Below, one piece after another: positions 1 through 35,688 of a DNA stretch of 35,688 nt (position 1 is its first letter; every line of letters starts with the position of its first letter). Both the position numbers and the translations under genes were made by a program. Source of the DNA: Pirellulales bacterium (GTDB lineage Bacteria; Planctomycetota; Planctomycetia; Pirellulales; Thermoguttaceae). Below the pieces are notes generated by a model. That model had not been told where the DNA came from. It searched no databases and saw only the letters and a program-made list of their open reading frames with translations. The DNA lies in assembly GCA_030605745.1 (NCBI GenBank), contig JAUWHT010000153.1, positions 1 to 35,688 of the forward strand, in the 5' to 3' direction.

Positions 1-144
1 GTAGTAAGCTGCATGGGTCGGCCTCCTTGCCTGCGGGAATGTTTTGTGACGGTTGAATCACATGCTATCCCAAATTGGCCTGGAGGCCGATACCATTTCA
101 GCTACATTTCGAGCCCGAAAATGTGCAAAACTTGAACTAACAGC

Positions 145-987
145 CTACAAGATCTTTGCCTTCAGTTCATTGAGCAGGGCCATACCTTGGCCGATTTCCT
201 CTTTTTGCCGTGCGGGTTCTTGTGGGATTTCCCGCTCGATGGTCAGTGGGCCGTCGTAGCCGATTTCGTCCAGGGTACGCAGGAAGTTCTCCATTCCCAC
301 GTCGCCTTCGCCCAAGGGAACCTCGGCGCCCCACTGTTCGCCGGGTTTGGCCGCCCATTTCCCGTCCTTGCAGTGCACGCTGCGGACGAACTTGCCCACC
401 TTGCGCAGGGCCTCGATCGGCTCGCCCGATCCGTACAGGATCATGTTGGCCGGATCGAAGTTGATAAACAGGTTATCGCGGTCCACCTCGGCGATGAACC
501 TAAGCAGCGCGTCGGCCGACTCCTGGCCGGTCTCCAGGTGGAACCGCTGTCTGTTCGCCTTGCAGTGATCGGCGATGTCCCGGGTCACGGCCACGACCTC
601 GACGTAGAGCGGATCGGCCGGATCGTGGGGTATGAAACCCAAGTGTAACGCCGCTACATCGACGCCCAGCAGGCGGGCGAAATCGGCAATCTCTTTCATC
701 TCCCGGGTCCGAGCCGCCCGGGTCTCCGGCGGCACCAGTCCGACGGTCCGGGCAGTCGTGGGGATGTCGGCGTAGCTTTCGCCCTCGAAGCCCCCGAATA
801 CCGCGGTGATCGTGATTCCCAACTCCTTTAGCCGGGCCAGAAACTGCTCTGCCTGGTGGGGCGTTCGCGTCGCCTTCTGCGGAGCATGTAGGTGAATCGT
901 CGGCACACCCAATTCGTGTGCAATCTCCAGCTTGACACCCAAGCCGGCGTCAATACTGGCAAATACGCCAAGTGGCCATTTTTCCAT
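145..987 (-). CDS. sugar phosphate isomerase/epimerase (xylose isomerase-like TIM barrel)
   Basis: ORF 145..1113; likely start MEKWPLGVFASIDAGLGVKLEI. TIM-barrel motifs HLHAPQ, LHLGFIPHDP, NFDPANMILYGSGEP, VHCKDGKW, GPLTIERE. Upstream codons lie in a palindromic repeat, so the start is trimmed. Confidence 0.88.
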   Translation of the reverse strand: MEKWPLGVFASIDAGLGVKLEIAHELGVPTIHLHAPQKATRTPHQAEQFLARLKELGITITAVFGGFEGESYADIPTTARTVGLVPPETRAARTREMKEIADFARLLGVDVAALHLGFIPHDPADPLYVEVVAVTRDIADHCKANRQRFHLETGQESADALLRFIAEVDRDNLFINFDPANMILYGSGEPIEALRKVGKFVRSVHCKDGKWAAKPGEQWGAEVPLGEGDVGMENFLRTLDEIGYDGPLTIEREIPQEPARQKEEIGQGMALLNELKAKIL

Positions 988-1020
988 GTGGTTCTCCTTG
1001 TCTTGGTTTTGAAGAGTACC

Positions 1021-1128
1021 GTTTAGCCGCCGGGCTTGCCCGGCGCGTTGCCTGGGGGACAATTCGCTCTTGGGGTGGCAGTTTAACTGCCACCCCATCA
1101 ACGCGCCGGGCAAGCCCGGCGGCTAAAC
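1021..1128. repeat. family A palindrome (GTTTAGCC...GGCTAAAC), with a second hairpin GGGGTGGCAGTTTAACTGCCACCCC in its loop
   Basis: Left arm gtttagccgccgggcttgcccggcgcgtt; right arm aacgcgccgggcaagcccggcggctaaac; internal hairpin at 1072-1096. Confidence 0.95.
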
Positions 1129-1170
1129 AAATTTTCTATCAGCCCTTTTACCAGATCAACCACCGACCGG

Positions 1171-2919
1171 TCAAGTACCGTACCGCTTCAGATCGGGCTT
1201 GACCCCTTCGGGTGTTTCGTCGCTTTCGGGGTCGAACCACTGCTTGTTGAACTCGATCCGCCGGCCCTCTCGGGCGGCCTTGTTCGTCGTTAGTGCAATC
1301 ACCGCATCGGCCAGGGCGACCTTGGGATGGCACCGCGGTAGGTTCTCCGGGGCCGGATTCCGGATGCACCAGGCCCAGTGTTCCTCCTCCTCGGTGTAGC
1401 CGCGGCTGACATCTTGTGTGGCCATTTTGCCGACCGCCACGGATGCCTCGTCGGGACTCTCTTGGGTGTCCAATGCGGGACCGTCCTTGCTCTTGGCAAC
1501 CTTGATGCTGCTGCCTCTGCCGGAAGTGCTGAAGAGCATCACTTCCTTTTCGCGTTCGAGGATCAGCGTGCCTTTGGTGCCGAACACCATCTCGCCGTAG
1601 CCGCCGAAACCGTTCCCATTGATCGAAGCGTATTGCACGCCGATCTTCTTGCGCCCGGCGACGGGGTCCTTGGGGTCGTAGCCGGGTGCGGGAAACTCGA
1701 TGATGCAGTAGACGTGGTCCTCGACGTCGCGATCCGGCGGGAACAGCGGCCGGTTGGCCGCGGCCGCCACACTGAGTGGAAGCTGCTTCTCCTTGCCCCC
1801 GTGCGACGCCGAGATGAAAATGCCGGCCGCGTCGAGTTGATGGCTTCCCAACTCGGCCATCAGGCCGCCACCGGTCCGATCCCACAGCCGCCAGCGGATC
1901 AACTCCTCGGCCGCCGGCCGATCGTAGATCACCTTGCCCTCAGCGTCCTTGTACTGCCTGTCCTTGTAGCCGAAGTCCTTGGCCGTACTCTTGAGCACCT
2001 CGTCGGCGATTTGGGCCTTCTTTTGGGCAACCTTTTTGGTCCAGGTCTCGATATCCTTGGGCGATTTGGCCCCGGCCAGCTTCCGCTCCCAGCTTTTCAA
2101 CTCGGCGGCCAGCTTTCCTGCCAGCGAGTCCTTCGGCTTGATCTTCTCTGGCATCGGCTGCTTCCAGCTATCCCGGTTCGGCAAATTGCCGCGGTGCCAC
2201 TGGGCCCGAACGTAGTGCAGATCGCCCAGCAGCCCTCGCCGGATCGTATCGACCGCATTGTCATAGAGGATGTTGTAGTGCCGCTGGTGTCCGGTGGCCA
2301 GGTGCAGGCCGGTTTGCTTGGCGACCCGGGCCATCTCCTTGCACTCGTGGACACTGTGGGCCATCAGCTTTTCGGTCAGCACGTGCAGGTCCGCCCGCAT
2401 GGCCGCGATGGCCGCCGCCGCGTGCAGGTGCAAAGGCAGGGCGATGATCACCGCTTCCAAGCCGTCGGACTTGGCATTTTCGAGCATCTCCTGGTAGGTG
2501 CCGTAGACCTTGACGTTCTTTCGGGCCTGGTGTTCGGTCTTCCAGCCGTACTTACTGATCAGCCCCGGGCGGACCTTCTCGGCGGTTGCGCTGTAGACGT
2601 CCCCGTGGAAAGCCCGATAGACGCTGTAAGGGCGAATGTCGGCGACTGCCTTGACCTGGATGAACTCGGGGGTGATCGCCCCGATCAAGACGCTGCCTTC
2701 GTCGCCAGTGCCGATCACTCCCACGCGGACCGGCTCGGCAACGGCTGCCTCGTAGCCGAAGTAGAAGGCGCCCAAACCGCCGCCGGAAACTACGCCCGCC
2801 GCGATCCCCGTTCTAAGAAACTCGCGCCGGCTGACACCTTTGGCGTCGGGCACGTCGCTGCCGATGGCGGCCTGGAAGTTCTCCTTGCCGATGGCTTTTT
2901 CTTCAGGAGTCAGATTCAT
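1171..2919 (-). CDS. Gfo/Idh/MocA family oxidoreductase with twin-arginine (TAT) signal
   Basis: MNLTPEEKAIGKENFQAAIGSDVPDAKGVSRREFLRTGIAAG (TAT motif SRREFLR); Rossmann VRVGVIGTGDEGSVLIGA; TEKLMAHSVHECKEM. ORF-track extension to 3021 is repeat-derived. Confidence 0.9.
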   Translation of the reverse strand: MNLTPEEKAIGKENFQAAIGSDVPDAKGVSRREFLRTGIAAGVVSGGGLGAFYFGYEAAVAEPVRVGVIGTGDEGSVLIGAITPEFIQVKAVADIRPYSVYRAFHGDVYSATAEKVRPGLISKYGWKTEHQARKNVKVYGTYQEMLENAKSDGLEAVIIALPLHLHAAAAIAAMRADLHVLTEKLMAHSVHECKEMARVAKQTGLHLATGHQRHYNILYDNAVDTIRRGLLGDLHYVRAQWHRGNLPNRDSWKQPMPEKIKPKDSLAGKLAAELKSWERKLAGAKSPKDIETWTKKVAQKKAQIADEVLKSTAKDFGYKDRQYKDAEGKVIYDRPAAEELIRWRLWDRTGGGLMAELGSHQLDAAGIFISASHGGKEKQLPLSVAAAANRPLFPPDRDVEDHVYCIIEFPAPGYDPKDPVAGRKKIGVQYASINGNGFGGYGEMVFGTKGTLILEREKEVMLFSTSGRGSSIKVAKSKDGPALDTQESPDEASVAVGKMATQDVSRGYTEEEEHWAWCIRNPAPENLPRCHPKVALADAVIALTTNKAAREGRRIEFNKQWFDPESDETPEGVKPDLKRYGT

Positions 2920-2952
2920 CTTTGTCCTCTTCTGTTTTATGCTGTTAGTTCC

Positions 2953-3036
2953 GTTTAGCCGCCGGGCTTGCCCGGCGCGTTGGTGGGTATCAATGCGCTC
3001 GAGCGCAAACGCGCCGGGCAAGCCCGGCGGCTAAAC
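2953..3036. repeat. family A palindrome
   Basis: gtttagccgccgggcttgcccggcgcgttggtgggtatcaatgcgctcgagcgcaaacgcgccgggcaagcccggcggctaaac. Confidence 0.95.
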
Positions 3037-3964
3037 GAATTTGCTTCACGATATAATTCTCGACGAAATAATCCAATCCACCCCAGCGGCCCGCTGCGGT
3101 CACGGCAACCAGGAACAGGGCAACCATCTCGACGAAGTCCTTGTTGACCAGCAGGGCGTGTCCGGCCACTGGTGGGGCGGGCGGATAGATGGTCGGCCAG
3201 GCCGGCTGAGTGAGAACCACGAAGAACATGAACACTCCCCCACCCAGCGCCGCCGGCCGTGTGAATAACCCCAATATCAGGCACAAGCCGATCGCCGTCA
3301 GCCCGTAAGTGACCGCGAAGTTGATATAGTGGGCCATCGTCCAGGGCACCGGCAGCGGTCCCATTTCCTTCTGTTCGGCAGAGAGCACATTCCAGAGCGC
3401 CTGTTGGTAATCCTCGCCCATGGCATCCAGTTCGGTCAGCCAGACGCCGACCTCGCCGCGGAGCTTCTGCATCTCGTTCCAGGCACGCTTTTTATGGAAT
3501 GCCGCACCATTGTTGCCGGCCGCCTTCCGGGCCTCGAAGTGGTCCAAGGCCCCAAAGTAGGCGGCTATATCTTCCTGGTTCTCCAGTAGGTAATACCTGG
3601 CTGAATCCCTATAGCGTTGGCAGATTTTGTCGATCTCGTGCTTCTGCTCGTCGTTAAGCCTATATTTCCTTACGACCTTTTCTTTCAGATTGTTCCACGC
3701 GTCGACGTATTGCGAGCCCAGGATCACTTCGCCGCTGGCGAGTTTTTCGATTTTCAGCCGCTGGTGCCCGTCGACGTCGGGCAGCATCGCGTAGAAGATC
3801 CAAGCCGCCGGGCCCTTCGCCTGAAGCAGGAAACCTTCGGCCGAGAACTCCGGATGCGCGATCTTCCACACTCCCTCGTAGAGAAAGTGAAAACCCAGGC
3901 TCAGCCGCAGGATCACCATCATCACTATGGTAGCCACGCCGATTTGGAATTTTTTCTCAAACAC
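2990..3964 (-). CDS. DoxX family membrane protein; last ~15 residues encoded by a repeat
   Basis: MFEKKFQIGVATIVMMVILRLSLGFHFLYEGVWKI and C-terminal TM helices typical of DoxX; tail RLAAGLARRVCARAH* is translated from the 2953-3036 palindrome. Confidence 0.8.
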   Translation of the reverse strand: MFEKKFQIGVATIVMMVILRLSLGFHFLYEGVWKIAHPEFSAEGFLLQAKGPAAWIFYAMLPDVDGHQRLKIEKLASGEVILGSQYVDAWNNLKEKVVRKYRLNDEQKHEIDKICQRYRDSARYYLLENQEDIAAYFGALDHFEARKAAGNNGAAFHKKRAWNEMQKLRGEVGVWLTELDAMGEDYQQALWNVLSAEQKEMGPLPVPWTMAHYINFAVTYGLTAIGLCLILGLFTRPAALGGGVFMFFVVLTQPAWPTIYPPAPPVAGHALLVNKDFVEMVALFLVAVTAAGRWGGLDYFVENYIVKQIRLAAGLARRVCARAH

Positions 3965-4019
3965 CGTCGCATATCTCCCATAGTATATTCTAGTCGCTTG
4001 TTACCTTTTCAACTACTAC

Positions 4020-4081
4020 TAATAGCCGGGACGCAACGCGTCGCGGGCTGGCTTCCGCGACGCGTTGCGTCCCGGCTATTA
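4020..4081. repeat. family C palindrome (AATAGCC...GGCTATT)
   Basis: taatagccgggacgcaacgcgtcgcggg-ctggcttc-cgcgacgcgttgcgtcccggctatta; near-perfect dyad, each arm with mini-hairpin GACGC-AAC-GCGTC. Confidence 0.93.
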
Positions 4082-4216
4082 TCAAACGATCAATCCAACA
4101 TTGACAGGGCACTGGTGGTCCGTCAATATCACCGACAAACGATTCTTGCCTTGAATCTGTCACCCCGCCGCAGAGGGGAGTGGCCGCCGAGTCCCAAGTT
4201 GGTCACAATCATCCGC

Positions 4217-5200
4217 ATGAAAATCGTCCTCTGCTATCCGGTCCAGAAACGCCACTGCCGGCAGATCGCCGCCGCCGTGCCCGGGGCCGAACTGGTCGAT
4301 GCCGGGCAGGAACGAATTGCCGAGGAACTCCTCGGCGCCGACATCTTCTGCGGCCACGCCAAGGTGCCGGTCGATTGGCCGGGGGTTGTCCGGCGAGGGC
4401 GACTCAAATGGATCCAGTCATCGGCGGCTGGGATGGACCATTGCCTGGTCCCGGCGGTGATCGACTCTCAGATCGTGGTGACCAGCGCCTCGGGCGTGCT
4501 GGCCGACCAGGTGGCCGAGCACACGATTGCGCTGGTGACTGGGTGGTGCCGGAGTCTGCCGACGTTTTTTCGCGCGCAGCAGAAGAAGGAGTTCATCCGC
4601 CGGCCTACCCGCGACTTGACCCGCAGCACGGTCGGCATTGTCGGCTTCGGCGGGGTAGGGCGGCGGCTGGCGGAGTTGCTCAGCGGCTTTCATGCCCGAA
4701 TCCTGGCCACCGACATGTTCCCGGTCGAGAAGCCCGACTACGTCGAAGCCCTCTGGCCGGCCGATCGACTGGACGACCTGTTGCCACTGGTCGATATCCT
4801 GGTCCTGTCGCTGCCGCTTAACGAAATGACCCGCGGGATGATCGATGCTGCGGCGCTGGCAAAGATGAAGCCCGACGGACTGTTGGTCAACGTTGCACGC
4901 GGGCCGCTGGTGGTCGAAGCCGATCTGGTTGCGGCGCTCCGGAGCAGGCAGCTAGCCGGCGCCGTGATGGACGTGACCGCCCCGGAACCTCTGCCGCCGA
5001 GCAGCCTGCTCTGGGAGTTGCCCGGCGTGATCATCACGCCTCACGTGGCCGGCCAGAGCGCCCGGCGGATTGACAACATGACGGAGCTATTTTGTCGCAA
5101 CCTGCGGCGTTGGCAGGCAGGCGAGCCGTTAATCAATTACCTGGCCGACAAGCGACTCGGTTTTCCGATCCGCGGCGCCGGAACCCCGATCTGGGGATAG
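4217..5200 (+). CDS. D-2-hydroxyacid dehydrogenase (NAD-binding)
   Basis: MKIVLCYPVQKRHCRQIAAAVPG start; VGIVGFGGVGRRLAELL Rossmann; NVARGPLVVEADLVAALRSRQLAGAVMDVTAPEPLPPSSLLWELPGVIITPHVAG. N-terminal extension in the ORF track (from 3617) is not coding. Confidence 0.92.
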   Translation: MKIVLCYPVQKRHCRQIAAAVPGAELVDAGQERIAEELLGADIFCGHAKVPVDWPGVVRRGRLKWIQSSAAGMDHCLVPAVIDSQIVVTSASGVLADQVAEHTIALVTGWCRSLPTFFRAQQKKEFIRRPTRDLTRSTVGIVGFGGVGRRLAELLSGFHARILATDMFPVEKPDYVEALWPADRLDDLLPLVDILVLSLPLNEMTRGMIDAAALAKMKPDGLLVNVARGPLVVEADLVAALRSRQLAGAVMDVTAPEPLPPSSLLWELPGVIITPHVAGQSARRIDNMTELFCRNLRRWQAGEPLINYLADKRLGFPIRGAGTPIWG

Positions 5201-5203
5201 GCC

Positions 5204-5350
5204 GTTTAGCCGCCGGGCTTGCCCCAATACCGTTGAATTAAGGGCAGAATTGGCAGCAACACAGTGGCACCGGCGTCTCGCCGGTGCCACTGTGTTTCCC
5301 TTAATATTACCACTAATTCAACGGTATTGGGGCAAGCCCGGCGGCTAAAC
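5204..5350. repeat. nested palindrome: family A tips, unrelated middle arms, inner CACAGTGGCACCGGCG-TCT-CGCCGGTGCCACTGTG hairpin
   Basis: 37-nt arm 5204-5240 is the exact reverse complement of 5314-5350; inner 16-bp stem 5260-5275/5279-5294. Confidence 0.96.
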
Positions 5351-5456
5351 AAACCTCGGAAAATATCGATATCGGTCTGGACGGACAGGGCCGCCGGCGG
5401 GTAAGATACACGTGGTATCATCCCATACCTATACATACCGAAAATGAGGCTAACAA

Positions 5457-6578
5457 ATGTCCACTACGACATTTTTGGAAGGTAGTGCCACCCGAACGTG
5501 GGGAGGCCATCTAACCGCCCGCTGTCCGGATGAACTGCTCGAACGCTACCGGACGATCCTCGAAGACCAGCGACTGAGCTGGACCGAGCACCACCGGCTG
5601 ATCCGCTTGTTGGGCTCGGGGGGGCAGGGGGTTGTTTATCTGAGCGAGCGGCGTGGCACCGACGAGTTTACCTTGCCGGTGGCCATTAAGGTCTTTTCGC
5701 CCGCACGCTACGAAAACGAGCGGGCCTACGACGAGGCCATGGGCCGGATGGCCCAGGTCGCCGCCCACGTGGCACAAATCCAGCAGGATAACCTGCTGGA
5801 CGTCCACAACTGGGTCGACCGCAACCGCATCCGACTGATGGAGATGGAATGGGTCGACGGCTTCGATTTGTCCCGATTGCTCACGCGAAAAATGCTCGAG
5901 ATGGTTCACCATCGCGTGAGCAATCGGCGCTGGAAGTACATCAACCAAGTGATCGTGACCGCCGGTCCGATGCAGCCGCGGGTGAAGCCGGGGATTGCGA
6001 TCGCGATCGTCCGCGATTGCCTGGCCGCGCTGGCGGCGCTGCATCGCGACGGGATCGTCCACGGCGATCTGAAGCCGTCGAACATCATGCTCAAACGGAC
6101 CGGCAATGCGAAGATCGTCGACCTCGGCTCGGCCTTCGAGTTGGACCACACCCCCGCGCAGCGAACCTGTACGCCGACCTACGCCGCGCCGGAAGTGCTC
6201 GAAGGCGGCGAGAGTTCGCCGCGGAGCGACCTGGCCAGCCTGGGATATGTGCTAATCGAGATGCTCTCGGGCTCGCCGGCGTTTGCCGGGCTGACCAGCT
6301 TTCGTGACTTGCTGGAGGCCAAGCGGTTCCTGGCCCAGCGGCTGCCGCGGATACTGCCCGACGAGGTCGTCTGCAACGAGCTGCTAATGAGCTTCTGCCG
6401 CGGCCTGGTCGCGCCCGATCCGATGCGCCGCTTCCCCAGCGCCGAAGCGGCCGACCTGGTCAAAGAAGGCGCCGCCAGCTTCCACCGCCAACTAATCAAG
6501 AGCGATCTGGCTAGCGAGTACGAAAACGAAATCCGGCTGTGGCTGGCAGAGTTGAAAGAGTTGGAAGAGCTGGATTAG
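5457..6578 (+). CDS. serine/threonine protein kinase
   Basis: LGSGGQGVVYL P-loop, VAIKVF, IVHGDLKPSNIML catalytic loop (HGD, non-RD), IVDLGSA (DLG), TPTYAAPEVLEGG. Confidence 0.93.
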   Translation: MSTTTFLEGSATRTWGGHLTARCPDELLERYRTILEDQRLSWTEHHRLIRLLGSGGQGVVYLSERRGTDEFTLPVAIKVFSPARYENERAYDEAMGRMAQVAAHVAQIQQDNLLDVHNWVDRNRIRLMEMEWVDGFDLSRLLTRKMLEMVHHRVSNRRWKYINQVIVTAGPMQPRVKPGIAIAIVRDCLAALAALHRDGIVHGDLKPSNIMLKRTGNAKIVDLGSAFELDHTPAQRTCTPTYAAPEVLEGGESSPRSDLASLGYVLIEMLSGSPAFAGLTSFRDLLEAKRFLAQRLPRILPDEVVCNELLMSFCRGLVAPDPMRRFPSAEAADLVKEGAASFHRQLIKSDLASEYENEIRLWLAELKELEELD

Positions 6579-6592
6579 TACTACAACGCTAA
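6575..6592. repeat. short dispersed motif TTAGTACTACAACGCTAA, overlapping kinase stop codon
   Basis: Similar words at 9365-9378 and 19071-19088, and inverted at 9478-9493. Confidence 0.6.
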
Positions 6593-6807
6593 CTCAACCT
6601 CAACGAACACACCACGGAGTGAAGTGGTTCAAGAGAGGCCCCCTTGTGCATTCAGATTTCGCGGCTAGACTCTGGGTTTCCCCGCGCGGGAAAGCAACTG
6701 TAGCCGGTCAGCGATGAGAGTCGGAAGCGGGGCTTCCGACGTTTTCCCAGCCGATTTTCCCGCCAAACAACCCTCCCGCCCCCCATAAGTGCAGTAAGGA
6801 GATTTCT

Positions 6808-7236
6808 GTGCCCAGCCTGACTCTCGCTACCCTTGTGCAAGTGTCGATCTTCGCCGCCAATGCCGACACCTACGCCGCGGCCCACCACATGGCCACCGAA
6901 ACAGGCAAGCCGATGGTGGTGATGATAGGCACCGAGTGGTGCAAGCCGTACCAGAAGATGGAGAGAACCGTTCTGCCGCAGCTTCGCAAGCACGGGCTGC
7001 TGAAGAAGGTCGCGTTCGCCGTCGTCAACCCGGATCGCGAGCGGGCCCTGGTAAAGAAACTCACCGGCGGCGGCCCGATCCCTCAGTTGCTCATGTTCCG
7101 CAAGACACCAAAGGGCTGGAAACGCAGAAAGCTCGTCGGCGGCCAGAGTATCCACACGGTCGAGAAGTTTATCAACCAGGGAATTGCCCTGGATGACACG
7201 AGCAGGAAGACCGCACCTGGCAAGCCCGGCGGCTAA
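6808..7236 (+). CDS. thioredoxin-like protein with single-Cys WCKPY site; C-terminal APGKPGG from a repeat
   Basis: GTG start preceded by taaggag; GKPMVVMIGTEWCKPYQKMERTVLPQL; GGPIPQLLMFRK (cis-Pro). Confidence 0.75.
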   Translation: MPSLTLATLVQVSIFAANADTYAAAHHMATETGKPMVVMIGTEWCKPYQKMERTVLPQLRKHGLLKKVAFAVVNPDRERALVKKLTGGGPIPQLLMFRKTPKGWKRRKLVGGQSIHTVEKFINQGIALDDTSRKTAPGKPGG

Positions 7237-7238
7237 AC
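7217..7238. repeat. family A right half-arm at a convergent gene junction
   Basis: ctggcaagcccggcggctaaac; contains the stop codon of 6808-7236 and ends next to the stop of 7239-9302. Confidence 0.85.
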
Positions 7239-9302
7239 TCACCGGCGTCGGGGTGCTTCGTCGGCTAGCTGGTAGCGGCGTATCTTGCGGTCCAATGTGG
7301 ACCGCTCGATGCCCAGGATGCCGGCCGTGCGGCTCTTGTTCCAGCCGGTGTGGTGCAGCGTGGCCAGGATGTGCCGGCGTTCTAGGTCGGCCAACGAGCT
7401 GGGCAGGAACACTTTGCCGCCCAGCCGGACATCGCCCGTGTCGCCGGCGGTAGCGACGTTCGTCAGCAGCAGGTCTGTTTGGTCGATTTCCTGACCGCGG
7501 CAGAGGACCACTGCTCGCTCGATCACGTTTTTCAGTTCCCGAACGTTACCCGGCCACCGATAACTGAGCAACTGCTCGGCGGCATCGGGGGTGAACCCGC
7601 GGATCTTCCGGCCGGTCTCGGCATTGTATTTCTTGAGGAAGTAATCGGCCAGTTCGGTGATATCCTCGGGCCGCTTTCGCAGCGCGGGCATGACGATCTC
7701 AAGCACGTGTAGCCGGAAGTACAGATCGCGGCGGAAACGTCCTTCGGCAATGTCTTTTTCCAGGTCGCGGTTGGTGGCGGCAATCACACGCACATCGGCG
7801 GTGATCGGCTTGCTCCCGCCCACTCGTTCGAACGGATGCCCCTCGAGCACGCGGAGGAACTTGGCCTGGATGCCCTGGCTCATCTCGCCGATCTCGTCCA
7901 GCATCAGTGTGCCCTTGTGTGCGGCCTCGAACTTGCCGATTTTCCGATCGGTGGCGCCGGTGAAGGCACCTCGCTCGTGGCCGAACAATTCGCTGGCCAG
8001 CAGTTCCTCGGACAACGCGGCGCAGTTCAGACACACGAAGACCTTCTCGCTGCGGGGGCTAAGGCTGTGTACTGCCCGGGCGACCAGCTCCTTACCCACC
8101 CCGCTCTCGCCGCGGATCAGCACCGTCGAATTGGTGGCTGCGGCGCGGGCGATCTCCTCGGTAACCTGCTTGATCACCTGGCTGTGGCCGATGATCTCGG
8201 TTTGTACTCCGAGCCGTTCGCGAAGCTGGATGTTCTCGGTACGGACCTGGGTGAGGTTCTCGGCCAACTCTTGACGGCGGTTGTAGTTATTCAACGCCAC
8301 GGCCACGGTCTCGGCCACAGCCAAGGTGAATTCCAGGTCGTCGGGGTCGGGGACCCGTTCGGCGTTGGTGCTGTAGAGGTGAATCAGGCCGAACACCCGG
8401 TGGCCGTGGCGGACCGGAGCACAGATCACGCTGGTGGTGTAGATTTCTCCCTTGCTGTCGCGACTGCCCAGTGTGCTGTCGCCCATCACGTTCCGTGCCA
8501 GGACAGCCTCGCCCTGGCGCATCACAGTGGAGGCCAGTGCGTTGGACACACGGTGGTACCGCTTTTCGGAGGTGCTCCGGGAGGCGATCACCTGCAGGTC
8601 GTCGCCGGTCGGTTCTCCGCGGAACCCGCGAGGCAGAAGCAGCAGGGCCGCGGCGTCGGTCTGGGTTCCTTCAGACAGCCCGTTCAGCGCCAGGTCAGCC
8701 ATGGCAGCAACGTTGGGGGCCTTGGCCAACTCGAAGGCCATCCGGCACAATTTGGCGGCGACCCGACCGATCTTCGAGACTCCGCTGTCATCCTCCCCAC
8801 CCGGCGAGAGGAACTTCGTCTGGCCGCGTCGGTGCGTGATCGTGGTCGGCTCGCATGCCGCCAAAACGCTCGAATCGTCGTCCGAACCTCGACGCCGCGA
8901 GTTGCCCTGATCCCCTCCGGGCCAGCGAACCACCGTGCTCGAATCGGAAAATGCCTCGGCAAGTTGATGGACGAAAACCAGTTGCGAGCGGCCGATGCGG
9001 ATAGTGTCGCCTGCACGCAGCACCCAATCGCCCTTAACCAGGCGGTTGCCCACGAGTGTACCGTTGCGGCTGTCCAGATCACGCAGCGTCCACCGCCCGG
9101 CAGACATGAAGACCTCGACGTGCGTCCGGCTGCACCGCTCATCCTTGAGCACGACTTGGTTGGTCGGCGCACGGCCGATGGTAACCGACTGTCCCGGCAC
9201 CAAGGGGAACACGTCGCTCCACTTCGAGCCTTCGCGAATGACCAGATAAGCTAACTCAGACACGGCCGAACTCCCGCATTTGCGTGATTCTCGCGAGTCC
9301 AA
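7239..9302 (-). CDS. sigma-54 interacting transcriptional activator, FHA - GAF - AAA+ - Fis HTH
   Basis: FHA ([25 protein letters not shown]...[12 protein letters not shown]), Walker [15 protein letters not shown], Fis-type [41 protein letters not shown]. Start may be the GTG at ~9262 (VSELAYLV). Confidence 0.93.
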
Positions 9303-9364
9303 TAGCCGATTGCGCTAATTCTAACTTACCCACGATGGGCCCCGTCCTGCAAGGGCGTTGCTAA

Positions 9365-9493
9365 TAGTACTACAACGCCAGCCGCCGGGCTTGCCCGGCG
9401 CGTTGGTGGGTGTCAATACGCTCCAGCGCAACCGCGCCGGGCAAGCCCGGCGGCTAAACGACCTGTTGCAATAACATAGCGTTGTAGTAATAG
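9365..9493. repeat. family A palindrome nested inside an outer TACTACAACGC / GCGTTGTAGTA dyad
   Basis: tagtactacaacgc at 9365-9378, family A 9381-9459 (left tip GTTTA missing), agcgttgtagtaatag at 9478-9493. Confidence 0.85.
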
Positions 9494-9600
9494 GGCCCCA
9501 GCATATTGGGGGGCATAACACGTTTTCCTTGCAACTTCCCGGCAATCCGATTACTCTATAGGTATGGTCTTGGTTTATACCACCAGTAGGAGGAGTCTTA

Positions 9601-9848
9601 TGTTACGCTATACCCTTGGAGTACGCCGGGCCTGGCGCGGGGTTTTGGTAACGACGCTTGCGCTGACGTTTACACTGGCGACCTGCCAGATTCTCGAGGC
9701 CCAGGTGGATGATTGGGATAGGGGCGGCGGCAACCGGGTGGGCGGGGTTTTCATTGATCCGACGGGCCTGCTGGTCAACGCCACTACGGACGAGCTGGGC
9801 AGGCTCAGCCGGATTCGGGCTCGGGCACTGCAAGAGATCCCCGGCTAG
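9601..9848 (+). CDS. N-terminal part of DUF1598-type protein, ends at in-frame TAG
   Basis: ggaggag RBS; signal peptide MLRYTLGVRRAWRGVLVTTLALTFTLATCQILEAQ; GGVFIDPTGLLVNATTDELGRLSRIRARALQEIPG*. Confidence 0.7.
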
Positions 9849-9866
9849 TTAAACGAGCTTGCCGAG

Positions 9867-10985
9867 ATGCGCAAGGTATCGCTCCGCCGACTGGAAGCGG
9901 CCATCGACCAGTGTGCTAAAAGCGGCAAGAACCTGCCCGACCAGATCAACTACCTCGCCGGCTTGCAGCAGATTCGCTACGTCTTCGTGTATCCGGAGCA
10001 GAAAGACATTGTATTGGTTGGTCCGGGTGAAGGCTGGAGAGTGGACAAGCGGGGAAACATTGTGGGCATCACGACCGGCCGGCCCGTGATGCTGTTGGAC
10101 GATCTGTTGGTTGCGCTGCGGAGCGCGCGCCTGGCTGCCGAAGGTGGTATCGGCTGCTCGATCGATCCGACGGCTGACGGCCTGACGCGGTTGCGGCGCC
10201 ACGTGAGCAAGCTGCGCACGATCGGTAATCCTCAGCGGACGGCAGCCGGAATCGAAGAAGTACTTGGTCGGCAGCAGATTTCCATCCACGGTGTGCCGGC
10301 GACGAGCCATTTTGCCCGCGTGTTGGTGGCCGCCGATTACCGCATGAAGCGGCTGGCGATGGGTTTTGAGCCGGCCCCGGTCCGCGGCTTGCCCAGCTTC
10401 TTGAAGATGATGCCCGCCGGCCGGCGCGGCATGGGCAACACGCTGCCCCGATGGTGGATGGAACCCAACTACGAGCCGCTGTTGTGCGACGCCCAACGGT
10501 TGGCCTGGGAGCTGCGCGAGGCGTCGGTCAAGGCGATGACCGAGGAAGACTTCCTCACCGCCGCCGGCAACCGGCAGCATACCGGCAAAGCCAGCCCGAT
10601 AGCCCAGAAGTGGGCCGATATTATGACCGAAAAATACGACGAACTGGCGGTGGCCGAGCCGATCTTCGGACAACTCCGAAACTGCATGGAACTGGCCGTC
10701 GTCGCCGCGCTGGTGGTCAAGGAGCGGCTGACCGAGAAGGCCGGCTACAGCATGCCGACCCTGTTGGACCCAGTGGAAGTCAAGGTCGGCCAGTTCCCCG
10801 CTCCCAAGCACCTCGACAGCAAGGCCAGCGTGCTGAAGAAGGGCCGCAACTGGGTGATCAGCGCGTCCGGCGGCGTGCAGATCAACTCCTGGGCCGTCGC
10901 CGACAGGATCCGGCAGAGCAACGGCACGGCGTCGGTTCGCACCGAGGCGGCCCCGGGCCAAAACGCCAACTGGTGGTGGAACTGA
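9867..10985 (+). CDS. DUF1598 domain-containing protein, C-terminal part (same frame as 9601-9848)
   Basis: MRKVSLRRLEAAIDQCAKSGKNLPDQINYLAGLQQIRYVFVYPEQKDIVLVGPGEGW, the characteristic planctomycete DUF1598 core; frame is continuous with 9601-9848 across the TAG at 9846-9848. Confidence 0.85.
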   Translation: MRKVSLRRLEAAIDQCAKSGKNLPDQINYLAGLQQIRYVFVYPEQKDIVLVGPGEGWRVDKRGNIVGITTGRPVMLLDDLLVALRSARLAAEGGIGCSIDPTADGLTRLRRHVSKLRTIGNPQRTAAGIEEVLGRQQISIHGVPATSHFARVLVAADYRMKRLAMGFEPAPVRGLPSFLKMMPAGRRGMGNTLPRWWMEPNYEPLLCDAQRLAWELREASVKAMTEEDFLTAAGNRQHTGKASPIAQKWADIMTEKYDELAVAEPIFGQLRNCMELAVVAALVVKERLTEKAGYSMPTLLDPVEVKVGQFPAPKHLDSKASVLKKGRNWVISASGGVQINSWAVADRIRQSNGTASVRTEAAPGQNANWWWN

Positions 10986-11022
10986 GGGCAACTCCACCAC
11001 CGAAAAACGCTCCTCTGGAAGC

Positions 11023-11054
11023 GGCCGGGCGATATCAGATCGCCCGGCCTTTTC
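11023..11054 (+). terminator. rho-independent terminator after DUF1598 gene
   Basis: ggccgggcgat-atcag-atcgcccggcc followed by ttttct; 11-bp perfect stem. Confidence 0.85.
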
Positions 11055-11123
11055 TGTGCGCCGACCGGTTGTGTTGACAAACCGATAGAAGTGCATATTC
11101 TATACTCTTACGAACTGGCGAAG

Positions 11124-11246
11124 CATAAAGCCGCGACCGTTGGTCGCGCCCAGCGGTTCTGAGGAAACCGCGTGATTGCTTGCTCAATCGCGACCACCGG
11201 TCGCGGCTTTATGGCTCAATCGCGACCACCGGTCGCGGCTTTATGG
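11124..11246. repeat. family B palindrome (CATAAAGCC...GGCTTTATG) with right arm duplicated in tandem (32-bp period)
   Basis: cataaagccgcgaccgttggtcgcg ... ctcaatcgcgaccaccggtcgcggctttatgg x2 (11183-11214, 11215-11246). Confidence 0.93.
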
Positions 11247-11278
11247 GTGACCCCCAACAACGCGATTTGGTCGTTAAG

Positions 11279-11308
11279 CAACGCGCCGGGCAAGCCCGGC
11301 GGCCAAAC
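11279..11308. repeat. family A right half-arm
   Basis: caacgcgccgggcaagcccggcggccaaac. Confidence 0.85.
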
Positions 11309-11329
11309 GCTTTCCTCCGGACAGGACCC

Positions 11330-12919
11330 ATGACACGTCGATTCCGCTCACGCGTCCTAATCTTTTTCATAGTTTTTTTCGGCATTTTGGCGCTGGCTGG
11401 CGGAATTGCCGTTGCAGAGGACGCAGTGCCGGACGAAACGCCCGAATCGGGCAACTGGATGCAGGCGGTTGACCACTTTTTCGGCGAGTACCTGGTCGGC
11501 CCGCTGTTTACGGTCCTGTTCTTCGACTTCTGGACGGAGCGGTGGCTGGGCGCGAGCGTGCCGTTTGTAGTGATATGGCTGTTTGCGGGCGCGATTTTTT
11601 TCACACTCCGCATGGGGTTCATCAACGTTCGCGCCTTCTGGCACGCCATCCGGGTGACCAAAGGGGACTTCGACGACCCGGAAGATACGGGCGAGGTCTC
11701 CCACTTCCAGGCCCTGGCTTCTGCGCTGTCGGCCACGATCGGACTGGGGAACATCGCCGGTGTGGCGATTGCGGTGAGTTGGGGCGGGCCGGGCGCCGTC
11801 TTCTGGCTGATCGTGGCCGGCTTCCTGGGCATGAGCACCAAGTTCGCCGAATGTACCCTCGGCCAACTCTACCGCAAGGTGGATCACGACGGCACGATCT
11901 CCGGCGGGCCGATGCACTATCTGCGCGACGGGCTGAAAGAGATTGGACTGGGACCGCTGGGGCTCGTCCTGGCCACCCTATTCGCCGTGGTCTGCATGGG
12001 CGGGTCGTTCGGCGGGGGATGCGTCTTCCAGATCGGACAATCGTCCGAAGCAATCCGGGCCGAATTGCTCCGCCATGGGATTACGTTCCTGGAAGACTGC
12101 CCGTGGATCTACGGCGCGGTTATGGCCGTCCTGGTCGGCGTGGTAATCATCGGGGGGATCCAGCGAATTGCGGCCACCGCGGAGAAAATCGTGCCCCTGA
12201 TGTGTAGCGTTTACGTGGCGGCCTCGCTTTACATCTTGGCGGTCAACTACTCGCTGGTACTGCCCGCGTTCACGTTGATTCTGAAAAGCGCATTCACGAC
12301 GGACGCCGCCTACGGCGGTTTTGTGGGCGTGATGGTGATGGGTATCCGCCGGGCCGCCTTTTCCAACGAGGCTGGGTTGGGCTCGGCAGCCATCGCACAC
12401 GCCGCCGCCAGGACCGAGGAACCGGTCAGGGAAGGAATCGTCGCCCTGCTGGGACCTTTCATCGACACGGTGGTCGTCTGCACAATGACCGGACTGGTGA
12501 TCGTCGTCACCGGGGTGTACAACCCGCTGGAGCACCCCGAGTGTGCGGACTTCATCTCCAGCGGCAAGGGTGCGCCCCTGACGGCCGAGGCCTTCCGCAG
12601 CGTAATGCCCTGGTTCCCGTGGATTCTCACCGCGGCGGTTGTACTGTTCGCCTATTCTACCTTGATCTCCTGGTCCTACTACGGCGAGCGGTGCTGGTCG
12701 CACCTGTTCGGCCGCCGCACGTCGTTGATCTACAAACTGATTTTCCTGGGCTTCGTCTTGCTCGGATCGATTGCCACGCCGGAGCACATCATCGACTTCT
12801 CCGACCTGATGATCCTCTCGATGGCCTTTCCCAATATCCTCGGCGTGGCTCTATTAAGCGGACATATCCGCCGCGCCCTTGACGACTACTGGCGGCGACT
12901 GAAGGCAGGTGAACTGTAA
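11330..12919 (+). CDS. sodium:alanine/glycine symporter (AGCS family)
   Basis: Predicted TMs; ATIGLGNIAGVAIAVSWGGPGAVFWLIVAGFLGMSTKFAECTLGQLYR; RRAAFSNEAGLGSAAIAHAAA. Confidence 0.93.
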   Translation: MTRRFRSRVLIFFIVFFGILALAGGIAVAEDAVPDETPESGNWMQAVDHFFGEYLVGPLFTVLFFDFWTERWLGASVPFVVIWLFAGAIFFTLRMGFINVRAFWHAIRVTKGDFDDPEDTGEVSHFQALASALSATIGLGNIAGVAIAVSWGGPGAVFWLIVAGFLGMSTKFAECTLGQLYRKVDHDGTISGGPMHYLRDGLKEIGLGPLGLVLATLFAVVCMGGSFGGGCVFQIGQSSEAIRAELLRHGITFLEDCPWIYGAVMAVLVGVVIIGGIQRIAATAEKIVPLMCSVYVAASLYILAVNYSLVLPAFTLILKSAFTTDAAYGGFVGVMVMGIRRAAFSNEAGLGSAAIAHAAARTEEPVREGIVALLGPFIDTVVVCTMTGLVIVVTGVYNPLEHPECADFISSGKGAPLTAEAFRSVMPWFPWILTAAVVLFAYSTLISWSYYGERCWSHLFGRRTSLIYKLIFLGFVLLGSIATPEHIIDFSDLMILSMAFPNILGVALLSGHIRRALDDYWRRLKAGEL

Positions 12920-12992
12920 CGCTGGCGTCCCGCCGGCTGTGCAGTGCCGGCGTCCCGCCGGCCCTGTTGTGCCGGCGGGACGCCGGCGTTAC
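12916..12992. repeat. family D palindrome (GTAACGC...GCGTTAC), supplies the stop codon of the AGCS gene
   Basis: gtaacgctggcgtcccgccggctgtgcagtgccggcgtcccgccggccctgttgtgccggcgggacgccggcgttac; three mini-hairpins. Confidence 0.92.
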
Positions 12993-13001
12993 AAAATAAC
13001 C

Positions 13002-13430
13002 ATGAACTGGCTAGCCAAGAAAACCATCGTCGTGCCTGTCGACTTCTCCGACGATTCGTTCGCCGCACTCGATATGGCACGGGAAATCGTGGACGACCCA
13101 ACCCACTTGCACGTGATCCACGTGCTGCCGACCCTGGAGGCAAACGACCCGGGCGTCATCTGGCAGATGATCGACGACGAGAGCCGCAGCCAACATGCCG
13201 CGGAAGCACTGGGCAAGGCACTTGCCGATCGCGGACATCGGGGGCTGGAAGTCTGCATCCGCTTCGGCGACCCCGGCCACGAGATCGCCCGGTACGCCGA
13301 GCAAGTCAACGCCGGCCTGGTAATCGTCTCCAGCCACGGCCAAAGCGCCTTGAAACACCTGCTGATCGGCTCAGTCGCCGATCGCGTGGTTCGCCTGGCC
13401 CACTGCCCGGTGCTGGTGCTGAAGCGGTAG
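13002..13430 (+). CDS. universal stress protein (UspA family)
   Basis: KKTIVVPVDFSDDSFAALDMA; GLVIVSSHGQSALKHLLIGSVADRVVRLAHCPVLVLK. Confidence 0.92.
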   Translation: MNWLAKKTIVVPVDFSDDSFAALDMAREIVDDPTHLHVIHVLPTLEANDPGVIWQMIDDESRSQHAAEALGKALADRGHRGLEVCIRFGDPGHEIARYAEQVNAGLVIVSSHGQSALKHLLIGSVADRVVRLAHCPVLVLKR

Positions 13431-14462
13431 GTTGTGTAGCGGCTGCGGGAAATGGCGTTGCACGGCGTCCATGAACTCTTCTGGAGTTGACACGCGGCTG
13501 ACGTGTATGCGGAACTCCCTCGCACCGTGGCACCCTTGGGCATATTTGCACGCGTAACGGCGCATCAGGATTGTGCCCTTCTTCGGACCGAACCGCTCGA
13601 TAATCAGCCGGTAATGATCCAGCAGTAGTTGGTGTTGCTGATGCAGGGTTGGATCGGGGGGGACCGGTCGGCCGGCCAGCGCGGCCTGGGCCTGGCGAAA
13701 CAGCCAGGGTCGGGCCAGCCCGGCGCGGCCGATCATCACTCCGTCAACCCCCCAGCGGCCAAACGCATCAACCACCGACTGCGGCGTTCTCAAATCACCG
13801 TTGCCTATAAGCGGGATGCGTTTCAGGTGTGGCTTGATCTCGGCGATCCGTTGCCAGTCGGCCAACCCGGCAAACTTCTCCGCCGCCGTGCGGCCGTGCA
13901 CCGTCACTGCCGCGCCACCAGCGACTTCCACGGCCCGGGCCACGTCCGCTGCGTTGATCGTCTGCCGTGTAAGACCCAGGCGGATTTTGGCCGTTACCGG
14001 CGTTGGGTCACAGGCGGCGACCACCCGGGCGACAATCTGGCCCACGCGGTCGGGATACCTCAGCAGGTACGAGCCGCTGCGGGCCTTCTGCGAAACATTG
14101 CGGACCGGGCAGCCAAAGTTGATGTCGATCACGCTGGCGGTGAACTCACGCGCAAGTCGCTCGGCGACGGCGGCCAACACACCCGGATCATTGTCCCAGA
14201 TCTGTACGGCCAACGGTCGCGGTTCGTCTTTGACTCCCCACAACCGTTCGGGCAAGTCGTCGCCACGAGCGCCGGTCGTCAGGAAACCGCGTGCGCTCAG
14301 CATTTCAGTGGCCGGCAGCCCAACACCACCCAGCCGACGGACAATCTGCCGATAGGCATAGTTCGTAAATCCGGCCATCGGCGCCTGTAGCAACGGCGGA
14401 TCAACCACCAACGGCCCGATCACAAGCGGCCTTGGCGACACATCGCACATCAAACCTGGCAT
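13371..14462 (-). CDS. dus: tRNA-dihydrouridine synthase
   Basis: LLQAPMAGFTNYAYRQIVRRLGG; VIDINFGCPVRNVSQKARSGSYLLRYP; VTVHGRTAAEKFAGLADW; GNGDLRTPQSVVDAFGRWGVDGVMIGRAGLARPWLF. 3' end overlaps the usp gene. Confidence 0.9.
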   Translation of the reverse strand: MPGLMCDVSPRPLVIGPLVVDPPLLQAPMAGFTNYAYRQIVRRLGGVGLPATEMLSARGFLTTGARGDDLPERLWGVKDEPRPLAVQIWDNDPGVLAAVAERLAREFTASVIDINFGCPVRNVSQKARSGSYLLRYPDRVGQIVARVVAACDPTPVTAKIRLGLTRQTINAADVARAVEVAGGAAVTVHGRTAAEKFAGLADWQRIAEIKPHLKRIPLIGNGDLRTPQSVVDAFGRWGVDGVMIGRAGLARPWLFRQAQAALAGRPVPPDPTLHQQHQLLLDHYRLIIERFGPKKGTILMRRYACKYAQGCHGAREFRIHVSRVSTPEEFMDAVQRHFPQPLHNLPLQHQHRAVGQANHAIGD

Positions 14463-14463
14463 C

Positions 14464-14551
14464 CATAAAGCCGCGACCGGCGGTCGCGCCAGCGCGCCGG
14501 CCACGACCACCACTAGAACCAAACGGCGCGACCACCGGTCGCGGCTTTATG
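14464..14551. repeat. family B palindrome, 1 nt from the predicted dus start
   Basis: cataaagccgcgaccggcggtcgcg ... gcgcgaccaccggtcgcggctttatg. Confidence 0.92.
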
Positions 14552-14626
14552 ATTGGTGCCCCACACCTCACATAAACCCCTAAATATCTGCCTTTCGCAG
14601 GAAATATCAAGGGGTGCACAGTCGCC

Positions 14627-14687
14627 GATAGCCGGGGGACAACGTCCCGCGGGCATACTCCGCGACGCGTTGCGCGGGCGGCTATTG
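14627..14687. repeat. family C palindrome, diverged arms
   Basis: gatagccgggggacaacgtcccgcgggc ... gcgacgcgttgcgcgggcggctattg. Confidence 0.85.
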
Positions 14688-14800
14688 TTGGACGTAACGA
14701 CGGGTGCCATGCTCACGCTTGTCGTGGGCAAGGCACTATGCTAAAATTAAGGTCGTGTAACGCTCCAGCCGTGGACAAATACAGGCCGCCGTGCCGGCGG

Positions 14801-14894
14801 CCGCTAAACGGTCGATTCTCATGCTTAGCAGGCCGCTAAACGGTCGATTCTCATGTTTAGCAGGTCGCTAAACGGTCGATTCTTATGTTTAGCA
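14801..14894. repeat. three tandem 32-bp hairpin units GCTAAAC-N13-GTTTAGC
   Basis: ccgctaaacggtcgattctcatgcttagcagg / ccgctaaacggtcgattctcatgtttagcagg / tcgctaaacggtcgattcttatgtttagca; flanked by ccgccgtgccggcgg and ccgccggtacggcgg. Confidence 0.93.
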
Positions 14895-14919
14895 TCCGCC
14901 GGTACGGCGGCTTGAACAC

Positions 14920-15456
14920 ATGATGAAAAGGAGTGAGAACTTGGACATATACGAAACCATTACTACGCGCAAGAGTGTTCGGGAGTTTCAGGCGAAGGAC
15001 GTACCGGAAGAGGTCGTCGCGCGGCTGCTTGAGGCAGGGCGGATGGCGCCATCGGCCAGCAATCGGCAGGAATGGCGGTTTGTCGTGGTACGCGACCTGC
15101 AAGAGCGAAAAGCACTGGGAGAGGCCGCCTGCGGCCAGACGTTTGTCAGCCAGGCGCCGGTGGTGATTGCCTGTTGCGCCGAGACCGACGACCATCGCAT
15201 GGCCTGCAAGCAGCTTTGCTATCCGATCGACGTGGCTATTGCGATCGATCACATCACGCTGTGTGCTACAGCCGAAGGGTTGGGCACCTGCTGGATCGGC
15301 GCGTTCGACGAAGACCAGGTCAAGCAAATCCTGGGCATTCCGCCGGAAATCCACGTGGTGGAATTGCTGCCGGTCGGCTACCCCGCAGATCCCTCGCCGG
15401 CAGAAAAGCACCGCCTGCCGCTTGCGAGGATCGTCAAATACGAGCGTTGGAAGTAG
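14920..15456 (+). CDS. nitroreductase family protein (start may be TTG at 14941 behind aaaaggag)
   Basis: DIYETITTRKSVREFQAKDVPEEVVARLLEAGRMAPSASNRQEWRFVVV; AEGLGTCWIGAFDEDQVKQILGIPPEI; LLPVGYPAD. Confidence 0.92.
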   Translation: MMKRSENLDIYETITTRKSVREFQAKDVPEEVVARLLEAGRMAPSASNRQEWRFVVVRDLQERKALGEAACGQTFVSQAPVVIACCAETDDHRMACKQLCYPIDVAIAIDHITLCATAEGLGTCWIGAFDEDQVKQILGIPPEIHVVELLPVGYPADPSPAEKHRLPLARIVKYERWK

Positions 15457-15491
15457 TGTTGGTCAAGGTTGGGGCCGGAGTACGCGGTCGC

Positions 15492-15554
15492 CAATAGCCG
15501 GGGGACAACGTCCCGCGGGCTTACCCCCGCGACGCGTTGCGCGGGCGGCTATTG
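15492..15554. repeat. family C palindrome, diverged arms
   Basis: caatagccgggggacaacgtcccgcgggcttacccccgcgacgcgttgcgcgggcggctattg. Confidence 0.87.
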
Positions 15555-15642
15555 TCGGATGTGCCGACCTGGTGTAGAATCCAACGAAGTAAGCTGACTT
15601 TTGCGTCATGAAAGGATCCCTAACAAGCGGAGGAACGTCACA

Positions 15643-16527
15643 ATGTTGAGGACGCAAAATGGTGTCTCGCTGGGAATCATTTTCACTGGGCTAGTGCTTG
15701 CGTCGGTAAGCTCGTGCAGCAGGCCTGCGGATTCCCGCAAACCTGCTGACCGGGAAAAGTACCTGACTATCAAGGGATCGGACACGATGGTTCACCTGGT
15801 CAGCACCTGGGCCGAGGTGTACATGGAAGCTCATCCTGAAGCGGAGATTTCCGTTACCGGCGGAGGTTCCGGCACCGGGATTGCCGCGCTGCTTAACGGC
15901 ACGACCGACATTTGCGCCGCGTCGCGGGAGATGAAGCAGAAGGAGGAGGATCTGGCGGCGCAGAAAGGGATCGAGCCGGTCGAGTTTACTGTGGCCCGGG
16001 ACGGTATTGCGGTGGTGGTGAACCCGGCCAACCCGATCGACGCGCTGACACTCGAACAGATCCGCAACATCTACATCGGTACCTACACCCGCTGGAACCA
16101 GGTCGGTGGTCCAGACGAGCCGATTGTTGTGCTGTCCAGGGAATCCAGCTCGGGCACGTATGTCTTCTTCCAGGAGCATGTTTTGGAGAAGAAGGATTAT
16201 CGGCAAGACGCCCTACTGATGCCGGCAACTTCAGCGATCATCCAATCGGTGTCGGCCGACAAGTGGGTGATCGGATACGTCGGCCTGGGATATGCGGTCG
16301 AGGCCGGCGAGAAGGTGAAGATATTGGGAGTCAAGGCCGACGATGAGGCGGCGGTCGTGATGCCATCCGAGGAGACAGTCGATTCGGGCCAGTACTCGAT
16401 TGCCCGACCTCTTTACCTATACACCGCGGGCGAGCCGCAGCGGCCGGTCAAGGATTTCATAGATTTCTGTCTGGGTGCGGAAGGGCAGAAAATCGTTCGG
16501 GAGACCGGTTACGTGGTAGTGCAATAG
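15643..16527 (+). CDS. pstS: phosphate ABC transporter substrate-binding protein PstS (lipoprotein)
   Basis: Signal with lipobox-like VSSC; KGSDTMVHLVSTWAEVYMEAHPEAEISVTGGGSGTGIAALLNGTTDICAASREM; SSSGTYVFFQEHVL. Confidence 0.93.
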   Translation: MLRTQNGVSLGIIFTGLVLASVSSCSRPADSRKPADREKYLTIKGSDTMVHLVSTWAEVYMEAHPEAEISVTGGGSGTGIAALLNGTTDICAASREMKQKEEDLAAQKGIEPVEFTVARDGIAVVVNPANPIDALTLEQIRNIYIGTYTRWNQVGGPDEPIVVLSRESSSGTYVFFQEHVLEKKDYRQDALLMPATSAIIQSVSADKWVIGYVGLGYAVEAGEKVKILGVKADDEAAVVMPSEETVDSGQYSIARPLYLYTAGEPQRPVKDFIDFCLGAEGQKIVRETGYVVVQ

Positions 16528-16529
16528 TC

Positions 16530-16558
16530 GTTTAGCCGCCGGGCTTGCCCGGCGCGTT
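16530..16558. repeat. family A left half-arm between pstS and pstC
   Basis: gtttagccgccgggcttgcccggcgcgtt. Confidence 0.9.
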
Positions 16559-16561
16559 TGC

Positions 16562-17429
16562 CGTGAACAATTACGAAAGAGCCATCCGGCTTCTCCTGCT
16601 CGGGGCGGCGTCGACCAGCATCCTGATCGTAATCCTGATTTTCGTTTTCCTGGGCAAAGAAGCGGCGCCCTTTGTCGTCAGGCCGGGAGTCGGCGAACTG
16701 TTCTCGACCCGCTGGGTGCCAGTTTCGTTTCAGAAAGAGTCGTTCGGAATCATCCCGCTGGTGACCGGCTCCCTGTTGATCACCGGCCTGGCGACACTGA
16801 TTACGATTCCTTTTGGGATCTGTTCAGCCGTCTACATTTCCGAAGTCGCCGCGGCGTGGGAACGAGAAATCCTCAAGCCGCTGATCGAGTTGTTGGCCGG
16901 AATCCCGTCGGTGGTCATCGGTTTTTTCGGCTTGGTTGTTTTGGCCCCGCTGGTCAAGGGGCTGTTCGGCTTGCCGACCGGGCTGATCGCCCTGACCGGG
17001 GCCCTGTTGTTGGCCCTGATGGCCCTTCCCACGGTGATCTCCATTTCGGAAGACGCGATCCGCAGCGTCCCGGCGTCGTATAAATCGGCTTCCTTAGCGT
17101 TGGGAGCCAGCAAGCTGCAAACCACCTGGAAGGTTACCGTGCCGGCTGCCTTGTCGGGGATCATCGCCGCCGTGATGCGGGGGATGGGCCGGGTGATCGG
17201 CGAGACGATGGCCGTGATGATGGTTACCGGCAACGCGGCCGTGATCACCGCCTCGCCCCTTTCCTCCGTACGCACCATGACCGCCACCATCGCCGCCGAA
17301 ATGGGAGAAGTCCCCTTCGGAAGCGAACACTACCAGGCACTGTTCTGCGTGGGGATCGTTCTGCTGCTGGCGACCTTCGGACTGAACATGGTCGCGCAAC
17401 GGGTATTGAAGAAGTATCGGATCGGATGA
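16562..17429 (+). CDS. pstC: phosphate ABC transporter permease PstC (likely GTG start)
   Basis: NNYERAIRLLLLGAASTSILIVILIFVFLGKEA; ELLAGIPSVVIGFFGLVVLAPL; YKSASLALGASKLQTTWKVTVPAALSGIIAAVMRGMGRVIGETMAVMMVTGN. The MPGAF N-terminus in the ORF track is repeat-derived. Confidence 0.9.
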
Positions 17430-18280
17430 TGCGCCGCAGAATGTTCGACAATGCGATCCACTGGCTGATGCGCACCATGGCGTACTTTATCGTGCTGGTA
17501 ATCGCCTACATCATCCTCGACATCGTCTGGAACGGACTCCCGGCGATCAACTGGGAGTTCCTCACCGGTTTTCCCCGGCGGAGCGGAGCCGAGGGCGGAA
17601 TCCTTCCAGCCATTGTCGGCACCCTGTGCCTGGTGCTCGGCACGATCGCCGTGGCCATGCCGCTGGGAATGGCCAGCGCGATCTACCTCTGCGAGTATGC
17701 CGGCAAGGGACGTTTCACCCGGACTGTGCGATCGGCCATCGTGACCTTGGCAGGTGTGCCGTCGATCGTGTTCGGGCTGTTTGGGCTGGGACTGTTCGTG
17801 TTGTTCTTTCACTTTGGTGCATCCATCCTGGCTGGAAGTCTCACGTTGGCCTGCATGATCCTGCCGGTGATTATTGTCTCCAGTGAGGAAGCACTTCGAG
17901 CCGTTCCGCAGTCGTTGCGAGAGGGAAGCCTTGCATTGGGAGCCACAAAATGGCAGACTATCTACAAAAATGTGCTACCGTATTCGATCCCAGGGATGTT
18001 GACCGGCGCGATCCTGGGGATCGGGCGTGCCGCCGGAGAGACCGCCCCAATCCTGCTCACGGTGGCGGCCTTCTATCTACCAAGGTTGCCCAATTCGATC
18101 TTCGACCAGGTGATGGCGTTGCCCTACCACCTCTACGTGTTGGCCACGCAACACCCGGAAGCCGACCGGGTCCGACCGATGCAATACGGGACCGCACTGG
18201 TGCTTCTGACATTGGTGCTGGGGGTGAACTTGGTAGCGATTACGCTTCGCAGCCGCTTCAGAAAGAAATATCAATGGTAG
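17426..18280 (+). CDS. pstA: phosphate ABC transporter permease PstA
   Basis: ATGA overlap with pst[67 protein letters not shown]. Confidence 0.93.
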
Positions 18281-19059
18281 CCCCCGGGCGAGAACCGAGC
18301 CGCCTCGAAACCAAAGTGAAGGTCGAAGGCCTGGACTTCTGGTACGGTACGGTGCAGGCGTTGTTTGCAGTCACCATGGACATCCCCGCCCGGCAAGTTA
18401 CCGCACTGATCGGCCCGTCGGGTTGCGGAAAGTCGACCTTCCTGCGGACGCTCAACCGGATGAACGACATCATCGACGGCACACGGCTGGAAGGCAAGAT
18501 ATTCATCGACAGAGAGGATATCTACCGCAACGGGGTAGACGTGGTTGCACTGCGCAAGAAGGTCGGCATGGTGTTTCAGAAATCGAACCCGTTTCCCAAG
18601 TCGATCTTCGACAACGTGGCCTACGGGCCGCGAATCCACGGCGTGCGGGGTCAGGGCGAACTGACTGAAATCGTGGAGCGAAGCCTTGTCCGCGCGGCCC
18701 TGTGGGACGAAGTAAAGGATCGCCTTGAAATCAATGCCCTGGAGTTGTCCGGCGGTCAGCAACAACGGCTTTGTATTGCCAGGGCCTTGGCCGTGGACCC
18801 CGAAATCCTGCTGATGGACGAACCTGCTTCGGCGTTAGACCCGCGCAGCACCGCGCGAATTGAAGACCTGATCGGCGAATTACGCCGCGAGTATACGATT
18901 ATCATCGTAACCCATAACATGCAGCAAGCGGCTCGTGTCTCGAATCTCACTGCGTTTTTCTACGAAGGCCGGCTGGTCGAGTTCGGACCCACAAAGCGGA
19001 TGTTTACGGTACCCCGAGAAAAGCAGACGGAAGATTACATTACCGGACGCTTCGGTTAA
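18274..19059 (+). CDS. pstB: phosphate ABC transporter ATP-binding protein PstB
   Basis: [80 protein letters not shown]. Confidence 0.96.
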
Positions 19060-19070
19060 GGTTTGGGGTG

Positions 19071-19088
19071 TTAGCACTACAACGCTAA
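19071..19088. repeat. short dispersed motif TTAGCACTACAACGCTAA
   Basis: Matches 6575-6592 with one substitution. Confidence 0.6.
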
Positions 19089-19104
19089 GTTTAACTGATC
19101 TACC

Positions 19105-19188
19105 GTTTAGCCGCCGGGCTTGCCCGGCGCGTTGGCTAGTATCAATGTGCTCCAGCGCAAACGCGCCGGGCAAGCCCGGCGGCTAAAC
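19105..19188. repeat. family A palindrome between pstB and phoU
   Basis: gtttagccgccgggcttgcccggcgcgttggctagtatcaatgtgctccagcgcaaacgcgccgggcaagcccggcggctaaac. Confidence 0.95.
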
Positions 19189-19229
19189 GACTATTGGAAA
19201 CGCCAACAACCCCTGAAGGAGCTATTGGA

Positions 19230-19910
19230 ATGTCCGTTCATCTGAAAAGGGAAATCGACAACCTCAAAGAGAGGATCCTCTCACTCAGTGCGGTCGTCGA
19301 GGATCGAGTCCATCAGGCCGTCAAGTCGCTCGAAACGAGGGACTCGGAACTGGCGGAAAAGATCATCAACGGCGACGTCGAGATCGACCGCGAGGAAGTC
19401 GAGATAGAGGAAGATTGCCTGAAGATCCTGGCGCTGCACCAGCCCGTGGCGGTCGATTTGCGACTGATCGTGGCGGTGCTGAAGATCAACAACGACTTGG
19501 AGCGAATCGGCGACCTGGCCGTCAACATTGCCCGAAAGGCCGCGGCATTCGCCTCCCAACCGCCCATGGAAATCCCGTTCGATCTTGCCGACATGTCGGA
19601 AAAGACCCAGGCCATGCTCCGCGACAGCCTTGACTCCCTGGTTAACTTGGACACGTCGCTTGCCCGCAGGGTGTGTGCCCGGGATGACGAAGTCGACCGG
19701 ATGAAGCACGAAATCCGCCTGCAAGTCGAACAGATGATCGGCATCGAACCCAAGCACGTTACGTCCCTGCTGAAGTTGCTGGCCGCCTCGCGCAATCTCG
19801 AGCGCATCGCCGACCTTGCCACAAACATTGCCGAAGACGTGATCTACATGGTCGAGGGCAAGATCATTCGACACCGTGCTAAAGACTACGATTCGCCCAC
19901 CGGGAACTGA
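19230..19910 (+). CDS. phoU: phosphate signaling complex protein PhoU
   Basis: HLKREIDNLKERILSLSAVVEDRVHQAVKSL; EVEIEEDCLKILALHQPVAVDLRLIVAVLKINNDLERIGDLAVNIA; NLERIADLATNIAEDVIYMVEG. Confidence 0.95.
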   Translation: MSVHLKREIDNLKERILSLSAVVEDRVHQAVKSLETRDSELAEKIINGDVEIDREEVEIEEDCLKILALHQPVAVDLRLIVAVLKINNDLERIGDLAVNIARKAAAFASQPPMEIPFDLADMSEKTQAMLRDSLDSLVNLDTSLARRVCARDDEVDRMKHEIRLQVEQMIGIEPKHVTSLLKLLAASRNLERIADLATNIAEDVIYMVEGKIIRHRAKDYDSPTGN

Positions 19911-20004
19911 TAATGGCTCTTGTGCAGACGCTCGACGCGGCCACCCCGCCTTGATTTTCCCGGGACAATTTGGATATTCTTGTAATCGAGATAAGCGGGA
20001 CTGG

Positions 20005-20066
20005 GGGTTCGGGGCTCGGGACCGGAATTATCCGAGCCCCGAATCCCGAGCCCCGAATCCCGAGCC
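20005..20066. repeat. GGTTCGGGGCTCGG / CCGAGCCCCGAATCC inverted and tandem repeat abutting rnd start codon
   Basis: gggttcggggctcgggaccggaattatccgagccccgaatcccgagccccgaatcccgagcc; 14-nt unit cgagccccgaatcc tandem. Confidence 0.85.
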
Positions 20067-21260
20067 ATGCAATACACGAACATTACCACCGACCGCCAGT
20101 TGCAGGACTACTGCCGGGAACTTGCCCGCAGCCGGTCCATCGCGCTGGATACCGAGTTCGTCTCGGAGCACACGTACCGGCCCGTGTTGTGCCTGGTCCA
20201 GGTGGCCGCCGTCGGACAGCCGGCAGTGATCGACGCAATGGCCGTCGATGATCTCAGGCCGTTCTGGCAGGCGATTGCCGAGCCGGGCCACGAGACGATC
20301 GTCCATGCCGGCCGTAGCGAGATGGAGTTTTGTCTTGACGCGATCGGACGGCAACCTACCGATCTGTTTGACGTGCAGATTGCCGCCGGGCTGGTGGGCA
20401 TGGAATATCCGGCTGGATATGGCGCGTTGATTACCGGGCTGCTCGGCCGGCCGTCGCCGAAACACGAAACCCGCACCGACTGGCGCCGCCGGCCGCTCTC
20501 GCAGCGGCAGATCGAGTACGCCGTCGACGACGTCCGACACCTGCACCCGATCCGCGACACCCTGCACGCGCGGCTGGAGGAACTCGGCCGGCTCGGATGG
20601 CTTCAAGAGGAAATAACCGCCTGGCAGGACGGGGTCGAGCGTGCCATGTCGCAGGACCGTTGGCGGCGGGTCTCGGGCAACTCGGGCCTGGACAGCCGTA
20701 GCCTGGCGATCGTCCGCGAACTGTGGCACTGGCGCGAGGCCGAGGCCGGACGCCGCGACAAGCCGGTCCGCCGCGTGTTGCGCGACGACCTGATCGTCGA
20801 ACTGGCCCGACGCCAAACTGCCGACGTGAAACGGATCCGTGCAGTCCGCGGACTCGAGCGGGGCGACCTCAAGCGGCGGCTGGGCGAGTTGGCCGCATGT
20901 ATCCAGCGTGCATTGGACCTGCCCGAAGAAGAGTGTCCGCAGACCGGTCCACGCCAGCGTACACCCCGGCTATCGGTCCTCGGCCAGTTCCTTTTCTCCG
21001 CCTTAGGCAGCATCTGTCGCCAGGCACAACTCGCGCCGAACCTGGTCGGCACGCCGGGCGACATCCGCGAGTTGATTGCCTATCGCACATGTACGGATGC
21101 CGGTCAGCCTCGCCGGCCGCCCAAGCTTGCCCGCGGCTGGCGGGCAGAGTTCGTCGGCCGCCTGTTCGACGACCTGCTGGCCGGCAAGACAGCCATCCGC
21201 ATCACCAACCCCACCTCAAACCACCCGCTGACGTTCGAGCCGAGCCACCCCCCAGTTTAG
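20067..21260 (+). CDS. rnd: ribonuclease D
   Basis: IALDTEFVSEHTYRPVLCLVQVA (DEDD exonuclease motif); IVHAGRSEMEFCLDAIGRQPTDLFDVQIAAGLVG; DWRRRPLSQRQIEYAVDDVRHLHPI; HRDC-like region. Confidence 0.92.
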   Translation: MQYTNITTDRQLQDYCRELARSRSIALDTEFVSEHTYRPVLCLVQVAAVGQPAVIDAMAVDDLRPFWQAIAEPGHETIVHAGRSEMEFCLDAIGRQPTDLFDVQIAAGLVGMEYPAGYGALITGLLGRPSPKHETRTDWRRRPLSQRQIEYAVDDVRHLHPIRDTLHARLEELGRLGWLQEEITAWQDGVERAMSQDRWRRVSGNSGLDSRSLAIVRELWHWREAEAGRRDKPVRRVLRDDLIVELARRQTADVKRIRAVRGLERGDLKRRLGELAACIQRALDLPEEECPQTGPRQRTPRLSVLGQFLFSALGSICRQAQLAPNLVGTPGDIRELIAYRTCTDAGQPRRPPKLARGWRAEFVGRLFDDLLAGKTAIRITNPTSNHPLTFEPSHPPV

Positions 21261-21320
21261 ACGTAGCGACTTGCGGCGCAGCAATTTGTGTACACACCCC
21301 TCGATGGCAATATGCGCGGC

Positions 21321-21409
21321 CCGTGTAGCGGCTGGGCTTGCCCAGCGCGTTGTTTGGTGGCCAATACGCTCCCGTGCTAACGCGCTGGGCAAGCCCAGCC
21401 GCTACACGG
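21321..21409. repeat. family A variant with GTGTAGCGGCTGGGC arms
   Basis: ccgtgtagcggctgggcttgcccagcgcgtt ... aacgcgctgggcaagcccagccgctacacgg. Confidence 0.94.
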
Positions 21410-21459
21410 GTTTCCGATGAATAATCCCGCCGAGCTTGCTCGGATGCCGCCTACGAGGG

Positions 21460-22299
21460 TCATTCGCTGGCTTTGTCTCGCTGAAGCGAAAAACGCAGCC
21501 GGCGTAAATCCTCTGGCACTGCTTCGGGCTCAATGTGGTCTACTTGGATTACCCCGTCGGACGCCCCGGGCGTAGTGTTTTGCTCGGCGAGTTGTTCTTC
21601 TTGTTGTTCCGGCTCGGCGAAATAGGCCTCGTCGGCTACTGCCACGCTGTCGTCGTCTTTTTTACCGGGGATGATCAGGGGAATCGCCAGTTCATCGCCG
21701 GCGAACTTCGTGCCCCCGTAGATAGTGCCGCGTTGGAACGGCCCGGCGCCCAGGATCCAAATGTCCTTGGCCGTGCTTTCCACCGGCACAATACCCGACT
21801 GCCAGATCGGGCGGCCCGTCTTGCGGTTGTACGCGAACACGGCGATCTTGGTTACCGCACGTTGCTCGGTCTTCTTGGCCAGGGGGAGTTCCGGGATGCT
21901 GGAGGGGACCCCTGGCACGGGGATCCCTGCGGGTACTTCAGTGGCCGGCACGCCGAACAGCAGTTCGTGCCGGTCGGTGCCGACGGCCCCGGCGCGGACC
22001 TCCGCGATGTAGTCCGCCTGTTCGCGCTTATCCATCACCCGGCAGCCGCCGGCCAGCATGTGCTGCCGCAGCGAACTGACCAGGTAGGCCGAGTCGGTCA
22101 CGTGCTTCAGCGGCGTGCCGTCGAGATAGACTTTCTTACCGGCCAGCGCGCAAAGGTCGAGCCGGCTGACCGCCCGGTCCATCGCGTCGGAGATTAGCAA
22201 CTGTTCGGTGGCCGTCCGCTTGGTGTCGGACCATTTTGTGGTCCCGCAACCGGACAGCATCACACAGCAGACAAGGATTGACGGCAGGACGAATCGCAT
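21460..22299 (-). CDS. conserved lipoprotein of unknown function
   Basis: MRFVLPSILVCCVMLSGCGTTKWSDTKRTATEQLLISDAMDRAVSRLD; lipobox LSGC; similar in style to planctomycete lipoproteins of unknown function (family not verified). Confidence 0.75.
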   Translation of the reverse strand: MRFVLPSILVCCVMLSGCGTTKWSDTKRTATEQLLISDAMDRAVSRLDLCALAGKKVYLDGTPLKHVTDSAYLVSSLRQHMLAGGCRVMDKREQADYIAEVRAGAVGTDRHELLFGVPATEVPAGIPVPGVPSSIPELPLAKKTEQRAVTKIAVFAYNRKTGRPIWQSGIVPVESTAKDIWILGAGPFQRGTIYGGTKFAGDELAIPLIIPGKKDDDSVAVADEAYFAEPEQQEEQLAEQNTTPGASDGVIQVDHIEPEAVPEDLRRLRFSLQRDKASE

Positions 22300-22446
22300 T
22301 GTGCGGCCTCGGGACCGGGCGGGCTGAGAAAGGCCGGATTATAGCGAAAGGCGACCTCTGCCAAAACATCTATTTTGCGGAACTGCCGACACCGGCGAAT
22401 CGACGTAAGCTATTGTTATCAAGAGAGTTGCGTCATAATGACACGA

Positions 22447-22473
22447 GTGTAGCGGCCGGGCTTGCCCGGCGCG
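22447..22473. repeat. family A half-arm (GTGTAGCGGCCGGGC variant)
   Basis: gtgtagcggccgggcttgcccggcgcg. Confidence 0.85.
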
Positions 22474-22574
22474 AGCATCTGGTTGCGGCTGCTTCGGCCG
22501 GAAAAAGCAGGTACAAAACCATCTTCCGCGCCCTACAATTATGGGGGTTCCTGCGCGCGTTGTCGGGGCAGGGT

Positions 22575-22630
22575 GTTTAGCCGCCGCGTCCACGCGGCGC
22601 TTTGTCACGGCGTGGACGCCGGGGCTAAAC
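22575..22630. repeat. family A-like palindrome with a different core (CCGCGTCCACGCGG / GGCGTGGACGCC)
   Basis: gtttagccgccgcgtccacgcggcgctttgtcacggcgtggacgccggggctaaac. Confidence 0.87.
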
Positions 22631-22669
22631 GACTACTGGCGTGGACGGCTTCTAAAATCGAGGAACATC

Positions 22670-24121
22670 ATGGCCGAAGAGTTCGAGCCTCAATCCACAC
22701 GCCCGCGAAGCGGGTTCCTGGGCGTTTTGTTTTACCCGTTGGTAGTGTTGCTTTTGTTAATCGTCGGCGGCGGGGTTTTCGCGTACCTTTACCTGACTAG
22801 GCCGAGCCCCAGCGGCGAGCCGCAGAAGGACGTCGGGCGGCTGGTGCGAGTGTTTAAGGCGAAGAAGACCGCCCACCGCGTGGCGGTCACCGTGTACGGA
22901 ACCAGCCGAGCCAGCGAACAGTGGACGGCCATTGCCGAGGTCCATGGCCGGGCGGTGGAGGTGAATCCTCGTTTCGAGCCGGGCGAGATACTCCCGGCCG
23001 ACCTCCTCGTGGTGCGGATCGATCCGACCGATTACCAATTGGCCGTCACCAGTGCCGAGGCCGAAGTCCGAGCCAAGCAAAAACAGTTGGAAGAGTTGAA
23101 ACAGAACGAGGCTGACCTGAAGGAGATATTCAATCTGCAGGATCATCAGCGGAAGTTGGCCTACGCGGAATACGAGCGACAGCGGAAAGTGTTCCAGCAG
23201 AACGCGGCATCGCGCAGCGCCCTGGAAGTGGCAGAGAATGCCTACGTGACTCAGCTTACCGCGGTGCAGAAGACCCGCAACAGCCTGGAACTGGTGCCGG
23301 TGCAGCGTGACCTGTTGCAGGCGTCGCTCGACATTGCCATGGCCCAGTTGGCCCAGGCGAAGCGTAATCTGAGCAAGTGCGATATCCGCACGCCGTTTGC
23401 CGCTCGCTGCTCGGAGAAGTCGGTAGAGGTCGACCAGTACGTGGCTGCCGGTGAACGGCTGGGAACGTTTCTAGCATTGGAGATGGCCGAGGTGGTGGCC
23501 ATGGTCGAGACCCGCAAGATGCCCGAACTGTTCCCCGGCGGGATCAAGGAATTGGGCACACTGGACCTGACCAAAATGAGCCACGATGAATCGCTGTTCA
23601 AACGAGTACAGGTTCCTGCGGAGGTCCGTTGGGGGTTGGGCGACTTGCCGTCAGTTTGGTACGGTCGGGTTGCGCGGATTACCGGTTCGCTGGATCCGGG
23701 CACGCGGACCGTTCCGGTGATAATCGAGGTGCCTGATCCGTACGAGAACGTGCGGCCCGGCATCCGCCCACCGTTGGTACCCGGCGTGTTCTGCGAGGTC
23801 ACCATCTACGGCGCGACGCTGGAGGACATAGTGGTAATCCCGCGCGACGCCTTGCGAGATGGTCGGGTGTATCTGCTGCGTGGCGGAAAGCTGCACATTC
23901 AGCCGGTTACGGTGCTTGTGCTCGAAGAGAACCTGGCGGTGATCTCCAAGGGGATCAACCCGGGTGACGTGGTGATTCTGACCGATCTTTTCCCGGCCAG
24001 CGAGGGGATGCCGCTGCGCGGCCAGGTGGTCGAGAACCCGGTCAAGCCCCGCACCCGGATCGACTTCCCCGAGGGCATCTTCGAGGAAACTACGCAACCG
24101 GCAGCGGAGGCCACGCCGTGA
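22670..24121 (+). CDS. efflux RND transporter periplasmic adaptor (membrane fusion protein)
   Basis: N-terminal TM; VHGRAVEVNPRFEPGEILPADLLVVRIDPTDYQLAV; RTPFAARCSEKSVEVDQYVAAGERL; VPGVFCEVTIYG. Confidence 0.9.
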   Translation: MAEEFEPQSTRPRSGFLGVLFYPLVVLLLLIVGGGVFAYLYLTRPSPSGEPQKDVGRLVRVFKAKKTAHRVAVTVYGTSRASEQWTAIAEVHGRAVEVNPRFEPGEILPADLLVVRIDPTDYQLAVTSAEAEVRAKQKQLEELKQNEADLKEIFNLQDHQRKLAYAEYERQRKVFQQNAASRSALEVAENAYVTQLTAVQKTRNSLELVPVQRDLLQASLDIAMAQLAQAKRNLSKCDIRTPFAARCSEKSVEVDQYVAAGERLGTFLALEMAEVVAMVETRKMPELFPGGIKELGTLDLTKMSHDESLFKRVQVPAEVRWGLGDLPSVWYGRVARITGSLDPGTRTVPVIIEVPDPYENVRPGIRPPLVPGVFCEVTIYGATLEDIVVIPRDALRDGRVYLLRGGKLHIQPVTVLVLEENLAVISKGINPGDVVILTDLFPASEGMPLRGQVVENPVKPRTRIDFPEGIFEETTQPAAEATP

Positions 24122-27100
24122 TCGGTTACTTTGTACGTCATCCGACGGCGGCCAACTTGTTGATGTTGATCATCATCCTTCTGGGGCTGCTGGGCATGAG
24201 TTCTTTGACCCGGGAGGTCTTTCCCGAGTTCGCCTCCGAGTTCATCAACGTCCAGGTGATCTACAAGGGGGCGTCAGCCGAAGAGGTCGAGGAGACAATC
24301 TGCCGGCGGATCGAGGAAGAGATCGAAGGCATCGAGGGGATCGAGCAGGTTGATTCCACGGCCCGCGAAAGCTATGCCATGGTGACCATCGAGGTGGCCG
24401 ACGGCTACCAGGTTCGCGACGTTTTGAAGGACGTGGAGAACGCCGTCGACCAGATCGACAACTTCCCCGACGACGCCGAGGACCCGATTATCTGGGAGGT
24501 GGAGCGGATCGACCGGGTGTGCAGCGTGGCCGTATGGGCCGACAAGATGCCGGAGAAGGACCTGGTGGCCCTGGCCGACTCGATCGAGGCCGAATTGCTC
24601 GCCCTGGACGAGGTGAGTCTGGTCGAAGCGACCGGCTTCTCCGAGCATCAGATTCGCGTCGAGGTCCGGCAGCAGGACCTCCTGGCCCGGGGCCTAACGA
24701 TTGGCGACGTTGCCCGGGAAATCTACGCCCAAAGCATCGACCTGCCTTCCGGCAGCGTGGAAACCGAGGAGCGGGAGATAAAGATTCGGGTGGTCGATCA
24801 GCGTCGCTGGGCCGAGGATTTCCGCGATTTGACCGTTAAGGTCAGTCCCGAGGGCGCGCGGATTCTGCTGCGCGACGTGGCCACTGTCACCGACACGTTC
24901 GAAGACGAGTGGCACCAGACCAGTTTCGAGGGGCGCCGCTGTGTGATCCTGGAAATCAGCAAGACCCGGGCGGAAGACACAATCCGGGTAGCCGACGTAG
25001 TGAAGAGGTATATCGCCGAGCGCGGGAAGATGCTTCCGCCTGGCGTGCACCTGACGGTATATGGCGATTGGTCCACCTACGTCAAGGACCGGTTGGGGAT
25101 GCTCGTAGATAATGGCATGTTAGGGTTCATTCTCGTGTTCTTCACCTTGTGGCTGCTTCTGCACTACCGGCTGGCGATCTGGGTGGCAGTGGGAATCCCG
25201 ATCTCGTTCCTGGGCACGCTGTACTTGATGGAGCAGCTCGACATGAGCCTGAACATGATCACCATGTTCAGCCTGATCCTGGCGGTAGGTATCATCGTGG
25301 ACGACGCGATTGTTATCGGCGAGAACATTTTTGCCCATTACTCGCGGGGAAAACCCGCGGCCGAAGCGGCTATCGACGGCACCAAGGAAGTGGCCCCGGC
25401 GGTGATCGCCTCGATGCTGACCACCGTGGCTATCTTCATGCCGCTGTTGACCATGGCCGGTGAGATCGGCAAGGTGCTGCGGGTGATGCCCATCGGGGTG
25501 ATCGCGGCGCTGAGCGTCAGCCTGGTGGAAGGTTTCTTTGTGCTGCCGAATCACTTGAGTCATTCGCTGGGCAAGATCCCCAAGCAGCCCTCCCGTGTTC
25601 GCGCGGCGATCAACCGGTTCGTCGAATGGTTTACTCATCGGGTGTACGGGCCGGTGCTCGACTGGTCGGTCCGACGGCCGCTCGTTCCGCTGGCCGCGGT
25701 GATCATGCTGTTTCTGATCGCGCTGGGAATGCTGCTGGGTGGGCGGTTGAAGTTCCAACTGTTCCCCGAACTCGACGGCGATTTCCTGGTCGCGCAAGTG
25801 GAACTGCCCCAAGGAACCGATCTGACGCGAACCCAGCAAGTCGTCAACCGGATCGAAAAGGCACTGAACGTCGTAGAAAAACACTTCCAGCCGCAGCCGG
25901 AAGATCAAAAGCTGGTCAAGTACGTGAGTACGTCGTTTGGTTTCAGCCGGACCACGGGCCGCGCGCCGGGCCAGCCGGAAACCGGCGGCCACCTGGCTCA
26001 GGTGATCGTCCAACTGCTCGAAGCCGACCGGCGAAATACCCGTTGCGACGACGTACTGCACGTGTGGCGCGAGGCGACCGGCCCAGTGCCCGACGTGGTC
26101 AGCCTCACCTTCGAGCAAATGCAAGTAACGCCCGGTGGAAAGGCCATCGATATCCAACTCCGCGGCAAAGACCTCCGCGACTTGCAACGTGCCAGCTACG
26201 AACTACAGGAAAAGATCAAGACCTATCCGGGCACACGCAACGTGACCGACAACCTGAAGGCGGGCGAGGAGGAAGTCCTGGTGCGGCTCAAGCCGGTCGG
26301 GCGGCCGCTGGGGATTACCTCCGCGGCACTGGCCATCCAGTTGCGCGAGGCATTCTGGGGCAGCATCGCCCAGGAGTTCCAGCGAGGACCCGATACACTC
26401 GAAGTCGAGGTCCTCTTCGCACCAAGCGACCGGCAGTCGCTGGCCGACCTGGACGACTTCAAGCTGCGCACGCCCGACGGCCGAATGGTGCCATTCCACG
26501 AAGTGGCCACCGCCGAGAAGGTCCGCGGATTCTCGCAGATTGTGCGAGTCGACGGGCAACGCACCATCTCAGTGACCGCCGACCTGGACACCGAGAAAGG
26601 CAACGCGGCCGAGATCATGGAGAACCTGGAAAAGGAATTCTTCCCCGGCTTCCTCAAACGAAATCCGGGCGTCTCTGTCAACCTGGAAGGCCAACGCAAA
26701 GAGACCCAACAGACCGCCGGCAGCGTGCGGCGAGGATTCCTGATCGGCCTGTGCATTATCTTCATCCTGCTCTCGTTCGTATTCAAGTCGTACGTCGAGC
26801 CGCTGATCGTGATGGCGGCGATCCCCTTCGGGCTGATCGGGGCCGTGGGCGGACACCTGCTGATGGGGATCGACTGGTGTATGCCCAGCACCATCGGGTT
26901 CGTCTCGCTGGCCGGCATCGTGGTAAACGACTCGATCGTGCTGATCACCTTCATCAAGATGCGCATAGCCGAGGGCAAGCCGGTCCTGGCGGCAGTTCAC
27001 CAGGCGGGCATGCAGCGCTTCCGCCCGGTGCTCCTCACCTCCGCCACCACGGTGGCCGGCCTGTTGCCCATCATGCTCGAGACCAGCCTCCAGGCCCAGT

Positions 27101-27234
27101 TCCTGATCCCAATGGCCGTCTCCATCTCCTTCGGCCTGATGTTCGCCACCGTAGTGGTGCTGCTGTTAGTACCATCCCTGTACAGCATCCTAGCCTGGCT
27201 CGGCTGGAGTCAGAAGATCGAAGTGACCCCATAA
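24118..27234 (+). CDS. efflux RND transporter permease (HAE1-like)
   Basis: GTG start overlapping the upstream stop; LREVFPEF-like periplasmic start, ILAVGIIVDDAIVIGENIF, GFVSLAGIVVNDSIVLITFIK, RFRPVLLTSATTVAGLLPIMLE. Confidence 0.95.
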   Translation: MIGYFVRHPTAANLLMLIIILLGLLGMSSLTREVFPEFASEFINVQVIYKGASAEEVEETICRRIEEEIEGIEGIEQVDSTARESYAMVTIEVADGYQVRDVLKDVENAVDQIDNFPDDAEDPIIWEVERIDRVCSVAVWADKMPEKDLVALADSIEAELLALDEVSLVEATGFSEHQIRVEVRQQDLLARGLTIGDVAREIYAQSIDLPSGSVETEEREIKIRVVDQRRWAEDFRDLTVKVSPEGARILLRDVATVTDTFEDEWHQTSFEGRRCVILEISKTRAEDTIRVADVVKRYIAERGKMLPPGVHLTVYGDWSTYVKDRLGMLVDNGMLGFILVFFTLWLLLHYRLAIWVAVGIPISFLGTLYLMEQLDMSLNMITMFSLILAVGIIVDDAIVIGENIFAHYSRGKPAAEAAIDGTKEVAPAVIASMLTTVAIFMPLLTMAGEIGKVLRVMPIGVIAALSVSLVEGFFVLPNHLSHSLGKIPKQPSRVRAAINRFVEWFTHRVYGPVLDWSVRRPLVPLAAVIMLFLIALGMLLGGRLKFQLFPELDGDFLVAQVELPQGTDLTRTQQVVNRIEKALNVVEKHFQPQPEDQKLVKYVSTSFGFSRTTGRAPGQPETGGHLAQVIVQLLEADRRNTRCDDVLHVWREATGPVPDVVSLTFEQMQVTPGGKAIDIQLRGKDLRDLQRASYELQEKIKTYPGTRNVTDNLKAGEEEVLVRLKPVGRPLGITSAALAIQLREAFWGSIAQEFQRGPDTLEVEVLFAPSDRQSLADLDDFKLRTPDGRMVPFHEVATAEKVRGFSQIVRVDGQRTISVTADLDTEKGNAAEIMENLEKEFFPGFLKRNPGVSVNLEGQRKETQQTAGSVRRGFLIGLCIIFILLSFVFKSYVEPLIVMAAIPFGLIGAVGGHLLMGIDWCMPSTIGFVSLAGIVVNDSIVLITFIKMRIAEGKPVLAAVHQAGMQRFRPVLLTSATTVAGLLPIMLETSLQAQFLIPMAVSISFGLMFATVVVLLLVPSLYSILAWLGWSQKIEVTP

Positions 27235-27360
27235 AGTCAATAAACCTCTTCGTGAGTTCCAAAGTTCACTTGGAGTTATTGCTCGACAACGTCCCTCCTG
27301 AAACTCCTGCTGAGCATCTTGAATATCTTTGGCTAATTCCGCCCGTCGACGCTCTATCAT
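27190..27360 (-). CDS. small antitoxin-like ORF, possibly truncated
   Basis: MIERRRAELAKDIQDAQQEFQEGRCRAITPSELW...; ATGA overlap with the DUF2442 stop; C-terminus runs into the RND 3' end. Confidence 0.4.
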   Translation of the reverse strand: MIERRRAELAKDIQDAQQEFQEGRCRAITPSELWNSRRGLLTLWGHFDLLTPAEPG

Positions 27361-27659
27361 GCGTCGATGTGGGCCACCAGCCATTTCTTGAAAGAGGTTT
27401 GACTCTCACCAGATGGCTTGCCGGCCAATAGGCCTTCAACACTAATATCTTCGTCGATACTTTCCCAATGTATGCCGTGGCCTTTCCCGATTAGTCTCCA
27501 GTTCTTGCGTTCTGCTGAAGTTGCGTGCAACAACCTTGGAAACCAAGCCAGGGGAACCGAGATAGAGCGTCCGTCACTTAGGTCGACGCCCAAGGTATCT
27601 TCGGTTACCGTCACCGCCTCGGCACTCGGAATCTTGACCTCAACCGCCGAAATAGTCAT
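27357..27659 (-). CDS. DUF2442 domain-containing protein
   Basis: ADVxI-like N-terminus and LGVDLSDGRSISVPLAWFPRLLHATSAERKNWRLIGKGHGIHWESIDEDISVEGLLAGK. Confidence 0.9.
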   Translation of the reverse strand: MTISAVEVKIPSAEAVTVTEDTLGVDLSDGRSISVPLAWFPRLLHATSAERKNWRLIGKGHGIHWESIDEDISVEGLLAGKPSGESQTSFKKWLVAHIDA

Positions 27660-27876
27660 CCCATGCCTCCACTAATTTCAAGTGATTATTGTTAATATGC
27701 TTCTGTATTCGACCTATTTCCACTCTACCAAATCCGCCGCTATTTTGCAACCTGACCGGATCAAGCCAGAACTTCGCAATCTTGTCATCATGTTCAACAT
27801 GGATATGTTGAGGTTCGTCGCGGTCACCGGCGTAGAAAAAGAACCGATATGGACCAACCCTGAGTACGGTAGGCAT
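27640..27876 (-). CDS. DUF4160 domain-containing protein
   Basis: MPTVLRVGPYRFFFYAGDRDEPQHIHVEHDDKIAKFWLDPVRL; 20-bp overlap with the DUF2442 gene. Confidence 0.92.
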   Translation of the reverse strand: MPTVLRVGPYRFFFYAGDRDEPQHIHVEHDDKIAKFWLDPVRLQNSGGFGRVEIGRIQKHINNNHLKLVEAWDDYFGG

Positions 27877-27900
27877 TGTTGTCCTGAGGTTGTTGGGCCT

Positions 27901-28290
27901 TCATTTGAGGTCAACTCGCTTCACGTGCACCAGCCTGTGACCGAGCATGTCCACGGCGGCGCCGGCCTGCTCAAGCGAGATGTAACCTAAGAGCGGCTCG
28001 TATTCGCCATCTTGATCGGGCTCCATGTCGATAAACAGGACCTCCGCCATGATCGGCCTGAATTCCCCGATCCTGACGCGCACCGGGCCGCATACGGTGC
28101 CCGTCCTGGCCGACTGGTCGGCCATCTCGACTTCGATCTCGGCAAGCTGCTCAATCTCCCCAAGGCTTTCCCGCCAAGAGTTGGGTAGGGTGATGTACGC
28201 AGCACCAGTGTCGACCAGCGCGCTGAGCATCAACGTCTTGTCGGGGTCAGTGAAGTTTGCCAGTTTGACTTGCGTAACGATTCGTCCCAT
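27901..28290 (-). CDS. clan AA (retropepsin-like) aspartic protease
   Basis: MLSALVDTGAAYITLPNSW (DTGA), PLLGYISLEQAGAAVDMLGHRLV (hydrophobic-G motif). Confidence 0.82.
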   Translation of the reverse strand: MGRIVTQVKLANFTDPDKTLMLSALVDTGAAYITLPNSWRESLGEIEQLAEIEVEMADQSARTGTVCGPVRVRIGEFRPIMAEVLFIDMEPDQDGEYEPLLGYISLEQAGAAVDMLGHRLVHVKRVDLK

Positions 28291-28340
28291 TTCCGGCTCC
28301 TCTCAACCTGGTATTATACAGACGTCAGCATCCACGCATA

Positions 28341-29564
28341 CTACCTCACGTCGCCCGAAACATCAATATTAGACATATCGCGTTTATGAGCCTTATGATC
28401 CCCGGTCATCATGAAGCGGTTGCGATATGCGCGCGGACTAACACCCACTCGCTTGAGAAAAGTCTGGCTGAAATGACTCAGCGTGCTAAAGCCGCTCTTC
28501 GCGGCGATGGTTGGCAGAGACAGGTCTGAATAGGCCAGCAATTCCCTGGCCCGGTTCACTTGTACCCGAACGATCTCCGCCTTGGGCGTTCGGCCCAGCA
28601 CCCTCTTGAAGCTGCGCTCCAACGTGCTCCGCGAGATGGGCAGCCCGCTGATCGCCTGCTGCACGTTGATCGGGTCGCAGGCATGTTCCCGGATGAACCG
28701 CACGGTCGTCGCCACGTCAGGGTCGTCGATGGCCAGCACGTCGGTCGACCTGCGGACGATGATGCCTCGTGGCGGGAACTCGATGAATTCCTCCGGTGGT
28801 TGCCCGCCGGCCATCAGCCGGTCCAACAATGCAGCCGCCTCGTAGCCGATCTGCTGCAGGTTGGCGTCGATGCTCGTAAGCGGAGGGTTGGACAAGCTGC
28901 ACAGATGCTCGTCATTGTCCACGCTCACCACGGCCACGTCGTCGGGCACCAGCACTCCTGCCCGCAGACACCCGTCCAGCACCTGCTGCCCCCGGTCGTC
29001 GTTGCAGGTCATCATGCCGACCGGCTTGGGCAGTCCGGCCAGCCAGCCGGTGATCTGGTCCTGCTCTTGCTCCCAAGTTGTGGCCCGACGCCGCCCGCCC
29101 CTCGACTGAAACACACTGCACGTGTAGCCGGCCTGCTCGACCAACTGTGTGAAGTAATCGCAGCGGGCGTCCATGAATCGGTACGCTCCTCGGGGCATAC
29201 CGCAGAAGCCGAAATGCCGCAGGCCACGATCCAACAGGTGTTCCAGGGCCAGCCTGGCCACGGCCCGATTGTCCGGGCCCATTCCGGGCAGTCCCACGTC
29301 GGCCAACGCGTTGCGCAAATCGACCGCCGGCAGGCCAGTCTCGAGCACGGCCTTGGCCATCCTGCGGTCGTTGATCCGCACCAGGATACCGTCGCCACGC
29401 CAACCGGTCAGCCACCGCGGCGGCGGATCGTCCAGCCCATGCGGTCGGAAATAGATGGACCACGGGCCGTGCTCCCCGACGTATCGGGCCACCCCGCGCA
29501 ACAGCCCACGCCCGTACGCACGGGAAGTCTCGACCAAAATCGCCACGTGCGGCAGCTTGGCCAT
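28341..29564 (-). CDS. XylR-type transcriptional regulator (LacI-like sensor + AraC HTH)
   Basis: HVAILVETSRAYGRGLLRGVARYVGEHGPWSIYF; VAVVSVDNDEHLCSLSNPPLTSI; AraC HTH RVQVNRARELLAYSDLSLPTIAAKSGFSTLSHFSQTFLKRVGVSPRAYR. Confidence 0.93.
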   Translation of the reverse strand: MAKLPHVAILVETSRAYGRGLLRGVARYVGEHGPWSIYFRPHGLDDPPPRWLTGWRGDGILVRINDRRMAKAVLETGLPAVDLRNALADVGLPGMGPDNRAVARLALEHLLDRGLRHFGFCGMPRGAYRFMDARCDYFTQLVEQAGYTCSVFQSRGGRRRATTWEQEQDQITGWLAGLPKPVGMMTCNDDRGQQVLDGCLRAGVLVPDDVAVVSVDNDEHLCSLSNPPLTSIDANLQQIGYEAAALLDRLMAGGQPPEEFIEFPPRGIIVRRSTDVLAIDDPDVATTVRFIREHACDPINVQQAISGLPISRSTLERSFKRVLGRTPKAEIVRVQVNRARELLAYSDLSLPTIAAKSGFSTLSHFSQTFLKRVGVSPRAYRNRFMMTGDHKAHKRDMSNIDVSGDVR

Positions 29565-29697
29565 GAAAACCCCCTGACTTTGGGTTGCCTCCTATCCCTT
29601 TAGCATACCTTAGCGGTGCCCGTCGGGATACCAGGGATTGACGAAAACGCGACAAAATTTTACGCAAAGTTGGGTTGACCATGCGGGTCGTTGCTGA

Positions 29698-29835
29698 ATA
29701 AACTATGCAAAGAACATCTTTCGGGCGGCCGGATGCGAGAAAAACATTTTGCTGATCGCCGGAGACGGCGGGCATCAATTCTATCCCGACCTGGCCTGGC
29801 CGGAGATCACAAAGGTCAAACACAGTTGGCGATGA
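29698..29835 (+). pseudogene. possible C-terminal remnant of an alpha/beta-hydrolase/esterase-like gene
   Basis: Open frame INYAKNIFRAAGCEKNILLIAGDGGHQFYPDLAWPEITKVKHSWR*; has catalytic-His-like DGGHQFYPD but no start or upstream body. Confidence 0.4.
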
Positions 29836-29884
29836 AGTGGCGGTGAAGCGTTACAATCCTAAACCTGATCGAAGGAGGTCAACA

Positions 29885-31300
29885 ATGCGTGTTTTTTCTA
29901 TTTTTGTGCTAGTCATGATGGCGTTGTCGTGCGTGCAGGCGCCCGCATTGGGTGCGGAGTGGCCTGCACTTCAACTACAGAATCCCTTGCCCAAGGCCGA
30001 GGGCTACCGTGGCATTTGGTACTCCAACCAGACGCAGAAGGACGAGTACGTGTACAAGTACAGTGGCGGGCTGGGTACTTACTGTGCCAAGCACCGACCG
30101 CTTGCAATCTACGCACCGAAAGTAAACAAAACATTCTTCTGTTACGGCGGAACCAACGAGGCGGACAACACGCTGTTGCACATGGTCTCCTACTACGACC
30201 ATGCCACCGGCACCGTTTCCCGCCCGACCATCTTGTTGGACAAACACACCACCGACGCGCACGACAACCCGGTCATCGCGATCGACGGCCGAGGTTACGT
30301 CTGGATATTCTCCAGTGCACACGGTACCGGACGACCGTCGTATATCTCGGTGAGCAAAAAGCCCTACGATATCGACGAGTTCGAATGCGTCTATACCGGC
30401 AACTTCTCTTACCCGCAGCCATATTTTTTGGCAGGCAAAGGATTCTTCTTCCTGCACACCAAGTACGGCGGCGGCCGTCGTCTGTACCAGATCACAAGCC
30501 CCGACGGCCGCACCTGGACCGAGCCGGAACTGCTCGCCCGCATCGAGTCGGGCCACTACCAGACAAGCTGGCGCCACGGCAACAAGGTCGCAACGGCCTT
30601 CAATTTCCATCCCAAGGCACGCGGCGGGCTCAACTGGCGGACCAATCTCTACTACATGGAAACCGATGATTTCGGCAAGACCTGGCGCAACGCCGCGGGC
30701 CAGAAGATCAAACTGCCCTTGACCACGCGGGAGAACCCCGCGCTGGTGCACGACTACTACTCCAAGCACCGCAGCGTCTATATGAAAGACGTCGAGTTCG
30801 ATTCGAAGGGACGACCGGTTATCCTCTGTCTGACCAGCGGCGGCTGGGAGTCGGGGCCGGTGAACGACCCTCGGCTGTGGGAAACGGCCCGTTGGACGGG
30901 TGAGAAATGGGAAATCAATACGTCGATTGTATCGGATAACAACTACGACATGGGCTCGCTCCACATCGAGAGCGACAACCTGTGGCGGCTGATTGCCCCC
31001 ACCGAGACCGGCCCTCAGCCGTACAACACCGGCGGCGAGGTTGCCATGTGGACCAGCACGGATCAGGGCAAGACGTGGAAGAAGGTCAAGCAACTGACCC
31101 GCGACAGCAAATACAACCACACCTACTGCCGCAAGCCCGTCGGCGCCCACCCCGACTTCTACGCCCTCTGGGCCGACGGGCATGGCCGGGAGAGGTCGGA
31201 AAGCCGTCTCTACTTCACCAACCGCGACGGCGACCACGTGTGGCGGCTGCCGGTGAAGATGACCGGCGCGACTGCCAAGCCGGAGGTCGTCGAGTGGTGA
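29885..31300 (+). CDS. secreted BNR-4 repeat-containing protein (sialidase-like beta-propeller)
   Basis: RBS ggaggt; signal peptide MRVFSIFVLVMMALSCVQAPALGA; GYRGIWYSNQTQKDEYVYKYSGGLGTYCAKH; DNPVIAIDGRGYVWIFSSAHG; Asp-box-like SPDGRTW / DFGKTW / DQGKTWK. Confidence 0.88.
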   Translation: MRVFSIFVLVMMALSCVQAPALGAEWPALQLQNPLPKAEGYRGIWYSNQTQKDEYVYKYSGGLGTYCAKHRPLAIYAPKVNKTFFCYGGTNEADNTLLHMVSYYDHATGTVSRPTILLDKHTTDAHDNPVIAIDGRGYVWIFSSAHGTGRPSYISVSKKPYDIDEFECVYTGNFSYPQPYFLAGKGFFFLHTKYGGGRRLYQITSPDGRTWTEPELLARIESGHYQTSWRHGNKVATAFNFHPKARGGLNWRTNLYYMETDDFGKTWRNAAGQKIKLPLTTRENPALVHDYYSKHRSVYMKDVEFDSKGRPVILCLTSGGWESGPVNDPRLWETARWTGEKWEINTSIVSDNNYDMGSLHIESDNLWRLIAPTETGPQPYNTGGEVAMWTSTDQGKTWKKVKQLTRDSKYNHTYCRKPVGAHPDFYALWADGHGRERSESRLYFTNRDGDHVWRLPVKMTGATAKPEVVEW

Positions 31301-31339
31301 CGCGTAAGGTGGTGATCGTCATCATAATCAGTACAGCCG

Positions 31340-31873
31340 TCACCTATTGCGGCGTTTTATCAATAGCTGCGAAAGTGATGATTGGCCGCGAAGCCCGCGA
31401 TTGTCGTAGTACAGGGCTGAATTGATTGCTCTCCAGGTTTCGCCGGATGTCCCGCGCACGTATCCCGATTTCTGGCTCGGCCACTTGCCCGTACGCTTGT
31501 GATACGCGTCTGCCCAGGCCAGTATCTTCTTGATTGTCAGGCGTGGCATGTCGGCCTTGTTCCGTGCTCGGCGGTACTTGGCCAGCAGTCTGGCCAGCGA
31601 CGAGCCGCCCGGCAGTCCGCGATGGCCGCGCCGCAATGCGTTATGTATCAGAGCCCAGGTTTCCCCCTTCTTAGCGCCGGACACGGGTCCCGACTCGATG
31701 GCGGGCCACTTGCCGGTGCGCCGGTGGTGGGCGTCCGCCCAGGCCAGTATCTTCTTGATTGTCAGTCGCCGAGAAGGGAATCGGCACGTCGTTTTGCGGC
31801 GCCTGGTGCGCGACGAGCCACCAGAAGCACGACCGGTACTCTTACGTTTGGTTGCCATCTTGCGTTTGGCCAT
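31340..31873 (-). CDS. basic protein with two tandem copies of a ~65 aa LTIKKILAWADA..RTGKWP..SG..GETW domain
   Basis: Copy 1 LTIKKILAWADAHHRRTGKWPAIESGPVSGAKKGETWALIHNALRRGHRGLPGGSSLARLLAKYRRARNK; copy 2 LTIKKILAWADAYHKRTGKWPSQKSGYVRGTSGETWRAINSALYYDNRGLRGQSSLSQLLIKRRNR. Confidence 0.75.
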   Translation of the reverse strand: MAKRKMATKRKSTGRASGGSSRTRRRKTTCRFPSRRLTIKKILAWADAHHRRTGKWPAIESGPVSGAKKGETWALIHNALRRGHRGLPGGSSLARLLAKYRRARNKADMPRLTIKKILAWADAYHKRTGKWPSQKSGYVRGTSGETWRAINSALYYDNRGLRGQSSLSQLLIKRRNR

Positions 31874-32067
31874 CGTTTTACCCGGAGCAGTGTGTGCGGT
31901 TCTCAGTATCCAGGCATGCTACCCCAGATCGCCCGAGACGTCAATTACTTGGCCCGTCCCGTTCATGATGCCCCCCTATATGAGTACGCGTGGAGTTGAT
32001 TCGATTGTAATCTTGTAGTAAGCTGAAAGACAGAATGTCGCCAAATCACGTTTAGGGAGGTTTGATC

Positions 32068-33105
32068 ATGGTCAGCCGCGAGTACCTTGACGAGCGTCTT
32101 AAGAAACTTGAATATCGGCTCATCATCCGCCTTGGTAGCATGATTGTGGTTGCCATTGCCTTGTTGTCTCTCTGGTCGGCCGCCTGCACGGTGAGCCGGG
32201 CCGACGAACATGCCGATCTGCCGGCGTCGCACTCGGTGCGGCCGCAGCTTTACGCTACCGGATTCGAGTTCGCCGAAGGGCCGGCTCTGGACGCCGCGGG
32301 CAACCTGTTTGTGGTCAACTATCGGGCCAACGGGAACATCGGTCGGATTGCGGCGGACGGTACTGCCGAGGTGTTCTGCGACCTGCGGAAGTTGGTTCCC
32401 CTGGAAGGGCGCCAGCCGCAGGCCAACGGGCTGAAGATCGACGGCCAGGGGCGGCTGGTTGCGTCCGACTCCGGCGCGGGACGGCTGCTGCGAATCGCCG
32501 CCGACGGACAGAGTGTGGAAGTGCTGGCCGATCGCTGGGAAGGAAAGCGATTCAACAGCATCAACGACGTGGCCCTGGACACGGCCGGCAACATCTACTT
32601 CAGCGACCCAGGCGGCTCCAGCGCCGAGAAACCCGTCGGGTCGGTATATCGCTACGACATCAACACCGCCAAGGTCTCGCGGCTGGACACCGGCCTGGCG
32701 TATCCCAACGGATTGGGCGTGACTCCGGACGGGAAACACTTCTGCCTGTGCGAAAGCGGAAGGCACCGCCTGCTGATCTACGACCTGACGGCCGAGGGGC
32801 AACTGGCCAACCGCCGGGTGCTGATCGACTTCCCGGCCGAAACTCGCGGAGAGATCATCGGCGGCAAGTTCTCCCCCGATGGAATGATCTTCGACGCCGC
32901 CGGACGGCTCTACGTGGCGATGTGGACCGGCGGGGTAGTCAACGTGGTCGAGGTGCCCTCCGGCAAGCTCATCCGGCAGTACGACGCCGGCGGCAGCCGG
33001 GCGACCAACTGCCATTTCCACGACGGATACCTCTACGTCACCGTGGCCGCCAAGGAAGCCGTCTTCCGGCTCAAGCTGGGAGTGGAAGGCTTCGACTATA
33101 AATGA
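32068..33105 (+). CDS. SMP-30/gluconolactonase/LRE family protein with unusual coiled-coil + TM N-terminus
   Basis: RBS agggagg; MVSREYLDERLKKLEYRLIIRLGSMIVVAIALLSL; FAEGPALDAAGNLFVVNY; SINDVALDTAGNIYFSDPGGSS; YPNGLGVTPDGKHFCLCES. Confidence 0.9.
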   Translation: MVSREYLDERLKKLEYRLIIRLGSMIVVAIALLSLWSAACTVSRADEHADLPASHSVRPQLYATGFEFAEGPALDAAGNLFVVNYRANGNIGRIAADGTAEVFCDLRKLVPLEGRQPQANGLKIDGQGRLVASDSGAGRLLRIAADGQSVEVLADRWEGKRFNSINDVALDTAGNIYFSDPGGSSAEKPVGSVYRYDINTAKVSRLDTGLAYPNGLGVTPDGKHFCLCESGRHRLLIYDLTAEGQLANRRVLIDFPAETRGEIIGGKFSPDGMIFDAAGRLYVAMWTGGVVNVVEVPSGKLIRQYDAGGSRATNCHFHDGYLYVTVAAKEAVFRLKLGVEGFDYK

Positions 33106-33123
33106 ACGAAGACAATCCAAAAG

Positions 33124-33149
33124 GCGCGACCGGCGGTCGCGGCTTTATG
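33124..33149. repeat. family B right half-arm at convergent junction
   Basis: gcgcgaccggcggtcgcggctttatg. Confidence 0.85.
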
Positions 33150-33156
33150 CTCAAGG

Positions 33157-35406
33157 TCATTTCCGCAGCGGGGCCGGGCTCGGCTGCTCGGCGGTACGGA
33201 TCGGTGCGGTTTGTCCTTCCGCGGCTGGTCCGTCCTGGTAGAAGCGGGTGGTTTCCTCGCTGACCAGCCGGGTTCCCAGCGGCTTGCAGTGGACCTCGGC
33301 GCGGAAGATGTGATTTCCGGCCGTCTCGGCACGCGCGGAGATTTTCAGGATCAGGTCGCCGCCGGCAGGCACCGACGGAATGGGGCTGAAGACCACCTGT
33401 CCCGGGCCGATTTTGTGTCGGCCGCCCTCGACGGCAGTCGGTTCGATGCCGTTGGAGAAGTAAGCGAGCACCTCGACGTTCTCGGCACTCTTGGTGCCGC
33501 GGTTGCGGATTCGCAACTCGTAGGTCGCCTCTTCGCCCACCGGCACCGGCCCCGTGGGGTCCTTCACGTCAAGCACCAGGTCGGCGATGGCTTCCACTTC
33601 GGTGGTTATGCCTGCCGTGGCGGTCAAGTCGCCGTCGGCGGTTGAGACGATTTCCATGCGGCTGGGGCCGGGCAGGCCCAGGCTGCACTTGAGCGTGAAG
33701 CTCTGTTCGCCGCCCGGATCGAGCTTTTCCAGTGCCCAGAGCACTCTGGTCCCGTTGGCCTCGAGTTGGCTGCCGTCGATGCTGGAGAGGTACTTTGCGC
33801 CGGCCGGGATGTTGACCGACATTTTGAGGTTTTCGGCCGGCGCAGTTCCCGGATTTCGCACGCGAATCCGGTAGCCGGCCACCGCGCCCACATATTGGAC
33901 GGCCGGTCCCTGCACATCCACTTGCAAGGCGGGCCGGCGGACCAGTACCTGCTCGGCCAACTCCGCGCGGGCGCCCCCGTCTCCGCGAGCTTCGACCTTG
34001 ATCATCAGGTTTCCGACCTGCCGGGCGGTCAATTCCACCTCGATGGCTTTCTGCTCACCAGCGGCGATCGTGCCCAGGTCGTGCGAAACCGGCTGATTCC
34101 CATCTGCCCCCATCGGCAGCAAACGGATGATCACATTCTCGGCTTCACCGTTGCCCGTATTGGCAAGCTTCAACCGGTAGATTTCCTTCCTGCCGTAGAG
34201 GACCTCGCGGGGCCCTTCGAGGGTCATTGCGAGCTTGGGCTGCTGGACTTCGATCATCGTCTTGGAGCCAACCGGCTTGGATTCCCAGCGGACTGCCAGA
34301 TCGAAGGGGCGGTTCTCGCGGGGCACGATCGTCAGGACCAATTTCTCCCGGCCCTTTGCTTCGAGGTGTCCGATCTTCCACACAAGCGGTCCAGCCGGCT
34401 CGCCGGCGGCCGCCCGGTGCGCTGCACCCTTGCTGGCTTCGGCGGCCGATACGTCGGCCCACTCGGGAAGATCGACAAAAACCACGACGTCTTCAGCCCG
34501 CAGGTCACCCGCATTGCGAATGGTCACCTCGTAGGACGACTTCTTGCCTACTGAAATCCGCCGCGGCCCGACAGTCTCGACGCTCAGCACCGGTCCTTTG
34601 TTGGTAAACAGCACGGCGGCGTCCGGCTCTGTCCCGATATCGGCGGTCAACCTTTTGGCCGGTTTCCGGCTTGATTCGGCCGCCGGAGAGACAACGGTTT
34701 TCTTCCGGACCGCCGGTGTAGTACGCTGCACGATCACCGGTCGAGTGCTCGGCGCGGCGTGAGTTGCACGTGTAGGCGTCATATTCGGGCGTTTCTCCGC
34801 CATCCGAACCGGCTGATCTACAACAGGTGGATCGGTGGCGGCGTCCGGTTTCGGATTGACCTTCGGACTCGGCTTGCTCGGCGAGCTTTCGTCGAACGCC
34901 GACCGCCGAAGCGCCGCCAGACGTTCGTGCAGGGGACGCGTGGCGGGAGAATTAGTCGCATCCTGTTGGGGTGGCAGTTCAACTGCCACACCAACACCGC
35001 GTTTGGACAAGGTTTTCGAATCGCTCTTTGGCCTCTGTTGGGGTGGCAGTTCAACTGCCACACCAACACCGCGCTTCGAGTTCGACGGGGCCGCCATAAT
35101 GCTGCCGGCACGTGGCCTGCTCCCATTGCGGTGCGGATAGAACTTCCGCGTTGCAGACCGAGGGTCAGGTCGACGCATCTTATTGCTGTTCCCCTCGCCG
35201 GGAAGAATCCCATGGAGAATCGAACGACCGAAATCGCCTACCTGCTGACCGAGGTCACCCACCTGCTCGACCAGCGTCTTCGCATACTTCGGAGGGGTAG
35301 GCATCGCTCGGTTAGGACCCGGCGATGGTCCCTGGGCAAAGACCGTAGAGGAAATCCCCCAAACCCCAAAGGCCAAAACGGCCGCGGTAAATCTCTTTGC
35401 TAGCAT
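33157..35406 (-). CDS. secreted protein with multiple DUF11/CARDB-like repeats
   Basis: Signal peptide MLAKRFTAAVLAFGVWGISSTVFAQ; repeated patterns SYEVTIRNAGDLRAEDVVVFVDLPEW, YRLKLANTGNGEAENVIIRLLP, YRIRVRNPGTAPAENLKMSVNIP, YELRIRNRGTKSAENVEVLAYF. Confidence 0.88.
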   Translation of the reverse strand: MLAKRFTAAVLAFGVWGISSTVFAQGPSPGPNRAMPTPPKYAKTLVEQVGDLGQQVGDFGRSILHGILPGEGNSNKMRRPDPRSATRKFYPHRNGSRPRAGSIMAAPSNSKRGVGVAVELPPQQRPKSDSKTLSKRGVGVAVELPPQQDATNSPATRPLHERLAALRRSAFDESSPSKPSPKVNPKPDAATDPPVVDQPVRMAEKRPNMTPTRATHAAPSTRPVIVQRTTPAVRKKTVVSPAAESSRKPAKRLTADIGTEPDAAVLFTNKGPVLSVETVGPRRISVGKKSSYEVTIRNAGDLRAEDVVVFVDLPEWADVSAAEASKGAAHRAAAGEPAGPLVWKIGHLEAKGREKLVLTIVPRENRPFDLAVRWESKPVGSKTMIEVQQPKLAMTLEGPREVLYGRKEIYRLKLANTGNGEAENVIIRLLPMGADGNQPVSHDLGTIAAGEQKAIEVELTARQVGNLMIKVEARGDGGARAELAEQVLVRRPALQVDVQGPAVQYVGAVAGYRIRVRNPGTAPAENLKMSVNIPAGAKYLSSIDGSQLEANGTRVLWALEKLDPGGEQSFTLKCSLGLPGPSRMEIVSTADGDLTATAGITTEVEAIADLVLDVKDPTGPVPVGEEATYELRIRNRGTKSAENVEVLAYFSNGIEPTAVEGGRHKIGPGQVVFSPIPSVPAGGDLILKISARAETAGNHIFRAEVHCKPLGTRLVSEETTRFYQDGPAAEGQTAPIRTAEQPSPAPLRK
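34963..35073. repeat. two exact 39-nt copies of CTGTTGGGGTGGCAGTTCAACTGCCACACCAACACCGCG inside CDS
   Basis: 34963-35001 and 35035-35073, 72 nt apart; each encodes RGVGVAVELPPQQ on the - strand. Confidence 0.95.
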
Positions 35407-35550
35407 GACTTTTCCCTGCGCATAGTGACGGGCAGCGTGTTAGAACAAAACCTCATCATGTGGTATCGGACAAGACGATTTTGAGGGTTTAGCCAACTTT
35501 TCAGAATTGGTCAATCGGCCAAAATGCAGAGGATGGGGAATCCAGGCACC

Positions 35551-35572
35551 GTTTAGCCGCCGGGCTTGCCCG
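35551..35572. repeat. family A left half-arm, truncated
   Basis: gtttagccgccgggcttgcccg. Confidence 0.85.
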
Positions 35573-35688
35573 ATTTTCCGCAGGTTGTTTTTTCTGCTAA
35601 GACGATGGCAGTTGGGAACTGGGCGGCCGGGGCGAAAAAAAGGTTGAAAATCCGATAAATGTTAAAATAGGTAAACTTGCGCTGTGGA

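Follow-up and report, generated by a model that had tools for sequence, protein, structure and literature searches.

The nested palindrome at positions 5204-5350 of the window (the whole stretch of 35,688 nucleotides that was analysed) was very probably formed by an insertion and two slippage deletions. An IS4-type MITE that carried a REPIN of one repeat family (family D) would have inserted into the tip of a REP of another family (family A), and both REPINs would then have collapsed. The window is contig C42 of the source genome, a 3.47-Mb draft in 460 contigs that is about 90% complete, and the named records that share copies of the window's repeats are mostly those of Pirellulales and other planctomycetes. 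The window also contains, at 14799-14894, three tandem 32-bp copies of GGCCGCTAAACGGTCGATTCTCATGCTTAGCA that are 91-97% alike.

A first-pass annotation of this DNA had described a nest with perfectly matched 37-nt arms and, in its centre, a 16-bp hairpin with a TCT loop, and all of this holds. Positions 5204-5240 are the exact reverse complement of 5314-5350; the pairing ends there, and none of it extends directly outward or inward. The stem of the central hairpin (5260-5294) is made of CACAGTGGCACCGGCG (5260-5275) and CGCCGGTGCCACTGTG (5279-5294) around the loop at 5276-5278, and it grows to 18 bp if the adjacent AA/TT are included. The segments between the arms and this hairpin, 5241-5259 and 5295-5313, are overall not complementary, and the two 72-nt halves of the nest taken together show a complementarity of 86%. 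Folded as single-stranded DNA, the nest reaches -75 kcal/mol as compared with -22 for shuffles (z = -18), so it is not a product of chance. It lies between two genes, starting 3 bp past the stop codon of a dehydrogenase and ending about 100 bp ahead of a kinase. The nesting is real. As had been claimed, the outermost part belongs to family A, with 21 instead of 20 nt on each side (5204-5224 and 5330-5350). We read the region as follows:

3617-5200, + strand: D-2-hydroxyacid dehydrogenase, the upstream gene (Pfam PF02826/PF00389)
5204-5224, + strand: family A REP, left half (GTTTAGCCGCCGGGCTTGCCC), the putative target element (shared with other family A places)
5215-5224, + strand: putative left target-site copy, GGGCTTGCCC (10-bp duplications flank the unit at other loci)
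5225-5329, + strand: MITE-like insert B-D-B' of 105 bp (aligned with 11 full-length copies, which two genomes contain)
5225-5240, + strand: left terminal inverted repeat CAATACCGTTGAATTA, family B, 16 nt
5241-5259, + strand: subterminal segment AGGGCAGAATTGGCAGCAA, specific to the left end (alignment with full-length copies)
5260-5294, + strand: apparently collapsed family D REPIN, in which the two inverted D REPs and their spacer are reduced to a single 16-bp hairpin
5279-5286, + strand: CGCCGGTG, the repeat at the junction of the putative inner deletion
5295-5313, + strand: subterminal segment TTTCCCTTAATATTACCAC, specific to the right end (alignment with full-length copies)
5314-5329, - strand: right terminal inverted repeat, family B, 16 nt, a perfect match to the left one
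5330-5339, + strand: putative right target-site copy, GGGCAAGCCC (differs from the left copy in the central TT/AA)
5330-5350, - strand: family A, right half (GGGCAAGCCCGGCGGCTAAAC), at the outer end of the right REP
5457-6578, + strand: Ser/Thr protein kinase, the downstream gene (Pfam PF00069)

The middle layer is the key to the nest. We sought CAATACCGTTGAATTA, with or without a preceding CCC, in one genome per species and in the source genome, and furthermore in 397 genomes of the class, six of which contain exact matches. The matches form inverted pairs that span 105-230 bp and enclose various centres. Matches to the 19-mer (that is, CAATACCGTTGAATTA with CCC) in Acinetobacter and Betaproteobacteria were single and had no partner repeat, and we took them to be chance. 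The B units number 24, from seven genomes, and 18 of them are flanked by a target duplication of 10-11 bp in which no more than one position differs. Note that this count tolerates a one-base shift of the ends. When left and right flanks of different loci without an A tip were paired as a control, none of the 156 combinations reached the same level. Two pairs, L056 and L150, show no duplication. On the other hand, several duplications are perfect and non-palindromic, for example GGGCTAGACT (L074), GGATTTAGCG (L143), ACATTAGGGC (L145) and GGCTAAACTC (L151), as well as that of L154, and because of these cases there is little doubt that B units duplicate their target on insertion. This comparison delimits the unit, its ends and its target duplications, and identifies CAATACCGTTGAATTA as the terminal inverted repeat, at both ends, of a MITE-like element that is mobile.

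The first-pass annotation had noticed that the usual inner arm of family A is replaced on both sides, which is correct, and had argued that a simple insertion cannot achieve this. However, the 16-nt segments in question form the inverted ends of a transposable unit, and an insertion does explain most of the symmetry, since the inverted repeats come with the element and its target is palindromic. What had been proposed instead was that template switching or hairpin-primed repair had made one arm a copy of the other, which would render the inner arms symmetric, or that new palindromes assemble on existing tips. The arms are indeed perfect over 37 nt, as copying would leave them. Yet the B segments belong, as its inverted ends, to an independent element that is flanked by target duplications of 10 bp, and the segments between B and D are asymmetric, each matching its own end of the intact copies; copying through this subterminal region would have erased such an end-specific asymmetry. 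Both proposals are contradicted by these observations, and we consider arm copying highly improbable.

Which transposase moves the B unit? Members of the IS4 subgroup have ends of the form -AATR--------WTW and a target duplication of 10-13 bp (De Palmenaer et al. 2008, PMC2266710). CAATACCGTTGAATTA agrees with the terminal pattern of the subgroup (-AATR--------WTW----) at all seven defined positions, and the length of the B-unit duplications fits as well. Since no autonomous element was found, it is from the ends and the duplication length that we infer an IS4-type transposase as the mover. The search for an autonomous copy, which should encode a DDE transposase with the YREK motif, covered the DDE_Tnp_1 loci of 14 incomplete genomes (at least one probably counted twice), and none of the DDE_Tnp_1 loci listed among the matches has a CAATACCGTTGAATTA end pair. 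Looking for CAATACCGTTGAATTA pairs that have duplications and a spacing of up to 3.5 kb did not yield an autonomous copy either. L095, considered as the start of a transposase beside a B end, was rejected, as its open frame is by eye unlike a transposase.

The unit B-D-B' recurs as one element, with four other copies in the source genome and nine loci in CSMAG_3026, both ends being intact at seven of the latter. Aligning the 11 full-length copies from the two genomes, we see that they measure 149-161 bp, contain a family D REPIN and are about 77-97% identical to one another; against this full-length form with D, the 105-bp unit of the window reads as an internally deleted copy. Each of the five B-D-B' units of the source genome occupies the GGGC-TT-GCCC tip of a family A REP. 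Of the targets in CSMAG_3026, several are the family A tip and others are similar GC-rich 10-mers, so that comparison of the loci also shows a target preference. Other B ends enclose or abut family E repeats (CATAAAGCCGCGACC), namely at L030/L090 (C444), L033 (C301), L063, L031 and L032, and in C45/C364 they surround yet another centre; B units thus carry different passengers.

The outer layer, family A, is a REPIN family, as it consists of inverted REPs with a spacer in many copies: GTTTAGCCGCCGGGC-TT-GCCCGGCGCG, the spacer and the inverse. It is found in at least about 30 other places in the source genome, many of them pairs about 64 bp apart, and uninterrupted elements lie in the window at 1021-1128, 2952-3037 and 19104-19189. 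Most copies start with GTTTAG and some with GTGTAG, as compared with the GTAG/CGTC REP superfamilies, whose repeats have GTAG or CGTC at one end. A palindrome resembling GGGGTGGCAGTTCAACTGCCAC occurs twice near 35 kb in the window (34963-35007 and 35035-35079) and once more at 1067-1111, within the spacer of the element at 1021-1128, where it is perhaps another nested insertion.

The inner layer is a REPIN family too, with inverted REPs and a spacer at several places: AGTGGCACCGGCG-TCT-CGCCGGTG, the spacer and the inverse, which form the centre of the long B-D-B' copies. Full D doublets are present in C34, C78, C99, C255 and the seven intact CSMAG_3026 copies, and the copy in the window is down to one hairpin. 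D pairs without B stand alone as REPINs in the relative G015. In C410, D REPs flank on both sides the gene of a REP-associated tyrosine transposase, whose protein scores 87.8 bits against NF047646 (curated NCBIfam cut-off: 80), which makes it the RAYT of family D. Related repeats border other such genes, A-like ones at C209 and E-like ones at C254, and both proteins score below the cut-off. At C209, the putative transposase gene is bordered by A-related GTTTAGCCGGC...GCCGGCTAAAC repeats with a different stem and its protein reaches 48 bits; the assignment of a transposase to family A is tentative. There are six Y1-type transposase loci in the source genome (L050-L055, in C23, C419, C166, C254, C209 and C410), and several have a distinct family of palindromic repeats on either side. 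The spacer between the D REPs has one orientation in L026 (C99), L027 (C78) and L058 and the opposite one in L028 (C34), L029 (C255) and L061, as though an inversion had taken place between the inverted D repeats that enclose it.

As B units and D REPINs each exist separately, we rejected the reading of the 147 bp as a single family. The possibility that they form one conserved element survives in part: the middle and inner layers do move together elsewhere, and the outer A is a separate recipient. One could nevertheless regard the whole A-B-D-B'-A' as one transposon with 37-bp ends that is moved by the family A REP transposase. The TT/AA layout (see below) is common to the window, C99 and C255, and A-like REPs border the gene at C209, both of which would fit. 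However, the duplications lie at the boundary of B, inside A, the family A tip motif is absent from 13 of the 24 B pairs, and the interiors of the window copy, C99 and C255 are not clearly closer to one another than to other copies. No duplication at the A ends is visible by eye, which is by itself indecisive because REP-type movement leaves none. In view of these points we find a composite transposon improbable.

To follow the route to the window copy we rely on its sister loci. Searching the source genome with the 176-bp nest region yielded four more loci, C34, C78, C99 and C255, with the same layers and a longer centre. At C34 (L028) a family A REPIN is still whole, and the unit sits in the right one of its two REPs, flanked by an exact GGGCAAGCCC duplication. 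Removing from it the 53 bp between the CGCCGGTG repeats gives a 105-bp unit that is 96% identical to that of the window. Removing another 53 bp, from the GCCC of the left REP tip to the GCCC before the unit, gives exactly the left outer arm of the window. By comparison, C34 keeps the intermediate stage. Each REP is itself palindromic, so both 53-bp deletions fall between short direct repeats, and, with each REP nearly palindromic, those of a REPIN are quasi-direct repeats as well as inverted ones.

The nest accordingly very probably arose in the following steps. A non-autonomous IS4-type element (terminal inverted repeat CAATACCGTTGAATTA, 10-bp duplication), already with a family D REPIN in its middle, would have inserted in the palindromic GGGC-TT-GCCC tip of a family A REP just 3' of the dehydrogenase gene. 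Replication slippage would then have deleted DNA from REP tip to REP tip, such that one symmetric hairpin remains. In the outer REPIN this would leave GTTTAG...GCCC and GGGC...CTAAAC flanking the insert, and in the inner one the single 16-bp hairpin. The deletions and their junctions point to slippage as the cause, and the order of the events is likewise a reconstruction; a role of REP transposases in the deletions is conceivable, although the REPIN excisions reported in P. fluorescens end differently, that is, asymmetrically.

The tips of the outer arms need a separate explanation. C78 (L027) has TT on both sides and a perfect direct duplication between A outer ends. In the window copy, C99 (L026) and C255 (L029), by contrast, TT on one side faces AA on the opposite side, which is not a direct duplication and which the outer deletion would produce. 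Among the full-length interiors, that of C99 is closest to C78 (93%) and that of C255 to L061 of CSMAG_3026 and to C34. It counts against the insertion and slippage reading that TT/AA copies need an extra deletion or a two-base change, and no undeleted form of the window's own nest was seen; the same goes for the lack of a transposase gene with CAATACCGTTGAATTA ends in the search above, the two B pairs without a duplication and the tentative link of family A to a transposase. An inversion of the insert was dismissed as the cause of TT/AA, since on paper an inversion across the outer arms changes both tips together. A possible but less likely explanation is that the unit entered an already collapsed A hairpin and that palindrome-directed repair, with template switching from arm to arm, later turned the TT of one copy into AA. 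Collapsed family A hairpins (GTTTAGCCGCCGGGC-TT-GCCCGGCGGCTAAAC) do exist at C295:101-130 and C72:1911-1940, and C78 has exactly the TT/TT form that is predicted. Yet the same two-base change would be needed in the window, C99 and C255, whereas a deletion from the C34 form yields TT/AA in one step. Our confidences in the two explanations overlap, as the only difference between them is the time at which the outer A lost its second half.

Finally, we compared the orthologous junction in relatives. Kinase orthologues that are 81-85% identical lie beside the same dehydrogenase in four genomes. In CSMAG_3026 the junction contains two family A REPs without B and D, that is, without the insert, which supports that A came first and the insert later in the lineage of the window. 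Note that these REPs are solo, not a REPIN, and need not be the same insertion as that of the window. The junctions of G003, G015 and G045 contain other palindromes, neither A nor B. Comparing the intergenic region 5201-5456 with L158, L159, L160 and L161, we see a different palindrome in each of the five genomes, and the gap between the two genes therefore looks like a hot spot for palindromes. Taking together the C34 step, the deletions and the relative that lacks the insert, the symmetric "core replacement" is best read as an insertion followed by slippage deletion.

This would be a simple route to long, near-perfect palindromes of several levels in bacterial intergenic DNA: an element with inverted repeats inserts in a palindromic tip and the REPs then slip, and copying from arm to arm is no longer needed to explain them. 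Furthermore, an IS4-like MITE is added to the elements for which REPs serve as landing sites, and a REPIN is seen travelling within a MITE across species. It is possible, though rather unlikely, that B-D-B' is a hybrid element with two unrelated movers, an IS4-type DDE transposase acting at its ends and a REP-associated tyrosine transposase on the inner D REPIN; it would spread with other REPINs as its landing pads, and tip-to-tip collapse would give the long perfect palindromes.

The components of the nest are all of known kinds: REPINs, IS4-type MITEs and insertion into REPs. REPINs and their REP-associated tyrosine transposases have been described by Bertels and Rainey (2011, PMC3116915), and the GTAG/CGTC REPs elsewhere (PMC3733652). 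Families A and D resemble REPINs in that short near-palindromic repeats form inverted pairs around a spacer and that the copies number from several to many; family D also resembles them in bordering a RAYT gene on both sides. They differ in that the D REPIN rides inside a MITE and the A REPIN is the target of that MITE, and the deletions run from tip to tip, whereas the excisions in P. fluorescens are asymmetric as reported. With the IS4 subgroup the B unit shares the terminal pattern, at every defined position, and the 10-bp duplications. On the other hand, only units of 105-230 bp without a transposase gene are seen here, so the B unit is at most a MITE of this subgroup. Several insertion sequences are known to insert in REPs, namely ISRm22 (IS4 family), ISPa11, ISPpu9 and ISPpu10, and one element of the IS4 family has all of its copies in REPs (Tobes and Pareja 2006, PMC1525189). 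The B unit also prefers REP palindromes; unlike these elements, it is a MITE, its target is not obligatory (other 10-mers are used as well) and it carries another REPIN.

Follow-up and report, generated by a model that had tools for sequence, protein, structure and literature searches.

Repetitive extragenic palindromes (REPs) of the GTAG and CGTC families occasionally lie wholly within open reading frames (ORFs) and in frame, sometimes two to an ORF. Linkers and loops have been proposed as the sites that tolerate them, and among the GTAG families the verrucomicrobial O. terrae has the most intragenic REPs (Di Nocera et al. 2013, PMC3733652). The classic in-frame insertions into unrelated protein genes are those of the Rickettsia palindromic elements (RPEs; Ogata et al. 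2000, as related in PMC10969869 and PMC3733652).

We analysed a 35,688-nt stretch of DNA (the window), contig C42 of a draft Pirellulales genome of 3.47 Mb in 460 contigs that is ~90% complete. Near its end, a gene for an exported DUF11 protein contains two copies of a 33-bp palindrome. With a probability of roughly 0.85, this feature is an interspersed palindrome of the REP or RPE kind that entered, in frame, a linker under low constraint and was then locally duplicated. Several pieces of evidence support the insertion: (i) The unit is dispersed and sharp-ended and lacks a target-site duplication. (ii) The orthologues are empty. (iii) In-frame copies occur in other genes. (iv) Other palindrome families are found in the same protein and in the same loop. 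The phenomenon is already known for small bacterial repeats, and what is new here is the 33-bp family: the best-known cases of in-frame palindromes come from Rickettsia and tagged REP families, to which we add an untagged family of Pirellulales.

Like intragenic REPs, the element is a small palindrome (of the 20–40 bp class, and within the 20–50 nt range that defines REPs) with tens of copies, 28 in the window's genome and 94 in relatives, that lie mainly outside genes. Unlike them, it has no GTAG/CGTC tag, the positional consensus having no conserved bases past TGTTGGGG or CCCCAACA, and no palindrome-flanked RAYT gene was found adjoining it: none of 36 Y1_Tnp/RAYT loci in five genomes, the drafts of which are incomplete, has a copy within ~1.5 kb. 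Because the tag and a linked RAYT are missing, the family is REP-like rather than REP. With RPEs it shares the in-frame position in unrelated genes (five here) and the addition of a peptide at tolerated sites. As the sources cited above describe them, however, RPEs are ~150 bp long, belong to the Rickettsia lineage and lie in ORFs in nearly half of cases, whereas the present element measures 33 bp, occurs in Planctomycetota and has ~6% of its surveyed copies in genes. It resembles MITEs in being a short, non-autonomous repeat with sharp ends, but is far shorter than their 70–300 bp and has neither terminal inverted repeats apart from its body nor a target-site duplication. As in the RAYT/TnpA-REP and REPIN systems (PMC8266576, PMC3116915), the same genomes have Y1 transposases flanked by palindromes, in this case of other families. 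One such RAYT-flanking family has entered a DUF6798 loop in frame, whereas no cognate enzyme was found for the 33-bp family at the 36 loci.

The repeat unit and its distribution

A positional profile of 28 copies from the window's genome and 94 from public genomes delimits the repeat unit as TGTTGGGGTGGCAGTTYAACTGCCACCCCAACA, a length of 11 codons. Information content exceeds 1 bit inside the unit and is near 0 outside TGTTGGGG...CCCCAACA. The unit is a simple palindrome, symmetric except for a single central base, and the reading frames open across it number four of six in the T variant and five of six in the C variant. Direct repeats of 2–8 nt flanking it, examined for five assumed boundaries as possible target-site duplications, were not clearly above chance. 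No Rfam family matched in the window.

The initial annotation had suggested searching the genome for the repeat. In the window's draft genome, the 17-nt core TGGCAGTTYAACTGCCA matched 28 sites when one mismatch was allowed, 17 of them exactly, whereas the reversed pattern matched none. Since dinucleotide shuffles of the window gave no core match against six observed, and the reversed control none against the 28 genomic copies, a chance origin of the palindrome repeats is excluded.

The genomes compared were the window's own and 99 relatives, nearly all of them draft MAGs. Exact cores number 17 in the window's genome (G000), 29, 45 and 19 in three genomes of one genus (G003, G040 and G058, respectively) and 18 in G015, with 0 or 1 in the other relatives searched; many copies are thus found in the window's genome and in only four other Pirellulales genomes among the 100. 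A pattern of 22 nt from the core matched 78 stretches in six MAGs among 84,980 species genomes, and the matches come from planctomycetes. There was no match in IMG/VR that would indicate carriage by phages, and the only match among plasmids, a weak and partial one in Halorussus (E 0.9), we take as chance. This distribution is that of a lineage-restricted interspersed repeat. One public MAG, JABMRB01 (L067, L069, L070 and other loci), is titled Candidatus Nealsonbacteria. Its matches coincide with G015, a genome assigned by the search to the same family as the window, and the public entry is probably a mislabelled or mixed bin.

The window's intergenic copy sits in the loop of a second, larger palindrome (Table 1), and the initial annotation correctly recognized its hairpin as the core of the in-gene copies. 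Within the window's genome, 15 of the 28 copies lie within 60 bp of this second family (GCCGGGCTTGCCCGGC), compared with none of the 94 copies in other genomes, and the 33-bp unit is therefore independent of it. On the same count we rejected the idea that the hairpin is merely the loop of the larger GCCGGGC palindrome.

Table 1 Features of the 33-bp palindrome family and its host gene in the window.
Feature	Position	Strand	Details
Second palindrome family (CGTTTAGCCGCCGGGCTTGCCCGGCGCGTT and its inverse)	1020–1128		Arms 1020–1049 and 1099–1128; loop contains the intergenic 33-bp copy
Intergenic copy of the 33-bp palindrome	1068–1100		2 mismatches to consensus
Host gene	33157–35406	−	749-aa exported protein, DUF11/CARDB domains (ORF and Pfam)
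In-gene 39-nt copy 1	34963–35001	−	Encodes RGVGVAVELPPQQ, residues 136–148; 33-bp palindrome at 34964–34996, 1 mismatch to consensus
In-gene 39-nt copy 2	35035–35073	−	Encodes RGVGVAVELPPQQ, residues 112–124; 33-bp palindrome at 35036–35068, 1 mismatch to consensus

Two copies in the linker of a DUF11 protein

The host protein matches the Pfam families DUF11 (4.8e-29) and CARDB (3.9e-15), and its N-terminal third is a low-complexity linker region. Coordinates and ORF bear out the initial report of two exact 39-nt copies, 72 nt apart from start to start, that encode a duplicated peptide; both are in frame and give identical 13-residue stretches. The exact repeat does not extend beyond 39 nt on either side, and identity at the protein level reaches SKRGVGVAVELPPQQ. 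The repeat unit proper measures 33 bp; the remaining 6 nt of the 39-mer are private to the in-gene pair. Two conserved motifs, RAGSI and PLHERL, bound the variable linker in which the copies lie and to which they contribute 26 of 54 residues. The initial annotation was thus right to place them in a linker, but not in placing it just after the signal peptide, which lies ~90–120 residues upstream.

Homologues of the DUF11 protein were found in all 100 related genomes searched. In the orthologues in which both motifs were found, the linker ranges from 44 to 96 residues, and because of this variation the empty site of the window's gene is not cleanly alignable; clean empty sites come from other genes. 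Neither the peptide nor the hairpin is present in any of 29 orthologues read in detail, so that the sign of ordinary protein sequence named by the initial annotation, distant orthologues carrying the peptide, was looked for and not found. According to that explanation, GVGVAVELPPQQ is a conserved or selected repeat motif, the codons of which resemble a hairpin by accident. The copies are indeed in frame, and low-complexity linkers often contain duplicated peptides. However, the in-gene copies agree at 32 of 33 nt with a family that has 28 copies in the genome, mostly intergenic, the peptide is missing from those 29 orthologues, and a SpoU gene uses a different frame of this DNA. We regard an ordinary protein repeat as exceedingly improbable; in practice, the family at the DNA level and the use of a second reading frame refute it.

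A selected role could instead lie in the mRNA, as a structured linker that slows ribosomes between the export signal and the folded domains, or in the function of the peptide. The RNA does fold strongly (121 nt, −54.7 kcal/mol, z −5.65), the copies lie between the signal peptide and the folded domains, and in the related genus the DUF11 orthologues of G003 and G058 have two in-frame copies of another palindrome, GGACAGGTTGGCAACCTGTCC, in a downstream linker. This other family has 32 copies in G003 and 59 in G058, and none in the window's genome. Strong folding, however, is inherent to palindromes, the 33-bp palindrome is missing at this position in the orthologues, and the element also occurs in unrelated genes and at intergenic sites. 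A selected role is accordingly very improbable, and most likely the inserted residues serve no specific function.

The two copies share a GGG to GGT substitution (in the coding sense) that occurs in no other copy of the window's genome, and they share a CGCGG flank on one side only. The initial annotation had the hairpin entering the gene twice. In favor of two independent insertions of a mobile palindrome into the same linker, the gene does hold two copies, two REPs per ORF have been described (PMC3733652), and the Ser-Lys codons preceding the copies differ by two synonymous changes. The unique shared substitution and the CGCGG flank on the same side nevertheless argue for local duplication, and we consider two insertions unlikely. 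A single insertion followed by local duplication or copying fits the sequences better and is the more likely course of events.

The element in other genes

We screened 122 copies with a codon model and for ORFs, assigning them as coding or intergenic from the fetched loci. Seven (~6%, including the window's pair) are inside long coding ORFs, a count that requires an open frame across the element and thus misses frame-breaking insertions. Because only ~6% of the surveyed copies are in genes, although the genome is mostly coding, selection against coding insertions is likely.

Besides the DUF11 gene, four unrelated genes of relatives, five in total, contain the element in frame, in each case in a linker or loop. 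In a SpoU rRNA methylase of G040, 17 extra residues (ACWGGSSTATPT...) separate the substrate-binding and catalytic SpoU domains. The insert is absent from the same-genus orthologue (76% identical), from 29 other aligned orthologues, one of which (L166) has a longer linker unrelated to the element, and from the solved homologues 1ipa and 4x3l. Filled and empty sites are thus documented in a conserved enzyme. A loop of a DUF6798 membrane protein of G040 contains an insert of ~30 residues, whereas in most relatives the whole loop consists of only a few. In G015, a TPR/alpha-2-macroglobulin protein has the element in frame, and its orthologues are without the insert. A TPR protein of G003 is 11–12 residues longer than the common form, or about one 33-nt unit. 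A second macroglobulin match in L082 (LQFDPVAVQLPPERV), counted among the seven coding copies, is without the outer arms and represents a possible insertion only.

The element is read as CWGGSSTATPT in the SpoU gene and as GVAV.LPPQ in the others. The two readings use different frames, and the inserted peptide is therefore a by-product of the DNA. The initial proposal of a mobile or duplicating hairpin tolerated as a protein linker is upheld in that the family is dispersed, absent from the 29 DUF11 orthologues, located in a linker and present in four unrelated genes; its mobility we infer from the distribution and from the comparison of filled and empty sites.

The unit may spread by copying through a single-stranded hairpin intermediate, on which a Y1/HUH (RAYT-like) enzyme would probably act in trans. 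This enzymatic step is put forward as a hypothesis because no such enzyme lies beside the 33-bp family (0 of 36 loci). With a length of 33 nt and four or five of six frames open, an insertion would often leave the gene readable, and only insertions in linkers would survive selection. A length that is a multiple of three and open frames thus help to explain how genes survive insertion. It is a further step to suppose that the unit was itself selected for tolerance by genes, through these properties and the lack of a target-site duplication, and that in spreading through coding and intergenic DNA it became a recurrent source of linkers in planctomycete proteins, which we consider quite unlikely. 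Insertion at tolerated sites followed by local duplication, our preferred reading, lends support to the idea that small repeats are a source of sequence for protein linkers. A warning follows as well, as identical peptides in unrelated planctomycete proteins can reflect repeat DNA rather than homology.

Other palindrome families and Y1 transposases

Different palindrome families enter the same protein and the same loop across related genomes. The DUF6798 loop that holds the 33-bp element in G040 is occupied in its congener G003 (L172, G003:C345) by an in-frame, REPIN-like inverted doublet, CACTGCTGG...CCAGCAGTG, of a third family. This family has 225 copies in G003 and 558 in G058, and at L230 it flanks the gene for a RAYT-type Y1 transposase, which contains the motif PEHVHLI. 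The doublet and this transposase indicate that, in the same lineage, a REP family that has a transposase of its own close by has entered a gene in frame.

The window itself has a third palindrome family, GCCGCGACCGTTGGTCGCG...GGCTTTATG, at 11121–11259, 14464–14565 and 33117–33163. At L061 (G000:C254), a Y1_Tnp gene lies between copies of the same family, and the two are probably a RAYT-REP unit of the window's genome. The flanks of another Y1_Tnp gene, at L062 (G000:C209), carry CGTTTAGCCGGCGTGCTTGCACGCCG, a sequence similar to the GTTTAGCCGCCGGGCTTGCCCGGCGCG family of the window; this gene is a candidate mobiliser of that family.

Two genes of the window, at 2990–3964 (minus strand) and 6808–7236 (plus strand), have their last codons and stop region within the GCCGGGC palindrome family. 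The resulting C-termini are ...LAAGLARRVCARAH and ...TAPGKPGG, and the TAA of GGCTAAAC terminates the second gene. In this respect the family resembles REPs in the literature that supply stop codons. A tandem array of GGCCGCTAAACGGTCGATTCTCATGCTTAGCA, with three copies of 32 nt each, lies at 14799–14894, immediately upstream of a nitroreductase-like gene.
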